Of a stretch of 64,000 bases of DNA, positions 1 through 64,000 are shown piece after piece. The stretch spans positions 1 through 64,000 of the forward strand of contig JAUIGE010000019.1 in NCBI GenBank assembly GCA_030430205.1, given 5' to 3'. Under the pieces are notes generated by a model. The model did no database searches, had not been told where the DNA came from, and saw only the letters and a program-made list of their open reading frames with translations. Source of the DNA: Bacteroidia bacterium. GTDB lineage: Bacteria > Bacteroidota > Bacteroidia > J057. Every line of letters begins with the position of its first letter. Position 1 is the first letter of the stretch. Both the position numbers and the translations under genes were made by a program.

Positions 1-263
1 GGGGGCTGACGTTGATTGAAAGGCGTTAAAACGCCTTCTGGGCAGCGCTAGCCCCCTTGAGAGCCTGTGCCGGACTTGATCCGGCAGGGCGATTTTGCGC
101 AAGGGGTGTTACATCTCAAAAGCTTCGCTTTTTGAACTCCACTAAAATCCTCGATGAACCAAAAGCTTTTGCTTTTGGCTTATTACACCCTAGCCCTTCG
201 GGGCTTGTTTGTTGTATTTCCATTCTTAGCTCGAATGGTTACTTTTTTATCCTTCCTTCATCC
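1..263. repeat. Intergenic multi-hairpin repeat, copy 1
   Basis: This stretch before the first gene holds no credible coding region. It is a chain of hairpins: outer arms at 1-7 and 50-56 around a perfect hairpin at 20-37, then 68-86 (TGCCGGA/TCCGGCA), 117-134, 159-177, and a TTCG-loop hairpin at 192-205. After an 8-base spacer comes a tail at 214-263. The last hairpin, the spacer length and the tail recur at 4128-4200; by eye the two 50-base tails differ at 7 positions. I infer a dispersed foldback element. The left border may lie outside the window. Confidence 0.6.
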
Positions 264-356
264 TAAAAACCCGCGTAACCAGCGTCAAACTCTTCCCCAT
301 CATCCCCCACATATTTTGCGCTTTTGCTAACTTAATCCCCAACTCAACATCTACCC

Positions 357-1415
357 ATGAAACTACTCGAAGGCATCAAAATCATAGATTTCACCCGTCT
401 GCTCCCCGGGCCGGTGGCGACCCACCTGCTCGCCCAGATGGGCGCGGAAGTCATCAAAATCGAAAATCCTCACCGCATAGATTATGCGCGGACCAGCGGC
501 AAACAAGTCGATGGAGCAAGCCTGCTCTTCCATCAGCTCAACCACAACAAAGTGCTGAAAAGCATGGATTACGCCTCTGAGGCGGGGAAAGCGGAGGTGA
601 TCGAACTGATCCGGGGCGCGGATGCGCTCATTGAGCAATTTCGTCCGGGCGCGATGGCGGCCTGGGGCCTGGACTATGAGGCGATCAAAAAGATCAGGCC
701 TGACATCGTCTATGTCTCTCTGACCGGCTACGGTCAGCAGGGGGATTATGCCAGCGAAGCCGGCCACGACTTCAACTACCTCGCCTATGCAGGCGTCATG
801 AGCCTGCTCAAGGACGAAAAGGGCAAGCCCTGCGTGCCTGACACCCAATTTGCGGACATAGGCGGAGCCTATATGGCGGTGATGGCCTTGCAGGCAGCTT
901 TGCTGCGGAAGGGCCTTTCGGGCGAAGGCAGCCATGTGGATGTATCGCTTTGCGATGCTGTTTTGCCTTTTATCGCGGTGCCTTATTCCTTCCAGGCCGC
1001 TGGCTGGGACTATCGCCATTTTAATGTCATCAACGGCAAGATTGCCGCCAATTACGCTGCCTATCAGTGCAGCGATGGCAAATGGCTTTCGGTCGCTGCT
1101 TTGGAACTGAAATTCTGGAACACGCTCTGCGAAGCGCTCGAAAAGCCCGAATGGAAAAGAGACAACCAGCTCGCGCTGATGAACATCGCTTTTCCAAAAG
1201 CAGAAGTGGAGGCCTTATTCAAAACCCAGACAAGGGATGAATGGGTGGTACAATTGAAGGGAAAGGATGTATGTGTCGCGCCTATCCTGGAATTGGAAGA
1301 GCTGGAAGGCTCTGATTATCACCGACAAAGGAAGACTTTTGAAGCTTTTGAGACGGAAGGCGGGACGCCTTTGAGGACGGTGGGATTGCCCTTTCGGGTG
1401 GATGATCAGGAATAA
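357..1415 (+). CDS. CaiB/BaiF family protein, alpha-methylacyl-CoA racemase-like
   Basis: 352 aa, close to the roughly 360 aa of bacterial alpha-methylacyl-CoA racemases. The N-terminus (LLEGIKIIDFTRLLPGP, then QMGAEVIKIE) is typical of family III CoA-transferases. GHDFNYLA supplies His137/Asp138, and FADIGG supplies Asp167. These match the His/Asp acid-base pair used by racemases to epimerise the alpha carbon of 2-methylacyl-CoA thioesters, so racemase is preferred over CoA transfer. The start is an ATG directly followed by the family N-terminus. It probably acts in cytosolic branched-chain or sterol-type acyl-CoA metabolism; the precise substrate cannot be read from the sequence. It stands alone on the plus strand between two foldback repeats. 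Confidence 0.85.
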   Translation: MKLLEGIKIIDFTRLLPGPVATHLLAQMGAEVIKIENPHRIDYARTSGKQVDGASLLFHQLNHNKVLKSMDYASEAGKAEVIELIRGADALIEQFRPGAMAAWGLDYEAIKKIRPDIVYVSLTGYGQQGDYASEAGHDFNYLAYAGVMSLLKDEKGKPCVPDTQFADIGGAYMAVMALQAALLRKGLSGEGSHVDVSLCDAVLPFIAVPYSFQAAGWDYRHFNVINGKIAANYAAYQCSDGKWLSVAALELKFWNTLCEALEKPEWKRDNQLALMNIAFPKAEVEALFKTQTRDEWVVQLKGKDVCVAPILELEELEGSDYHRQRKTFEAFETEGGTPLRTVGLPFRVDDQE

Positions 1416-1453
1416 ACATATCTGTACTTTTTCCTGATTCCCTGAAAAGAATA

Positions 1454-1649
1454 GACAGGATAACAGGGTTTACAAGATTTACAGGACAATCAGGGCTTTC
1501 CGATAAAACCATATAGGGCATAGAAGTTCATATAAGGTCACTTGATGAGAAAGCTTATATGAACTTAATGCCCTTATATGGTTCAAATATGCAGCCATTA
1601 TCGCGTTATGAAAAAATCCTGTTCATCCTGAAAATCCTGTAATCCTGTC
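1454..1649. repeat. Foldback element with nested inverted repeats
   Basis: Fills the gap between the racemase gene and kdsA. The inner arms (1507-1535 and 1553-1583) pair almost perfectly around a 17-base loop; each carries an AACCATATA end and a TTCATATAAG block. The outer arms (about 1454-1492 and 1613-1649) are also inverted and are built of repeated ACAGGAT/ATCCTGT words. It codes for nothing and carries no transposase. Blocks of repeated AATCCTG words are, as I recall, dispersed in many bacterial genomes. The element ends about 15 bases before the kdsA promoter region. Confidence 0.65.
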
Positions 1650-1696
1650 AAAAAATGAGGTATGCTAATTTTGCCGGGTAGGATAAATTTTTCCCC

Positions 1697-1704
1697 TATT
1701 TTTG
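1697..1704 (+). promoter_or_regulatory. Bacteroidota -7 box before kdsA
   Basis: TATTTTTG fits the Bacteroidota -7 consensus TAnnTTTG and ends 4 bases before the kdsA ATG, so a transcript from it would be nearly leaderless. A second match (TAATTTTG) lies at 1666-1673. No well-spaced -33 TTG is seen for either. Confidence 0.4.
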
Positions 1705-1708
1705 CCCC

Positions 1709-2500
1709 ATGAAAAGTGAATGGTACCCAAAACTGGCGAAAGCCCCCTTCCTCATCGCAGGGCCCTGCGTGATCGAAAATCAGGAACTCCTGATGACCGT
1801 AGCTGCCGAGCTGGTCCGGCTGCGCGACACATTTCAGGTTGAAATGATCTTCAAAGCTTCTTTTGACAAAGCGAACCGCACTTCGGTGAAGTCTTTTCGC
1901 GGGCCGGGTCTGGAAGAAGGCCTGAAGATGCTGGCGAAAGTCAAAAGCGAATTTGGCTTGCCGCTGCTCACGGACATCCATGAAGCGCATCAGGCTGCGC
2001 CTGTGGCAGAAGTCGTAGACATCCTGCAGATACCTGCCTTTCTCTGTCGGCAGACAGATTTGCTGGTCGCTGCGGGCGAGACGGGTAGAATTGTCAATAT
2101 CAAGAAAGCACAATTTCTCTCGGGCGAGGACATGCTTTTTCCTGCGGAAAAGGTCCTATCCACCGGCAACCAGCAGATCCTGCTGACGGAGCGCGGCAAT
2201 ATCTACGGCTACAACAACCTGGTTGTAGACTTTCGCAATATCCCTGACATGAAAGCCCATGGCTTTCCGGTGGTGATGGATTGCACGCATAGCGTGCAGC
2301 GACCCGGCGCCGCAGGCGGCAAGACGGGTGGCAACCGGGAGTTTGTGCCTGCCATGGCCTATGCTGCCAAAGCCTTTGGCGCGGATGGCTACTTCATGGA
2401 AGTACATCCTGACCCTGAGAAGGGTCTGAGCGACGGGCCTAATATGCTTTATCTGAAAGATTTGGAAGGGGTGATGCAGCAGCTTTTTTCGCTTGCGTGA
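1709..2500 (+). CDS. kdsA: 3-deoxy-8-phosphooctulonate synthase (KDO8P synthase)
   Basis: 263 aa. Condenses phosphoenolpyruvate with arabinose 5-phosphate to give KDO 8-phosphate, the precursor of the lipopolysaccharide inner-core sugar, in the cytosol. Family motifs in order: AGPCVIEN, FKASFDKANRTS, GPGLEEGL, LTDIHE, NIKKAQFLS, GYNNLVVDFR, DCTHSVQRPG, TGGNREF and EVHPDPEKGLSDGP. Cys20 in GPC aligns with the metal-binding Cys of class II (metal-dependent) enzymes, where class I enzymes have Asn; the His of DCTHS and the Glu/Asp of EVHPDPEKGLSD are the other expected ligands. A metal-dependent enzyme is therefore inferred. No other KDO gene lies nearby. A strong terminator follows. Confidence 0.95.
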   Translation: MKSEWYPKLAKAPFLIAGPCVIENQELLMTVAAELVRLRDTFQVEMIFKASFDKANRTSVKSFRGPGLEEGLKMLAKVKSEFGLPLLTDIHEAHQAAPVAEVVDILQIPAFLCRQTDLLVAAGETGRIVNIKKAQFLSGEDMLFPAEKVLSTGNQQILLTERGNIYGYNNLVVDFRNIPDMKAHGFPVVMDCTHSVQRPGAAGGKTGGNREFVPAMAYAAKAFGADGYFMEVHPDPEKGLSDGPNMLYLKDLEGVMQQLFSLA

Positions 2501-2560
2501 TTGGCAAAAAGAAACTACATTAGTAGTCCAAATATGTTTAACTTCTTAACTGCTTGCATT

Positions 2561-2590
2561 CAGCCGCCCCTGGGCGGCTGTCTTATTTTA
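2561..2590. terminator. Bidirectional terminator after kdsA
   Basis: A perfect 9-bp GC-rich stem (CAGCCGCCC/GGGCGGCTG, 2-base loop) at 2561-2580 is followed by TCTTATTTT. It sits between the convergent kdsA and DUF2452 genes and probably serves both. Confidence 0.8.
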
Positions 2591-2604
2591 AACCTGCCAG
2601 GTTT

Positions 2605-3081
2605 CTACAACTCCTCATCATCATCCAGAAAATCTTCCAATACCTCCCAGGTATGATCTGCCAGCAAGCGGGCTGTAGCAATATGCCTTTCGTAGGGGAC
2701 CTTAGCGCCCCACTCCTCCGGAGCAACCAAAGAAAGCACACCCATGCCGTTTTTGCGAAGGTAAAAATGGTAAACCTGGTGGATAATGGGATCGAAGTTA
2801 AATTCGGCTAAATATATTTTTTCGGATATTTCGCGGCGGACTTGCAGCTTTTTGGCTTGCTGGGCAAGCAATTCAATCTGGGCCTTGATCTGGTCCATCT
2901 GCATATTGGTCTGCTCTGCCATGGCCATCAGAGCGCGGCCTTTTATCTTGCCCTTATCCTCCGGTTTGATGACGGCACTGCTCGAATGATGGGCATAGGG
3001 CAACAAGCCAGGGTTTTCAGCCACCTTATCTATGTCAATGGGATTGACGAATTCCTGTTCTTTGTTTTTTTCTTCACTCAT
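2605..3081 (-). CDS. DUF2452 domain protein
   Basis: 158 aa, soluble, no signal peptide. The central block NPGLLPYAHHSSSAVIKPED followed by GKIKGRALMAM is the hallmark of DUF2452, a family shared by bacteria and eukaryotes (human C1orf50 group). It continues with a helical QMDQIKAQIELLAQQAKKLQ segment, a conserved FDPIIHQVYHFYLRKNG core and an acidic C-terminus (DDDEEL). The biochemical role is unknown to me. It is a single gene, divergent from the next one, with about 120 bases between the two starts. Confidence 0.8.
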   Translation of the reverse strand: MSEEKNKEQEFVNPIDIDKVAENPGLLPYAHHSSSAVIKPEDKGKIKGRALMAMAEQTNMQMDQIKAQIELLAQQAKKLQVRREISEKIYLAEFNFDPIIHQVYHFYLRKNGMGVLSLVAPEEWGAKVPYERHIATARLLADHTWEVLEDFLDDDEEL

Positions 3082-3200
3082 TTTTCTGCAAACTGTATAA
3101 TTGCCTGGACAAACAGATCAACTCCGCTGATAAACAGGGCGTATGAAAGCATAACAAATGTACCACTTTTCTGTTTTGGCAATTTAACTTTCGTTCTGTT

Positions 3201-3860
3201 ATGAAGGGATTTTTACGCTTCTTATGGGTGCTTCTACGGATTGCTCTGGTAATAGGTCTGCCTTTTTTTGTCCTTATCCGCTCTTCGGTCTGGCTGTATA
3301 CATCCAGGGAAATGTCTACCTGGCTGGCTTTTAGCAGCGCCGCGGGCATGACTTTCGTTTTGCTGCTTATTTATATGATTGTGCTTTTTTCTGTTTTGTT
3401 TGGGGCAAAACATATCAGCAGCAAAAGCCTGAAAATCAAGGCTTTTTTGGTGGTGCTGATGCTCGCAGCCTATTCTTTTTTAACCATGGCCAATATCAAG
3501 CTCAAAAACACAAAATCGGATGAAGTACGGAAAGAATTCCGTTCTCTTCATCCGATCCTCCGACTCGGAGTCGGCAGTATGATGGTGCTCGATCGCTCAG
3601 CGATCGTGACTGATTTCTCGCGCAAAGCGAGCGATTATGATGCCATGGGCCTCAAGCGCCTCAAAAACTCTTTGCATTACAAGCAAAAAGACGGCTATGT
3701 GCATGCCATGGATCTGCGCACCCTGGGGCGCTCGGCTTTCCGCAATTGGGTGGTCGAAAAATATTTTCGCCTGATGGGTTTCAAAACCCTGAGACATGGC
3801 GGCACGGCAGATCATCTGCATATTTCCCTGCCGCCCCACGACAAGCCAAATGTACTTTAA
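3201..3860 (+). CDS. Membrane protein with C-terminal M15-like peptidase domain
   Basis: 219 aa. Three hydrophobic segments (about 7-30, 40-67 and 80-97) precede a soluble domain that starts KSDEVRKEFRSLHPILRL. The domain carries SLHY (His159), DGYVHAMDLR (Asp171) and DHLHISLP (His205/His207). That order resembles the zinc site of the M15/VanY-like fold (His...Asp...His), with a longer His-to-Asp spacing than the classical SxHxxGxAxD motif. I infer a membrane-anchored cell-wall endopeptidase or a relative of it; a non-catalytic role is possible. The ATG at 3201 directly precedes the first membrane segment. A foldback repeat follows the gene. Confidence 0.5.
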   Translation: MKGFLRFLWVLLRIALVIGLPFFVLIRSSVWLYTSREMSTWLAFSSAAGMTFVLLLIYMIVLFSVLFGAKHISSKSLKIKAFLVVLMLAAYSFLTMANIKLKNTKSDEVRKEFRSLHPILRLGVGSMMVLDRSAIVTDFSRKASDYDAMGLKRLKNSLHYKQKDGYVHAMDLRTLGRSAFRNWVVEKYFRLMGFKTLRHGGTADHLHISLPPHDKPNVL

Positions 3861-3953
3861 GGCTTTCGCTTAGTAATGCTTTAAAAATAAGGTTTCGATT
3901 TTCTGCACGCTCCATCGGCAAGAATGAGAACCGCTTTTTTTAACAAAACCCAA

Positions 3954-4199
3954 AGCCCCGAAGGGGCGCCAGACATCAACACAGGGCAAGGCCCTGTGCC
4001 CTGTGACAAGAAAATACCTCATAGAAGCCCTGTAAGGGCGATATACCTGATACTTCGCCCTTGCAGGGCTCTCACGGTTTATCGGGGGGCTGACTACCAT
4101 AGGGCTTTGCCCTATGTTGATATATATCGCCCCTTTGGGGCTCTTTTGCCGTATTTCCATGCTTAACTCGAAAGGTTAATTTTTTATCATTCCTTAATC
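3954..4199. repeat. Intergenic nested palindrome, copy 2
   Basis: The gap between the M15-like gene and the M56 gene is almost all palindrome. Hairpin 1 (3955-3967, GCCCCGAAGGGGC) mirrors hairpin 5 (4128-4142). Hairpin 2 (3981-3997, ACAGGGCAAGGCCCTGT) mirrors hairpin 4 (4099-4115, ATAGGGCTTTGCCCTAT). Hairpin 3 (4026-4070) is the centre. The whole can therefore fold on itself over about 190 bases. The tail at 4151-4199 repeats that at 214-263 and contains the M56 stop codon (4194-4196). Confidence 0.75.
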
Positions 4200-6347
4200 G
4201 AACTGAATGTTGATTCTTGAATCTTTTTCAGGCCTTCCTTCTACGCCTATCATGCGAAGATATTTATCTTCCAGGCTCTTACTGACCTTTTTTCCATTGA
4301 TAGTCATGCCATCCTCATCAATTTGAATTTTGGTTCTGCTATTCGTTGATGAAATCATCCCATCTCTGTATAGTTCTTTTTTGAGAACTTCATAGCGCTC
4401 GCTCATGCGCTGCTCCTCCAATCGCAAAGCCCTTTCGCTATCGCGAAGGCGACTTTCTTCCGCCCTCAACCGGGCTTCCTGTTCCCGCATCTTGACCTCC
4501 TGTTCTCTCAATTTCATCTCTACTTCCCTGCGCTGACGCTCAGCCTCACGAAATTCTGCTTCCTGGGCTCTGTGAAGAGATTCCGCTTTTCTCCGCTGGC
4601 TTTCTTCCACCCTTCGCAATTCTTCCCTAGCTGCACGCATTTTTTCCTCATGCGCCCGCAGGTCTTCATGCTCCATTTTTTCTAAAGCACGCAGCTTTTC
4701 GGCCAACTCTCTGGCTATTTGCTCATCCAGATGTGCACGATCCTCACGTAGACGATCGCGATCTCTTACCCGCTCTTGCTCATGTTGGGCTCTCTCGATA
4801 TCTCTTGCTATGCGCTCAAATTGTTCGCCATAGTCCTTCCCAAACTCCTCTCCCCATTTTTCCATGTCTTTGGCAAATTTTTCCATATCCTTCTGAAAAT
4901 CTTCCCCCATGGAAGCCTCATACTCAGCCTGCCATTTTTCCATCTCTTTGCCGTAGGCTTCCATCTGTTTTCCATACTTTTCACCAAATTCCTCTCCCCA
5001 TTTCTCCATTTGTAGTTCAAATTGAGCCATGCTTTCCTTGTACTGACGCATTTCATCTTCATCCCAAACATAGCCTTCTACTTCATCAGGATTTAAGTAA
5101 TCGGGAACGCTTCCCCCTTTTCTCATGGCCGGAGGAGCCGGTGGAGCTGGTGGGGTGGGCATGCTTTCGAAACTTCCAGAGGGAGGGGGGGGCGGTGGTG
5201 GAAGGGGCGGAAGAGAAGGCGGAGGAGGGGGTGGTGGGGGTGGGCTGTCAACCCCAGCAATATATGCCAGAGGGGCTAAAGCCGTATTTGCGCTGATGTC
5301 CAAAGGACCGGTTTCAGGTAGATGAGCAGGTGCCATCCAGGCAAGGCCACAGAGGCTTATGCTCATAATCAAAAAGGTGACAAGACGGGTATTCATGTTT
5401 ACGTTTTGTTGTTTAACTCCCATAATACGTTTGATGCGGCCCAGCATGTGGTTGTTACGTCCCTGTATGCCGATGGCAAGTTTGCCATGGTCTAAGCGGT
5501 GTTGTTCCAGTTCAGTAAGTGCCCGGGCATAGGCCAGAGGGTCTCCGCTATAGCTGATGGCAATGTCATCGCAGCAATGCTCGCGCTCGTCCTGCAGGAC
5601 CTGACTGAGCCACCAATAAGCGGGATGATAGAAGAACAAAATTTCCAACAACTGCTGAAGCATATTCAGCAGAAAGTCGTTGCGCCTGATATGCGCCAGT
5701 TCATGCACCAAAATGCTTTCTACCTGAGAGGGAGCCAGAGCTGTCAGAAAGCCTATAGGCAATAATATCACGGGCTTAAGATGCCCGATAACCATAGGCG
5801 ATTGGATGCGCTCCGAAACCATCAGGTACACCTTGCGGCCGAACCCAAAATAAGCAGCAAGCCTGTCTGTCTTTTTTTGCCAAAGAGGATGATGGAGGGT
5901 GTAGGCCGTATTGCGCAGCTGACGCAAATACAAAAAGCTTCCAAACCAGCGAAGGCTGAAAAAGAGTGCGCCTAATACCCAAATACATGCTACCCAGGGG
6001 ATATAATCCGTCACCTGAGCCTTCAGCGAGGCAATCCACCCACTGTTCAGCGGGTTGATTCCCTCAAAGGTAATCGTGGTGGTTTCATGGAGCAGGTGAT
6101 TTTCATAAATCAGCTTAAACTGATCCGGTTGATCCAATTCTGAGCCAAAGGTCCAGACAGACCAAATCACCATCCCCAACATGCCCGCATAAGCCAGCTT
6201 ATACCTGATCACCGCTGATTTACGCGGCAGCAAAGCAAATACAATCGCTAATAGCGTTGCGATCACAGCTCCCTGCCACAAGGCATGAATAACTGTCCAG
6301 CCCAGGGCCTGCAAGATCATGTTTCCGGAGGATTCCCAAAAATGCAT
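4194..6347 (-). CDS. M56 (BlaR1/MecR1-like) metallopeptidase with long coiled-coil tail
   Basis: 717 aa. N-terminal membrane helices (about 9-40, 50-67, 118-140) lead to the cytosolic zinc protease site HELAH (His215, Glu216, His219) with DEREHCCD (Glu254/Glu256) downstream, as in BlaR1/MecR1 sensors. A fourth hydrophobic segment lies near 310-330. There is no penicillin-binding sensor domain. Instead comes a proline-rich stretch (about 366-407), then about 240 residues of highly charged helix built on a loose MEKWGEEFG-type repeat, and a small C-terminal domain ending KDSRINIQFD. BlaR1 relatives cleave BlaI-type repressors; the target here is unknown. Three palindromes upstream suggest repression, but no BlaI gene is adjacent. 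The stop codon lies inside a dispersed repeat. Confidence 0.85.
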   Translation of the reverse strand: MHFWESSGNMILQALGWTVIHALWQGAVIATLLAIVFALLPRKSAVIRYKLAYAGMLGMVIWSVWTFGSELDQPDQFKLIYENHLLHETTTITFEGINPLNSGWIASLKAQVTDYIPWVACIWVLGALFFSLRWFGSFLYLRQLRNTAYTLHHPLWQKKTDRLAAYFGFGRKVYLMVSERIQSPMVIGHLKPVILLPIGFLTALAPSQVESILVHELAHIRRNDFLLNMLQQLLEILFFYHPAYWWLSQVLQDEREHCCDDIAISYSGDPLAYARALTELEQHRLDHGKLAIGIQGRNNHMLGRIKRIMGVKQQNVNMNTRLVTFLIMSISLCGLAWMAPAHLPETGPLDISANTALAPLAYIAGVDSPPPPPPPPPSLPPLPPPPPPPSGSFESMPTPPAPPAPPAMRKGGSVPDYLNPDEVEGYVWDEDEMRQYKESMAQFELQMEKWGEEFGEKYGKQMEAYGKEMEKWQAEYEASMGEDFQKDMEKFAKDMEKWGEEFGKDYGEQFERIARDIERAQHEQERVRDRDRLREDRAHLDEQIARELAEKLRALEKMEHEDLRAHEEKMRAAREELRRVEESQRRKAESLHRAQEAEFREAERQRREVEMKLREQEVKMREQEARLRAEESRLRDSERALRLEEQRMSERYEVLKKELYRDGMISSTNSRTKIQIDEDGMTINGKKVSKSLEDKYLRMIGVEGRPEKDSRINIQFD

Positions 6348-6394
6348 AAAATTTCAATTTGACTTAAAGACAAGATTGCAAACGAAAAGTTGTA

Positions 6395-6467
6395 TACGAA
6401 AGCTTTCGTAATACAATGATATACGAAAGAGTTCGTATATGCAAATATATCTACGAATTTATTCGTA
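6395..6467. promoter_or_regulatory. Three TACGAA-N4-TTCGTA operators
   Basis: Three 16-bp palindromes lie in the gap between the divergent M56 and ligA genes: TACGAAAGCTTTCGTA at 6395-6410, TACGAAAGAGTTCGTA at 6422-6437 (flanked symmetrically by ATA/TAT) and TACGAATTTATTCGTA at 6452-6467. Starts are 27 and 30 bases apart, close to three helical turns, so dimers would bind on the same face. They lie 48-120 bases upstream of the M56 start. A BlaI/MecI-type repressor is a reasonable guess from the M56 context only. Confidence 0.7.
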
Positions 6468-6479
6468 ACTAAAATTTAG

Positions 6480-9112
<2,633 letters not shown>

Positions 9113-9113
9113 C

Positions 9114-9121
9114 TAAATTTG
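9114..9121 (+). promoter_or_regulatory. Bacteroidota -7 box before dapA
   Basis: TAAATTTG matches TAnnTTTG and overlaps the end of the DUF6913 region; it ends 5 bases before the dapA ATG, implying a leaderless or near-leaderless message. No convincing -33 element. Confidence 0.35.
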
Positions 9122-9126
9122 GTGCC

Positions 9127-10005
9127 ATGAAAAATCTAATTGGCACCGGAGTCGCCGTAGTTACTCCTTTTGATGAAAATAAAGCTGTGGATCACGAGGC
9201 GCTTGCCCGGGTGATTGAGCATTTAATAGCCGGGAAAGTAGAGTACCTGGTTGCATTGGGTACAACAGGTGAGTCTGTCACCCTCAATAAAGAAGAAACT
9301 TTTGCGGTTCTTGATACCTTTTTCAAGGTGAATGACAACCGCCTGCCTATAGTGGTTGGAGTCGGCGGAAACGATACCCGCGAAGTTTGCGCACACGCCC
9401 GGGAGGTAGAAGCCCGATACCCTGCAGCTGCCCTTCTCTCTGTCAGTCCCTATTACAATAAACCGACCCAGGAAGGGATTTACCAGCATTTCAAGGCTTT
9501 GGCAGAAAGCACAGATATTCCCATTATTCTGTATAATGTACCTCCCCGCACTTCTTCCAATATACAGGCAGAGACAGTGGTTCGCCTGGCAAAAGACTTC
9601 AAAAACATCGTTGCAGTAAAAGAAGCTTCAGGCGACCTATTGCAAGGGATGGCCATCATCGCTGACCGCCCCGAGGGCTTTCTTGTCCTCTCGGGAGATG
9701 ACCAATTGGGGCTGGCACAGCTCGCTCTGGGCTTCGAAGGGGTCATTTCGGTGGTAGGAAATGCATTTCCGGCTATTTTCAGCCAGTTGGTGCGGGATGC
9801 ACTCGCAGGCAATATGGAGGCTGCCCGCAAGGCGAGCTACAAGCTGCGAAAACTGATGGCCCTCAATTTTGTGGAGGGGAATCCGGCGGGAGTAAAAACA
9901 GCCATGGCTTTGCAGGGCTTATGCAGGAAGGATGTGCGCCTTCCTCTGGTAAAAGCAAGTGAAAAACTTGTAGCCGAAATACAAAAAGAAATGGCTCTCC
10001 TATAA
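9127..10005 (+). CDS. dapA: 4-hydroxy-tetrahydrodipicolinate synthase
   Basis: 292 aa, the usual family length. First committed step of lysine and diaminopimelate synthesis: condenses pyruvate with aspartate semialdehyde in the cytosol. The TIM-barrel landmarks are all present: GTGVAVVTPF, LGTTGES (Thr46/Thr47), SPYYNKPTQEGIYQHF, Tyr136 in YNVPPRTS, the Schiff-base Lys165 in VAVKEASGD, and SGDD. Aspartokinase, which supplies the pathway, is encoded at 51498-52751 and is not linked. A palindrome overlapping the stop acts as terminator. Confidence 0.96.
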   Translation: MKNLIGTGVAVVTPFDENKAVDHEALARVIEHLIAGKVEYLVALGTTGESVTLNKEETFAVLDTFFKVNDNRLPIVVGVGGNDTREVCAHAREVEARYPAAALLSVSPYYNKPTQEGIYQHFKALAESTDIPIILYNVPPRTSSNIQAETVVRLAKDFKNIVAVKEASGDLLQGMAIIADRPEGFLVLSGDDQLGLAQLALGFEGVISVVGNAFPAIFSQLVRDALAGNMEAARKASYKLRKLMALNFVEGNPAGVKTAMALQGLCRKDVRLPLVKASEKLVAEIQKEMALL

Positions 10006-10015
10006 CAGGAGAGCC
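9993..10015. terminator. Bidirectional terminator between dapA and histone-like gene
   Basis: GGCTCTCC/GGAGAGCC stem with a TATAACA loop; its left arm forms the last codons of dapA. It is followed on the plus strand by ATGAAGTTTTT and sits between convergent genes. Confidence 0.65.
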
Positions 10016-10045
10016 ATGAAGTTTTTAAGGCAAAATATTTAGCAA

Positions 10046-10225
10046 TTAGGCGTCAGCATTCTTCTTATCCTGAACTTCTTTGCGAATATCTTGAGCAAGA
10101 TTTTTCAATTCTTGCATAGCTCCACGGACACGTGTACCCGCAGCCTTGTTGTTTTTTTCGTAAAACTTTGAGAAATCATCCTCGACGGACACAATAAGCT
10201 CTTTTAATTTGTTGTATTTTTCCAT
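10046..10225 (-). CDS. Histone H1-like (Hc1 family) protein
   Basis: A small gene of 59 aa. The product begins MEKYNKLKELIVSVEDDF and continues with SKFYEKNNKAAGTRVRGAM and an EL-KNLAQDIRKEVQDKKNADA tail. This is the conserved Bacteroidota histone H1-like Hc1 family, a small helical, lysine-rich nucleoid protein. Members are thought to bind DNA non-specifically; that role is carried over from the family. Start: the only ATG in frame, after an A/T-rich leader. It is in the same orientation as the downstream-numbered sphingolipid gene, whose stop lies 60 bases upstream of its start; a small ATACT/AGTAT palindrome lies between them. Confidence 0.85.
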   Translation of the reverse strand: MEKYNKLKELIVSVEDDFSKFYEKNNKAAGTRVRGAMQELKNLAQDIRKEVQDKKNADA

Positions 10226-10285
10226 AAGATTTATTTTTTAATGGTGAGAGCAATTTAATACTAAAGTATAATAATGCAAAAAAAA

Positions 10286-11536
10286 TTAGACTTGAATTGA
10301 AGAAAGAGAGGCATTCTCATAGGCTCCACTGGCAATATTGTCTCTGATTTTCTCAAAAGCATCCAGTGTATCCTTTACATCCTTCTCTGTATGTGCAGCA
10401 GTCGGAATCATTCTCAGCATGATTACGCCCTTTTCAACCACCGGATAAGTGACCACAGAGACGAAAATTCCATGATTTTCCCGTAAATCGTAGGTGATCG
10501 CGCCAGCGAGGGCAGCATTACCTTGCATAAATACAGGAGTCACAGGAGACTCGGGATTTCCAATATCAAAACCGCGCTCTTTGAGGCCCTTTTGCAGATT
10601 TTTTACAACAGACCACAGTTTTTCGCGCAATTCTGGCATGGTACGAAGCATCTCCAGACGCTTGATGGCCCCGATAGTCATCGGCATGCAAAGAGATTTA
10701 GCATAGATTTGGCTCCGCATATTATAGCGAAGAAACCTGATGACTTTGGCATCGCCTGTAACAAAAGCACCAAAACCAGCCATAGACTTGGCAAAGGTGC
10801 AAAACAGCACGTCAATTTGGTCCATCACACCCAAATGCTCGGGTGCTCCCTGCCCTGTTTTACCCATTACACCGAAGCCATGGGCATCATCTACAAAAAT
10901 TCGGAAGTTATATTTTTCTTTCAATGCGCAAATCTCATCCAATTTGCCCATGGTGCCGCTCATGCCGAAGACACCTTCGGTGATAACCAGGATGCCTCCT
11001 CCCGTATTTTCAACGATGCGCTGCGCTTTTTCCAGGCGGTCTTCCAGTTGCGCCATATTATTATGCGCAAATACAAAACGCTTGGCAAGGCTCATGCTCA
11101 TGCCGTCCATGATACAGGCGTGTGACAACTGATCATAGACAATGACATCTCTGCGGTCGGTAAGGGATTGAATGATAGAAACACAGCCCTGGTAGCCAAA
11201 GTTCATGAGGAAAGCATCTTCCTTTCCCATAAACTCAGCTGCCTGACGCTCAAAATCCTCATGGTAATCAGAATTACCTGTAAGCATCCGTGATCCCATA
11301 GGATAAGCGAGTCCCCAATCTGCGGCAGCCTCGGCATCCACTTTGCGGATATCTGGATGATTGGCGAGTCCCAGGTAATTGTTGATAGACCAGGTAAGAA
11401 CCTCTTTTCCTCTGAACTTCATCCTTGGGCCAACTTCCCCTTCCAGTTTGGGAAAGGTAAAGTACCCATGTCCTATATTCGCCCATTGTCCAAGGTCGGT
11501 GGCCATTAAGCGATCTATTTTATTGAAAATATCCAA
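10286..11536 (-). CDS. Serine palmitoyltransferase-type PLP enzyme
   Basis: 416 aa, alpha-oxoamine synthase family. Bacteroidota members of this subgroup join serine and a fatty acyl-CoA to 3-ketosphinganine, the first step of sphingolipid synthesis. Visible features: N-terminal GYFTFPKLEGEVGPRM and WSINNYLGLANHP, MGSRMLTGNSDYHEDFE, His139 stacking on the cofactor (LSHA), Asp216/His219 in VDDAHG, and the PLP lysine Lys250 in TFAKSMAG. The long KLEGE insert favours serine palmitoyltransferase over KBL or BioF. The start is a TTG: no ATG fits the family N-terminus (MDIF), and a GGAG lies just upstream, rare in this phylum. Alternative start: Met11. Confidence 0.85.
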   Translation of the reverse strand: MDIFNKIDRLMATDLGQWANIGHGYFTFPKLEGEVGPRMKFRGKEVLTWSINNYLGLANHPDIRKVDAEAAADWGLAYPMGSRMLTGNSDYHEDFERQAAEFMGKEDAFLMNFGYQGCVSIIQSLTDRRDVIVYDQLSHACIMDGMSMSLAKRFVFAHNNMAQLEDRLEKAQRIVENTGGGILVITEGVFGMSGTMGKLDEICALKEKYNFRIFVDDAHGFGVMGKTGQGAPEHLGVMDQIDVLFCTFAKSMAGFGAFVTGDAKVIRFLRYNMRSQIYAKSLCMPMTIGAIKRLEMLRTMPELREKLWSVVKNLQKGLKERGFDIGNPESPVTPVFMQGNAALAGAITYDLRENHGIFVSVVTYPVVEKGVIMLRMIPTAAHTEKDVKDTLDAFEKIRDNIASGAYENASLSSIQV

Positions 11537-11579
11537 GCTTTCTCCAATTAAAGGTGATACAATAGATTTAAAAGCTCGG

Positions 11580-11587
11580 CAAAAATA
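11580..11587 (-). promoter_or_regulatory. Possible -7 box of the serine palmitoyltransferase gene
   Basis: Reads TATTTTTG on the minus strand (TAnnTTTG), 43 bases upstream of the proposed TTG start. No -33 TTG at the expected spacing. Confidence 0.35.
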
Positions 11588-11677
11588 GAACTATTTCCCT
11601 AATAAGAAAAAAACAAGGCTCTTTTCGCTGCTTCCCCTGGGAGGGAAACAGGCAAGAAAACAAAATGCCGGGAGCTA

Positions 11678-12949
11678 TTATTTGGCTGCGTAGGTGTTTT
11701 CTTCTTTCTCTAAAGGAATGGCTTCGAGTCTGGATTTCATCTCGTCGCGGAGAGCGGCGTAGAGGTTTTCATTTTCATGGAGAATGGGCTCGACTGGCGG
11801 CGCGTCAATGACGCGGGGATTTACCTGTCTGCCGTTTTTCCAAAAACGGAAACAAAGATGCGGACCTGTCGCCAGGCCTGTACTGCCGACATAGCCGATG
11901 ATATCGCCCTGCTTGACGGCAGTGCCTGATTTGACTCCTTTGGCGAAGCCTGACATGTGCAGGTACTGGGTAGCATAGACGCTGTTGTGGCGCACCTTGA
12001 CATACCGGCCATTGCCGCGGGTATAGGCTGCTGCGACAACAACCCCATCTCCTACGGAGCGGATAGGCGTGCCTTTGGGCGCTGCATAATCAACACCCAA
12101 ATGGGGGCGGTATCTTTTCAGGATGGGGTGAAAGCGCTTATAGCTAAATCCGCTGCTGATGCGCGAATACTGAAGCGGGGCGCGCAAAAAAGCCTTGCGG
12201 AGACTTTGCCCATTTTCATCATAAAATCCTGTTTGCCCGTTTTCGTCAAAGTAAAAGGCGTAAAAATCTTTTTCTGCATGGTGAAAAACAGCCGACTTGA
12301 TCGTTTTGATTCCCATTGACTGCCCTTCTACGAATTCTTCATCATAAATCACCTTAAACCAATCGCCTTTCTGTGTATGAAAAAAGTCCAGGCTCCAGCC
12401 ATAAATATTTTCCAGGAGGCTTGCCAGATTGACATCCAGTTCATTTTGCTGAATGGTCTCATACAAAGAGGAGTAAATGACGCCTGAAGCTTCCTGCTCC
12501 ATGGTGAAGGTAGGCTTGCGGCCCATATTAACTTCCACCTCATTTCTCAAATCATATACTACATAATCTGCCTTATTGATCTCATAGATAAAATAATCGA
12601 CCTGTGCCTGATCATTTTTAAGCAAAATGTAGGGATTGCCTGCTTTCATTTTTCGCACATCAAAAACCTCTTTTGATTTACGGGCCATGGCGTCCACCTT
12701 GGGATAGGCTACATCATGAGCAGAAAGTATGTCGGAAAGAAATTGATTTCTCTTTATTTTTTCCTCTATGACCACATATTGGTCAATCGCAATACCGTAT
12801 TTATCATCTGCCATGCGCTTAAGCTCAGGGGCAGGCAATTCAGCAAGAGAAGATGCGGCTGAAGGGGGAGCATCAGCGATCTTTTTTTGGCAGGATGAAA
12901 AACACAGAAACAATGCGGGAAGCAGGGTGAGTCGTAAAATTACGTTCAC
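11678..12949 (-). CDS. M23 family peptidase lipoprotein
   Basis: 423 aa, GTG start. The signal peptide ends in a lipobox (FSSC, Cys20), so the protein is a lipoprotein, probably in the periplasm. Residues 40-260 form the OapA/opacity-like N-terminal region common in these proteins (IDQYVVIEEKIKRNQFLSDIL, then a GWSLDFFHTQKGDWF module). The C-terminal LytM domain has HLGVD (His283, Asp287), YLHM (His331) and TGPHLCFRFW (His364, Cys366). In classical M23 enzymes the last motif is HxH and its second His binds zinc; here it is Cys. I infer a murein endopeptidase with a modified zinc site, or a regulatory homologue. Confidence 0.88.
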   Translation of the reverse strand: MNVILRLTLLPALFLCFSSCQKKIADAPPSAASSLAELPAPELKRMADDKYGIAIDQYVVIEEKIKRNQFLSDILSAHDVAYPKVDAMARKSKEVFDVRKMKAGNPYILLKNDQAQVDYFIYEINKADYVVYDLRNEVEVNMGRKPTFTMEQEASGVIYSSLYETIQQNELDVNLASLLENIYGWSLDFFHTQKGDWFKVIYDEEFVEGQSMGIKTIKSAVFHHAEKDFYAFYFDENGQTGFYDENGQSLRKAFLRAPLQYSRISSGFSYKRFHPILKRYRPHLGVDYAAPKGTPIRSVGDGVVVAAAYTRGNGRYVKVRHNSVYATQYLHMSGFAKGVKSGTAVKQGDIIGYVGSTGLATGPHLCFRFWKNGRQVNPRVIDAPPVEPILHENENLYAALRDEMKSRLEAIPLEKEENTYAAK

Positions 12950-13060
12950 GGGCAGAAAATTTTAGCAAGTGGAAAAACAAATGGTAACTAAAGACGGAAA
13001 TTAAGCGATTCTTCCAAGAAGAGAAAGTTTTTTGATAAAAAAATTAGGATTAAGCCACAA

Positions 13061-15166
13061 TTACTTCAACATAAGCATGCCCGCATTGCTTTTTCCTTCT
13101 TTTGACTGTACAAATATGTTATACATACCGGCAGGAAGCTGCTGGAGATCAAGTGCCTGATCCCATTTACCCTGGAAGTCAGTCTGGATCTTTTTTGCAT
13201 AAAGCTGCTGACCCATCATGTTAAAAAGCTGAATATGAACTTCTTCACCAGCGGGATAACCTTCCATCCTTAGCTCTACCCTTTTGTCTGTGGAGGGATT
13301 GGGAAAAATGGTCAAAAGAGAATAGGGCTTTACATAAACCGCCACTGTCTGGGTATAAGACATGCCTCCATCTATATCAATCTGACGAATCCGGTAGTAA
13401 TTCAGCCCCACTTTGGGCCGCTGGTCAATGGATTCATACTGCAAGGCAGTATCGCTAAAACCCTTGCCTTTCACGGTCGAAAGCACCACAAAACTTTGCC
13501 CATCCACAGAACGCTCTACCAAAAAACGGTCATTATTGATTTCACTGGCAGTAGCCCAATTCAGCAGGATATGGTCATTTTGTTGCCGGGCCGTAAAGGA
13601 GCTAAACTCCACCGGAAATACGGAAAGCACCAGGGGTTTTGCACAAAAACCGCTCAGACAAGGCCCATCAACGCCGGTCAAAAACAGATCCTGCAGGTTG
13701 AGATCGAGCTGCTGATCCGAGACTGTGACCACATATCGCCTGTATAAAGCAGAGGAATGGCCGCCTGCCAGGTTAAAAATATCCAGGCTGTTGTCTACCA
13801 CACTTCCCTCCAAAACCACATTGAACTTGCGGGAGCCCGAACCGCCCATGGCCTTGGCAGCCGGCGCAAATGGCACCCCGTATTCATTCTCTGAAAAGAG
13901 GCAATAGACCTCATAATCGTTATTGGGGACAGGAATATCATAGTTTAGCTGCCCTGACAGCTGCGTTTTGAAAATGGCATCATCCTGGGTATTGGCAATG
14001 CCCTCGTATAAGGTATAATCCTCATTGGGATAACCTCCCCCGGCTTCATATTGATCCACCTGGAAAATGTCACCATTGCTCGCCACTTTTTCACCACCGA
14101 GACAATTCACACAAAGCCCTTCATAATAATGAAGGACGGGTACATTCGAGACTGGGCTTTTGCAAAAGCGATGTTGACCAGCCTGAACAATGCCCGAGCT
14201 ATCACCGATGGTGATGGCAAAAAAGTGATTCCTGCCGCCATTGGCAGCGGTATTGTCCAGGGTGACAGGCACATCTATCAGCCCAAAACTTCCCAGCGTG
14301 AAAGTGTCTACAAGCAGACTGAGAAGGGTGTTTTCTTCATGCTCATCGATATCAAAAGGAGAAGGAATATGCCGTTCCGTCTTCAAATCGAGTGCCCCTT
14401 CCACCTGATACAGGATGACATTCTTATTGGGTGGGCCTAGCAGGCGTATCTGATGCTGGGTATCGTAGGTGTAAGTAGGGGAAAAAGGAACAGTGGTAGG
14501 CACCAGAGTGGGCAGCCCCGAGGCCGCACATTTATCAGAAAGTATCACTTCCGCCTTGCCATGGCAATCTTTCACGGGAGTCAACTGAGAACTCAGGATG
14601 GTTCCATCCGAAAACTCAATGCTCACATTTGCCCCTACCAGATCCAAGCCGCTGATGCGGCCGGTATTTTCAGGGCCACTGTAGTTTTTCAGGCTGCTGT
14701 GATCTATGTCCGCGCTAAATGAAAGGGTATTAAACTGCCCAAAAGTACTGCTTCCAGAGGAGGCAAAATTGAGGATCAGCTCACGGTACCCGCCGGTATT
14801 GCCATCATAAAAGGCATAGCTGGCTGCTGTGAATCCCGTAGCACTGCCACCGGCATCTACTGTAAGGCTTTTGTACACCTGATCGCCGGCAGTACCAAAA
14901 GGATCGAAAAAAATATCCTTCATGATAGCAGTACTCAGGTTTATTTTGAGCTGTACAATATTGTAAAATGGACTGGTCGAGTAGTTGGTGATGTTAAAGG
15001 AATAGGCATCGTAGGTGTCATTGTCAATATTGCAACCTGTGCCGACTTCCATAAAGGCCCGATAATCGGTGTACTGGGCCGATGAAGGCCGGGGGGCTAA
15101 TAAGCAAAGAAAAAGGAAGACTGAGAGGAAAGGGGCGGTTTTCAAAAAAGTAACATTTGGCTTCAT
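13061..15166 (-). CDS. Secreted T9SS type A cargo protein
   Basis: 701 aa. A signal peptide (hydrophobic FLSVFLFLCLL, then PSSAQ) is followed by about 470 residues with no domain I can name, rich in beta-type sequence and with several Cys (CVNCLGG, CLSGFCAKP). Residues about 515-600 are a fibronectin/Ig-like module (SFTARQQNDHILLNWATASEINNDRFLVERSVDGQSF), standard in T9SS cargo. The last 75 residues (TIFPNPSTDKRVEL ... LPAGMYNIFVQSKEGKS) are the type A sorting domain that directs export and anchoring by the type IX system. The protein is therefore probably on the cell surface. Single gene with 186 bases of non-coding sequence upstream. Confidence 0.85.
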   Translation of the reverse strand: MKPNVTFLKTAPFLSVFLFLCLLAPRPSSAQYTDYRAFMEVGTGCNIDNDTYDAYSFNITNYSTSPFYNIVQLKINLSTAIMKDIFFDPFGTAGDQVYKSLTVDAGGSATGFTAASYAFYDGNTGGYRELILNFASSGSSTFGQFNTLSFSADIDHSSLKNYSGPENTGRISGLDLVGANVSIEFSDGTILSSQLTPVKDCHGKAEVILSDKCAASGLPTLVPTTVPFSPTYTYDTQHQIRLLGPPNKNVILYQVEGALDLKTERHIPSPFDIDEHEENTLLSLLVDTFTLGSFGLIDVPVTLDNTAANGGRNHFFAITIGDSSGIVQAGQHRFCKSPVSNVPVLHYYEGLCVNCLGGEKVASNGDIFQVDQYEAGGGYPNEDYTLYEGIANTQDDAIFKTQLSGQLNYDIPVPNNDYEVYCLFSENEYGVPFAPAAKAMGGSGSRKFNVVLEGSVVDNSLDIFNLAGGHSSALYRRYVVTVSDQQLDLNLQDLFLTGVDGPCLSGFCAKPLVLSVFPVEFSSFTARQQNDHILLNWATASEINNDRFLVERSVDGQSFVVLSTVKGKGFSDTALQYESIDQRPKVGLNYYRIRQIDIDGGMSYTQTVAVYVKPYSLLTIFPNPSTDKRVELRMEGYPAGEEVHIQLFNMMGQQLYAKKIQTDFQGKWDQALDLQQLPAGMYNIFVQSKEGKSNAGMLMLK

Positions 15167-15352
15167 AAAAAGTCTGCAATTTGTGTGTTGTTTGAATTTA
15201 GCAAAAGCAAATCAACCTTTCATCCTGCTGAAAGGTCTTTTGGAAAAATGTGATCGGAATTTGGTTTACCTACCTACAGGAAAAGCTTGGCTAAATCTAT
15301 GCCTAATTTTTAAGATTGGATATTTTTAATTAAAAAATAATTGCTTCCCGAA

Positions 15353-16096
15353 TCAATTTCTTCGGATCAAATCCGAAACAAAAACAAATTCCTCCAGAGG
15401 CCCGGAGGTTATAGCCAAAATCGCCTTATTATCCCCTTCCCATTCCTTTTTTCCTTTATACAAAAACATGATATTATCGCCAATATTGACGACAGAGTTC
15501 ATATCATGAGACACCACAACGGTGGTCATTTCATACTCATAGGTAAGCTCCTGTATCAATTCATCTATGACCTTGGCGGTCAGGGGGTCCAGGCCGGAGT
15601 TGGGTTCGTCTACGAAAAGGTAATTGGGATTCATGGCGATCGCACGGGCGATGCCTACCCGCTTCATCATACCTCCGGAAAGCTCGGAGGGGTATAGTTT
15701 TTCAGATCCGGGCAGCTTGACCCGCTCCAATACAAAAGCAACCCGATCTCTGTTTTCGGCAACAGAGTTTTTGGTAAACATTTGCAAAGGGAAAGTGACA
15801 TTTTGCTCCACGGTCATGGAGTCAAAGAGGGCGCTGCCCTGAAAAAGCATACCTATATTTTTGCGCAATTCGCGCTTGGTGGTCATGTCACAATGGTGAA
15901 AATCTACCCCATCAAAAATCACTTTGCCTTCATCAGGCTCCATCAAGCCTACAATTGACTTCAACATCACGCTCTTTCCGCTTCCGCTCGCGCCAATAAT
16001 CATGTTGATTTTCCCTTTGTGAAAGGTGAAATCTATGCCCTGAAGGACATGCTTGTCTCCGAAAGATTTGTGAAGATTTTGGACTTCGATTGCCAT
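15353..16096 (-). CDS. mlaF: ABC transporter ATPase, MlaF-like
   Basis: 247 aa from the chosen ATG (MAIEVQNLHKSFGDKHVL). Walker A GASGSGKS, signature LSGGMMKRVGIARA, Walker B YLFVDEPNSGLDP, H-loop VVSHD. The pattern and the adjacent MlaE permease identify it as the ATPase of an Mla-type lipid (glycerophospholipid) transporter at the inner membrane. The frame stays open 40 codons further upstream, but that part is only translated heptamer repeat (KPETQNP-type) and the end of mlaE, so it was excluded. No MlaD or other Mla gene is adjacent. Confidence 0.9.
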   Translation of the reverse strand: MAIEVQNLHKSFGDKHVLQGIDFTFHKGKINMIIGASGSGKSVMLKSIVGLMEPDEGKVIFDGVDFHHCDMTTKRELRKNIGMLFQGSALFDSMTVEQNVTFPLQMFTKNSVAENRDRVAFVLERVKLPGSEKLYPSELSGGMMKRVGIARAIAMNPNYLFVDEPNSGLDPLTAKVIDELIQELTYEYEMTTVVVSHDMNSVVNIGDNIMFLYKGKKEWEGDNKAILAITSGPLEEFVFVSDLIRRN

Positions 16097-16103
16097 GGGG
16101 AGG

Positions 16104-16166
16104 GAGTTTTGGGTTTTGGGTTTCGGGTTTTGGGTTTCGGGTTTTGGGTTTTGGGTTTTGGGTTTT
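16104..16166. repeat. Nine-unit 7-bp tandem repeat between mlaE and mlaF
   Basis: Exactly nine units: GAGTTTT once, then GGGTTTT or GGGTTTC eight times on the plus strand (AAAACCC/GAAACCC on the coding strand). It overlaps the mlaE stop codon (16165-16167) and ends 7 bases before the mlaF ATG, so it makes up nearly the whole spacer. Its runs of three G with 4-base loops on the template strand fit a G-quadruplex pattern. Confidence 0.95.
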
Positions 16167-16905
16167 ATAGGAGTAGTTCTGCGACGAGGTAGTCTGCGAC
16201 GACCATTGCCAGGCAACTGAAAACCACAGCACGGGTGGAGGCCTCTCCCACTTCCAGCGCACCACCGGAGGTATAGAAGCCCTGGTATGCAGAAATGGAT
16301 GAAATCAAAAAGCCATAAATCACTGCTTTGATATACATCACCACGATCTGAAAGCCATCATAATATTCGGTCATTCCCTGGGAAAACTCAGTGACGGTCA
16401 CTTCTCCACCAGCCTGGCCTGCAAACATCCCTCCCACTACCATCAGAAAAGCTGAAATGGTAATCAAAACCGGAAAGGAGATCATGCCCGCAACGATGCG
16501 GGGAATCAGCAAATAACCTTTAGAATTGATGCCCATCACCTCCAGCGCATCTATCTGCTCGGTGACGCGCATGGTCCCAATCTGGGAAGCGATATTCGAG
16601 CCGATACGGCCCGCCAGGATAAAAGACAGCACCGTAGGTGCCAGCTCCAGGATAGAGGTAGCCGCCACCACGCTCCCAATAATCGAATCCGGCAGCAAGC
16701 CCGTCTCCAACTGATAAGCGATTTGGATGGTTTGTACCCCTCCTATAAAGGTAGAGATGATCACAACGATAAACAGACTTCCATTCGTCATGGAAACCGC
16801 CTCACGTATTGCCAACTGGTAATAAATGCTGAATTTCTCCGGCGTTTTGAATATCCCCCTCACCAGGAGAACATAGCGGCCAATGTGGTAAAATAGTTTA
16901 TACAA
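16165..16905 (-). CDS. mlaE: ABC transporter permease, MlaE family
   Basis: 246 aa, the usual length. N-terminal amphipathic segment (LFYHIGRYVLLVRGIFKTPEKF), then about five membrane helices. Family landmarks: GVQTIQIAYQLETGL, RIGSNIASQIGTMRVTEQIDALEVMGINS, and PRIVAGMISFPVL. It is the inner-membrane permease partner of the MlaF-like ATPase, moving phospholipid between membranes. The start is TTG at 16905: no ATG fits, the next Met comes only after 38 residues, and the family N-terminus begins here. A six-unit 7-bp repeat fills the gap back to mutB. Confidence 0.9.
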   Translation of the reverse strand: MYKLFYHIGRYVLLVRGIFKTPEKFSIYYQLAIREAVSMTNGSLFIVVIISTFIGGVQTIQIAYQLETGLLPDSIIGSVVAATSILELAPTVLSFILAGRIGSNIASQIGTMRVTEQIDALEVMGINSKGYLLIPRIVAGMISFPVLITISAFLMVVGGMFAGQAGGEVTVTEFSQGMTEYYDGFQIVVMYIKAVIYGFLISSISAYQGFYTSGGALEVGEASTRAVVFSCLAMVVADYLVAELLL

Positions 16906-16907
16906 AA

Positions 16908-16949
16908 TTCGTTTTTCGTTTCTCGTTTCTCTACTCTCGGCTCTCTACT
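16908..16949. repeat. Six-unit 7-bp repeat between mutB and mlaE
   Basis: Plus-strand units TTCGTTT, TTCGTTT, CTCGTTT, CTCTACT, CTCGGCT, CTCTACT. It starts 3 bases after the mutB stop codon (16953-16955) and ends 2 bases before the mlaE TTG. Units are less uniform than at 16104 but the 7-base phase holds. Confidence 0.75.
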
Positions 16950-16952
16950 CTC

Positions 16953-19085
16953 CTACCCAATCATCTCTTTAAGAATCTCTTCCGCAGCCACAGGTATAAC
17001 CGTTCCCGGTCCAAATATAGCCGTAACACCCGCATCATACAGAAATGCATAATCCTGCTGAGGAATAACTCCTCCTACAACAACGAGCATATCGTCGCGT
17101 CCCATATCCTTGAGTGCCTGAATAAGTTGCGGCACCAGGGTCTTGTGGCCTGCGGCAAGGGAAGATACCCCCACGATGTGCACATCGTTTTCTATGGCCT
17201 GGCGGGCGACTTCTTCCGGCATCTGGAAGAGGGGCCCGATATCTACATCGAAGCCCAAATCCGCAAAACTGGTGGAGATCACCTTTGCTCCTCTGTCGTG
17301 GCCATCCTGGCCCATTTTTGCGATCATAATCCGGGGGCGCCTGCCCTCCATTTCAGCAAATCGATCTGCCAGCTGCGTTACCCGCTGAAAGGTATCTTTT
17401 TGTTCCTGCATCATTTCCTGCGCATACACGCCTGATATGGTATGAATTTCGGGTTGATAACGGCCGAAGGATGCCTCCATGGCATCGGATATTTCGCCCA
17501 GACTAGCGCGATGGCGCGCTGCGATTACGGCGAGTTCCAGCAAATTGCCTTCGCCGCCTGTGGCGCAAGCCGTGATGGCTTCCAGGCTGGCCTTGACAGC
17601 CTCAGGGTTGCGGCTGGCCCGCAGGGCTGCAATCCGCTCCTTTTGCGATAGCAAAACGGCCTGGTTGTCGACTTCCCTGATTTCAAATTGGCTGTCATCT
17701 TCAGCTTTAAAACGATTCACACCGACAATTACGTCCTTGCCACTGTCAATGCGCGCCTGCTTGCGCGTAGCGGCCTCTTCGATCCGCATCTTGGGGATCC
17801 CCGCCTCAATAGCTTTCGCCATGCCGCCATAGGATTCCACTTCCTCTATCAGTTCCCAGGCTTTGTGGGCAATCTCATGAGTGAGTCGCTCCATATAATA
17901 GGAACCCGCCCAGGGGTCCACGGCACGGGTGATATTTGTCTCCTCCTGGAGATAAAGCTGTGTATTGCGCGCGATGCGCGCAGAGAAGTCCGTCGGCAAA
18001 GCGATGGCCTCATCGAAGGAATTGGTATGCAATGATTGGGTATGCCCAAAAGCTGCTGCCAGGGCCTCCACGCAAGTACGCGCGACATTGTTGAATGGAT
18101 CCTGCTCTGTCAGGCTCCAGCCTGAAGTCTGGCAATGTGTCCGCAAGGACATGGATTTGGGGTTTTGGGGCTTAAACTGCTTGACCAGTTTGGCCCAGAG
18201 CATGCGTGCTGCCCGCATTTTGGCTATCTCCATGAAAAAATTCATACCGATAGCCCAGAAAAAGGAAAGTCGCGGTGCGAAGCTGTCTATGTCGAGTCCT
18301 GCGGCGATACCCGTTCGCAGGTATTCCAGGCCATCGGCCAGGGTATAGGCGAGCTCCAGCTCGGCCGTGGCACCGGCCTCCTGCATGTGGTATCCGCTTA
18401 TAGAGATGGAGTTAAATTTGGGCATCCGCTGCGAAGCGTATTCAAATATATCTCCGATGATGCGCATAGATTCCGCAGGAGGATAGATATAGGTGTTGCG
18501 CACCATAAATTCTTTCAGGATGTCATTCTGAATGGTGCCGCTCAACTGCTCAGGCTTGACGCCCTGCTCCTCCGCAGCCACGATATAAAAGGCCATAATG
18601 GGCAATACGGCTCCATTCATGGTCATAGAGACCGACATGCGGTCGAGGGGTATCTGGTCAAAGAGGATTTTCATATCCTCCACAGAGTCAATGGCTACAC
18701 CGGCTTTGCCGACATCTCCTGCCACCCGGGGGTGGTCTGAGTCATATCCACGGTGTGTGGCCAGGTCAAAAGCTACTGAAAGGCCTTTTTGGCCAGCGGC
18801 AAGGTTGCGGCGGTAAAAAGCATTGGAGGCTTCCGCAGTAGAAAAACCCGCATATTGGCGGATCGTCCACGCCCGGCTGGCGTACATGCTGCTATAGGGT
18901 CCGCGCAAAAAAGGCGGAAATCCCGCCACGAAATCAAGGTGCTCCAGCCCCTTGAGGTCCTCCGCTGTATATACCGATTTGATCGGAATCTGCTCAGCAG
19001 TCTGCTGACTGCCGATTTCTGGTTTTTCCTTAAAGGCTTTCTTTTTCGGTTTGAAAGCCATCGACTCAAAATTTGGCCGCTTCAT
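16953..19085 (-). CDS. mutB: Methylmalonyl-CoA mutase, large (catalytic) subunit
   Basis: 710 aa from Met at 19085 ([11 protein letters not shown]). Interconverts succinyl-CoA and (R)-methylmalonyl-CoA with adenosylcobalamin. The substrate barrel shows [34 protein letters not shown] split over residues 50-90, [19 protein letters not shown] and [12 protein letters not shown]. The B12 domain has the DxHxxG motif ([10 protein letters not shown]) whose His (about residue 596) is the lower cobalt ligand. An upstream in-frame ATG at 19109 would add eight residues that are only a two-unit 7-bp repeat, so it was rejected. Its usual partner mutA lies about 10 kb upstream on the same strand. Confidence 0.97.
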
Positions 19086-19091
19086 TGAAAA

Positions 19092-19105
19092 TCGTTTTTC
19101 GTTTT
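19092..19105. repeat. Two-unit 7-bp repeat before mutB
   Basis: TCGTTTT twice on the plus strand (AAAACGA on the coding strand), between the stop of the preceding dehydrogenase gene (19115) and the mutB ATG. The same two units precede gatA at 38821-38834. Confidence 0.5.
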
Positions 19106-19114
19106 GCATTCTGC

Positions 19115-21826
19115 CTACCGCTTCACCAACTTCCCGGCAAGCTCTTCCTCTCCGTTGTTCAAGTTGTAAAAATAGACACCGGGCTGCAAATTTTGAAGAT
19201 ATATTGTGTGAATTCCCACGGCTGTGTCATCCCATTTTCGTTGAAAAAGGATTTTCCCTGTCAAGTCCGTCAAAATGACAGAAGCTTCTTCCTCAATTTT
19301 TCTGAAATGAACCCGCAATACATCCTTCACAGGGTTGGGGAAAATGTCCATGCCCTGAGGGGGTGGCCAAATAGCCACAGCCTGCTCTGAATAGGCGTAA
19401 ACGCCTTGTTCACTCACCGTTCGGATTCTATAACGGTTTTCTCCATTGATGGGAGAAAGGTCCTGAAAGCGATAGCTCAGTGTACCCATATTGTCGCCTG
19501 CGGCCTCCAACTCGCCTACAGGCTGGAAGCCTGTTGTCTCTCCATATCGCTCCACGACCATTTGGGTCGTTTTGTATTCATGGAGGCTGCTCCAGTCAAG
19601 CTGGATCAAATCATCTTCATTTTGCAAAAGCAATTCTCCAAATTCTACTATTTCAGGCCCACAATAAGGATAAATACTGTGCTCTACCTGCCTGCTCAGG
19701 CCGGCAGGATCGCTGACAGTCAGTCGTATCCGGTAGTAAAAATCTTCGTCTCCACATCCCACAGGGGAGATCAATGCGGTGCTGCTAGGCCTGGGGTCAG
19801 CCGCTTCGGGATGAAAGTGGGTATTGTGATGAACAAAGGTTTCCCAACTATAGGTAAGCATTTCATCAGAATGCTCGGCATCTTCTACATGAGCCTGCAA
19901 AGGCAGCCAGGAAGTCTCTGTAGTGGAATACAGATCTCCATCCTGAAAACTGGTGATCTGAACATCGGGAGGTGAATTATTCAGCGAAATAATCAGGCTT
20001 TCACTTTTACTTAAGCCCGCACTATCTGTGAGCGTCAATATCACTTCAAAAGCCTGAGGATCATCATTTTCGGTGGAAAAAGTATGTTGGGGATGCTCCT
20101 CTGAGCTGCTTTTGCCATCGCCAAAATCCCAGAAATAACTCACAGAATCTCCATTCTGATCCCTGCTGCCTTCACTGCTAAACTGTACGCTCAGCGGACC
20201 CGGTCCATAGAAAGTATCAGCACTCAGCACCACGTCCGGCGCCACATTGCCGCCATAGCATATCTGCCTCACCCTTTGCGAATAGGACACATAATACAGG
20301 CAACCATCCTGAGGATTAACCGCCATGCAAACAATATTTTTGGTTTGGGGATGAAATAATTTCACTTCCTTTAGTTCCCCTGTCTCTGGATCGATCTCTC
20401 CTGTACGAATCCAATTACCCACACAATCCCCCATAAAAAGCTTTCCTCTGTATTCCTCCGGAAAATTATTTCCATCATAGATAACTACTGCGCTGGCGCA
20501 GGCGCCACTGAAGGTATCACTGACAAAAGGAGCTTCCGGCAGATGTAAATCTATGGGTATCAAATCTCCATTTGCATCAAATCCGGGTGCTACGGTACGT
20601 GTGGGCGGTTTTCGCTCATTGCGATATGTAATGAGGGGTGGCTTGTGGAAAAAGACAGGATGGTCCTCCTTTATGCTGATAAAGGGGTTACAGGGATTGA
20701 TAAAAGCATGTGAAGAATCCATTTGGGCTTCATGCAGCAACTCCTGGAAGGTAAAATATTCGCGATTGCAGCTTGCAGGATTGTAGTGAGGATTGGGGGC
20801 AAAAAGGTTTTCGCGTGTATCAGCAAAGAAAGTCCTGAGGGTATCGATGCCTTCGAAAAAAGGCCAGCCAAAGTTGGCACCTCCCTCCTTCAATAAATTG
20901 AATTCTTCCCACTCCCAATTCCCTACATCTGCGATGTAGATATGCCCCGGATCGCCATCGGCGATATAGTGGCTGCCCGTGCCCGCATGCAATTGCATGC
21001 GGAAGGGATTGCGTAGCCCCAGGGCGTAAACGCGTGAGATATTGGCGCGCGGAGCCGCCGGGTCGAAAAAAGGATTGCCGGGCAGGCCGTCACCTGTCTG
21101 CGGATCGATCCGCAGTACTTTGCCGTTGAGGCTGTGGAGCTGTTGGGAGCGATAAGCGCCTACATCTTCCGCCGGGTGGATGAGGCCATCGGCCAGCGCC
21201 TGTGGCGCGTAGGAGACATCCCCTCCCCTATCCAGATGCTGATGGGTGGCACCATCCCCGGTAGACAACAAAAGGGAGCCATCGTCTCCAAATAGCAGGG
21301 TGCCGCCATCATGTGAATGGAAAAGAATGGGTACTCCCGAACCGAGATCTTCTCCGATCAGGATTTTTTTACTTTCTGGCAAAGTGCTTTTAAAATCGCT
21401 ATTGGGGTCCGCTGTGAAGCGGGCTACGCGCCCCAGGCTTGCCTGGTTGATCGTTGTCGAATCGGGATGGTAGGCTGCGGTTCCAAAGTGCCTGTAATAG
21501 TGCATATCCAATGCATAATACACATAGAAATAGCCATTTTTATAAAAATCAGGGTCCAACACAAAACCCAGCATTCCGTGATCCCGGAAGTTGGTTACTT
21601 CCTCTGAGATGTCCAGCAAAAGGGATTTTACGCCATTTTCCACCACTGTGACTTTGCCCGATTTCTCCCAGGCATACATCCGCCCTTTTTCATCGAAATC
21701 AATGCCCAAAACGGTGCTCCAGCCGCTCATATAGTCCACATCGGTAAAGCCATCCGGTAGGCTTTGAGCGAAAAAACATTTTCCTACAAACAAAAACAGA
21801 ACTGTAACCAATAATTTTTTCATCAT
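19115..21826 (-). CDS. PQQ-type sugar dehydrogenase/PKD/T9SS protein, paralogue 1
   Basis: About 903 aa from the Met before [19 protein letters not shown], a signal peptide. Residues to about 525 form a glucose/sorbosone dehydrogenase-like propeller: [20 protein letters not shown] contains the His that acts as base in soluble glucose dehydrogenase, followed by [22 protein letters not shown] and [12 protein letters not shown]. Next comes a PKD domain ([20 protein letters not shown]), an Ig-like region, and a type A T9SS sorting domain ([10 protein letters not shown]...[10 protein letters not shown]). It is probably a surface sugar- or aldose-oxidising enzyme; substrate and cofactor use are unproven. 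One of three paralogues inserted between mutA and mutB. Confidence 0.85.
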
Positions 21827-21860
21827 TAAAATCTGCTGAACAATGTATCTCATCCCCCTC

Positions 21861-23690
21861 TTATCGAAGCTTCCTCATGATCTCTACTTTCAAATCATCT
21901 ATCCAAATCGGCTTTTCAGCACCCCCTGACCAGCCATAAACCACCAGTTGAGCCCCAGGCACAAGGTGTTTTTCCCTGAGCGGAAATTCATATTCTACCA
22001 GATGCCACTTCCAGGGATCTGTGAGCCAGTGCAGGCGCGGCATCTCGCGGTAAATTTCTTTTTCAGGAAGCTGAATGCTCGCAACCAGACGCGGCTGGCT
22101 CCAGTTATTCCAATTCATTTCCCTGAAAAATATCCACGCACTTACGCGAATCCAATCCCCTTCCTTTGCGCCTATATCTGCCAGCGGGGCCCTGTAGGTG
22201 GGAGAAAATTCGACTTTCCCGTCTATCAAGCAGCTTTGCTGTCCTTCATGATGCACTTCCTGGGAGGCTCCCGGAAAGGAGTCCTGCTCCATATTATTGA
22301 AATATAGCTGAGTCATTTCAAAGCCATCCAGCTTTTTGCATTCATGTTTTACATCCAGAAAAATATGGTCTGCTTTTTTCACATGCGTACTCCCGAATAT
22401 TTTCCAAAAATACCCTTTGGTGGTTTCTTCAGTATAAAATCCGCCTCCGGGTGCATGAGCCTGCCAGGTCATCATCAGGTTGAGGTCAATGCATAAAAAA
22501 GCGAAGACCAAAGTTGCGATGAGGAGGTATCTTTTAGGGCGGACATAGCTGATAAGGGATGCAAGGGGAAAAGCCAGCAAGGCATAGATATCAATCATGG
22601 GGCGCTGCCCAAAAGCGCCTCCATACCACCACACATCCCAACTGAAAACGATGTAGGTATGGATACAGGCCACAATCAAAACCGGCATAAAAATGCCTTT
22701 ATTTCGCCTGAAAAAAGGAATAAAGCCCAACAAAGCCAGTATCATCACTGGCGTATATACCAGCCAGCCTTTGCGATAACTGAATAAACCATCGGTAATA
22801 TGTGGACTCAAAAAGCTGAAACCCTGGTCTTCATAGCTGTAGAAAATGAAACTGCCTGAGTATATTTTCCAGTAGATCAGCTGTATGCTGCCCACCAGGC
22901 CGATACAAAGGCCGAGGATGAGCACTTGCGGCCATTTATGGAGAAGCAGTTGATACTTCTCCCTGAGTTTTTCTTTGCTGCTGATGCCCCAGAACAAGGG
23001 CAACAAAAAGATCAATACATTGATCGGTCGGGTGAGGGCTGCAAGCCCGATGAGTAGCCCCAGGGCGATTGCCGTTTTCATCCGGGGCCGGGCATGCCAG
23101 CGCTCCGTCAGCCATAAAATAATGGCATAGAGCGTGAATAAATAGGCATGCGGCATCGCGCCGTCATAGGCGGAATAGTTGAATAAGTTGGTGCCCAGCA
23201 CCAGGATAAGCAGGCAAATCGCCACGGTGAGGTCATCAAAGTATTTGATCAGTACTTTGCGCAAAACCAGCAAACCCAGCACCACAAAGGCAATGCTGCC
23301 CATGGAAATGGCAAATTGATAGGGCAGCGAAAAACCATCTGCGGGATAACCGAACAGGTGCGCTCCCAGATGCCCCAGCAGAAAAAAGGGCGAATACATA
23401 AGCGCCAGACCCGCCGGATATTTCAATATCAGGCCTCCCTCCGGGAGTTGTGCCGCATAGTAAAAAGACGAACTGTGGTAGTAGCTCTCCAGAATTTCCG
23501 GCACAAAGGTCAGATCGCCCAAATCGTTATAGATAAATAAGGCTGGCAGGTAGAGATAATAGCCAAAAACATCCCAGGTGAGGATGAAACTCTTCTCCCA
23601 GTTTGCCAGAAAAAAAGCAGCCCGCACCAGCACATACATCAGTATGACGATACTTGCCAGTGAATAGGGAAACGGTTTTTTCGATAGCAT
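21861..23690 (-). CDS. Multi-span membrane glycosyltransferase (GT39-like) with C-terminal soluble domain
   Basis: About 609 aa. About eleven hydrophobic helices occupy residues 10-430. The first periplasmic loop carries SFILTWDVFGYYLYLPA with the acidic residue expected of polyprenyl-phosphate sugar transferases, followed by LKYPAGLALMYSPFF and later TRPINVL. Residues about 460-609 are a soluble beta-rich domain (DGFEMTQLYFNN ... WIDDLKVEIM), like a carbohydrate-binding or jelly-roll module. It probably transfers a lipid-linked sugar to a periplasmic acceptor, perhaps a T9SS cargo. The start is uncertain: an in-frame TTG at 23717 would add nine residues. It ends 34 bases before paralogue 1. 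Confidence 0.65.
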   Translation of the reverse strand: MLSKKPFPYSLASIVILMYVLVRAAFFLANWEKSFILTWDVFGYYLYLPALFIYNDLGDLTFVPEILESYYHSSSFYYAAQLPEGGLILKYPAGLALMYSPFFLLGHLGAHLFGYPADGFSLPYQFAISMGSIAFVVLGLLVLRKVLIKYFDDLTVAICLLILVLGTNLFNYSAYDGAMPHAYLFTLYAIILWLTERWHARPRMKTAIALGLLIGLAALTRPINVLIFLLPLFWGISSKEKLREKYQLLLHKWPQVLILGLCIGLVGSIQLIYWKIYSGSFIFYSYEDQGFSFLSPHITDGLFSYRKGWLVYTPVMILALLGFIPFFRRNKGIFMPVLIVACIHTYIVFSWDVWWYGGAFGQRPMIDIYALLAFPLASLISYVRPKRYLLIATLVFAFLCIDLNLMMTWQAHAPGGGFYTEETTKGYFWKIFGSTHVKKADHIFLDVKHECKKLDGFEMTQLYFNNMEQDSFPGASQEVHHEGQQSCLIDGKVEFSPTYRAPLADIGAKEGDWIRVSAWIFFREMNWNNWSQPRLVASIQLPEKEIYREMPRLHWLTDPWKWHLVEYEFPLREKHLVPGAQLVVYGWSGGAEKPIWIDDLKVEIMRKLR

Positions 23691-23752
23691 AAAAAGAGGT
23701 AGGCTAATTTTTTTCAATAAATAATGAAAATTGACGCAAGGAAGTCAGATAC

Positions 23753-26479
23753 CTAGCGCCTGATCACCAATTTTCCACTCATCAGATCGGAACCATTTTG
23801 GAGGCGGTAGAAGTACATGCCTCCCTGGAGGTGGCCCACAGACTCCTGACGGAAGCTTGAGCCTTTGCCTGCCCAGTCAAATTGAGCGACCTTTTTGCCA
23901 TTCATGGTAAATAACTCAAAACTGGCGTTTTCTTTCATATCCCTGAAGCGAAATGCCAGGACATTGACCGTGGGATTGGGATATACCTCTATGTCAATAC
24001 CCAGAGAGGTTTCTATCTCTATGGGAGCTGAATAATGGTACCTGCCATTTGCTGTAAAGATTTTAAGCCGATACACATTTCTCCCTACAAATGGCTGTGT
24101 ATCAATCAACTGATAGGATGCTTTTTGCTGAGCCCCTCCATTTGCGTCCAGCTTTCCGACAGACTGAAAGTGCAATTTGTCTGCGGCCCTTTCCACCTCA
24201 AAAGAGGTAACCTCTTTTTCCCAATTCGTTTCCCAGTCCAGGCGCACTTTGCCCTGGTCAAATAAGCCTGTCAGGCTCGCTATGTCCATGGGGAAACTGT
24301 CACAGTTGGGCCATAGATTGATCTCATGGTTGGTGGAGAGGCCTCCTGCATCGTAGACGGTCAGGGCTACGCGGTAGGCGTAATACTCCCCATCACAGCC
24401 TGCTGCTTCGAGCAGGGTTTCACTGATTCTGTTGGTATCGATGGGTTCGGGATGCAGATGGTTGTTGTGCAAAAGAAAGGTCTGCCATTCGTAGCGAAGC
24501 TCGCTTTCTGCATGCTCCTTGTCGGTGACTTCTGCCTCCAGAAACAGGCGGTTGATGCCTTCAACCGAATAATAATCCCCCTCAGCTATGCTTGTGATAA
24601 ATACCTGAGGAGGCGTATTGTTTAGAGAAATAACGAGCTCTCTGCTGCTGCTTTTCCCGGCACTATCGGTGACTGTCAATTGAACGCTAAAAGGCGTCGG
24701 CGACTGATCCTCACTTATGAAAACATGCAGTGGATCGGCATCGGTGCTTGTATTGCCATCTCCAAAATCCCAGAAAAAACGGATCGGCTGGCCTTCGGGA
24801 TCTTTGGTTTTGCTGGCATCAAATTGGACGCTCAATGGGCTGGGGCCGTGATCTCTGTCCACTTGCAGGTGGATGACAGGAGCCGGATCTGTGCCATAGC
24901 AGATCTTGTGAAGCTCTTTTTCCTTGTATTTGGTATAATACAAACAGCCGTTTTTAGGATTCACGTCCAGATGGACGATATTGCCGATGCCTTCATGAAA
25001 ATCTTCGATTTTCACGGGATGGCCCAGGCTATCAAAATCCATGATTTTCATCCAGCCGTTGTAATCGGCAAAAAACAGGCGGTTTTTATATTTTTCTGGA
25101 AAGTTATCCGCTTGATAATAAGTTCCATTGATGATACATGTCCCATCAAAAACACCCCCATCATAGTCCCAGGGCGCATCTTCAATGCTGATTCCCGTCG
25201 CTTTTCCTTCGCTGTCAAAAGCTCCTACAAAGGTTCTTGTAGGTTGGTTCCACAAAAAATTGCTGTAAGCAACCGCCGGTCGCCGGTGCAGAAAATGCGG
25301 AATCTCAGCAGGCACAGCCTCTTTGTCATCACAGGGATTGTCCCAAAAAGGCTGAGGATTCTCCGTATCGTCCATAATCAGGTCATTGAAGCGAAAAAAG
25401 GGATGTTCACATCCCCTGATTCCATCAAGTGGATTGGGCGCATCCTGGTTGTAGGTCGGTTTTGACCAAAATCCCCAATGCCCTTCAAAGCCTTCCCAAA
25501 GGGGCCAGCCAAAGTTTTGCCCTCCCTCTGTGATGATATTGAGTTCTTCCCAGCCACCGCTACCGACATCTCCGACATAGATAATGCCGGGCTTTCCATC
25601 AGCCATATTGTGGCTCCCGCCTGAGGCCAGTAAACTCATGCGAAAGGGATTTCTGAATCCCATGGCCCAGACGCGGGAGCGTGGGCTGGCAGGAGCTGCT
25701 TCATCAAAAAACGGATTACTGGGCAAGCCTTCACCCGTTTCGGGGTCTATGCGCAATACTTTGCCGTTGTGGCTGTCCACAAGCTGCGAGCGGTAGGATC
25801 CGATATCCTCTTTGGGTCTGATGATGCCATCGGTCAGCCCCTGCGCGGCATAGGTTCCCTCCTCGCCTCCACCGACAAATTCAGTTTTAAAAGTAGAGCC
25901 ATCTCCACAGCTCAAAAGCAAGCTGCCATCATAGCCAAAAAGCAAATCTCCTACGCCATGCGACACATGCAAAAGCGGCAGGCCATCATCAATACGAGCT
26001 CCCAGCAGCACTTTTCTGCTGTTGGGGAGCACGGTCTGAAAGCTGTCAGCTTTGTTCAGGGTATAGCGCGTGACGCGCCCGATGGAGGCCTCATTGGTGA
26101 GGGAGGCAGCCGGGTCATAATTGGCGGTGCCAAAGTGGATCAGGTGATGCCGGTCTACGGCATAGAGCAGATAGATATAGCCGTTGTTGAGGAAGTTGGG
26201 GTGCAGAGCCATACCCAACATGCCATGGTCACCAAAGAAGCCTACTTCTTCAGATATATCCAGGATGGGCGCAGTCGCTTTTTGATCATTTTCTACCCTG
26301 AAAATCTTGCCGCCTCTTTCCCATGCGTACATGCCGCCTGCTTCATCAAAGACAAAACCCACGATATAATCCCATGGGCCCTCTACCTCCTCATCTACAA
26401 AGCCCTCGGGTAGCTGAGCGGACATTTGCAGGGGAAATAAAAAACTAAAAAGGATTATTATGCTAAGAATACGATTCAT
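23753..26479 (-). CDS. PQQ-type sugar dehydrogenase/PKD/T9SS protein, paralogue 2
   Basis: 908 aa with a signal peptide (IIILFSFLFPLQMSA). Same architecture as its neighbours: propeller domain to about 525 with SHGVGDLLFGYDGSLLLSCGD (candidate catalytic His), [32 protein letters not shown] and GGQNFGWPLWEGFEG; PKD domain (FFWDFGDGNTSTDADPLHVF) at about 530-630; and a type A sorting domain at the end (EVYPNPTVNVLAF ... GGMYFYRLQNGSDLMSGKLV). Closer by eye to paralogue 3 than to paralogue 1: the two share the DRDHGPSPLSV / DRDYGPSPLTV PKD entry and the LLHVSHG / LLHGSHG motif. A 13-bp tandem repeat separates it from paralogue 3. Confidence 0.85.
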   Translation of the reverse strand: MNRILSIIILFSFLFPLQMSAQLPEGFVDEEVEGPWDYIVGFVFDEAGGMYAWERGGKIFRVENDQKATAPILDISEEVGFFGDHGMLGMALHPNFLNNGYIYLLYAVDRHHLIHFGTANYDPAASLTNEASIGRVTRYTLNKADSFQTVLPNSRKVLLGARIDDGLPLLHVSHGVGDLLFGYDGSLLLSCGDGSTFKTEFVGGGEEGTYAAQGLTDGIIRPKEDIGSYRSQLVDSHNGKVLRIDPETGEGLPSNPFFDEAAPASPRSRVWAMGFRNPFRMSLLASGGSHNMADGKPGIIYVGDVGSGGWEELNIITEGGQNFGWPLWEGFEGHWGFWSKPTYNQDAPNPLDGIRGCEHPFFRFNDLIMDDTENPQPFWDNPCDDKEAVPAEIPHFLHRRPAVAYSNFLWNQPTRTFVGAFDSEGKATGISIEDAPWDYDGGVFDGTCIINGTYYQADNFPEKYKNRLFFADYNGWMKIMDFDSLGHPVKIEDFHEGIGNIVHLDVNPKNGCLYYTKYKEKELHKICYGTDPAPVIHLQVDRDHGPSPLSVQFDASKTKDPEGQPIRFFWDFGDGNTSTDADPLHVFISEDQSPTPFSVQLTVTDSAGKSSSRELVISLNNTPPQVFITSIAEGDYYSVEGINRLFLEAEVTDKEHAESELRYEWQTFLLHNNHLHPEPIDTNRISETLLEAAGCDGEYYAYRVALTVYDAGGLSTNHEINLWPNCDSFPMDIASLTGLFDQGKVRLDWETNWEKEVTSFEVERAADKLHFQSVGKLDANGGAQQKASYQLIDTQPFVGRNVYRLKIFTANGRYHYSAPIEIETSLGIDIEVYPNPTVNVLAFRFRDMKENASFELFTMNGKKVAQFDWAGKGSSFRQESVGHLQGGMYFYRLQNGSDLMSGKLVIRR

Positions 26480-26484
26480 ATATA

Positions 26485-26536
26485 TCTGTTTATCTGATCT
26501 GTTTATCTGATCTGTTTATCTGATCTGTTTATTTGA
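26485..26536. repeat. Four-unit 13-bp repeat at the end of paralogue 3
   Basis: TCTGTTTATCTGA three times and TCTGTTTATTTGA once. The array contains the stop codon of paralogue 3 (26529-26531) and ends 5 bases before the start of paralogue 2. Confidence 0.95.
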
Positions 26537-29285
26537 TAATTACTTTTCCAGCTGTTTTGCTCCCGCCATTTTGAATGCGGTAATAATACATCCCTGACTG
26601 AATTTCTGCCACCGAAAGTTGTCGAAAGCTTTTTCCCTGGCCCTGCCAGCTTGTTTGCATCACTATTTTGCCCTGCAAATCGAAGAGTTCAAAAACAGCA
26701 TTCCCCTTCATTTCCTCAAAACGAAAAGCCAAAACAGCCGTTGCCGGGTTGGGAAAAACCTGGATGCCCGAGCCATCATAAGCTGTGCTTTCGACCATTT
26801 GGGAAAAATTATACTTGCCATCTGTGGTAAAAAGCTTGAGGCGGTATACATTTTTGCCGGGCAAAGGGGCAAAATCGGAAAAGCCGTAAGGGTAAATCTG
26901 TTGATTTTCTCCCAGCAAAACGACTTCTCCCAAAGTCTGAAAATGCAGCCTGTCTGGCGCACGTTGTACCTCTATGCGGCTGATTTTCGCATGTTTTTCC
27001 TTTTCTACCTCCCAATGAAGTTCCATTTGGGGTTGCACAAAAGCGACGCTCAGTTCAATTCCTGAAAAAAGGCTGTCACAGTTGGGCAAAAGAATGCCGT
27101 CAATCTGACTCGAAAGCCCGGCAGCATCTGCCACACTCAGCGAGATGCGGTAATAGAATGTTTCGCCCGTTGTACAGCCTGCCGGGCTGATGTATGCAAA
27201 AGAGCTGCGGTTGGTATCTGCCAGTTCAGGGTGAAAATGGCTGTTGTGATGGAGAAATAGCTGCCAGCTATAGCTCAGCTCGCTGCCTGCGTGCTCCAGA
27301 TCAAAGACCTCCGCTTCCAGCGGAAGCAGGCTGATGCCATCCATGGCATAATAATCGCCATCCTGAAAGCTGGAAAACGCCAGCTGAGGAGGCGTATTAT
27401 TGACGGAAATCGTCACTTCTTTGCTGCGGCTTTTGCCGGCGCTGTCCGTAAGGGTCAGGCTCACCCGAAAGGCTTTCGGAGCGCCATCCTCTGCGAGGAA
27501 AGTATGCGAAAAGCTGCTCTCGCTACGGCTCGTACCATCTCCCAGCTTCCACAGGAAGCTGATGGGCTGCCCTTCCGGATCGCGCGAGCTGCTCGCATCA
27601 AAGAAGACCGTCAGCGGGCTGGGGCCATAATCCCTGTCGTAAAACAGGTTCAGCAAAGGAGCCGGATCTACATCAAAACACACTTTGTGCAGTTGTTTTT
27701 CTTTGTAATCAATGTAATACAGGCAGCCATTTCCAGGGTGAAAGTCGAGATGGGTCACCTTGCCCGGCCCTTCATGAAAGGGCTCTATTTTGGCAGGATT
27801 GCCGAGGCTATCGCGCCAAAGCGCTTTTATCCATCCGCCATAATCAGCGAAAAAGTAGGCATCCTGATAAGGCTGAGAAAACTGGCTTTGCGTTCCAAAA
27901 GCTCCATCAATGATGCAAATGCCTTCCAATATTTCGCCCTCAAAATCAGGAATTGCCTGCGAGATGGAGGCTCCGTACATTTTTCCTTCATTGTCAAAAG
28001 CTGCAACTTCTGTCCTGGCGGGAGGATTTCCGTTGACATTGTTGTAGGCAAAAACAGGCCACCTGTGGGTAAATAAGGGGATATTTCCCTTTATCTCCCT
28101 GCTTGAATCGCAGGGATTCAGCCAATGTGGCAATTGATTTTGCAAGCTGTCAACCACCAGATCATGAAAGTAAAAGTGGCTTTCGCATGCTAAAGGATTG
28201 GGAGCGTCCAGGTTGTAGCGGGCTTGATTTCTAAAACCTGCATTTTTCTCAAAACCTTCCCAAAGCGGCCAGCCAAAGTTCTGCCCAGCACGGGTGATGT
28301 GATTGAGTTCTTCCCAGCGGATAGCGCCGACATCACTGACCATCAGCTCGCCGGGCTGCCCCAGCTCCGGATCATGCTCGCCGGTGCCCGGCACCAGGCT
28401 CATGCGAAAGGGATTTCGCAATCCCAGGGCCCAAACCCGCGAGCGCGGCGCAGAAGGCGCCTCCGGATCATAAAAAGGATTGCTCGGCAAGCCTTCGCCC
28501 GTCTCCGGATCGATCCGGAGGATCTTGCCGTTGTGGCAATCGACGAGTTGGGAGCGGTAAGCGCCCACATTTTCCTTTTCGCTGATGATCCCATCGGCGA
28601 GCGCCTGTAGGTAATAGGAGGTCGGATGACTACCGGCATCATCGGCTTCGAAGGAGCTTCCATCGCCGTAGGCGACGAGCAGGCTGCCATCTACCCCAAA
28701 AAGCAGATCTCCGATGCCATGAGAGCCGTGAAGCAAAGGAACGCCATTTGTCTTTTCGGTGCCTATCAGCACTTTGCGGCTGCCAGGAACTACTTCGCTG
28801 AAGTTTTTGTTTTTGTCGAGCGTATAGCGCGTCAATCGGCCAATACTGGCCTCATGGGTGGCGTTTCTGTTGGGGTCGTAGGCAGTGGTGCCAAAGCGTA
28901 GCAGGTGGTGCCGGTCTACGGCATAGTTGAGATAGACGTAGCCATTGTTGGTGAAATTGGGGTGAAGGGCGACCGCCAGCATACCGTGGTCCAGAAAGAA
29001 GGCAACTTCTTCGCTGATGTCGAGGATGGGTGGTTCTGTTTTTTTGTCATTTTCAACCTTATACAACCTACCGGCACGCTCCCAGGCATACATTCGGTTT
29101 TCTTCATCAAATACAAATCCGGCGATATGATCCCATGAGGATGGGCTCATTTCATCCACAAAGCCATCAGGCAATTGGGAAAAAGAAGGGAGAGGAAATA
29201 CAAGGACACTGACAAAGCAGATTTTTAAGATAAAAAATGCAGTAAAGCTTAAATGATCTACACCACGCAAAACATTTTTAATCAT
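26529..29285 (-). CDS. PQQ-type sugar dehydrogenase/PKD/T9SS protein, paralogue 3
   Basis: About 918 aa from the Met of MIKNVLRGVDHL, which best fits a signal peptide (ILKICFVSVLVFPLPSFSQ); ATGs at 29306 and 29321 are alternatives. Propeller domain with [46 protein letters not shown] and GQNFGWPLWEGFEK; PKD domain (FLWKLGDGTSRSESSFSHTF), where the usual WDFGDG reads WKLGDG; Ig-like region; type A sorting domain (QVFPNPATAVLAF...GMYYYRIQNGGSKTAGKV). It is the first gene after mutA and probably shares its transcript: the mutA stop lies about 66 bases upstream. Confidence 0.85.
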   Translation of the reverse strand: MIKNVLRGVDHLSFTAFFILKICFVSVLVFPLPSFSQLPDGFVDEMSPSSWDHIAGFVFDEENRMYAWERAGRLYKVENDKKTEPPILDISEEVAFFLDHGMLAVALHPNFTNNGYVYLNYAVDRHHLLRFGTTAYDPNRNATHEASIGRLTRYTLDKNKNFSEVVPGSRKVLIGTEKTNGVPLLHGSHGIGDLLFGVDGSLLVAYGDGSSFEADDAGSHPTSYYLQALADGIISEKENVGAYRSQLVDCHNGKILRIDPETGEGLPSNPFYDPEAPSAPRSRVWALGLRNPFRMSLVPGTGEHDPELGQPGELMVSDVGAIRWEELNHITRAGQNFGWPLWEGFEKNAGFRNQARYNLDAPNPLACESHFYFHDLVVDSLQNQLPHWLNPCDSSREIKGNIPLFTHRWPVFAYNNVNGNPPARTEVAAFDNEGKMYGASISQAIPDFEGEILEGICIIDGAFGTQSQFSQPYQDAYFFADYGGWIKALWRDSLGNPAKIEPFHEGPGKVTHLDFHPGNGCLYYIDYKEKQLHKVCFDVDPAPLLNLFYDRDYGPSPLTVFFDASSSRDPEGQPISFLWKLGDGTSRSESSFSHTFLAEDGAPKAFRVSLTLTDSAGKSRSKEVTISVNNTPPQLAFSSFQDGDYYAMDGISLLPLEAEVFDLEHAGSELSYSWQLFLHHNSHFHPELADTNRSSFAYISPAGCTTGETFYYRISLSVADAAGLSSQIDGILLPNCDSLFSGIELSVAFVQPQMELHWEVEKEKHAKISRIEVQRAPDRLHFQTLGEVVLLGENQQIYPYGFSDFAPLPGKNVYRLKLFTTDGKYNFSQMVESTAYDGSGIQVFPNPATAVLAFRFEEMKGNAVFELFDLQGKIVMQTSWQGQGKSFRQLSVAEIQSGMYYYRIQNGGSKTAGKVIIK

Positions 29286-29351
29286 AAAAATCCGTTTAAT
29301 CTGCATCAAACTCTTCAACATCAGACAGAAAACTTATTCCTGATCTTTCCT

Positions 29352-31130
29352 TTATTCATCGGGAAGCAAAACTTTTTCTAAAAGTTCGGACAAAAAGCTC
29401 ACGGCATCCATGCCGGCAAAGATGCGGGCATCCGCATGCACCTCTTTTGCCGGCTTGCCGGCGATGAGGATTTGCGCCTCAGGCGCTGCTTTTCGAAAGT
29501 TTTTCACCCTTTCTGCATCATAATCGCCATCTGCTGCACAAAGCACGATGACATCTGCGGCCTCTGTTTTCAGCTCTTCGAGCGCATGGTTTATGTTCCC
29601 GCCGACCTCATTGGTGCGAATCCGGAAGCCTACGCTTCCCAGCAACTGACTGGCAAACTGCATGCGCGCATGGCGCATGGCAGGGTCACCGAAGGTGAAA
29701 AGATAGGCCGATGGCCGTTTTTCCTGGGCCAGGGCCCAGATGTCAGTCCTGAGGCGCAAGCGCTCAAATAAAGCAGGACCTTCGTCACCCATATCATCCA
29801 GCTGAAGCCTTTCACTCAGCTCCTCCTCTGCATTGGGATAATTGTTTATTCCAACAAAAACACGTTTTCGGGTAGAAATATCCTCTTGTTTCCTTAGCTG
29901 GCTTTCAATCAAAAGCTGGTCTATTTTGCCTGATTGAAGACTGGCTTCATAGCCTCCTTCTGCCTCCACTTCCTGAAAACATTTCCAGGCTTCTGCGCAC
30001 AAAGTATCAGTCAAATGCTCCACATAATAGGAGCCACCCGCAGGGTCCGCTACCTGATCGAGGTAGGATTCATGTTTGAGAATATGTTGCACATTCCTGG
30101 CCATGCGGGCTGAAAAGGCCGTTTCTGGCCCCAGCAATTTGTCATAAGCAGAAATAGAAACGGCATGAGCGCCGCCCATGATGGCAGACATGGCTTCGGT
30201 GGTGGTGCGAAGCAAATTTGTATGAGAGTCGTAGCGGCTTTTGTTCCAGCGCGCAGATTGCGCCAGGATAAAAGGCGAAAGCTCTGCGCCTTTTCCGCCG
30301 AGTTTCTCGGCGACGAAGGCAAACAACATGCGAAAGGCCCGGAGTTTCGCTATCTCCATCATGAAATCACTTCCTATGGGGAAGGTGAAATTGAGGGCGC
30401 GCAGCGTCCTTCGGGGATCTACAGGTGTCTGGGTGACCCAGTCTACAGCCCTTGATAAGGCAAAAGCAAGCTGGTGTACCTGGGTTCCGCCATTTTCATC
30501 AACCACACTCAAGTCTATCCCCAGACATCGAAAATGAGGCGATCGGTCCATGAGTTTCAGGACAGAGTCACGGGAAATCTTGCCCGTATCTATACCCAAA
30601 CTGGTCATGGTACCTGTAAGCAGGGAGCGGTCGAGGCCTTTTTTGTCCAACAATTGGTTGATGCCATCTATGAGGACAAGCGGCTGATAAGAAGCATATA
30701 GATGCAGAGCTTCCTGCTGAAAATCCAAATGGCTGATTACCGGCAGAAAATCCAGGCCTTTGGCACTTCCCTGCCAGGAATACAACTTAAACGCCTGTAT
30801 GCCGCCTTCCCGTGCTTCGATGATGCGATCCTGGGCCTCCAGTTTGTCATCTACAGAAATTTCCTGCACCATTTGCCAGCCTGCTTCCAGGCTGTTGAGG
30901 GCATTTCCCCGACGGAAGGGAAGTTCGCCGGGGAGGCTCTTCACTCCTGCAGCTTTGTTGTCAAGGTCTTTTCGGGTAAAAAATGCCGGGACATCAAACC
31001 CTTCGTAGCTTTTCCAATATAGCTTTTCGAGGGGTTTTCCTTTCAGGTCCAGTTCCACCCTTTCCTCCCAATCACTTTTTGTCGTACCTTTAAACTCAGC
31101 AAACAGTTTGCGTTTGTTCTCTTTTTTCAT
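29352..31130 (-). CDS. mutA: Methylmalonyl-CoA mutase, small subunit
   Basis: 592 aa. Non-catalytic partner of MutB in the heterodimeric mutase. N-terminal EFKGTTKSDWEERVELDLKG is followed by a degenerate barrel (FPIGSDFMMEIAKLRAFRML, then HTNLLRTTTEAMSAIMGG, and DPAGGSYYVEHLT). The C-terminal Rossmann-like domain lacks the cobalamin-binding DxHxxG motif, as expected of the small subunit (GDPAMRHAR occupies that region). In most Bacteroidota mutA is followed directly by mutB; here four other genes (about 10 kb) lie between them on the same strand. Confidence 0.95.
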   Translation of the reverse strand: MKKENKRKLFAEFKGTTKSDWEERVELDLKGKPLEKLYWKSYEGFDVPAFFTRKDLDNKAAGVKSLPGELPFRRGNALNSLEAGWQMVQEISVDDKLEAQDRIIEAREGGIQAFKLYSWQGSAKGLDFLPVISHLDFQQEALHLYASYQPLVLIDGINQLLDKKGLDRSLLTGTMTSLGIDTGKISRDSVLKLMDRSPHFRCLGIDLSVVDENGGTQVHQLAFALSRAVDWVTQTPVDPRRTLRALNFTFPIGSDFMMEIAKLRAFRMLFAFVAEKLGGKGAELSPFILAQSARWNKSRYDSHTNLLRTTTEAMSAIMGGAHAVSISAYDKLLGPETAFSARMARNVQHILKHESYLDQVADPAGGSYYVEHLTDTLCAEAWKCFQEVEAEGGYEASLQSGKIDQLLIESQLRKQEDISTRKRVFVGINNYPNAEEELSERLQLDDMGDEGPALFERLRLRTDIWALAQEKRPSAYLFTFGDPAMRHARMQFASQLLGSVGFRIRTNEVGGNINHALEELKTEAADVIVLCAADGDYDAERVKNFRKAAPEAQILIAGKPAKEVHADARIFAGMDAVSFLSELLEKVLLPDE

Positions 31131-31242
31131 CGATGCAGGATATTAAGCTCGCAAGGTACAGAATCTTGCATTTTCAGGGAAACTTGTTCGAAAATAACTA
31201 AAAGGCGAGATTTGCGTTGTGTATGCAAAATTATTCAGAACC

Positions 31243-31587
31243 ATGTCAACAGTAGATACAAAAATCGTGACGCTGACCGAGCGTGCTGCAGCAGAGGTTA
31301 AGCGTCTGCTGGAAACGGAAAACATTCCTGCAGGTCATTACCTGCGTATAGGCGTAAAAGGAGGCGGATGCTCTGGTCTGAGCTATATTCTGGACTTTGA
31401 GGCCAAGGGAAAACTCGACGAGGTCCACGTGGAAAATGGCGTAGAATTTATCGTAGACCCCCGCCAGGCTATCTACCTGATGGGTATAGAGGTTGATTTC
31501 GAATCTGGTCTCAACGACCGGGGATTTATTTTTAATAACCCCAATGCCACAAGTACCTGCGGCTGTGGGACTTCTTTTTCGACCTGA
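31243..31587 (+). CDS. A-type iron-sulfur cluster carrier (IscA/SufA/ErpA family)
   Basis: 114 aa from the ATG of MSTVDTKIVTLTERAAAEVK; an upstream in-frame GTG would only add unconserved residues. HesB-like beta fold with the three cluster-binding cysteines at the standard places: Cys43 in GGGCSGLSY and Cys106/Cys108 in the CGCG tail. It accepts and delivers 2Fe-2S or 4Fe-4S clusters to apoproteins in the cytosol. No suf or isc genes lie alongside, so the exact family member cannot be named. Divergent from mutA, with 112 bases between the starts. Confidence 0.93.
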   Translation: MSTVDTKIVTLTERAAAEVKRLLETENIPAGHYLRIGVKGGGCSGLSYILDFEAKGKLDEVHVENGVEFIVDPRQAIYLMGIEVDFESGLNDRGFIFNNPNATSTCGCGTSFST

Positions 31588-31613
31588 TATTTTTTTAGTC
31601 TTTTGCTGGTACA

Positions 31614-31646
31614 AAGAAAAAGGGAAGCGACAAAAGCCGCTTCCCT
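31614..31646 (-). terminator. Terminator of the susD-like gene
   Basis: A 9-bp stem (AGGGAAGCG/CGCTTCCCT, 31621-31646) with an 8-base loop lies 32 bases after the susD-like stop. On the minus strand it is followed by TTTTTCTTT. It sits between convergent genes; the plus-strand side lacks a T-run. Confidence 0.75.
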
Positions 31647-31678
31647 AAGTAATTAAACCAAAAGACTGATGATAAATC

Positions 31679-33124
31679 TTAATTCACATCCCACCACAGT
31701 TTGGTATCCAGATCATCTGGTCCACCGAGGAGGTTTGCTATAGCAGCATCATAATTGGTTTCGTTGAGGTCACGCTCAGTTGTTGGGTAACCATGACGGC
31801 GAGGAATCTCACCGCTGTTGTTGAGAGCATCAGGAGCCGGTGTCAAAGCAGGATATCCTGTACGACGCCACTCACTCCAGGCTTCAACACCCTGTAGGTA
31901 AAGTGCAACCCACTTCTGTGTACCTATCAACTCTGCTCCTTTAGAAGCACTCCAGGCAACATCTCCCTGAGCGAGGAAATCGTTAATGGCTGTTTCGTCA
32001 GTAACACCCCACTGAGCCATAGAAGCACGGATAGCTGCGGTATAGAGGTCACCGGCATTTTCACTGGTCCAACCGCGCTGAGCTGCTTCAGCCTCGCAGA
32101 ATAGAATCTGAGCCAAAGTAATGATGCCGATAGGTGCATCCTGAGCTCTTACATAAGTAGAGTTAGGGAAAGAGATGTCAGGATTCGGGATAGAACCTGC
32201 AATCGCATTGGAAACACCATAAGGCATACCGCGGACATCACCAAAGTTAGGTGCCGGGTCGGCATAGCTATCCAAACGAGGATCACCCAAAGGCTGCATA
32301 TAATCTACCAAAGTAGAAGAGATGGCATAGTCTGTACGGGTAATGAAGTCTGCAAACCAGATATTTTGGTTGGCAGCAGCCGGCAGGTAAGGATACATTA
32401 CTGACTCAGAAATCACACCACCAGCCTTAGCTGCAGCATATTCTGCTTTCGCTTTTGCCTCATCCACATCAGCAATACGAAGGGCCATGACCATGCGGAG
32501 TGAATTGGCAAAGCTTTTCCATGCATCCATATCACCATCAAAGATGAAGTCTCCATTTACACCAGCACCACCGTCCATTTGCTTGACAGCAGCATCCAAC
32601 TCATCAAACAAAGAATAATAAATATCCTTTTGTGAGTCATAAGCAGGGGTAAAAGTACCCGTTTCTTTTCCACCAGTCAGTGCCTGAGAATAAGGGATAG
32701 GTCCCCAACGGTCAGTCAAAAAATGGAAGAAATAGGCTTTCAAAATGCGCGCAACTGCGATCTGATTGGCATTAGAGCCACCTGAGAGGGCATCCAGTTT
32801 GGTCGCCTCATCTGTGTTCAGATCAATAATGTGCTGCAATTTTGCCAGAGGACCGGTGTACCATCCATTAAAGTTATAGCTGGTAGTCTGATAACGAGAG
32901 TCCTCTGTGTACTGGGTTTCAGACATGTGCTGAACATATAGCACTTCGTTTTCGCGGCCTACTACATCCCCCATGGTGCGCATTGCGCCCGTGAGCAAGG
33001 TAGAGGTTCCTACTGATGTAGATCTGTTAGGATCGACATTGATGTCGCCAAAATCGCTACAAGAGATGCTCAGCAGCATCAAACCTGCGAGGGCGAAGGC
33101 AACTTTATTCCAAATATTTTTCAT
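31679..33124 (-). CDS. SusD/RagB-like nutrient-binding lipoprotein
   Basis: 481 aa from the ATG of MKNIWNKVAFALAGLMLL, giving a lipoprotein signal peptide with lipobox SISC. It belongs to the shorter SusD-like group: DPNRSTSVGTSTLLTGAM, helical TPR-like segments (NQIAVARILKAYFFHFLTDRWGPIPYSQAL), GTQKWVALYLQGVEAWSEWRRTGYP near the C-terminus. SusD proteins form the hinged lid over a SusC transporter and bind the nutrient at the cell surface. It follows susC by 16 bases, in the canonical order. No glycoside hydrolase, peptidase or sensor gene is adjacent, so the substrate is unknown. Confidence 0.93.
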   Translation of the reverse strand: MKNIWNKVAFALAGLMLLSISCSDFGDINVDPNRSTSVGTSTLLTGAMRTMGDVVGRENEVLYVQHMSETQYTEDSRYQTTSYNFNGWYTGPLAKLQHIIDLNTDEATKLDALSGGSNANQIAVARILKAYFFHFLTDRWGPIPYSQALTGGKETGTFTPAYDSQKDIYYSLFDELDAAVKQMDGGAGVNGDFIFDGDMDAWKSFANSLRMVMALRIADVDEAKAKAEYAAAKAGGVISESVMYPYLPAAANQNIWFADFITRTDYAISSTLVDYMQPLGDPRLDSYADPAPNFGDVRGMPYGVSNAIAGSIPNPDISFPNSTYVRAQDAPIGIITLAQILFCEAEAAQRGWTSENAGDLYTAAIRASMAQWGVTDETAINDFLAQGDVAWSASKGAELIGTQKWVALYLQGVEAWSEWRRTGYPALTPAPDALNNSGEIPRRHGYPTTERDLNETNYDAAIANLLGGPDDLDTKLWWDVN

Positions 33125-33140
33125 AATTGTTTTCAAATGA

Positions 33141-36100
33141 TTAGAAGCCAAGTTTCACATTTACACCAATCGTTCTCACACCGGGAAGGATACCATTTTC
33201 CTGGAATACATAAGGGTTAGATCCGGGAGAAATCTCAGAAGGATCAATACCTGAAACGGTTGAAGAAATCAACCAAACGTTACGTGCCATAACACCGATA
33301 GACAGGTTGTTGATAGGCGTATTCTCCAGGATTCTCTTTGGAAGGCTATATCCCAGGCTCAATTCGCGAAGTTTCACATAACTGGCGTCATAGATCCAGC
33401 GCTCATGCAAGGCAAACAATCCACCGAAATACTCCTGAGCTTCGACATAAACCTCATGAGGAGTTCCGTCAGCCAAAACACCATCAACCAATATACCACC
33501 ACCTGCATCCGGTGCATCGCGCAATGGATTGCCTTTGGCATTGTTTCCAACAGTCTCTATGCCAAGGCCAGAGTAAGCGTTGAACATTTTGGTTACAGAA
33601 TGGAACTGACCACCTACCTGGAAGTCGATGAATGCGCTCAGCTCAATGTTTTTGTAGCTGAAACTGTTACGGATACCTCCTGTCCAATCAGGAAGGAATG
33701 AACCAAGGTTCTGGTTTAGGTTTACAGTATAAGAACCATCTTCACTGATCACAGTCTTACCATTACTTGGGTGATCAATGGGGTTTCCTTCTCCGTCTTC
33801 CGCCTGGAAGTAAGTGAAGTCACGACCGATCATCATACCATACTCCTCGCCTACTTTGGCGTTGATGGTAAATGCTCCCCATCCCCAGCCATCGAGAACT
33901 TTGTTTTCAACACCTTCAGCCAACTCTATTACAGTAGAAGTGTTTTTAGCGATGTTGAAAGCGATATCCCAGTCAAAAGTTTTGGTACGAATAGGTGTTG
34001 CAGTCAAAGCGATCTCAATACCTTCAGACTCAATACGACCAGCATTTACCCATGTAGAAGCATAGCCGCTAGAGCCGGGTACGTCAAGAGCAAGGATCTG
34101 ATTGAGGTTGGTATTTTGGTAATAGGTAACGTCCAGGCCTACGCGACCTTCGAAGAAACGCAAGTCAAGACCTGCCTCGAAAGAGTTGGAACGGGTAGGC
34201 TCCAGGTTAGGATTAGGATATGTAGTTGGCAGGTTAAAGCTAGCCAATGTGCTATAAGGTGTTCCTGCGCCATAAGCAAAAGAAGTCTGATAAGGAGTCA
34301 GGTCAGAACCTACCTGAGCATAACTTACGCGGAACTTACCATAAGAGAAAAGGCTTAAGTCATTATCCCAAAGCTCTGAAAAAATGAATGTGGCGTTTAC
34401 AGAAGGATAGAAATAAGAGTTGTTCGCTACTGGCAAAGCAGATGACCAGTCATTACGGAAGGTAGCTCCCAGATACAACACATCTCTAAATCCTAAAGAA
34501 GCACTACCAAAGACAGAACGTACTACCTGCTCCTGGATAAAGCTTGTTGTAATAGGACGGTCATTAGAGGCAGAAATATTGAATAAGTTAGGTGCACTCA
34601 GACCACTCTGTGTCTCCATATAATTACTGTGGTAGTCATTCGTACGAATGTTACCTCCCAGGTTAGCGTCGAGGGTGATATCCCCAAACTCATTGTTATA
34701 CAATGCGATTAACTCAAAGTTATCTTCCTGGTTTTGGGCAATTTGCTCACTGTAAGAGTCCTGCTGCAATCCGCCAGTAGCGATACGCTTCTCAATACGC
34801 TGGTTATACCAGTCACGACGAACAGTACCTTTCACAGAAAGGTTCTCATTGACCTCATAGGTAAGGCCCATATTACCAAAGTAACGGTCACGGCTATCAG
34901 TTGAGTAGTTCTCATAAGCGCTGAAGAATGGGCTATCCCAATATAGTGGACGAGTATTCTCCGGGCTACGGATATTCCATGAACGGTTGCTACCGTCTGG
35001 ATTTTTGTAGTCACGCAATTTGTCCATGTCCAACTGACGCTGGAACCACTGGTTAAATGACTGGAGTTGGTTGTTGCCATTAGACTCATAGCCAAATTTT
35101 GGACGGCCTTTTCCTGCATTGGAAGAAACTGTGATGCTTGTGCTCACGGTCAATTTGCTGGAAAGTTTGGTATCGGCATTAAGCGATACGTTCGTACGGT
35201 TCAGGCTGGAGTTAGGAATAACGCCAGTCTGCTGGGTGTTGTTAAAAGAGAGGCGGAAGTTAGTAGCATCATTTCCACCAGAAAGAGAAACACTGTTGTT
35301 GATGTTTTTTCCCTGGTCGAAGAAATTCTTCACGTTGTCTGGCTGAGGAGACATGCCGATGGTAGTTCCATAAAACTCATCGTCAAAAAAGCTCCACCAT
35401 GGGCGGTATTGTGTACCATCCATTTTAGGGCCCCAACTTTCGTCAGCTCCGTAGTTCAGGGTCTTATAGGTCTTGCCATCTTTGGGGTCAACCCAATCAA
35501 TGTAATCCTCGGTGTAGCCACCGCCATATTCGTTTTGGTACTCAGGAAGCAGATAAACATTATCAAATGCGAGAGAAGAATTGACGGATACGCCAATACC
35601 TTTGCGCTTGTTGCCTTTTTTGGTTGTAACCAGGATAACACCATAAGCAGCACGGTTTCCATAAAGAGCAGTCGCTGAAGGGCCTTTCAATACGGTTACA
35701 GACTCGATGTCATCTGGGTTGATGTCCTGAGCCAGGTTGCCGAAGTCACTTCCTTGGTAAGAGTCAGAGAAGTTTCCATCTGAAATAGGCGTTCCATCTA
35801 CTACCCATAGTGGCGCACCGCCACCGTCCAGGGTATTCGCACCGCGAATACGAATACGGGCTGATCCACCCAGGCTCGCGCCTGAAGAACTCACAGCCTG
35901 TACACCGGCAATTTTGCCGCTAAGAGCAGAGGCCAGGTTTTGGTCACGCACAGAGCTGACATCAGCTCCATCTATCTGCTGCACAGAGTATCCCAGCGAT
36001 TTTTCGTCACGCTTGATACCCAAAGCAGTTACCACTACCTCGTCAAGTTGCAGATCATCATCAGCCAGACTGATGCTCATGCTGCTGCCTGAAATGGCCT

Positions 36101-36344
36101 GCTCAATGGTTTTTTTACCTACAAAACGGAAAATCAATTTTTCCGTGGAGGCAGGAACGTCAATAGTGAAATCACCATTGTCGTCTGTGTAAGTTCCGAC
36201 GGTAGTACCGTATGCAATTACAGCTACACCTTCAATGGCTTCACCGGTCCTTGCATCGGTTACCGTTCCTTTTACTGTCTTTTGCGCGAAAATTGCGCTG
36301 GCAGACAGTAAAAATACGGCTAACAGTAATACAATTCTTTTCAT
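33141..36344 (-). CDS. SusC/RagA-like TonB-linked outer membrane transporter
   Basis: 1067 aa from the ATG of MKRIVLLLAVFLLSASAIFAQ (signal peptide). Order of domains: carboxypeptidase-regulatory-like fold (TVKGTVTDARTGEAIEGV, about 22-100), TonB box/plug (DEVVVTALGIKRDEKSLGYS, then IRGANTLDGGGAPLWVVDG and VLKGPSATALYGNRAAYG), and a 22-strand barrel ending in IGVNVKLGF. It imports large nutrients with energy from TonB-ExbBD and pairs with the downstream SusD-like lipoprotein. The 361 bases upstream are non-coding and hold a possible operator. Confidence 0.95.
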   Translation of the reverse strand: MKRIVLLLAVFLLSASAIFAQKTVKGTVTDARTGEAIEGVAVIAYGTTVGTYTDDNGDFTIDVPASTEKLIFRFVGKKTIEQAISGSSMSISLADDDLQLDEVVVTALGIKRDEKSLGYSVQQIDGADVSSVRDQNLASALSGKIAGVQAVSSSGASLGGSARIRIRGANTLDGGGAPLWVVDGTPISDGNFSDSYQGSDFGNLAQDINPDDIESVTVLKGPSATALYGNRAAYGVILVTTKKGNKRKGIGVSVNSSLAFDNVYLLPEYQNEYGGGYTEDYIDWVDPKDGKTYKTLNYGADESWGPKMDGTQYRPWWSFFDDEFYGTTIGMSPQPDNVKNFFDQGKNINNSVSLSGGNDATNFRLSFNNTQQTGVIPNSSLNRTNVSLNADTKLSSKLTVSTSITVSSNAGKGRPKFGYESNGNNQLQSFNQWFQRQLDMDKLRDYKNPDGSNRSWNIRSPENTRPLYWDSPFFSAYENYSTDSRDRYFGNMGLTYEVNENLSVKGTVRRDWYNQRIEKRIATGGLQQDSYSEQIAQNQEDNFELIALYNNEFGDITLDANLGGNIRTNDYHSNYMETQSGLSAPNLFNISASNDRPITTSFIQEQVVRSVFGSASLGFRDVLYLGATFRNDWSSALPVANNSYFYPSVNATFIFSELWDNDLSLFSYGKFRVSYAQVGSDLTPYQTSFAYGAGTPYSTLASFNLPTTYPNPNLEPTRSNSFEAGLDLRFFEGRVGLDVTYYQNTNLNQILALDVPGSSGYASTWVNAGRIESEGIEIALTATPIRTKTFDWDIAFNIAKNTSTVIELAEGVENKVLDGWGWGAFTINAKVGEEYGMMIGRDFTYFQAEDGEGNPIDHPSNGKTVISEDGSYTVNLNQNLGSFLPDWTGGIRNSFSYKNIELSAFIDFQVGGQFHSVTKMFNAYSGLGIETVGNNAKGNPLRDAPDAGGGILVDGVLADGTPHEVYVEAQEYFGGLFALHERWIYDASYVKLRELSLGYSLPKRILENTPINNLSIGVMARNVWLISSTVSGIDPSEISPGSNPYVFQENGILPGVRTIGVNVKLGF

Positions 36345-36705
36345 GTAAAATAAGCTTTTGGTTAATAAAAAACTGTTCAAACAAAAGGGAAAGAACGATC
36401 CGGCCGTTTAAAAAAACGACATAATAGTATGCTGACATCCCTCTTTGAAGAAGGAATGTTGCCTATAGGAAAGGGAATAGAAAAGGGGGAAAAATTCGGC
36501 TTTCTAAATAAAAAATGGCGGGATTGGGATCAGTGGTTCATGTAAATCAGCCCCTTGGTCTTCTAATCCGATATTTGTTGTTGCTTTATGGCGTAAATAC
36601 TATCTCAATTTCTAACTCGACTACCTAAATGTGTAGGACAATGTAGGAAGCTTTCATATTATAAACAAGTGTTAGCCGCCAGCCTATAAAGTTATTGTTA
36701 TCTAA
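36345..36705. other. Non-coding region upstream of the susC-like gene
   Basis: 361 bases without a supportable gene. Apart from the repeat at 36624-36647 I see no clear hairpin, terminator or tRNA. No good TTG-N19-TAnnTTTG promoter could be found on the minus strand, so the transcript start is unknown. Confidence 0.6.
36624..36647 (-). promoter_or_regulatory. Possible operator, phased CCTACA repeats
   Basis: On the minus strand CCTACATTGT and CCTACACATT are two 10-base units in tandem, followed by TAGG, which also forms a CCTA-N6-TAGG palindrome with the second unit. One helical turn spacing suggests a regulator site. It lies about 280 bases upstream of the susC-like start. Confidence 0.3.
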
Positions 36706-37500
36706 TTATGACCATAGCATGGCGATAAACCAGTCATAAATCCCAAAAAATTTGGAAGCAGATGCGATGACAATGACGATAAGGAGGTAGCGGATATAGG
36801 CATTGGCTTTGGGAAAACGGTTGGCAAAAACGGCTCCAACAAAAGCCCCAACAGCCTGAGCAGCAGCCATTAGCAGTCCATACTCCCAATGGACCAGGCC
36901 TTTAGACTGAAAGTAGATCAGGGCAGGAATATTGAAAATCCCCACAAGCAATAGCTTGATGCCATTTCCCTTCACCAAATCGTAATTGGACATCAGCACC
37001 AAAGCCGCGATCAGAAATATTCCTACACCCGCCTGAATAAATCCGCCATATAAACCAATGGCAAAAAACACAAGCAGGGTCAGGGGTTTGCGGTTATTCA
37101 GCGAATCGGTCTTAGCCGTTTTGAGCCATTTTTGAGGCTTTAAAAAAATAACAAACAGCATGAAAACCATCAAAAAGCCTATTGCCTGGTAGAGCGCATC
37201 ATTGGGGAGTTGTGTGCTTAGCCAGGCGCCCAATATGGCTCCGGGTATAGTGGCCGCGATCAACCAGCCCACTCCTTTCAGGGGTAAATTCCCATGTTTG
37301 CGAAAGGTAAAAATGGCTACAACAGTTTGCACCAATACCCCTACCCTATTGGTACCATTTGCCATCTGCGGATCAAGTCCACATAGAAAAATGAAAATAG
37401 GCAAAGTAATCAGCGAGCCACTGCCCGCCAGGGTATTGATAGCACCCGTAGCCACGCCAGCGATAATGATAATGACGAGTTGAGAGAGTTCTAAATCCAT
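36706..37500 (-). CDS. TSUP (TauE/SafE) family permease
   Basis: 264 aa, about eight membrane helices. Both family repeats are visible: GVATGAINTLAGSGSLITLPIFIFL at the N-terminus, and the matching IGLYGGFIQAGVGIFLIAAL in the second half, with PGAILGAWLSTQLP between. Members export or import organosulfur compounds, sulfite or small carboxylates across the inner membrane; the substrate cannot be told. An eight-unit 7-bp repeat separates it from the upstream propeller gene, with which it may be co-transcribed. Confidence 0.85.
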   Translation of the reverse strand: MDLELSQLVIIIIAGVATGAINTLAGSGSLITLPIFIFLCGLDPQMANGTNRVGVLVQTVVAIFTFRKHGNLPLKGVGWLIAATIPGAILGAWLSTQLPNDALYQAIGFLMVFMLFVIFLKPQKWLKTAKTDSLNNRKPLTLLVFFAIGLYGGFIQAGVGIFLIAALVLMSNYDLVKGNGIKLLLVGIFNIPALIYFQSKGLVHWEYGLLMAAAQAVGAFVGAVFANRFPKANAYIRYLLIVIVIASASKFFGIYDWFIAMLWS

Positions 37501-37512
37501 GTTTCTGATTTT

Positions 37513-37568
37513 CTCTGTTCTCTGTTCTCTGTTCTCTGTTCTCTGTTCTCTGTTCTCTGTTCTCTGTT
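37513..37568. repeat. Eight-unit 7-bp repeat
   Basis: CTCTGTT eight times without error on the plus strand (AACAGAG on the coding strand). It abuts the TAG of the propeller gene (37569-37571) with no intervening base and ends 12 bases before the TSUP ATG. Perfection of the copies suggests recent expansion. Confidence 0.97.
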
Positions 37569-38450
37569 CTACTTCCTATAAGCCACCACCGCCATCTTGC
37601 TCCCATCCGGGCTGATCGCCAGGCGGTAAAAATCACCGATTTCAAGCTCGCCCACAAAGCGCCAATCGGTATCTTTTCCCGGAATAAACATATACAAACG
37701 CCCTTCTGAGCCCATCAGCATATAGCCTTCCGGTGACCAGCAAAAGTCTTCCTTGCCTTTCAGACAGCTTACCAGTGGAGTGGTTTCTCCTGTAATAAAG
37801 CCCAGCTTCTGAATCTGCCAATTTGTGCTATCCCGCTTATCTACATAAGTCAGGGAATATTCATTGGGAATCATGTGTATGGATCGCCCAACGTTTTGCT
37901 GGATCAAAGAGCCGTCACGACCGTCTATATAGTAGGTTTGCAGAACAAAAGGCTCCGGTAGTAAAAAGGCAGCCAGGGAGAGGTGATCTATCCAGCTAAA
38001 ATAGCCCACTCCTTTTGCCTCCGGCAACAAAAGCACAGGCCTTCCTCCTGCCCGCATGGGAAATTTCCATATCCGCTGGGTTTCGCCATCGGCCTCCACC
38101 CGCACCACGGAAAAATAGCGTTTTCCAGGAATAGGCTGAGGGGAATATTCGCTTTCGGCTGTCTCGGTAAGGCGGAGGATGCTGCCTTTGGCTATTTGAT
38201 ACTGGTAAATATCTGTCTGATCACCCCCGTCTCTGTCCGAGCTAAAAAGCAAGCTTTTGCTGTCAGGCGTAAAAGCCGGTTGGTTATCATAACCCTCACG
38301 GTCTGTGACCTGTATGGGGTTGTAAAAATTCACCCGACCGTTTATCAGGCTGATGTCAAAAAGGTAAATATCCGTCGCAGGTACCTGAGCCCAACTTATC
38401 TCTGGGAGCAGAAAGCAACAAAACGCCAGGATAAAACTAAAAAACTTCAT
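37569..38450 (-). CDS. Secreted TolB/PD40-type beta-propeller protein
   Basis: 293 aa with signal peptide (FSFILAFCCFLLPEISWAQ). PD40-type blades are visible: QPAFTPDSKSLLFSSDRDGGDQTDIYQY (split by the family pattern at residues about 55-82), SPQPIPGKRYFSVVRVE, DFCWSPEGYMLMGSEG and LAISPDGSKMAVVAYRK at the C-terminus. Such propellers are protein- or ligand-binding scaffolds in the periplasm. It lacks the N-terminal domain of true TolB. No partner is encoded alongside, so the function is open. Confidence 0.7.
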   Translation of the reverse strand: MKFFSFILAFCCFLLPEISWAQVPATDIYLFDISLINGRVNFYNPIQVTDREGYDNQPAFTPDSKSLLFSSDRDGGDQTDIYQYQIAKGSILRLTETAESEYSPQPIPGKRYFSVVRVEADGETQRIWKFPMRAGGRPVLLLPEAKGVGYFSWIDHLSLAAFLLPEPFVLQTYYIDGRDGSLIQQNVGRSIHMIPNEYSLTYVDKRDSTNWQIQKLGFITGETTPLVSCLKGKEDFCWSPEGYMLMGSEGRLYMFIPGKDTDWRFVGELEIGDFYRLAISPDGSKMAVVAYRK

Positions 38451-38553
38451 TTTTGGAACTATTTGAGTGTGTAAGAAGCTTTACAGAAAAAAACACAAGA
38501 CAAATTTCTCTACAATATCTTGCAAAATAAACCTTTAAATGATTCAAAAGTCT

Positions 38554-38561
38554 TACCTTTG
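38554..38561 (+). promoter_or_regulatory. Bacteroidota -7 box before tatA
   Basis: TACCTTTG matches TAnnTTTG and lies 22 bases before the tatA ATG. No TTG is found at the ideal -33 distance. Confidence 0.4.
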
Positions 38562-38583
38562 CCAAGAATAATAAAATTGAGTT

Positions 38584-38796
38584 ATGAGCATTTTCAATCC
38601 ACAATTATTGTTTTCACTACCGGGCGGACCAGAATGGATATTGATTATCCTGGTGGTTATTTTGCTTTTTGGAGCAAAGAAAATTCCAGAACTGGCACGC
38701 GGCCTGGGTAGAGGAATACGCGAGTTCAAAGACGCTTCACGCGATATCAAGAATGAAATTGATAAGGAAGCGAATGAAGTGAAAAAAATTGATTGA
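38584..38796 (+). CDS. tatA: Twin-arginine translocase subunit TatA/TatE
   Basis: 70 aa. One N-terminal membrane helix ([15 protein letters not shown]), the hinge [20 protein letters not shown], and a charged amphipathic helix ([20 protein letters not shown]). This is the pore-forming subunit of the Tat pathway, which exports folded proteins across the inner membrane. tatC is not in this window. The gene stands 50 bases upstream of gatA, with a two-unit 7-bp repeat between them. Confidence 0.93.
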
Positions 38797-38820
38797 TCAC
38801 ATTTTCGTTCTGCCTTCTTC

Positions 38821-38834
38821 AAAACGAAAAACGA
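38821..38834. repeat. Two-unit 7-bp repeat before gatA
   Basis: AAAACGA twice, 12 bases before the gatA GTG. Identical on the coding strand to the two units before mutB. Confidence 0.45.
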
Positions 38835-38846
38835 CTTCTATTTTAA

Positions 38847-40304
38847 GTGAAAAATTATATTTCTCTCCGTGAAATACAGGGAGATATGCTGAAGGGTCGG
38901 CTTAGTTGTGCGGAATTAGTAGATCATTATCTGACAAAAATAGAAGCCTCTGCATCACTCAATGCATTTGTAGAGGTTTTTGCAGATGAAGCCCGCGAGC
39001 ATGCCATGCTGGTTGATGCCAAGATACAGGCCAACACACATGGGAGGCTTGCGGGCCTTGTTTTAGGCATCAAAGATGTGATCTGTTATGAAGGCCACGG
39101 CCTTACGGCCTCTTCCCGTATCCTTTCAGGATTTGAGTCTCTCTTTACGGCCAGCGCTTTGCAGCGCCTGCTGGATGAAGATGCGATCATCATCGGCAGG
39201 CAGGCCTGCGATGAGTTTGCCATGGGCTCCACCTCCGAAAACTCCTGTTACGGCCCTGTCCGTAACCCCATCGACCCGGAACGGGTTCCGGGAGGTTCCT
39301 CCGGCGGCTCTGCCGCCGCAGTGGCAGCAGGGCTTTGCCATGCTTCGCTGGGCTCTGATACGGGCGGCTCCGTCCGCCAACCAGCTTCCTTTTGTGGTGT
39401 CTTTGGGCTCAAGCCCACTTATGGGCGCGTATCGCGCTGGGGACTGATCGCTTACGCTTCTTCCTTTGACCAGATCGGGCCGATCACCCGATCTACTGAA
39501 GACGCAGCCCTGCTGCTGGAAATCATGGCTGGTCGCGATGATCGCGACAATACCTCTTCCTCACAGCCTGTGAAGCCTTATCTGGCGCAGCTTCAGCAAA
39601 CAGAAAATAAGCCCCGAAAAATCGGTTACCTCAAAGAGGCAATAGAAAGTCCGGGCCTTGATCCGGAGGTAAAAAGGCGCATGCTGGGCCTGATAGAAGA
39701 GTTGAAGGCCGCAGGCCATGAGGTTGAAGCCGTTCAATTTCCGCTATTGGACTACCTCGTTCCCTGCTATTATATCCTGACCACCGGGGAGGCCTCCTCC
39801 AATCTATCTCGATTTGATGGAATCCGATATGGACATCGGACTGACTCAGCAGCTGAGCTGGACGAATTGTACAAAAAATCGCGGACCGAAGCTTTTGGGG
39901 CAGAAGTAAAAAGAAGAATTTTGCTGGGCACCTTTGTGCTTTCTGCGGGTTACAGCCAGGCTTATTATGAGCAGGCGATGAAGGTCCGCCGCATGATCCG
40001 GGAAGCCACTGCAATGCTTTTTGAAAGCTATGACTTGCTGCTGACGCCTACAGCGCCCAGTCCGGCGATGAAGTTGGGAGAAGTCATCGATGATCCCATC
40101 GCCATGTTTTTGGGTGACATTTTTACAGTACACGCCAATCTGGCCGGAAATCCGGCGATTTCTCTGCCCCTGGGGCAGACAGAGAATGGCTTGCCATTTG
40201 GGATACAATTTATGGGCCGGTACTTTGAGGAGGATGTGCTGCTGGCTTTTGCTCATGGACTGGAAAAGCAAGTAAATTTTCCTGTCAATTTTGGACTAAT
40301 GTAA
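38847..40304 (+). CDS. gatA: Glutamyl/aspartyl-tRNA amidotransferase subunit A
   Basis: 485 aa, GTG start, the usual length. The amidase subunit hydrolyses glutamine to ammonia, which is channelled to GatB to convert misacylated Glu-tRNA(Gln) or Asp-tRNA(Asn). The Ser-cisSer-Lys triad is intact: Lys76 in LGIKDVI, Ser151 in VPGGSSGGSAAAVAAGL and the nucleophile Ser175 in GSDTGGSVRQPA. YGRVSRWGLIAYASSFDQIG and PISLPLG-type sequence near the end (GNPAISLPLG) are family hallmarks. gatB and gatC are not in the window, so the genes are scattered. Confidence 0.96.
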   Translation: MKNYISLREIQGDMLKGRLSCAELVDHYLTKIEASASLNAFVEVFADEAREHAMLVDAKIQANTHGRLAGLVLGIKDVICYEGHGLTASSRILSGFESLFTASALQRLLDEDAIIIGRQACDEFAMGSTSENSCYGPVRNPIDPERVPGGSSGGSAAAVAAGLCHASLGSDTGGSVRQPASFCGVFGLKPTYGRVSRWGLIAYASSFDQIGPITRSTEDAALLLEIMAGRDDRDNTSSSQPVKPYLAQLQQTENKPRKIGYLKEAIESPGLDPEVKRRMLGLIEELKAAGHEVEAVQFPLLDYLVPCYYILTTGEASSNLSRFDGIRYGHRTDSAAELDELYKKSRTEAFGAEVKRRILLGTFVLSAGYSQAYYEQAMKVRRMIREATAMLFESYDLLLTPTAPSPAMKLGEVIDDPIAMFLGDIFTVHANLAGNPAISLPLGQTENGLPFGIQFMGRYFEEDVLLAFAHGLEKQVNFPVNFGLM

Positions 40305-40354
40305 ACTAAAAATTATCTTCCGCTTTGTTATTTTAACCTTTGTTATTTTATACC

Positions 40355-41893
40355 ATGAAGAAGCTCTTATTGACCATCTTTGTTTGCTTTTGTTTTTCCC
40401 CTTCCCTACTGGCCCAATCAGGATACATCAAAACAGATGTAGAAGAAGAATCTGAGGATCAGGGTGTTAACGATGGACTGGACTCTCTTTCCATTCATTA
40501 TACCTTTGATAATCCTACCTCAAGCCTGTATGACACCCTTATTTTTAATAAATACAATTTTCGATCAGACGAGGTGCCGATGTATCGGGATGAAGTCCTC
40601 GAAAGTCGATTAAAGGATATACCCGCAGTGGTGCCCATGGATTTCAATCCCCATGTAAAGCGCTTTATTGAGTTATACACAAGAGACAGACGCGAGCAGG
40701 TATCGCGCATGCTCGGCCTGTCTGAAGTCTACTTTCCTATATTTGAAGAAGCCCTTGACCGCGAGCGTATGCCTATAGAGTTGAAGTACCTGGCAGTCGT
40801 GGAAAGTGCCCTCAATCCTCATGCGCGTTCGCGTGTAGGTGCGACAGGACTCTGGCAATTCATGCTACCCACAGCCCGCATGTATGGGCTGACTGTCAAT
40901 TCCTATGTAGACGAAAGGAAAAATCCTTACAAATCTACTGAAGCGGCGTTGCGGTATCTGAAAAATTCTTATGAAGAATACGGTGATTGGCTATTGGCCA
41001 TTGCTTCCTACAATTGTGGGCCCGGCAATGTGCGCAAAGCCATCGCGCGCTCAGGAGGAAAGAAGGATTTCTGGGCCATCATGCCCTATCTCCCACGGGA
41101 GACCCGTGGCTATGTGCCCGCTTTCATCGCGGCTACCTATGCTTTCCATTATGCCAGTGAGCATAATCTTTACCCGATCTATGTCAATTTTGACTACCGC
41201 TCAGATACCATCCATATTCGAAAAATGGACATTTCGCTGGAAGAAATCGCAGAAATGACCCATACAAAACTGGATGTCCTGCAAAGGCTGAATCCTGAAC
41301 TTCAGCGCGGGCAGATTCCTTATTCTTCCCAAACCTATGTATTGCGGGCACCTTATCGGGTGACGGAATACTTTGCTACTTTCCCCATCAGCATCCGTGA
41401 AAAGTATGGAGAAAAGCGCGATACCTACGAAAAAAGACATACTTCCACCGCTTCTTTCACCTCTTCAGGCGGCACTTCCTCCTCTTCGTACCAGCCTACC
41501 TATCCCTCCCATCCGGCAAATGCAAAACTGTATTATCATGTGGTGAAAGAGGGTGAAGTCGTAGGTGCGATAGCTGAGGCCTATGGCGTATCTGCCCGCA
41601 GCATTGCAGGCTGGAACAACCTCTACCGCTACCGCATCAAAGTAGGTCAGAAGCTGCGCATATACGCCACTTCCAGTCCGCAGCGAGTCAAGACTACCGC
41701 TGAGACTTCTACCACAGCCCAGGCGGCTCCACGCCCCACAGGACCAGGCACTTATTATCAGATTCGCCGGGGCGACACCCTTTGGGACATTTCTAAAAAA
41801 TACAACGGTACGACTCCCAATACCATCCTTGCCCTGAATCCTGGCGTTCAGGCGAAAGACCTGAAACCTGGGATGAACATCCGGGTGAAATAA
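40355..41893 (+). CDS. Membrane-bound lytic transglycosylase with two LysM domains (MltD-like)
   Basis: 512 aa from the ATG of MKKLLLTIFVCFCFS (signal peptide ending LLAQ). A SLT lysozyme-like domain occupies about 115-270: the catalytic Glu150 lies in AVVESALNPHARS, with GATGLWQFMLPTARMYGL and SYNCGPGNVRKA as supporting motifs. Two LysM peptidoglycan-binding domains follow, YYHVVKEGEVVGAIAEAYGV and YYQIRRGDTLWDISKKYNG. It cleaves glycan strands to anhydro-muropeptides during wall growth or remodelling. There is no lipobox, unlike E. coli MltD. It ends 7 bases from the convergent DUF2231 gene. Confidence 0.93.
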   Translation: MKKLLLTIFVCFCFSPSLLAQSGYIKTDVEEESEDQGVNDGLDSLSIHYTFDNPTSSLYDTLIFNKYNFRSDEVPMYRDEVLESRLKDIPAVVPMDFNPHVKRFIELYTRDRREQVSRMLGLSEVYFPIFEEALDRERMPIELKYLAVVESALNPHARSRVGATGLWQFMLPTARMYGLTVNSYVDERKNPYKSTEAALRYLKNSYEEYGDWLLAIASYNCGPGNVRKAIARSGGKKDFWAIMPYLPRETRGYVPAFIAATYAFHYASEHNLYPIYVNFDYRSDTIHIRKMDISLEEIAEMTHTKLDVLQRLNPELQRGQIPYSSQTYVLRAPYRVTEYFATFPISIREKYGEKRDTYEKRHTSTASFTSSGGTSSSSYQPTYPSHPANAKLYYHVVKEGEVVGAIAEAYGVSARSIAGWNNLYRYRIKVGQKLRIYATSSPQRVKTTAETSTTAQAAPRPTGPGTYYQIRRGDTLWDISKKYNGTTPNTILALNPGVQAKDLKPGMNIRVK

Positions 41894-41900
41894 CTTTCTC

Positions 41901-42287
41901 TCAGATAAGTCCGCCCAAATAAGCTGAATAACTCATCATGCCAAGTGCTATCACAAATAGCAGGCAGAATGCCCATTGTTCTTTATGCTGAATCTTATTT
42001 AGCCGCAGGTAGCGCCACAGGAGCAACATGGAAAACAGCCAGATCAATACATAAGCCCATATTTCATGGGTTTGGAGCAAAAGCGCTTCCGGGCTGCCGG
42101 TCGCAACTGCTGATTTCTGTTGTCTGCCAGTGAGGATAGAAATCCCCATCCCAAGCGTTCCGAGTATATGGAGCAAAAAAGCCGATTGGCTGTAAGGATG
42201 CTTCGGTCGAAAAACGGCAAAAATGTATAAGCCTCCTGCGACAAACAGGAGGGCGATAGGAAAATGTACCGTCATGTGGTGAAGCAT
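41901..42287 (-). CDS. DUF2231-like small membrane protein
   Basis: 128 aa from the ATG of MLHHMTVHFPIALLFVAGG. Four membrane helices; the HFPIALL entry and the later LTGRQQ...HEIWAY segment fit DUF2231-type proteins, whose conserved histidines suggest haem or quinone association, though that is not established. The start lies 11 bases after the DUF5606 stop, so the two are probably co-transcribed. Function unknown. Confidence 0.65.
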   Translation of the reverse strand: MLHHMTVHFPIALLFVAGGLYIFAVFRPKHPYSQSAFLLHILGTLGMGISILTGRQQKSAVATGSPEALLLQTHEIWAYVLIWLFSMLLLWRYLRLNKIQHKEQWAFCLLFVIALGMMSYSAYLGGLI

Positions 42288-42298
42288 GCGAAACAAGC

Positions 42299-42775
42299 TT
42301 AGTCTTCAGCCGGTGTTTCTTTTTCTGTTGAGTCCTTTTCGGTGGCTTCTGCGCCCTCTTCTGTTTCCTCTTTTTCTTCCTCTACTGTCAGGTCAATATC
42401 ATAGGTAGCTATGACTTCATACCAGCCCAAAATCTTTTTGACATTGGAAGGATACACACGCTCCTTGTCATAATCAGGAAGGACTTCTCCGAGAAAATCC
42501 ATCAACTCATCCTTGCTGCTTTTTTTGGTCACAGGAAGCTCTGAGCCATATTTTTCGTGGATATTTTGCAAAATTGTCAGGAGCGGCTCACTCTCATCAT
42601 TTGTATAAATGCTGATGTCCATCAGTTTGGAGACCATCATATTGCCACGAATCATCTGCCGCTTTTTCTTCTCATCTATAGACTCTACAATGATGGCGCG
42701 ATCATCAGATTTTACAATTTGAAAAAGACCAGAAATACCGGTCAGAGAAACCACATCTTTTATATTAATACGCAT
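42299..42775 (-). CDS. DUF5606 family protein
   Basis: 158 aa, soluble. N-terminal INIKDVVSLTGISGLFQIVKSDDRAIIVESIDEKKKR is the family signature (residues 3-40; barrel-like fold). It continues with a KLMDISIYTND strand, a helical LLTILQNIHEKYG region and a YDKERVYPSNVKKILGWYEVI segment, and ends in a low-complexity acidic tail (EEEKEETEEGAEATEKD). The family is typical of Bacteroidota; its function is unknown to me. Divergent from lon with about 235 bases between the starts. Confidence 0.8.
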   Translation of the reverse strand: MRINIKDVVSLTGISGLFQIVKSDDRAIIVESIDEKKKRQMIRGNMMVSKLMDISIYTNDESEPLLTILQNIHEKYGSELPVTKKSSKDELMDFLGEVLPDYDKERVYPSNVKKILGWYEVIATYDIDLTVEEEKEETEEGAEATEKDSTEKETPAED

Positions 42776-42887
42776 AAAGTTTGATTTATCGTTATTCGTT
42801 TTCGGTCAACGAAAACATTCGTTAAAGGTAATACTCTTTTTTTGCATCGCGCAAGCTTTTTTGCTTAATAAGTAGGGGAAAAAGACA

Positions 42888-42916
42888 GTATGTCCCTCCC
42901 ATTAGAATGGGCATAC
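42888..42916. promoter_or_regulatory. Hairpin in the lon upstream region
   Basis: CCCATT/AATGGG with a two-base loop, extended by GTATG/CATAC arms, about 95-120 bases before the lon ATG. It could be an operator or the DUF5606-side leader; no T-run follows. Promoter elements of lon were not recognised. Confidence 0.3.
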
Positions 42917-43010
42917 GCTTTGCACATAGGGTAAATTGGCCTGTTTGGGCCACCTTTTTAGACTAACCGTGGCAACTTGACAGTTGTTCAAAGCACATAT
43001 TGCTGACATT

Positions 43011-45482
43011 ATGACATTCAATTCACTAGAAAACGATTTTTTGATAGAAGGGGACCTGCCCGATTTTGAGGATGATATGAACCAACAGCTTCCAGATGAA
43101 GATTTACCGGAAGCAATTTCTATCCTGGCCCTCAAAAACACTGTCCTTTTTCCCGGTGTGGTTATTCCGATTACCGTAGGGAGAGACAAATCCATTCACC
43201 TGGTCAAGGATGCTTATTATACCGAACACCGGCGCATAGGCGTGGTCACGCAAAAAAATACAGAGGTCGAGAATCCCGCTCCTGAGGACCTGTATGAAAC
43301 AGGAACCATTGCAAAAATTCTCAAAATGATCCGCATGCCCGATGGCACCGTGACCATCGTGATCCAGGGAAGGAGTAAATTTCAGGTGGAAAAATACCTC
43401 ACCCAGGAGCCTTATTTCAAGGCCCAGATTCACAAGATTCAGGACACCACTTTAGAGGATGAAAAGGTGAAAGCGCATATGTTTCATCTGAAGGAAAAGG
43501 CATATCAGATCATTGATCTTTCTCCCAACCTGCCCTCCGAAGCCAAAATAGCTCTTGACAACATTGACAACCTGAGTTTTCTGATCAATTTCATTTCTTC
43601 AAACCTCAACCTGGAAGTAGAAGAAAAGCAGGCAATCCTGGAGGTAGTTTCTTTGGAAGAAAAAAGCGACCTGGTGCTGCGCCACCTCAACAATGAGCTC
43701 CAGGTCCTGGAGGTAAGCGAAGAGATCCAGACCCGTGTCAGGCAGGACCTGGACGATCAGCAGCGGGAATACATCCTCCGCCAGCAAATAAAAGCCATAC
43801 AGGATGAGTTGGGCGAAGACGGCTTTCAGACTGAGATGGAGGAGTTTCGGACAAAGGCAGAAGGGAAAACCTGGTCAGAAGAAGTGCAAAACATCTTTGA
43901 CAAAGAGCTGACGCGCCTCTCCCGACTCAATCCGGCCATGCCGGAATACGCCATCGTCGCCAATTACCTCGAGCGCATGCTCGAACTGCCGTGGGAAAAT
44001 TACGCCGAAGAAAACTTCAAGTTCAAGCATGTGCTTGAAGTCCTCGACGAAGACCATTATGGTCTTGAAAAGGTCAAAGACCGCATCCTGGAACAGCTGG
44101 CTGTCCTCAAACTGAAAGCAGATCGCAAAGCGCCCATCCTTTGCTTCTATGGCCCTCCGGGCGTAGGCAAAACCTCTTTGGGCAAATCCATCGCCCGGGC
44201 GCTGGAAAAGGATTTTGTGCGCATCTCACTGGGTGGCGTACATGATGAAGCCGAAATCCGCGGCCACCGCAAAACCTATATCGGCGCTATGCCGGGCCGC
44301 ATTATCCAGGGGCTGAAGCGCTGCGATACCAGCAACCCGGTCTTTATGCTCGATGAGATCGACAAAGTAGGCAACGATCACCGGGGAGACCCCGCCTCTG
44401 CCCTGCTTGAAGTGCTCGACCCCGAGCAAAACAACAGCTTCCGCGACAACTTCCTTGAAGTGGAGTATGACCTCTCCCGCATCATGTTTATCGCGACAGC
44501 CAATACGCTGAGCACCATACATCCAGCTTTGCTGGACAGGATGGAGGTGATCGAACTGAACAGCTATTCGCTGGAAGAAAAAATGGAAATCGCCAAACGG
44601 CATTTGATTCCTCAGGCAAAATCAGACCACGGTCTGAGCGGTAAAAATCTGACGATTTCGCCTGCGGCATTGCGTGACATCATAGAAAAATATACCCGCG
44701 AAGCGGGTGTCAGGCGCTTGCATCAGAAAATCTCTGCCTTGTGCAGAGGCGCTGCCAAGGAAATCGTCATGCACGATAAGGATCAAATTCGGATCAATAC
44801 CCAAAACCTGAAAAAGTTTCTCGGCGTGCCTCGTTTTGAAAATGAGCGCTACAAAAAAGTGGATGCGCCTGGCGTAGCCGTAGGCCTTGCCTGGACGCCG
44901 GTAGGCGGCGATATCCTCTTCATAGAAGCGACATTGACGCATGGAAAAGGCGACCTGCGCCTGACCGGCCAACTCGGCGATGTCATGAAAGAGTCAGCTA
45001 CGCTGGCCTATACTTACCTGCGCGCCAATTGCGAGAAATACGGTATCCCGCATGAGGTATTCCAGCACTGGAATGTACACCTGCACATCCCGGCTGGTGC
45101 CATCCCCAAAGATGGCCCCTCCGCTGGTATCACCATGCTTACGACCCTGGCCTCTCTCTATACCCAGCGGCTTGTCGCTGCCGATCTCGCCATGACCGGC
45201 GAAATGACGCTGCGAGGCAAGGTGCTGCCCGTGGGCGGCATCAAGGAAAAAGTCCTGGCCGCTGTGAGGGCAGGCATCAAAACGCTCATCATGTCTCGTG
45301 AAAACGAGAAAGACGTCAGCGAGATCAAAGCAAGCTACCTCGAAGGCATCACCTTTCACTATGTCGAGCATGCCGACGAAGTGCTAAAATTTGCGCTGGA
45401 AGGCGAAAAGGTTGCAAAACCTTTGAATTTGCTGCCTCCTTCGACTTCGTCGAAGGAGGAGAAAATTAAGCGAATAGCTTAG
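43011..45482 (+). CDS. lon: ATP-dependent protease Lon
   Basis: 823 aa from the ATG of [14 protein letters not shown]; an upstream in-frame TTG adds nothing conserved. N-terminal substrate-binding domain ([19 protein letters not shown]), AAA+ module with Walker [12 protein letters not shown] (from residue 381) and Walker [10 protein letters not shown], and the proteolytic domain with the Ser-Lys dyad Ser704 ([10 protein letters not shown]) and Lys747 (GGIKEK). It degrades damaged and regulatory proteins in the cytosol. The last codons ([12 protein letters not shown]) contain a perfect inverted repeat at 45435-45459. A heptamer array begins 2 bases after the stop. Confidence 0.97.
45435..45459. 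repeat. Hairpin inside the 3' end of lon
   Basis: CCTCCTTCGA and TCGAAGGAGG flank a CTTCG loop, giving a stem of 10 bp within the last codons of lon. It is not followed by a T-run, so it is more likely an inserted palindromic repeat or an mRNA-stabilising structure than a terminator. Confidence 0.6.
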
Positions 45483-45484
45483 AA

Positions 45485-45597
45485 GAGTTTGGGGTTTCGG
45501 GTTTCGGGTTTCGAGTGACCACCCGAAACGCGAAACCCAAAGCCCGAAACCCGAAACGCAGAACCCGAAACGCAGAACCCGAAACCCAAAACCCGCC
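45485..45597. repeat. Inverted pair of 7-bp repeat arrays between lon and esterase gene
   Basis: Left arm 45485-45512: GAGTTTG, then GGGTTTC three times. After a short loop, the right arm at 45521-45597 has eleven units of ACCCGAA and variants (ACGCGAA, ACCCAAA, GCCCGAA, ACGCAGA). The arms are complementary and can fold in the message. The array starts 2 bases after the lon TAG and ends 7 bases before the esterase ATG. Confidence 0.95.
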
Positions 45598-45604
45598 CCC
45601 CTCC

Positions 45605-46432
45605 ATGAACTGGCTCCCCATATTTCGAGAACTCAGCCAACTGCCTCCTTTGGTATACAAAATGGTAACAGCTGATGTGGCTCCGCTAAAAGAGAAAAAA
45701 ATCTCTTTTGGAGAGCATGCACGGCAGTATATGCTGGCCTATGAGCCGCAGGAAGGAACGGAAGAGAAAGAGCTGCTGATCTACTTCATCCATGGAGGAG
45801 GATGGCGTGTGGGTCGCCCTGAGCGGCGACGCCTGCTGGCAGAATTGTTCTCCGGTATGGGATATCGGGTTGTCATGCCCACCTATCGGGTGATTCCGCG
45901 CTATAAATTTTATGATTTGCTGGAAGACGCGCAGCTGGGCCTGGAGGCTTGCATGAAGCTGCCGGAGGCAAAGGGAAAGCGGATTTTGCTCATGGGCGAG
46001 TCTGCCGGTGGCAACCTGGCAGCTTTGCTGCTGTATAATCGGGATATTTTGAAGCAGATCGGCCTTTCTCAGGATCAATTTGCAGGCTTTATCTCCATGG
46101 TTGGTGTACTGGACATGGAAGGCATGCCCGACAATTTTTATATGCGCAGCTACAATGGCCCCAGAAAAGGCGACATTTTTCAGCACTCCAACCCCAGCAA
46201 TTATTTGCAGGAAGATGAAAAAGTTCCCGTACTGATTGTACATGGAACCCGCGATGGCCTGGTGCCCCTCCCTTCTGCCCTCAACTTTGCCCAAAAGTTG
46301 GAAAAAACCAGCACAGCCTCCGTCGATTTGCATATTGTAGAAGATGGCTCCCACATGAGCGTTGCCGGAGATTGGTTATTCCGGGAAAATGCAGTTAGAA
46401 AAAAGCTAATCAGCTGGATACAAGGGCTTTAA
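45605..46432 (+). CDS. Alpha/beta-hydrolase (esterase/lipase, HSL-like)
   Basis: 275 aa from the ATG of MNWLPIFRELSQLPP. The oxyanion motif YFIHGGGWRVG, nucleophile elbow MGESAGGNLAAL, the Asp in HGTRDGLVP and the His in DGSHMS complete the catalytic set of the hormone-sensitive-lipase group. It probably hydrolyses small carboxylic esters in the cytosol; there is no signal peptide. The frame is open for 30 codons upstream, but those codons are the heptamer repeat and were excluded. A terminator follows. Confidence 0.85.
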   Translation: MNWLPIFRELSQLPPLVYKMVTADVAPLKEKKISFGEHARQYMLAYEPQEGTEEKELLIYFIHGGGWRVGRPERRRLLAELFSGMGYRVVMPTYRVIPRYKFYDLLEDAQLGLEACMKLPEAKGKRILLMGESAGGNLAALLLYNRDILKQIGLSQDQFAGFISMVGVLDMEGMPDNFYMRSYNGPRKGDIFQHSNPSNYLQEDEKVPVLIVHGTRDGLVPLPSALNFAQKLEKTSTASVDLHIVEDGSHMSVAGDWLFRENAVRKKLISWIQGL

Positions 46433-46437
46433 AAAAG

Positions 46438-46478
46438 AAAAAGGTTTACCAAACTGTGACGTTTAATAAACCTTTTTT
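46438..46478 (+). terminator. Terminator after the esterase gene
   Basis: AAAAAGGTTTA and TAAACCTTTTTT arms pair around an 18-base loop, ending in a T-run just before the tRNA on the opposite strand. Confidence 0.7.
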
Positions 46479-46484
46479 GCTCTG

Positions 46485-46557
46485 AGCGAGAGACGAGATT
46501 CGAACTCGCGACCCCAACCTTGGCAAGGTTGTGCTCTACCAACTGAGCTACTCTCGC
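46485..46557 (-). tRNA. tRNA-Gly (anticodon GCC)
   Basis: 73 nt on the minus strand. Acceptor stem GCGAGAG/CTCTCGC, D arm with AGCTCAGTTGGTAGAGC, anticodon arm CAACC-TTGCCAA-GGTTG giving anticodon GCC, T arm with GGTTCGAATC-type loop (GAGTTCGAATCTC), discriminator T. The CCA end is not encoded. It reads all GGC and GGU glycine codons. Confidence 0.97.
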
Positions 46558-46630
46558 TTAAGGGATGACAAAGGAAGGAAATTCTATTTTTCTGTGCAAA
46601 CATTTTCTCAAAAAAATTTCATCATTCTGC

Positions 46631-46638
46631 TAACTTTG
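46631..46638 (+). promoter_or_regulatory. Bacteroidota -7 box before rlmD
   Basis: TAACTTTG matches TAnnTTTG, ending 7 bases before the rlmD ATG. As for kdsA and dapA, the implied leader is very short. Confidence 0.4.
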
Positions 46639-46645
46639 TCCCAAT

Positions 46646-48076
46646 ATGTCAAGAAGAATCAAACCATACGATATTGAAGGGGTCGAAGTAGTCGATGCAG
46701 CCTCTGATGGACGAGCCGTTATCCGCCACAATGAGCGGGTTATTTTTGTGGAACAAGCCATTCCGGGAGACATCCTGGATGTCTTTGTTTACCGCAAGCG
46801 CAAAAAAGCCCTGATCGGGCGGATCACCAGACTCATCACGCCTTCTCCTCATAGGATCGAGCCAGGCTGTGAGCATTTTGGAATCTGTGGCGGATGCAAA
46901 TGGCAGATGATGAGCTATGAGGCGCAATTGCAATTCAAACAAAAACAAGTCACAGATGCCATGGAGCGCATCGCCAAAGTTGAGGTGGAGAAGTCTTCTC
47001 CGATCTTAGGTGCCGAAAGCCCCTATTTTTACCGCAACAAACTCGAATTCTCCTTTAGCGCCCGTCCCTGGCTTACCACCGAGCAAATCGCCTCGGAGGG
47101 TGTTTTTGACAAGCCAGCCCTGGGTTTTCATGTACCGGGCGTTTTTGACAAAGTCGTGGACATCAACAGCTGCCTGCTGCAAAAACCCCTTGTCAACGAT
47201 ATCCGCAATGCCTTGCGGGATCTGGCCATCTCAGAAGAGATTCCCTTCTATGACATCAAAAGCCACGAAGGCTTCCTCCGTGAACTGATGTTTCGCACAT
47301 CCGAGTCCACCGGCGAGATGATGGTCATGCTGATCGTGGCCAAGGCTGACCTTCAGATGGTCGAAAGGCTTTTCAAGCCGCTTTCCGTGCAGTTTCCGGA
47401 AGTTACTTCCTGGATATGGATGCACAACCCCAAGCTGAACAACAGCTATTCAGACCTCCCCTATCAGGTGTGGAAAGGCCCAGCCTTTATCGTCGAAAAT
47501 CTGGGCGGCTTTGACTTCCGCATCAGCCCTACTTCTTTTTTCCAAACCAACCCCAAGCAGGCGGATAAGCTGTATGGCGTGGTGAAAAGAATGCTGAAAG
47601 AGGTATTGCCGGAAGGAAAAGAAAAACACCGCCGCGTCTATGACCTCTATGCAGGCACAGGCAGCATCGGCATTTTCGTGTCTGATCTTGCAGAAAAAAT
47701 TGTAGGTATCGAATATGTAGAATCCTCCATCGCTGATGCCTGGAAAAATGTCAAATTGAATGGCCTGGAAAATTTTTCCTTTTATGCCGGGGACATGAAA
47801 AAAATATTGAGTGAGGAACTGATGCAAAAGGAAGGAAAAGCGGATGTCGTAATCTGCGACCCTCCCCGGGCGGGCATGGACCCTCCCGTAGTGGAACAAC
47901 TGCTCAAAGCAGCTCCCAGGCACATCATTTATGTGAGTTGCAAGCCTGCAACCCAGGCAAGGGACATAGATCTGATGAAAGAAGATTACCGTCTGGCTGA
48001 GATTCAGCCTGTAGACATGTTCCCCCATACCGCCCATGTGGAGAATGTAGCCCTGCTGGTACGAAAAAAGGACTGA
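46646..48076 (+). CDS. rlmD: 23S rRNA (uracil-5-)-methyltransferase RlmD
   Basis: 476 aa. SAM-dependent enzyme forming 5-methyluridine in 23S rRNA (U1939 in E. coli) or a related RNA position. N-terminal TRAM domain (VVDAASDGRAVIRHNERVIFV), iron-sulfur cysteines Cys75, Cys81 and Cys84 (CEHFGICGGCKWQ), SAM site YDLYAGTGSIGIF, CDPPRAGMDPP, and the catalytic nucleophile Cys432 in YVSCKPATQARD. The last motif usually reads SCNPAT; Lys for Asn is a mild variant. Membership of the TrmA/RlmCD family is certain; the exact target base is assigned by family. Single gene. Confidence 0.9.
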   Translation: MSRRIKPYDIEGVEVVDAASDGRAVIRHNERVIFVEQAIPGDILDVFVYRKRKKALIGRITRLITPSPHRIEPGCEHFGICGGCKWQMMSYEAQLQFKQKQVTDAMERIAKVEVEKSSPILGAESPYFYRNKLEFSFSARPWLTTEQIASEGVFDKPALGFHVPGVFDKVVDINSCLLQKPLVNDIRNALRDLAISEEIPFYDIKSHEGFLRELMFRTSESTGEMMVMLIVAKADLQMVERLFKPLSVQFPEVTSWIWMHNPKLNNSYSDLPYQVWKGPAFIVENLGGFDFRISPTSFFQTNPKQADKLYGVVKRMLKEVLPEGKEKHRRVYDLYAGTGSIGIFVSDLAEKIVGIEYVESSIADAWKNVKLNGLENFSFYAGDMKKILSEELMQKEGKADVVICDPPRAGMDPPVVEQLLKAAPRHIIYVSCKPATQARDIDLMKEDYRLAEIQPVDMFPHTAHVENVALLVRKKD

Positions 48077-48104
48077 TAAAAAGTAATTACTGCCTTAAAG
48101 TAGG

Positions 48105-48112
48105 TATATTTG
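48105..48112 (+). promoter_or_regulatory. Bacteroidota -7 box before lepA
   Basis: TATATTTG matches TAnnTTTG and lies 49 bases before the lepA ATG, implying a leader of about 40 bases. No -33 TTG at ideal spacing. Confidence 0.4.
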
Positions 48113-48161
48113 CGGGCTAAATTGCCTGCAGAAGAAGGGCAGATAAGAAATATAGCTTGGA

Positions 48162-49952
48162 ATGAAAAATATTCGAAATTTTTGCATCATTGCGCATATA
48201 GACCATGGAAAGAGTACGCTTGCTGACAGGCTGCTGGAGACGACTGCGACAGTAGGAAAAAGAGAAATGATGGCGCAGGTGCTCGATAGCATGGATTTGG
48301 AAAGGGAAAAGGGAATCACTATAAAAAGCCACGCCATTCAAATGAATTATGTGAAGGATGGCGAGACTTTCGTTCTCAATCTGATTGATACCCCGGGCCA
48401 TGTGGACTTCTCCTATGAAGTTTCACGAGCCATCGCATCCTGCGAAGGCGCTTTGCTGGTCGTAGACGCAGCCCAGGGCATAGAAGCCCAGACCATTTCC
48501 AACCTTTACCTTGCATTGGAACATGACCTGGAGATCATCCCGGTCCTCAATAAAATTGACCTGCCCAGCGCAGAACCCGAAGTGGTAGGCGATGAAATCA
48601 TAGGCCTCGTAGGCTGTGAGCGCGAAGACATCCTGCATGCAAGCGCCAAAGAGGGCTTAGGGATCATAGACATACTCAATGCGATCGTAGATCGGATTCC
48701 CGCTCCCAAAGGAGATCCAAATGCTCCGCTCAAAGCACTGATCTTTGACTCTGTATTCAATCCCTACCGCGGTACGATTGTCTATTTTCGGGTCATAGAT
48801 GGCCAGATCAACAAAAAGGATAATATCCTTTTCATGGCCACAGGGCAGGAATTTGAAGTGGATGAAGTCGGAATCCTTCAGCTCAAGCAACAACCTGCCC
48901 AATTTATTCCAACAGGAAGTGTAGGCTATATGGTAGCGGGGATAAAAACGGTGCAGGACGTCAATGTAGGTGATACCATCACCCTCAAGGCAAGGCCTGC
49001 AGCCAAGGCGATACAGGGCTTTCAGGAAGTAAAACCCATGGTTTTTGCGGGTATTTACCCCGTTGACACCAGCGAGTTTGAGGAACTGAGAGACTCCCTC
49101 GACAAGCTTCGCCTGAACGACGCCTCGCTTATCTTCCAGCCAGAGACTTCTGCTGCTTTGGGCTATGGATTCCGTGCGGGATTTTTGGGCATGCTTCACA
49201 TGGAGATTGTCCAGGAGCGCCTGGAGCGCGAATTCAACATGACTGTGATCACCACAGTCCCCAACGTAAGCTACAAAGCGGTGATGAGCTCGGGAGAAGT
49301 CATAGACATCAACAGTCCTTCAGAGATGCCCGACCCGGGTCGGCTCAGGGAGTTGCAGGAACCTTTTATTTCTGCCCAGATCATCACCAAGGCGGATTAT
49401 ATCGGTAAAATCATGGAACTCTGTCTTACAGAGAAACGTGGAACCTTCCGCAACCAGAATTACCTGACTCCGGATCGCGTCGAGCTGACATTCAAGCTGC
49501 CCCTGGCAGAAGTCGTCTTCGACTTTTTTGACAGGCTCAAAACCATCTCAAGAGGCTATGCCTCTTTTGACTATGACCTGATCGGTTTTGAAGCTTCAAA
49601 ACTGGTTCGAATGGATATTCGACTCAATGGCGATCCCGTGGACGCACTCAGTACGCTGATTCACCAGGACAAGGCTTTTGACTGGGGAAAAAGAATCTGC
49701 CGGAAGCTGAAGGAACTCATTCCCCGCCAACAATACGAAGTAGCCATCCAGGCATCTGTCGGCGCAAAAGTGATCGCTCGGGAAACCGTGAAAGCGGTAC
49801 GTAAAGACGTAACAGCCAAATGCTATGGCGGTGACATCTCCCGTAAGCGCAAGCTGCTTGAAAAGCAGAAGGAAGGTAAAAAGCGGATGCGCCAGGTAGG
49901 TTCTGTGGAGGTACCTCAGAGTGCATTTCATGCGGTGCTGAAACTGGATTAA
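48162..49952 (+). CDS. lepA: Translation elongation factor 4 (LepA)
   Basis: 596 aa, standard length. Ribosome-dependent GTPase affecting translation initiation and back-translocation. G1 [11 protein letters not shown]2 region [13 protein letters not shown]3 [13 protein letters not shown]4 NKIDLP, then the EF-G-like domains and the LepA-specific C-terminal domain ([43 protein letters not shown] over residues about 530-575). The start ATG precedes [15 protein letters not shown] as in all orthologues. Imperfect tandem repeats follow the stop. Confidence 0.97.
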
Positions 49953-49954
49953 TT

Positions 49955-50002
49955 AGAGGATGCGATAATTAGAGGATGAGAGGATTTGATAATTCGAGGA
50001 TG
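49955..50002. repeat. Imperfect tandem repeat between lepA and barrel gene
   Basis: GAGGATG occurs four times (with TTAGAGGATG, AGAGGAT and TCGAGGATG contexts) interspersed with GATAATT. The last copy supplies the ATG of the next gene. The spacing is 8-17 bases, so it is not a pure heptamer array. Confidence 0.6.
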
Positions 50003-50620
50003 AAGAAATTTTGCTTTATACAAAGCTTTTTGTGGGCTTGGGCTTTTTGGGCTCCGGGCCTGGTTCAAGCCCAGAATCTGGGCGGAGGATTGGCTTTGGG
50101 GATGAATTTCAGCCAGATAGATGGCGACCATGAAGGCGGATTCCGCAAGTTGGGCATGGCCATGGGAGGCTATGTGGTTTTTCAGATCAACGACAAACTA
50201 CAGCTTCAGCCCGAAGTAAGCTGGGACCAGCTGGGCAGTGTCTCCAAAGAAGGCTTCTTTTCCAATCGCTTCAATTATTTCTCCTTTCCCGTTCTCCTCA
50301 ATTTTCAAATCCCCATCACGATAGGTGATGAGCCCCGTATGCTGAAATTGCAGGCAGGGCCTGTGCCCAGCGTCCTCATCAATGCAAAAGACAAATTGCG
50401 GACGCCTCCCTTTGACGACATCTCAGAGAGCTTCAAAAGTCTGGATATACGCGGCACCGTGGGTGCGGTATTCGAAATGAACTACAGGCTGGCGGTCAGC
50501 CTGCGTTTTGGCAACTCGCTCATTCCTTTTGCCAAAGGAACATCCACCCGCTTCCCCCAGGGTGGCCCCTGGCATAAATACCTACAGCTTTCCCTGAGGC
50601 TCGCCCTCGTAAAGCCCTAA
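50000..50620 (+). CDS. PorT-like outer-membrane beta-barrel protein
   Basis: 206 aa from the ATG of MKKFCFIQSFLWAWAFWAPG; signal peptide ends VQAQ. The mature part is a small eight-stranded barrel pattern (GGGLALGMNFSQIDGD, KLQLQPEVSWDQLG, YFSFPVLLNFQI, LKLQAGPVPSVLIN, GTVGAVFEMNY, YLQLSLRLALVKP), typical of the outer membrane beta-barrel (PorT/OmpW-like) family of Bacteroidota. Function unknown; a true T9SS PorT role cannot be claimed. The in-frame codons upstream come from the GAGGATG repeat. Confidence 0.75.
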   Translation: MKKFCFIQSFLWAWAFWAPGLVQAQNLGGGLALGMNFSQIDGDHEGGFRKLGMAMGGYVVFQINDKLQLQPEVSWDQLGSVSKEGFFSNRFNYFSFPVLLNFQIPITIGDEPRMLKLQAGPVPSVLINAKDKLRTPPFDDISESFKSLDIRGTVGAVFEMNYRLAVSLRFGNSLIPFAKGTSTRFPQGGPWHKYLQLSLRLALVKP

Positions 50621-50686
50621 TTTTGCACACAAATAGCCCAACTTCCTCCCCAACAATTCGTAAGAGTCAGTCCCATTAATCAAACC

Positions 50687-50821
50687 ATGATTACGCTAAA
50701 CGCATTTGCTATTATAGGCTGTGGAGCCGGATTTTTACTCGTCCTCATTTTGTGGTCGGTATTCCGCGATTTCGTTTCTCAGCGGAGAAACAGGGCCAAT
50801 GAGGCCGATATGAAGCTCTGA
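50687..50821 (+). CDS. Small single-span membrane protein
   Basis: 44 aa, starting MITLNAFAIIGCGAGF. One hydrophobic helix (about 5-25, ending LVLILWSVF) is followed by a charged tail (RDFVSQRRNRANEADMKL), the positive-inside pattern of a single-pass membrane peptide. It lies between an outer-membrane barrel gene and the convergent carotenoid gene; its stop is 2 bases from that gene's stop. No homologue is recognised. The composition of the helix and tail argues for a real gene; this is inference. Confidence 0.45.
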   Translation: MITLNAFAIIGCGAGFLLVLILWSVFRDFVSQRRNRANEADMKL

Positions 50822-50822
50822 G

Positions 50823-51476
50823 TTACTGGCTGAAAGCCAGCAAGCCCATCCGCAAAAAACCAAAAAACACAAACTGAATCACCAATAAAACCCCTGCAAG
50901 GGGGTTTTGCTTTTTTATCGGGAGATACAAAAAATACATCAGCATCAGCCAGGCAATCGCCCACCAGGCGATATAGTTCTGAAGCGGAATATCCGCTTCC
51001 ATCCAATGCCAAAAGTCAAAGGCAATCGCCACAGGCTCCATGATGAAATCCAGCAGCACCAGCAGGCTGGCTCCGGCAGCCGCGAGCGCCCATTTGGGCA
51101 GCCTCAAGCCTTGCAGGCTGATGCCTGCGGCATATACCAGCATCAACCAGTTGATGCCGATCATGGGCGGTGTGCCCCATATTTTGGGGCCGAGAGCCGT
51201 ATCGTAGGCGTATGCGCCAAATATTATCCCGCTCTGGATACCGGCCACTTCTACGCCAAATCCCGCCAGGGCAATCAGCAGGCAAAAAATGCCAAAAGAG
51301 CGCGTCCAAATACGGTGGAAATAGCCCAGCAGACCTATAGCCAGTAACAAATTGAATGGAACGAGTTGCTGAAAAAGGGAGCGTGTGCTTTCCAGGGAAA
51401 AGCCTATTAAGCCAATAATATGAAAAATGATAAGTACCGCAATCCCCAGTCGGACGGCTGTTTTCGACCTTTCCAT
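50823..51476 (-). CDS. Carotenoid biosynthesis protein (CruF-like, DUF422)
   Basis: 217 aa, about seven membrane helices. The family signature GFGVEVAGIQSGIIFGAYAY followed by LGPKIWGTPPMIGINWLML, and FDFWHWMEADIPLQNYIAWW, identify the DUF422 family. CruF members hydrate the 1',2' double bond of gamma-carotene-type carotenoids; archaeal and bacterial relatives act as bisanhydrobacterioruberin hydratases. The exact substrate is not readable, and no other carotenoid gene is in the window. Convergent with the 44-aa gene. Confidence 0.82.
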   Translation of the reverse strand: MERSKTAVRLGIAVLIIFHIIGLIGFSLESTRSLFQQLVPFNLLLAIGLLGYFHRIWTRSFGIFCLLIALAGFGVEVAGIQSGIIFGAYAYDTALGPKIWGTPPMIGINWLMLVYAAGISLQGLRLPKWALAAAGASLLVLLDFIMEPVAIAFDFWHWMEADIPLQNYIAWWAIAWLMLMYFLYLPIKKQNPLAGVLLVIQFVFFGFLRMGLLAFSQ

Positions 51477-51497
51477 GAAATGTTTTTGAGAGAAACC

Positions 51498-52751
51498 CTA
51501 TTTTACATAAAATAGTTTATTTCCCTCCTGCTGAACCATCAGCGCTCCCCTTGCTTTTTCCAAATTGGAAAATTCATAATTCAAGACCGTGAACAGCTTT
51601 ACATTCTCCTTTTTTTCCACCTCAAAACTATCCAGCAATCGGGAGATAAAATCCTGTGTTACAGGTCCTTCATCTACGCAGAGCATGAGAGATACGGCGG
51701 AGTTTTGTATCAAATTCAATTTGACGCCTGCCTTGTATAGGTGATTGAAAATGCCCTGCATCAGCTTTTCATCCATAAATGAAAAATCCTTGTGCTTGAT
51801 GTGCAGCAAAGCCTGGCCATGCTTGGTGATATAAGAAGGAATGGGGTCATCATTCGTTTTGTCGGAAATGCGTGTGCCGACCTCATTTACATCCAAGAAG
51901 CATTTTACCAGCAGGGGAATCTGCTTTTGAAAAATGGGTTTGATGGTTTTGGGGTGAATCACCTGGGCACCATAAAAGGTCATTTCTACCGCTTCTTCAT
52001 AAGACATTTTGTCAATTTTGATGGCGTCGGGCACGACGCGGGGATCGGCATTGAGGATGCCACGCACATCTTTCCAGACCATCATCTCCCTGGCATCCAG
52101 GCAGTTGGCAAAAATGGCGGCCGTATAGTCAGAGCCTTCACGACCCAGGGTCGTGGTGTGATCTTCGGTCGTCGAACCGATGAAGCCTTGTGTCACGGCG
52201 ATGGTGCCGGCTTTCAAAAGCGGCGATACCTGCTCCCGAATATTCAATTCGGTGAGGCTCCAGATCACGTTGGCGCGCTTGTAGGAGGCGTCTGTCTTGA
52301 TGAGCTTGCGCGCATCTATCCAATGGCAATCTTTGCCAATGCTCTGCAGATAAGCCGCCACGATGGTCGTGGAAAGCAACTCTCCGCAGGAGACGATCCG
52401 GTCATAAGTCCTCGGAGGAAATTCCTCCAGCATCAATATACCATTGACGATGCGGTCTATTTTTCGGAAAAAGGGTTCTATTTTAGCCAAAACAGCCTCT
52501 CCTCCTGTCTCAAAAAGATCTTCGACGATCTGTTTATGAAAATGTTGAATTTCCTCCAGCTTCTGCAAGCTTGCCTTTTCTTTCCCGTCTTTGGCATAAA
52601 ATGCCAATTGTTCGAGTTCATTCGTGATCTTGCCACTGGCAGAAACGACTATCAAAAGCGGGTCCTGGGCAAACTGGGAGATGATCTCCGCTACATTCCG
52701 GATACTATCGGCATCTTTTACCGATGCACCACCAAATTTCATTACCAACAT
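51498..52751 (-). CDS. Aspartate kinase
   Basis: 417 aa from the ATG of MLVMKFGGASVKDADSI. Phosphorylates aspartate, the entry step to lysine, threonine and methionine. KFGGASV (phosphate/aspartate site), VVSASGKITNELEQ, DRIVSCGELLSTTIVAAYL and GREGSDYTAAIFANCL are the kinase motifs; the C-terminal ACT-like region (LLHIKHKDFSFMDEKLMQGIF, KLNLIQNSAVSLMLC) may bind feedback effectors. Monofunctional: no homoserine dehydrogenase domain. The frame stays open 44 codons upstream, but they are translated 7-bp repeat (KPETRNP/KLETRNS) behind a TTG and were excluded. Confidence 0.93.
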   Translation of the reverse strand: MLVMKFGGASVKDADSIRNVAEIISQFAQDPLLIVVSASGKITNELEQLAFYAKDGKEKASLQKLEEIQHFHKQIVEDLFETGGEAVLAKIEPFFRKIDRIVNGILMLEEFPPRTYDRIVSCGELLSTTIVAAYLQSIGKDCHWIDARKLIKTDASYKRANVIWSLTELNIREQVSPLLKAGTIAVTQGFIGSTTEDHTTTLGREGSDYTAAIFANCLDAREMMVWKDVRGILNADPRVVPDAIKIDKMSYEEAVEMTFYGAQVIHPKTIKPIFQKQIPLLVKCFLDVNEVGTRISDKTNDDPIPSYITKHGQALLHIKHKDFSFMDEKLMQGIFNHLYKAGVKLNLIQNSAVSLMLCVDEGPVTQDFISRLLDSFEVEKKENVKLFTVLNYEFSNLEKARGALMVQQEGNKLFYVK

Positions 52752-52763
52752 GGGAATTGTTTC

Positions 52764-52833
52764 GGGTTTTGAGTTTTGAGTTTCGAGTTTTGAGTTTCGA
52801 GTTTCGAGTTTCGGGTTTCGGGTTTCGGGTTTC
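52764..52833. repeat. Ten-unit 7-bp repeat before aspartate kinase
   Basis: Plus-strand units GGGTTTT, six GAGTTTY, and three GGGTTTC, in exact 7-base phase, ending in a run of G. On the coding strand it reads CCCGAAA/CTCGAAA. It ends 12 bases before the aspartate kinase ATG; the upstream gene stops at 52889, so unlike other loci it is about 55 bases from the stop codon. Confidence 0.95.
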
Positions 52834-52888
52834 GGGGGGATAAAAGCGGGTGCAAAATTGGCTTTTATCTTTTCTTTTTTCAAATAAA

Positions 52889-53218
52889 CTACCTCCCGAT
52901 TTCTTCAATCTTCCTTTCTACATGCTTTCTGGCTTTTTTCCGCAACCTCCACCAGAAAATAAGGTAAATGAGCAGGCTAAAAAGGAGAAAAGCACCCCAT
53001 TTCCACCAAAAGGTGTACCCATCCGTAAACCACTTCCAATTGACCCGGGAGAGTATCACCCACAAAAACCCCCAACTCAGCACGAGCGGCGAAAGCCAAA
53101 AAGAGGGCTTCTCCCCTACCCTGACTGCGTAAGCGCGTATGGGCAGGATCAGAGCCAGGCAGACCAGGAGGATTAAGCCTATCAGGCCAAAGTGAATCTG
53201 GGGTAAATAGCTTTGCAT
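52889..53218 (-). CDS. Small membrane protein of unknown function
   Basis: 109 aa. Three hydrophobic segments (about 8-28, 40-57 and 70-90), with tryptophan-rich loops (NWKWFTDGYTFWWKWG), and a basic C-terminus (RLRKKARKHVERKIEEIG). No known family recognised. It precedes aspartate kinase on the same strand, with the 7-bp array in the gap. Confidence 0.55.
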   Translation of the reverse strand: MQSYLPQIHFGLIGLILLVCLALILPIRAYAVRVGEKPSFWLSPLVLSWGFLWVILSRVNWKWFTDGYTFWWKWGAFLLFSLLIYLIFWWRLRKKARKHVERKIEEIGR

Positions 53219-53338
53219 GGAAATCTTTTTTCAGGCCTCTCTGCTCGATTTGTGCTCATGACAAAAGTCATTCAGACAGACAACCAGCTTCATTGAGCCT
53301 TTTGTTATAAGTAACGACTTTGCAAGGAAATCAATTTG

Positions 53339-53896
53339 ATGAAAAAGCTGCTATATCCCATTGGATTTTTGCTGCTTCTGCTGGCAACCGCCATCTGGAT
53401 GAGGCCTCAGCATGCCAATGGGCATGCGGCAGGGCAGCAGCAAGAGGCAAATCCTCTGCCTGTGGATAGCCTTTCAAAGATCAAAGAAGGGGGGGCGGCC
53501 TGGCATTGCACATTGCAAAGTCACCTCACTTACCTCCTGAGAGAAGAGAAATACAATCTGTACGATGCGGAAGGAGAAGCGCGCGATCCGCGCATTTTAT
53601 TTGCCGATGAAGGCCTCTTTGGCGATGTATATTATTATGATGCCTATACGGCATTTTGGCCGGATTATGAGGAAATATGCCATCAGGCAGACTTTGATAT
53701 CGTCATGCTTGGCGGATTGGATAAACAGATATATGGCATTGATTGGCAGGCAAAAGAAATCAGCCTGTACAGCACTTTTAGCGATTATTCGGAAGACAAA
53801 CAACAAAACTGGCTGAAAAAAGGCAGCCTGCGGTACCGCATCGTGCCAGATAATCCCCAGCCCAAACCAGCTATAAACTCAGATTTATTCCAATGA
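53339..53896 (+). CDS. Exported or membrane-anchored protein of unknown function
   Basis: 185 aa from the ATG of MKKLLYPIGFLLLLLATAIW; the leading hydrophobic segment is a signal peptide or anchor. The rest is soluble: HCTLQSHLTYLLREEKYNLYDAEG, then an aromatic, acidic stretch (LFGDVYYYDAYTAFWPDYEE), DFDIVMLGGLDKQIYGIDW and a short C-terminus. No family recognised. Its stop overlaps the ATG of the next gene by 4 bases (ATGA), so it is translationally coupled to a universal stress protein. Confidence 0.6.
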   Translation: MKKLLYPIGFLLLLLATAIWMRPQHANGHAAGQQQEANPLPVDSLSKIKEGGAAWHCTLQSHLTYLLREEKYNLYDAEGEARDPRILFADEGLFGDVYYYDAYTAFWPDYEEICHQADFDIVMLGGLDKQIYGIDWQAKEISLYSTFSDYSEDKQQNWLKKGSLRYRIVPDNPQPKPAINSDLFQ

Positions 53897-54741
53897 AAAA
53901 AATCCTCGTTCCCACCGATTTTTCTGACTGTGCAGGCTATGCGACCGATTTGGCCATCACAATGGCTGCACAACAAAAGGGGGAAGTCTTTCTCTATTCC
54001 AATATCCCGGTGCATCCGCTTTGGGACAAATTGGATGAGCAGCAAAAGATGGAATATCCGGAGTCTTTCGCCGGTATGTATGATTTGATGACTCATTTTG
54101 AGGAGTTTGTGGGTCAATATGAAGAAACCGGAGTACAGTTCCACTGCCGTTACTCGGCGGGCTCTATCGTACACGCCATCAACAACCTGGCGAAAGAAGA
54201 AGACATAGACCTGATCATCATGGGCTCGACCGGCAGCAGCGGGATGAAAGAGGTTTTGTTTGGCTCCAATGCCCAAAAGATAGCCAGAAGGGCTTCTCAT
54301 CCGGTATTGGTGGTAAAAGCTCCCGTAAAAGACCCTCCTTTTAAGCGGGTGGTTTTTGCATCTGATTTTAGAAAAAATGCGGAAGCCGCTTTCCGCCAGT
54401 TGCTGGAATTTCTTGCCGGCACCGATGCCGTTATATCGCTCCTATACATTCGCCTATACCCTGAATATGCCGATTCTATGGATGAAGTAAACCGCCGAAT
54501 GACAGACTTTGAGCGAATGGCAAAAGACTTTGAGACACACAAAAATATCTCAGACGGGCAGGACCTGGAAGCCGGTATTCAGTGGTATTCCAAAAACTTT
54601 GGAGCGGACTTACTGGCCATGCAACGCGCAGATCATTCGCGCATCTTCAGGCTCATGCTGGGAAGTACGCTGGAGTCTCTTGTCAACCACAGTACCATTC
54701 CTATTCTGGTATTAAATGATATAAATCATCGCGCAGATTGA
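53893..54741 (+). CDS. Universal stress protein, tandem UspA domains
   Basis: 282 aa, two UspA domains. The first begins MKKILVPTDFSDCAGYATDLA and ends with the nucleotide-binding pattern IIMGSTGSSGMKEVLFGSNAQKI (G-2x-G-9x-G[ST]); the second begins FKRVVFASDFRKNAEAAF and has a degenerate ATP loop (LLAMQRADHSRIFRLMLGST). Such tandem proteins bind ATP or other ligands and act under stress or stationary phase; the exact target is unknown. Coupled to the upstream gene, and followed by a terminator-like hairpin. Confidence 0.88.
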   Translation: MKKILVPTDFSDCAGYATDLAITMAAQQKGEVFLYSNIPVHPLWDKLDEQQKMEYPESFAGMYDLMTHFEEFVGQYEETGVQFHCRYSAGSIVHAINNLAKEEDIDLIIMGSTGSSGMKEVLFGSNAQKIARRASHPVLVVKAPVKDPPFKRVVFASDFRKNAEAAFRQLLEFLAGTDAVISLLYIRLYPEYADSMDEVNRRMTDFERMAKDFETHKNISDGQDLEAGIQWYSKNFGADLLAMQRADHSRIFRLMLGSTLESLVNHSTIPILVLNDINHRAD

Positions 54742-54843
54742 TAGCACGCATCAAAAAAATATGAATTCATGACTTGCTTTGGGACAGATAAAAAAGAATC
54801 AACGAATTCAAGACAGATAACGGTTTCTTAATTGAGATGTGAG

Positions 54844-54896
54844 AGGAGGACGGGAATCCGGTCTTTTTAGAAAGGACGCAGGGTTCCCTCCTTTTT
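54844..54896 (+). terminator. Terminator-like hairpin between two stress protein genes
   Basis: AGGAGG (54844-54849) pairs with CCTCCT (54887-54892), extended after a bulge by GAA/TTC, and TTTTT follows at once. The loop is long and contains a smaller GTC/GAC stem. Confidence 0.5.
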
Positions 54897-54940
54897 AGTA
54901 CGAGTTTGGAGTACGAGGATAGCCATAGGAACATTGACAG

Positions 54941-55747
54941 ATGAAAAAGATATTATTTCCCACCGATTTTTCGCCAGCTTCGCGTAATGCTTTTTTGTAT
55001 GCCCTGCAATTGGCAGATAAGCTGGAAGCTCGCCTTTTGTGGCTTCATGCCATGTATGACGGCCCATCTTCTTCCTCTCAGGAGAAAGAAATTGAGTTGG
55101 AGATTGCCCGCAATGCCTTTTTTGACGACTACCAACATGCGCGCAATACCTATGATATACAGGTAGAATTGGAGCCTCTTATTGAGGGAGGATTGGCGAT
55201 AGGAAAAATCCTTGAAACAGCTAAAAAGGAAGAGGTGGACCTGATTGTCATGGGGAGCAAGGGCGCCCGCCAGACGCCTTCCGGCGAAGTGGGCGGCATA
55301 GCCGCCTATCTCCTGGGCCAAAGCCAGGTGCCTATGCTGATCATACCCGAAAAGACGCCTTTTCGCGGCATCAGCAAAATGATTTTTGCCAATGACTTCA
55401 AAGCAGAGGACCTAAAGGTCCTGAAGGACCTGCTCTCCCTCGCCCAAAAATTGGGCGCGACCATTGAATGCATTCACATTCGCCCGGACAACCAATCCTG
55501 GGATCAGACCCAGTCCAATTATTACGAACAGCTCTTCTATTTCGATCAGCAGACCGACCAGGTCAACTTCCAGATACAGACGCGCAACAATGTAGAGCAG
55601 GCCATCTACGAGGCCGTAGAGCAGGACAAGGAGCATGTGCTTGTGATGTTGGCGCATCATCGCGGCAGCGATGAAACCTTTGAGGCTGAAAGCCTTACCC
55701 GCAAGATAGCCTTGCACTCGGAAGTGCCACTTTTGGCATTAAAATGA
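54941..55747 (+). CDS. Universal stress protein, tandem UspA domains
   Basis: 268 aa. First UspA domain MKKILFPTDFSPASRNAFLYALQLADKL... split over residues 1-30, with LIVMGSKGARQTPSGEVGG carrying the ATP-loop pattern, although the usual GSxxxxl spacing is altered. The second domain begins SKMIFANDFKAEDLKVLK and lacks a clear nucleotide-binding motif. A paralogue of the preceding gene; the two may respond to the same stress but are separated by a terminator. The stop overlaps the convergent reductase gene by 9 bases. Confidence 0.85.
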   Translation: MKKILFPTDFSPASRNAFLYALQLADKLEARLLWLHAMYDGPSSSSQEKEIELEIARNAFFDDYQHARNTYDIQVELEPLIEGGLAIGKILETAKKEEVDLIVMGSKGARQTPSGEVGGIAAYLLGQSQVPMLIIPEKTPFRGISKMIFANDFKAEDLKVLKDLLSLAQKLGATIECIHIRPDNQSWDQTQSNYYEQLFYFDQQTDQVNFQIQTRNNVEQAIYEAVEQDKEHVLVMLAHHRGSDETFEAESLTRKIALHSEVPLLALK

Positions 55748-56800
55748 CGGGCCGATTTCGATTTTTACTTTGTCATCCTGCGGAAATGCCTGACAAACAA
55801 GGATATAGCCTTGCTGCACTTCCCAGTCGGTGAGTGCTTCATTTTTTGCCATGCTGATTTTTCCAGAAATTTGTTTGCCTATGCATGTAGAGCAAATGCC
55901 TCTGCGGCAGGAGTGAGGCAAAAATATATCCTGCTGCAGCGCAGCATCTAATACAGAGGTGCCGCCAGGCACAGAGAACGCATATTTTTCCCCTGAAAAA
56001 GCGACTTCTACCTGCTGCGCTTCCTGGCTCAGGGCATCAGCTATTTCCACCTTTTCGGCGGCATAAAAATGCTCTTCAAATAGCTGGTTATCAGGGATTT
56101 TAGCCAAGGTCAAACATCTCCTTGCTTCTACCATCAAGGCCGCTGGCCCACAGAGGTAAAAACGTTCCTCCTGCCACTTTTTGCCATCCTGACGGCTTTT
56201 TTCCAGCAAATGCAAAAACAGTTTTTCATGCAATCGCCCGGGAAAATAATGGCCTTCTTTCTCTTTCAGATCTGAAATAAAATGAAATAGCTGAAGCCTT
56301 TGGGGGAACATTTTCTCCAATCGCTTCAATTCTTCATGGAAGATGATATCAGCCATGCTGCTGTTGGCAAAAAAGAGAACGACATGGCTTTTGGGTTCGT
56401 TGAAAAGCACAGATCGCAGGATCGACATGATGGGAGTGATCCCGCTGCCGCCGGCGATGAGGATGATCTTTCGCTCAAATTTGACTGAGTTTTCAATAAA
56501 AAAGCGACCCGAAGGTCGCATTGCGTCGAAGGAATCCCCTACTTTGACATGCTCATTCAAAAAACGGGAGACGAGGCCTCCCGCTACTTTTTTGACAGTA
56601 ATGGCCAGGGTTTCATCCAGCCGCGGAGCTGTACTGATAGAGTAGGATCGAAAATGTCTTTTTCCCTCTATCTCCACCGCCAAAGTGATAAACTGCCCAG
56701 CTTTATACCAGACTTTATGCACCCTGGGCTGCGGAAAGTGAATGCTGATGGCATCAGCCGTTTCCTGGACAATCTTCGATACGGTTAACCTTAAAAGCAT
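55739..56800 (-). CDS. PaaE-like FAD/2Fe-2S oxidoreductase
   Basis: 353 aa from the ATG of MLLRLTVSKIVQETADAIS. FAD-binding domain (GKRHFRSYSISTAP: RxYSxS motif), NAD(P)-binding domain (ILIAGGSGITPIMSILRSVL; FLCGPAAL-type sequence as FYLCGPAALM), then a C-terminal plant-type ferredoxin domain with CRRGICSTC and a fourth Cys in ILVCQAFP. It passes electrons from NAD(P)H to an acceptor protein. PaaE serves phenylacetyl-CoA epoxidase, but no paa genes are present. It is the last gene of a minus-strand operon with periplasmic cytochromes, so the acceptor may be different here. Confidence 0.85.
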   Translation of the reverse strand: MLLRLTVSKIVQETADAISIHFPQPRVHKVWYKAGQFITLAVEIEGKRHFRSYSISTAPRLDETLAITVKKVAGGLVSRFLNEHVKVGDSFDAMRPSGRFFIENSVKFERKIILIAGGSGITPIMSILRSVLFNEPKSHVVLFFANSSMADIIFHEELKRLEKMFPQRLQLFHFISDLKEKEGHYFPGRLHEKLFLHLLEKSRQDGKKWQEERFYLCGPAALMVEARRCLTLAKIPDNQLFEEHFYAAEKVEIADALSQEAQQVEVAFSGEKYAFSVPGGTSVLDAALQQDIFLPHSCRRGICSTCIGKQISGKISMAKNEALTDWEVQQGYILVCQAFPQDDKVKIEIGPSF

Positions 56801-56812
56801 AAGCAAACAGAG

Positions 56813-57691
56813 CTATCTCCTGCCATCATGCACCGTGAAAAAGCGGGAAATCGCAAATCCGAAATGGATATCTCCTTTGAGCCAATCGCCGTCGGTACGT
56901 CGGGCAAAGAGATTGGTGGACATGAATCTCGAATTGGAAAACATCAGTTGGAAAACGTGCCCGCCCGTCTCGATGTCAAAGCCGAGAGAGAGAGAATTGG
57001 TATAGTTGTCATCTACAAAACCTGGCAGCAGGTAGTAATATTCTGCATTGAGGGACATGCCTTTGGAGAGTTTGAAACGTCCTCCTACGCCTATGGAAAA
57101 TGCGTCATTTTCCTCTTCAGCCGTAGGCACGAGGTTCCTGTGAACGACGGTAGGCATCAATTGGAGCGAAAGGCGCTCGCCAAACTTGCGGGCTAAAAGC
57201 AGCTGAAAGCTGTAGTCCATGCGTGAGCTGAAAAAGTTTTGGCGGGTGGTATCAGGGCGTGTGCCCTGGACGGCGGCGCTGGCCAGGCCAGCGACAGAAA
57301 TGGGCATCACTCGCTTGCCTGTGCTCTGGCGCAGGAATTTGACTTTGGCGTAGCCATCGTAGGTCTTGAGCACATTGCTGCGCCCTGCTCCCAGCGTGAA
57401 CCAGGGGGTGACCCCATACTCGCCTCCGATTCTGATGTTGGCCTGATCCAGGCCCCAAAGATCATAAAAGCCAGTATTCAATCGGCCAAAACGATGCGAT
57501 ATCAGCATATTGAACACGCCGTGGGCGGGCAGCTCGATGGTATGCCCTGACACAAGACGCGTCGTCTTGAAGGTGGCGATGGTATAATCAATCGTTTCTT
57601 CCTCTTCACTTTCCAGCAAATCCAATAAATCCTGGGCACTTAGAGAAATGCTTAAGAGCAAAGCGAATAAAAGCAGCAGCGTATGCCTCAT
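56813..57691 (-). CDS. DUF5777 family beta-barrel protein
   Basis: 292 aa with a signal peptide (LLLLFALLLSISLSAQ). Barrel-type alternation throughout: IATFKTTRLVSGHTIELP, GVFNMLISHRFGRLNTG, NIRIGGEYGVTPWFTLGAGR, LSLQLMPTVVHRNL, LNAEYYYLLPGF and a FGFAISRFFTVHDGRR end. It matches the Bacteroidota DUF5777 outer-membrane barrel family, often linked with YceI and cytochrome-type lipoproteins. Function unknown. Its start is 5 bases after the yceI-type stop and its stop 12 bases before the reductase ATG, so it belongs to the operon. Confidence 0.8.
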   Translation of the reverse strand: MRHTLLLLFALLLSISLSAQDLLDLLESEEEETIDYTIATFKTTRLVSGHTIELPAHGVFNMLISHRFGRLNTGFYDLWGLDQANIRIGGEYGVTPWFTLGAGRSNVLKTYDGYAKVKFLRQSTGKRVMPISVAGLASAAVQGTRPDTTRQNFFSSRMDYSFQLLLARKFGERLSLQLMPTVVHRNLVPTAEEENDAFSIGVGGRFKLSKGMSLNAEYYYLLPGFVDDNYTNSLSLGFDIETGGHVFQLMFSNSRFMSTNLFARRTDGDWLKGDIHFGFAISRFFTVHDGRR

Positions 57692-57696
57692 CTTTC

Positions 57697-58254
57697 TTAT
57701 CTGTTGTAGGGTTCGTATTGCATTTTCACCACAACCGTGACAAATTCTGCGATGTTATCTCTGACGACTTTGGGAATGCTGATGTCAAAGTCAGCTACTA
57801 CCAGCTCAAAGGTAGAAACGCCCGTGATTTTACCGTCCTCAACGGTAAGGCTACCTTTAGCTTCCATTTCTTTTTTTACCCCATGAATTTCCATCTCTCC
57901 TTTAATCGTAACCGGGTATTTACCGGGAGTGGAAAAATTCACTTTGTCCAGGTTGGTGATTTTACCATTGAATTTGGACTTGGGAAACTTGTCTGATTCA
58001 ATGTATTTCTCATTGAAGTGCTCCTGCATGGTCGCCTGCTCAAAGTTAAATCCTTTCATCAAAACAGAAAATGCAATGCTGCCATCTTCCGTATCCAACA
58101 TGGAAATAACCTGTTCATTTTTGGCTTCAATGTCCTCCAAAGGCGCCTTAGAGATAAAATCAATGGTACCTGTTTTGGTGAAAAATTTCTGAGCCTGCAA
58201 GCCCATCATCAGGGCGAAGCTCAACAGCAAAAAACTTGTCGTTTGTTTTAACAT
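57697..58254 (-). CDS. YceI family protein
   Basis: 185 aa with signal peptide (TSFLLLSFALMMGLQAQ). The lipocalin-like YceI fold shows IDFISKAPLEDIEAKNEQV, the conserved MQEHFNEKYIESDKFPKSKF core, GEMEIHGVKKEMEAKG and FDISIPKVVRDNIAEFV. YceI proteins bind polyisoprenoid-type lipids in the periplasm; this one may carry a quinone or isoprenoid cofactor in the electron-transfer setting suggested by its neighbours (inference). A seven-unit 7-bp repeat lies between it and the upstream cytochrome gene. Confidence 0.92.
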   Translation of the reverse strand: MLKQTTSFLLLSFALMMGLQAQKFFTKTGTIDFISKAPLEDIEAKNEQVISMLDTEDGSIAFSVLMKGFNFEQATMQEHFNEKYIESDKFPKSKFNGKITNLDKVNFSTPGKYPVTIKGEMEIHGVKKEMEAKGSLTVEDGKITGVSTFELVVADFDISIPKVVRDNIAEFVTVVVKMQYEPYNR

Positions 58255-58276
58255 GGTCTTAAAGTTGTTTTCATTT

Positions 58277-58325
58277 TTTCGTTTTTCTCACTTCCCGCCT
58301 CTCGCTTCCCGCCTCCCGCCTCTCC
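58277..58325. repeat. Seven-unit 7-bp repeat
   Basis: Plus-strand units TTTCGTT, TTTCTCA, CTTCCCG, CCTCTCG, CTTCCCG, CCTCCCG, CCTCTCC. It meets the stop codon of the cytochrome gene (58325-58327) and lies 22 bases before the YceI ATG. Coding strand units are CGGGAAG/CGAGAGG, purine-rich. Confidence 0.8.
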
Positions 58326-58705
58326 TAATTATCCCTGGCACCCGCATCAATCCAGGACTTGATCTTATCAATGTCACATGCATTGATTTTGACCTGGCTG
58401 GGAGGCATGGCAGTAAAGCGATCCTGATGGCTGATGACGCCATAGAGTTTGCCGGTATTGGCGATATCGGCCACGGACTGGTAGTTGTCCAGCAATTGAT
58501 TGCCGGAAGGGAAGTTGCCGGTATGGCAACTCACACAATTGGCTTCCAGGATCGCCTTCACCGTGACCGAGTAGGACACATCCACGGTATCGCAAATGCT
58601 GTTGGGGTCTATGGGATATAAATCCTCTTCATTGTCATAGTAACAGCCTTCCATGCTCAAAAAGGCAATCAGGATAAGCAGGCTACTTAAAATACTGTTT
58701 TTCAT
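58325..58705 (-). CDS. Mono-haem c-type cytochrome lipoprotein (CxxCH)
   Basis: 126 aa from the ATG of MKNSILSSLLILIAFLSMEGC; the Cys at 21 fits a lipoprotein signal. One haem motif, NCVSCHTG, sits in the pattern VKAILEANCVSCH...LLDNYQSVADIANTGKLYGVI, with MPPSQVKI giving a likely axial Met and IKSWIDAGARDN closing the fold. It resembles the Planctomycete-cytochrome/haem-binding repeats common in Bacteroidota. It should face the periplasm or cell surface and carry electrons. A paralogue with a CX4CH motif lies just upstream. Confidence 0.82.
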   Translation of the reverse strand: MKNSILSSLLILIAFLSMEGCYYDNEEDLYPIDPNSICDTVDVSYSVTVKAILEANCVSCHTGNFPSGNQLLDNYQSVADIANTGKLYGVISHQDRFTAMPPSQVKINACDIDKIKSWIDAGARDN

Positions 58706-58764
58706 TCTCGTTTCTTTGTTCTTCAATAAAGGATTCATCTTACATCCTCCGACTTTGCTCAGGA

Positions 58765-58796
58765 CAAATCTACTCATCCGCAAATCTACTCATCCG
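58765..58796. repeat. Two-unit 16-bp repeat between the cytochrome genes
   Basis: CAAATCTACTCATCCG twice, followed by a partial third copy (CACATCTGCTAA) that runs into the stop codon of the CX4CH gene (58805-58807). Confidence 0.85.
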
Positions 58797-58804
58797 CACA
58801 TCTG

Positions 58805-59179
58805 CTAATTATCCTTCGCGCCCTGCTCAATCCACAACCTCACGGTTTCTATCTGGGCAGGAGGCAGCGGGCTGCCCGGAGGCATGACTTCACTGGGACT
58901 GTCTTCGACCAGTTTTTCATATAATTTGCTGCCGTCGGGATTGCCGGCTTTCACATCCGCCGTCTCGATGACCAGCTCATAGCTGCTTAGGTCCACATCT
59001 CCGGCGGCATTTTCGCCAATGTGGCATCCTGCCAGCGCGCAAGTGCTGAGGAGAAATGGCTGAATGTGATTCTTGAAAGAAATCCCTTCCGGCTCAGGCG
59101 CGTCTGGTATGACGGGCTCATGTATACATGCCGTAAAAGTAAAAATTGCAAGGGCAAGGGCCAGAATCAGTTTCCTCAT
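58805..59179 (-). CDS. Cytochrome c-type lipoprotein with CX4CH motif
   Basis: 124 aa from the ATG of MRKLILALALAIFTFTAC; a lipobox (FTAC) marks a lipoprotein. The haem motif reads CALAGCH, four residues between the cysteines instead of two, within SFKNHIQPFLLSTCALAGCH. Other landmarks match its CxxCH neighbour: DLSSYELVIETADVKAGNPDGSKLYEKL, VMPPGSPLPP (axial Met) and VRLWIEQGAKDN. CX4CH motifs bind haem covalently in some multihaem cytochromes, so haem attachment is plausible but not shown. Co-transcribed with its paralogue and the upstream OB-fold gene. Confidence 0.8.
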   Translation of the reverse strand: MRKLILALALAIFTFTACIHEPVIPDAPEPEGISFKNHIQPFLLSTCALAGCHIGENAAGDVDLSSYELVIETADVKAGNPDGSKLYEKLVEDSPSEVMPPGSPLPPAQIETVRLWIEQGAKDN

Positions 59180-59207
59180 TTTCCAATTTCCTAACATTCA
59201 ATTTAGC

Positions 59208-59630
59208 TCAATCAATCAAGGCACAACGGGTCAGGTTCACCTCAAGCAAGTCCATCATTTCTTCCTCCATAAAGCCCGTGCATTCTCCTCTTATGGAAAT
59301 GGCTTGCCCTTCCTGCAAGGTCACAGCCCCCAAAAACGCACAGTTTGCGCCTTCTTTGAGCACCACATTGGTGCCTCCACTTTCCAGGGCTTTCACCTCA
59401 GCCACCGTGCCGGAGAGCTGCACTACCTTACCCAGATACTTCTGGTTGGCCGCAGCATTATCTGCCTGAAACTCCGCCAGAATCTTGGCAGTAGCAAGCG
59501 AAAAATCGGCATCCAAATCCGCCATGTCTTCATGACCTCTTTGGTATTCATAGATACCAAATGCGCCTCCTAAGACTGCCACAACAGCAATTATTGAAAG
59601 GAGTGCTCTGCTTTTTTTCATTTTCATCAT
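59208..59630 (-). CDS. Membrane-anchored OB-fold (tRNA_anti-like) protein
   Basis: 140 aa. One N-terminal helix (ALLSIIAVVAVLGGAFGIY) anchors a soluble domain: ILAEFQADNAAANQKYLGKVVQLSGTVAEVKALE followed by NVVLKEGANCAFLG and ISIRGECTGFMEEEMMDLLEVNLTRCALI. This is the five-stranded tRNA_anti-like OB fold of many Bacteroidota exported proteins. Function unknown; the two Cys (GANCAFL and LTRCALI) could pair. First gene of the six-gene operon, 28 bases before the CX4CH gene. Confidence 0.7.
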   Translation of the reverse strand: MMKMKKSRALLSIIAVVAVLGGAFGIYEYQRGHEDMADLDADFSLATAKILAEFQADNAAANQKYLGKVVQLSGTVAEVKALESGGTNVVLKEGANCAFLGAVTLQEGQAISIRGECTGFMEEEMMDLLEVNLTRCALID

Positions 59631-59733
59631 GCTATATCGTGCTTAATTCTGTATCAAATACGTTGAAATCGCGAAAAAATGAAATACCCTTTTTCTGAAC
59701 AGGGAAGATGCCACTTCCAAAAGGGAGTTTTGG

Positions 59734-60054
59734 CTACTGAACCGGTTGCGGAAACCTTTTCATCACCGTCTCAAAACTGCTGAGTTGATCGCCAAAGCGC
59801 TCTTCCATCGCTCCATCGAGTATGTGGGCATCCTCATCCCAATATTCATATAGATTATGTACCTCCAGGGTATAAAATTGCAGGTTAAAAGTTCGCCTTT
59901 CAGGATCGGGAAGCGGGTCAATGAGTTCTTGCAAGGTAAAGCGAAAAAAATAGGAAGAACTCATCACACGCGGCAGATGGGTCTCCTTAAGCCAGCTAAG
60001 CCACTCCTCAGCCTGAGGATTGTTGATAGAATAAGTGATACTATAAATAATCAT
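59734..60054 (-). CDS. DUF4286 family protein
   Basis: 106 aa, soluble, ferredoxin-like pattern: MIIYSITYSINNPQAEEWLSW, HLPRVMSSSYFFRFTLQELI, FNLQFYTLEVHNLYEYWDEDA, FGDQLSSFETVMK. This is the Bacteroidota DUF4286 family. Function unknown. It stands directly downstream of a response-regulator remnant on the same strand, with nine bases between them. Confidence 0.82.
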   Translation of the reverse strand: MIIYSITYSINNPQAEEWLSWLKETHLPRVMSSSYFFRFTLQELIDPLPDPERRTFNLQFYTLEVHNLYEYWDEDAHILDGAMEERFGDQLSSFETVMKRFPQPVQ

Positions 60055-60063
60055 CCACGCAAA

Positions 60064-60240
60064 TTATTCCATTACAAACTTATATCCTACCCTGTGAAGG
60101 GTAATTATGTAGCGGGGAGCGCTGGGATTGGGTTCAATTTTTTGGCGGAGCCTGGTGATATGTGTGTCTATGGTACGGTCTGAAAAAAGGTAATTGTGGC
60201 CCCAGACATCGCGGGGAAAGCAGGATTGGGGTTCGCTTTT
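60064..60240 (-). pseudogene. Remnant of an OmpR-family response regulator (C-terminal wing)
   Basis: About the last 55 residues of a winged-helix output domain: [20 protein letters not shown], then [20 protein letters not shown] and [12 protein letters not shown], with a proper stop codon. The receiver domain and the first half of the DNA-binding domain are missing. The frame runs on upstream into sequence with no homology to the family, and a perfect palindromic repeat lies about 55 bases beyond the break. A functional product is unlikely. Confidence 0.75.
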
Positions 60241-60295
60241 GACAGGGACGCATCGGCTGGTAATGAAGGAAAAAATCATCACGATGATTTTGGCA

Positions 60296-60325
60296 TATAG
60301 GGACACATTATAATGTGTCCCTATA
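60296..60325. repeat. Perfect 30-bp palindrome
   Basis: The 15-base half TATAGGGACACATTA is followed by its exact complement TAATGTGTCCCTATA. No T-run follows. A related palindrome lies at 63604-63631; both contain ATTATAATGTG at the centre. Confidence 0.9.
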
Positions 60326-60448
60326 GACATTGATATTAAAAATATCAAACAGAAATAGTGAAATCACTAAAATCCTCCAAGACCAGATATTTCTTAATTT
60401 TGACTCGGTAAAAAGTGGACGCTGATTTACGCTGGTTTTTATGGTTCT

Positions 60449-61435
60449 TTATGTTTTAGAAAGTTGAATTTTACCCAAAATCTCCAAGCCAAAGCGCCCT
60501 CCCGCCTCCTGCTTCTCGCCACAATTCACCATCCATTCTCCATGCCTGCCTTTCAACCTGAGCTGGTAGCTATTTCCATGGAAAAGCTGTTCCTGGATAA
60601 AAAAGGCATCTGAATCAGATGAAGCGGTGAGCGCTATCTGCTCGGGGCGGATGCAATAGCTCGCCTCCGCATCCGCATGCGGATGCCCCATCTCCAGCAA
60701 TTGCTGGCCGCTGACGATATTGGCCGCGCCAAAAAGGCGCGCGCTATAGGCATCCCTGGGATGCTGGTAGACTTCCGCGGGTGCGCCTTGCTGCACCAGT
60801 TTTCCCGCTTCGAGGATCGCTACGCGATCTGCCAGGGCGTAGACGTCCTGCACATCGTGGGTCACGAGGATGGCAGCTGTTTGGGTATGTCTCAGCAGAC
60901 GTGCTACGTCTTCCCGCAGCCGCGCTCGGCGCGGGGCGTCGAGCTTGCTGAAGGGCTCGTCAAAGAGCATGAGGCGGGGCCGCGTGGCCAGGGCGCGCGC
61001 CAGCGCGATGCGCTGCTGCTCTCCCCCACTCAGCTCGTGGGGGTAGCGACCGCCGAAGGCGGACAGACCGATCAGCTCCAGCCATTCGGCTGTCTGCTGT
61101 GCCTTTTGGGCTTTCGAAAGCCCCTGGCATCCGCTTTGGATATTTTGGCTGACGGTCATTTTGGGGAAAAGCCAGGCATCCTGGAAGGTCAGGCAAATCG
61201 GCCTTTGCTGAGGGCGGAGGCTCTTTTTTTCATTTGCCAGCAAATCCTTTCCCAATCTTATCTCTCCCTGATCGGGTTTTTCCAGGCCTGCGATCAAGCG
61301 CAGTAAGCTTGTTTTCCCTGAACCACTTTCCCCCAAAACGGCCAAAATTTCATTTTCTGCTACCTCCAGGGAGATGTCAGTCAGGTGAAAATCGCCTTGT
61401 TTCTTGTGGAGCTTTTTGAGCTGGAGCAAAACCAT
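60449..61435 (-). CDS. ABC transporter ATPase (PotA/FbpC-like)
   Basis: 328 aa. Walker A GESGSGKTSL, Q-loop LTFQDAWLFPKMTV, signature ELSGGEQQRIALARALA, Walker B RLMLFDEPFSKLD, H-loop ILVTHD, and the D-loop variant QDVYALADRVAIL. A C-terminal TOBE-like domain (YCIRPEQIAL ... GNSYQLRLKGRHGEWMV) places it with importers of iron(III), polyamine, molybdate or sugars. No permease or binding protein gene is adjacent, so the substrate is unknown and it may serve a distant transporter. Divergent from the T9SS type B gene. Confidence 0.88.
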   Translation of the reverse strand: MVLLQLKKLHKKQGDFHLTDISLEVAENEILAVLGESGSGKTSLLRLIAGLEKPDQGEIRLGKDLLANEKKSLRPQQRPICLTFQDAWLFPKMTVSQNIQSGCQGLSKAQKAQQTAEWLELIGLSAFGGRYPHELSGGEQQRIALARALATRPRLMLFDEPFSKLDAPRRARLREDVARLLRHTQTAAILVTHDVQDVYALADRVAILEAGKLVQQGAPAEVYQHPRDAYSARLFGAANIVSGQQLLEMGHPHADAEASYCIRPEQIALTASSDSDAFFIQEQLFHGNSYQLRLKGRHGEWMVNCGEKQEAGGRFGLEILGKIQLSKT

Positions 61436-61491
61436 CTGACGAAGTTATGGGTTTTTGCGTTACTTTGTCAGTTTTCAAAAAACTCTACAAC

Positions 61492-63594
61492 ATGAGCAAA
61501 AGCATATTTCTCTTCCTTTTTTCCTGCATGATTTTTTCCTTTAGCCTGGGTCAAAAGGAAGCTGTGCATTGGTATTTTGGGCAAGGCGCAGGCCTGGTAT
61601 TCAGAGACGGACCTCCCGCCAGTACCTGGCAGGGCCGGCTCAACAGCCAGGAGGCTTGCGGCGCTATCTGCGATGCAAATGGCAATCTGCTCATGTATTC
61701 CGGCGGAACCATCGTGCTCAATGCTGCGCATGAGATCATGCCCAATGGCAGAGATTTGGGAGGCCATATTTCCTCCACAGAATCCAACCTGATCGTGCCA
61801 GCGCCCCAAAATCCGGGTTTCTATTACCTCTTTACAACAGGAGCCATGGATGAAAATTTTGCTGCGGGCCTGCAGTATTCAGTTATTGACATGAGCATGG
61901 ACAATGGCAAGGGCGATGTGATCGTCAAAAATCAACGCCTCTTTGGGCCGTCAGCAGAGAAACTCGCTGCCATTCCCCATGCAAATGGTATCGACATTTG
62001 GATCATCAGCCATGAATATGATTCGGATGCTTTTCGTGCTTATCTCCTGACTGCCAATGGCATAGAGCCTGCTGTCATCCTCAGCAATGTCGGCAGCAGG
62101 CATACGGGCCTCTTTCCCGCTGCCATGAATGCCATGCATCCCAAAAATGCCGTGGGTGCCATGGCGACTACTTTTGATGGTAAAAAAATTGCGGTTGCGA
62201 TTTTTGAAGATGGCATCATCGAGTTGTTTGATTTTGATGCAGCGACAGGTCGCCTGAGCAATCCCTTGACGATCCCTTTTCTGTCAAAAGTCTATGGTCT
62301 GGCTTTTTCGACTGACAAAAGCAAGCTGTATACCACGGTCCGTCGCCCGGTGGGCGGGATCTATCAATTGGACCTGCAGGCAGGCTCTGCCTCCGATATC
62401 CGCAACAGCGCGGTCTTGCTGGGCCAGCCCGGCGGTGATGGGCCGGGAGCCATCCAGCTCGGACCTGACGGCAAACTCTACATCGCCCGCTGGCGACAAG
62501 ATTTTCTGGCGGTCGTCCACCGCCCCAACCGCAAGGCGCCAGCCTGTGACTTTGTGATGGACGGCATCGCGCTGCGCAGGCAGACGAGTTCTGAATTGGG
62601 TTTACCCATATTTTTGTCTTCCTATCTGCCTGTGCCCCCATTCAATGTCTACAATGCAGAATGTGTTGATAGATCCGTCTTTTTCCAATTTGATGATGCC
62701 GCTGTGGTAAATAGTGTGTTATGGGATTTCGGTGATCCCGGCAGTGGAGGGGATAATATTGCGACGACTCCTACAGCTATTCACCGCTATAAAAATGCGG
62801 GGGTGTATGAGGTTATGCTGGTGCGAACCTACCAGGGAGGGCGGATAGATAGCAGTTTTCGCAGCATCGAGCTCAAGGGCAAACCGACAGTATATCTGGG
62901 CAGAGACACCATCCTGTGCACAGGCGACAGCCTGTTTTTTGACCTGACGCAAAGCGACCCGAATCTGGGTTATATCTGGTCTGATGGCAGCACTTTGCCC
63001 ACTTTCCAGATTGGGAAGGAGGGCAGGTATATCGCCCGCATCAGCAATGAATGTGGGGCGATGAGCGATGACATCATCGTTTCCTATGCGATGCCGCCTG
63101 CAACTCAATTGGGGCCAGACGCAGGGCTATGCCCTGATTCGACTCTTTTGCTTTCTTTTACCCCCCAACGCCTGACCAGCTATATATGGCAGGATGGCAG
63201 CCGCAACGAGGACTTCCTCGTCACTCAGCCCGGCAATTATTCTCTTAAAATTCAAAATGTCTGTGGCAGCCTCACAGATTCTATCCATATCGGCGAGGCC
63301 AATTGTGATTGCGAATTGTTTATTCCCAATGTATTCACGCCCAATGGCGACGACATCAACGATCACTTTTCGCCCGAATATAGCTGCCAGGCCACGAGCT
63401 TTCACCTGCAAATCTTTGACCGATGGGGTCGTGTTGTATTTCTTTCAGAAAGCCAGGAGGATCGCTGGGACGGAAGCTGTAAGCAGGATGCCTGCCCTTC
63501 GGGCGTGTATTTTTACCAACTGGATTTTCAGGGTGATGCGCGGGTCACGGATACGCTGGAAGTGCATCGTGGGGCAGTGAGTTTGTTTCGATAG
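61492..63594 (+). CDS. Secreted T9SS type B (gliding-associated C-terminal domain) protein
   Basis: 700 aa from the ATG of MSKSIFLFLFSCMIFSFSLG (signal peptide). Residues about 20-390 look like a beta-propeller (HWYFGQGAGLVFRDGPP, NPLTIPFLSKVYGLAFSTDKSKLYTT and LGPDGKLYIARWRQDF blades). A PKD domain follows (SVLWDFGDPGSGGDNIATTP), then Ig-like repeats (TVYLGRDTILCTGDSLFFDL and ATQLGPDAGLCPDSTLLLSF). The end (FIPNVFTPNGDDINDHF, DRWGRVVFLSE, WDGSCKQDACPSGVYFYQL) is the CHU_C/type B sorting domain that anchors the protein on the cell surface through PorV-independent T9SS routes. Confidence 0.9.
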   Translation: MSKSIFLFLFSCMIFSFSLGQKEAVHWYFGQGAGLVFRDGPPASTWQGRLNSQEACGAICDANGNLLMYSGGTIVLNAAHEIMPNGRDLGGHISSTESNLIVPAPQNPGFYYLFTTGAMDENFAAGLQYSVIDMSMDNGKGDVIVKNQRLFGPSAEKLAAIPHANGIDIWIISHEYDSDAFRAYLLTANGIEPAVILSNVGSRHTGLFPAAMNAMHPKNAVGAMATTFDGKKIAVAIFEDGIIELFDFDAATGRLSNPLTIPFLSKVYGLAFSTDKSKLYTTVRRPVGGIYQLDLQAGSASDIRNSAVLLGQPGGDGPGAIQLGPDGKLYIARWRQDFLAVVHRPNRKAPACDFVMDGIALRRQTSSELGLPIFLSSYLPVPPFNVYNAECVDRSVFFQFDDAAVVNSVLWDFGDPGSGGDNIATTPTAIHRYKNAGVYEVMLVRTYQGGRIDSSFRSIELKGKPTVYLGRDTILCTGDSLFFDLTQSDPNLGYIWSDGSTLPTFQIGKEGRYIARISNECGAMSDDIIVSYAMPPATQLGPDAGLCPDSTLLLSFTPQRLTSYIWQDGSRNEDFLVTQPGNYSLKIQNVCGSLTDSIHIGEANCDCELFIPNVFTPNGDDINDHFSPEYSCQATSFHLQIFDRWGRVVFLSESQEDRWDGSCKQDACPSGVYFYQLDFQGDARVTDTLEVHRGAVSLFR

Positions 63595-63603
63595 GGGGAC
63601 TTC

Positions 63604-63631
63604 GTAGTGCCATATTATAATGTGGCACTAC
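63604..63631. repeat. Near-perfect 28-bp palindrome
   Basis: GTAGTGCCATATTA followed by TAATGTGGCACTAC, with a single mismatched pair. It contains the stop codon of the DUF6702 gene (63628-63630) and shares its core with the palindrome at 60296. Confidence 0.85.
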
Positions 63632-64000
63632 CAGCGAATTTCTTCCTCAGGAATCCGCCTCGTCAAATTATAATTCTTCAATTTCCCAAAAGCGCGCACG
63701 CGCAGGATATTGGTCTGATCATCGAAGAGCTCGAAGAGCACGGAATTGTGAACAAACAATGTTTTCAGGTTGCATATATCTTCAGCCTCCAGGCTGATCC
63801 AGGTGGCGTCAGCTTCCCGCCTTTTTTCTATAAAAGAAAAGGAGACGGGCCGCCCATTTGCCCTGACATGAAATTCATGTCCCAGGTAGGCACAGATATA
63901 CTCATCTATCTGGGGATGAGGATTTTCTGACTCTTCCAGGCCCGGCTCTTCGGGCGCACCGATCAGACGCAGGGCGTCTTCGAGGTCATTGCTAAACATG
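63628..64000 (-). CDS. DUF6702 family protein (3' part; continues beyond the window)
   Basis: At least 123 residues are visible. The sequence FSNDLEDALRLIGAPE aligns with the middle of DUF6702 proteins (they read IFTDDLEDAL-type there, after an N-terminal KFYVSLTEI segment), so the Met at 63999 is internal and the true start lies outside. Continuing motifs: YICAYLGHEFHVRANGRPVSF, ATWISLEAEDICNLKTL, LFELFDDQTNILRV and a C-terminal NYNLTRRIPEEEIRW. The family is Bacteroidota-typical and usually exported; function unknown. The stop codon lies within a palindromic repeat. Confidence 0.75.
   Translation of the reverse strand, partial: MFSNDLEDALRLIGAPEEPGLEESENPHPQIDEYICAYLGHEFHVRANGRPVSFSFIEKRREADATWISLEAEDICNLKTLFVHNSVLFELFDDQTNILRVRAFGKLKNYNLTRRIPEEEIRW

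Follow-up and report, generated by a model that had tools for sequence, protein, structure and literature searches.

Heptamer arrays in the window

The window, that is, the whole 64-kb stretch of DNA analysed, contains tandem arrays of 7-bp units at six loci (Table 1). A first-pass annotation had listed these as six loci with 6–15 units of exactly 7 bp; all six exist, but the description was slightly generous for the degenerate arrays at 16908 and 58277, the former being divided by the software TRF into stretches of 3.3 and 3.6 units. As that annotation stated, five of these loci have an array whose start coincides with the upstream stop codon or is at most 4 nt away from it, the exception being the array at 52759–52836, the only one away from a stop, for which the nearest upstream stop (52889) is ~53 nt off. 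The array at 16106–16166 overlaps the MlaE stop (16165) by 2 bp and lies 9 nt from the ABC ATPase start (16096), with its G-rich strand directed outward from that start. Downstream of the Lon gene, the C-rich arm and the G-rich arm preceding it form a long G..C hairpin. The array at 58277–58322 is 22 nt from the ATG at 58254 of a YceI-like gene.

Table 1. Positions of the heptamer arrays in the 64-kb window and their distances to neighbouring gene boundaries
Feature	Position	Strand	Units	Gene boundaries
AACNCRA-family array	16106..16166	-	8.7 units; AAACCCG/AAACCCA on coding strand	
GAGANNN-family array, degenerate	16908..16952	-		adjoins methylmalonyl-CoA mutase TAG; 2 nt to MlaE TTG start
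GAGAACA array	37511..37570	-	8.6 perfect units	overlaps PD40-repeat gene stop; 10 nt to TauE/SafE start
GTTTCGG G-rich arm	45487..45513	+	3.9 units	4 nt past Lon stop codon
ACCCGAA C-rich inverted arm	45521..45595	+	10.7 units	9 nt to ATG 45605
AACNCRA array	52759..52836	-	11.1 units	7 nt to aspartate/amino-acid-kinase-family start (52751)
GAGANNN-type array, degenerate	58277..58322	-	GAGGCGG/GAAGCGA	adjoins cytochrome-like gene TAG at 58325

Repeats of other lengths are also present in the window. A 13-bp tandem repeat (ATCTGTTTATCTG) occurs in four copies between two large genes (26484–26537), and spacers near gene ends hold a 16-bp repeat (58765–58803, 2.4 copies) and a 24-bp repeat (49955–50003, 2 copies).

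Genome-wide survey of tandem repeats

Arrays were counted by lag match for periods of 4 to 24 in 2.18 Mb (~30%) of the 7.24-Mb, 80-contig assembly, a sample taken contig by contig and not randomly. Period 7 accounted for 94 arrays and all other periods for three or fewer each, save 14 (31 arrays) and 21 (11 arrays); the dominance of period 7 over periods that are not its multiples, for which a genome-wide scan had been proposed in the first-pass annotation, was thus borne out. At the loosest threshold, and at that threshold only, period 8 climbed to 19 arrays, against 154 for period 7. Genes were called with a home-made three-periodic Markov model, which gave 1382 genes and a coding fraction of 85%; gene starts are this model's own calls, and distances to starts are therefore approximate. 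Although called genes make up ~85% of the DNA, only 14 of 164 merged arrays lie in coding sequence. Hundreds of short heptamer arrays lie between the genes of this bacterium.

Unit families and internal order

Three families, AACNCRA (72 arrays, with units including AAACCCG, AAACCCA and AAACTCG), GAGANNN (41) and GCAGTNN (25), hold ~138 of the 154 arrays, and ACTGAAR and AATGGAT represent minor families. The conserved unit positions of AACNCRA are ~98% identical across 67 arrays, indicating that arrays are related across loci. The earlier statement that unit sequences differ between loci, and that the arrays are therefore not copies of one element, fails when the genome-wide sample is considered. 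Read on its other strand, AACNCRA is GGGTTTY, which resembles the telomere repeats of plants (TTTAGGG), a resemblance only.

Recurrence of the same families at many loci, together with the inverted pairs described below, is what would be expected of a dispersed mobile or palindromic element of the REP or MITE type moved by an enzyme. However, the loci share the periodic tract only: across the loci compared, the bases of the 5' flank showed no preferred register, and no conserved non-tandem flank or terminus common to the array copies was found. Composite arrays exist in which the family changes without loss of the 7-bp register, and by our estimate unit frequencies suffice to account for the length of the long stretches that loci have in common. 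We consider such an element very improbable.

Neighbouring units showed a 2- and 3-unit periodicity, corresponding to higher-order repeats of 14 and 21 bp (lag 2, z=2.7; lag 3, z=4.3 vs shuffled units). Duplication of several units at a time would produce this resemblance at lags 2 and 3, and the pattern therefore fits local growth. No clear gradient of unit decay was seen along the arrays.

Placement at stop and start codons

The distances of arrays to gene boundaries were compared with a null of uniform placement within the same spacers. In spacers with a slack of at least 80 bp, 24 of 71 arrays lay within 5 nt of a stop codon (expected 2.8, z=12.9), and the same was true of 67 of 154 arrays when all spacers were included (expected 28.9, z=10.6). 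Period-7 arrays are thus commoner at stops than chance would have it, as the first-pass annotation had surmised. Array edges were not enriched near starts overall, enrichment being clear only for AACNCRA.

The stop codon at sense-anchored arrays was TAG in 13 of 19 cases for GAGANNN, 14 of 17 for GCAGTNN and 11 of 19 for GGGTTTY, compared with 27% genome-wide, and in about half of the sense-anchored GAGANNN and GCAGTNN cases the stop lay within or overlapped the periodic tract. Because 7 and 3 are coprime, units that yield TAG when repeated (for example, GAGAGTA or GCAGTAG) stop all three reading frames. An array of GAGANNN or GCAGTNN growing into the end of an ORF would itself supply the stop of that ORF; since an array that invades an ORF ends it, this helps to explain why arrays appear to start at stop codons. 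Units of GGGTTTY contain no stops, and the supply of TAG leaves these arrays unexplained. Terminator-like sites were found at 3 of 90 array-anchored stops and at 107 of 1276 other stops, which is suggestive only of terminator replacement by arrays. Gene cassettes flanked by arrays were ruled out: two genes had arrays at both ends where 2.7 were expected, and array-bearing stops and starts were not concentrated on the same genes.

It had also been proposed that the arrays are unstructured, U-poor spacers for ribosome loading, which would serve initiation in a phylum with weak use of Shine–Dalgarno sequences. Part of the material fits this proposal. Of the 47 AACNCRA arrays with a start ahead of them in sense orientation, 27 lie 1–17 nt before it as AAACCC, and within 40 nt of a start no AACNCRA array had the reverse orientation; of the 84 co-directional arrays, 54 have the T-poor coding strand that had been described (T <0.15), and in 15 T exceeds 0.3. 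Other arrays behave differently. None of the GCAGTNN arrays lies within 40 nt of any start, and they begin at stops even with the next start 50–527 nt away; following stops, GGGTTTY is rich in T; many arrays sit in spacers of convergent genes, away from any start; and at least 16 spacers contain long inverted pairs. Ribosome loading is therefore unlikely as an account of the arrays as a whole.

Polarity and inverted pairs

The arrays follow a polar rule: the G-rich strand points away from the ORF, and its 5' edge sits at the ORF boundary. Of 114 arrays in spacers with a slack of at least 40 bp, 55 had the 5' edge of the G-rich strand no more than 10 nt from an ORF boundary and 8 had the 3' edge that close. 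At stops all families obey the rule clearly, at starts only AACNCRA does: downstream of stops the sense strand of GAGANNN and GCAGTNN is G-rich, and AACNCRA is present as GGGTTTY after stops and as AAACCC before starts. The direction of the G-rich strand relative to the local GC skew varied by family (24:48 for AACNCRA, 27:14 for GAGANNN), which probably reflects coding direction and not the replication strand.

It follows from this rule that the G arm comes first in inverted pairs, as was the case in all 16 paired spacers. Among the 72 AACNCRA arrays, an inverted arm was present within 25 nt past the 3' end of the G-rich strand in 25 and on the 5' flank in none. In the 14 AACNCRA spacers with paired arms, the loops between the arms were mostly 8–20 nt despite widely varying spacer lengths. 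Hairpin arms matched their own partner no better than arms swapped from other loci; compensatory hairpins were accordingly ruled out, and selection on the paired structure as such is not apparent.

The G-rich strand of AACNCRA arrays carries GGG every 7 nt, and the heptamers GGGAATC and GGGGAYT form G-quadruplexes in vitro (PMC4692102). The GGGTTTY strand might fold in this way as DNA or RNA and regulate the adjacent genes, a role proposed for the repeats of Xanthomonas and Nostoc. However, many AACNCRA units have GAG or GTG in place of GGG, and only the AACNCRA (GGGTTTY) arrays qualify as having G-quadruplex units at all: GAGANNN and GCAGTNN arrays are anchored alike, yet most of their units are without GGG tracts. 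As the GGG-poor families share the anchoring, G-quadruplexes cannot be its general cause, and we regard this explanation as unlikely.

In 60 of the 72 AACNCRA arrays the 5' edge of the G-rich strand fell at one or other of two adjacent positions of the unit, and the 3' edge had no preferred phase; a truncation control (0.37 at the main position) indicated that part of the 5'-edge peak is detection bias. A directional process might lay arrays from the ORF end in a fixed phase, adding 7-nt units outward in a manner comparable to templated terminal addition. This reading leans on the 5'-edge phase, with the bias just mentioned, and on the rule at stop and start codons, which support it weakly, and it seems a very distant prospect; if true, it would mean a fixed-phase start at the ORF end with variable 3' ends.

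Comparison with a sister species and other Bacteroidota

In a sister species that is ~74% identical in DNA, sense arrays of the AAACCC/AAAACCC type end 2–6 nt before the starts of other genes. Units of AGAACCT/TGAACCC make up 45 arrays in that species and one in the 2.18-Mb sample analysed here. Arrays were seen in both species in one orthologous spacer, the one before the kinase gene, where position and orientation agree but the units do not (AAACCCG in this genome, AGAACCC in the sister species); the other array spacers tested had lost either the adjacency of the genes or the array in the sister species, and array presence differs between the two species in the Lon and TauE spacers.

Of 80 Bacteroidota loci, 49 have MlaE next to MlaF, and in most of these the two genes overlap or lie within ~20 nt of each other; within the family of this bacterium the pair is mostly split. 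The MlaE–MlaF spacer of the present genome is 69 nt, nearly all of it array. In several genera of the family, MlaE is preceded at ~40–60 nt by a conserved element resembling TATTCGCTTTTTTCG, and the window has heptamer repeats at this place. The sister species has a period-8 array (AATGATAG) upstream of MlaE, among the few arrays seen with a period other than 7. The genes encoding the ABC ATPase, MlaE and methylmalonyl-CoA mutase, adjacent with arrays in the window (15353–19109), are on three contigs in the sister species, and arrays may mark rearranged junctions.

In 0.93 Mb covering 90 loci, most of them in other Bacteroidota, period 7 was likewise the commonest, with 17 arrays compared with no more than two for any non-multiple period, and the units in those loci are lineage-specific. 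The AACYCNN pattern was found in 62 of 395 genomes of the phylum, at low counts compared with the 154 arrays here.

These comparisons bear on the chief rival to the explanation that we prefer, namely a purely mutational origin. Replication or repair in 7-nt steps would make the arrays, which would be tolerated between genes and purged from ORFs; they would be functionless, and their polarity would be mutational as well. The dominance of period 7 with lineage-specific units across 80 unrelated Bacteroidota loci is in line with this idea, as are the different units of the sister species, the lack of co-variation between hairpin arms and the finding that the repeats of Xanthomonas are tied to no functional class (PMC4692102). 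Random placement within spacers, however, fails to account for the pile-up at stops or for arrays being oriented one way at both ends of ORFs, and had slippage begun independently from local seeds, unit families with positions conserved to 98% would not recur at many loci. A purely mutational origin is possible but, on this balance, doubtful.

Relationship to known heptamer repeats

The arrays are intergenic heptameric tandem repeats, a class known as heptameric SSR or STRR, here in a genus of Bacteroidota; this assignment is much firmer than any statement about function. The first-pass annotation knew of no named system of this kind, a view contradicted by published intergenic heptamer repeats that obey this orientation rule (PMC4692102, PMC4679880). 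Rehm et al. (2015) described heptameric GGGAATC and GGGGA(C/T)T repeats in Xanthomonas and Nostoc, which fold into G-quadruplexes in vitro and, in Xanthomonas, were associated with no functional class (PMC4692102). Those repeats share with the present arrays the 7-bp period, the intergenic location, the overlap with stops and the orientation rule, being G-rich on the coding strand after stops and on the non-coding strand before ORFs, and convergent inverted pairs occur in Xanthomonas as they do here; further points in common are the location between aligned ORFs, the rarity between divergent ones and the variation in length among relatives (PMC4692102). Unlike them, the present arrays occur in another phylum, comprise at least three unit families per genome, two of which are mostly without GGG tracts, show no preference for four units and have units that differ between sister species. 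An excess of heptamers was reported by Mrazek (2007), who, as related by Rehm et al., proposed that 7 nt reflects the contact length of the polymerase (PMC4692102).

Direct repeats of TAACTGA were described in Beggiatoaceae by MacGregor (2015), and also in Cyanobacteria and five Bacteroidetes (PMC4679880). These are likewise intergenic heptamer repeats, frequently placed immediately before start codons; some Bacteroidetes carry mixed heptamers, and indels in 7-nt steps separate close strains of Cyanothece (PMC4679880). They precede starts, whereas most of the present arrays begin at stops, and TAACTGA is absent from the consensus units of the 154 arrays. The STRR heptanucleotides of heterocystous cyanobacteria (Calothrix PCC 7601) are likewise tandem, dispersed over the genome and made of several units, but have different sequences and, as far as they are cited in PMC4692102 (its reference 39), a placement relative to ORFs that is uncharacterised. 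New here compared with the published repeats are the several families per genome and a sequence that drifts while period and polarity stay constant.

Interpretation

Taken as a whole, the explanation that we favour, and think rather probable, is that the arrays belong to the heptameric SSR class, grow and turn over locally in 7-bp steps and owe their placement to selection on transcript ends. Slippage or unequal exchange would add, remove and homogenise units locally, 7 bp at a time. Slippage or growth at stop codons had been suggested from the window, and this has held in part: growth fits the lag-2 and lag-3 periodicity and the MlaE–MlaF spacer consisting almost wholly of array, and the anchoring at stops was confirmed, but for AACNCRA starts are anchoring points too. 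Selection on transcript ends would fix placement and orientation, with a G-rich or purine-rich tract retained right after the stop and an A/C-rich tract right before the start, and the post-stop and pre-start tracts may pair as an intercistronic stem. As to function, a putative boundary role at the 3' and 5' ends of mRNA, in stability or insulation, is the likeliest candidate, though we offer it tentatively; the local growth of arrays in 7-bp steps is much firmer.

In this genome and its sister species, what stays constant (period 7, polarity and the ORF boundary) can be separated from the sequence, which drifts, and this argues against explanations based on a single sequence such as G-quadruplexes. 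Spacer heptamers have been known from scattered bacterial lineages for decades without an accepted explanation, and the present system makes a preference for 7-bp steps, and selection at gene ends, directly testable.
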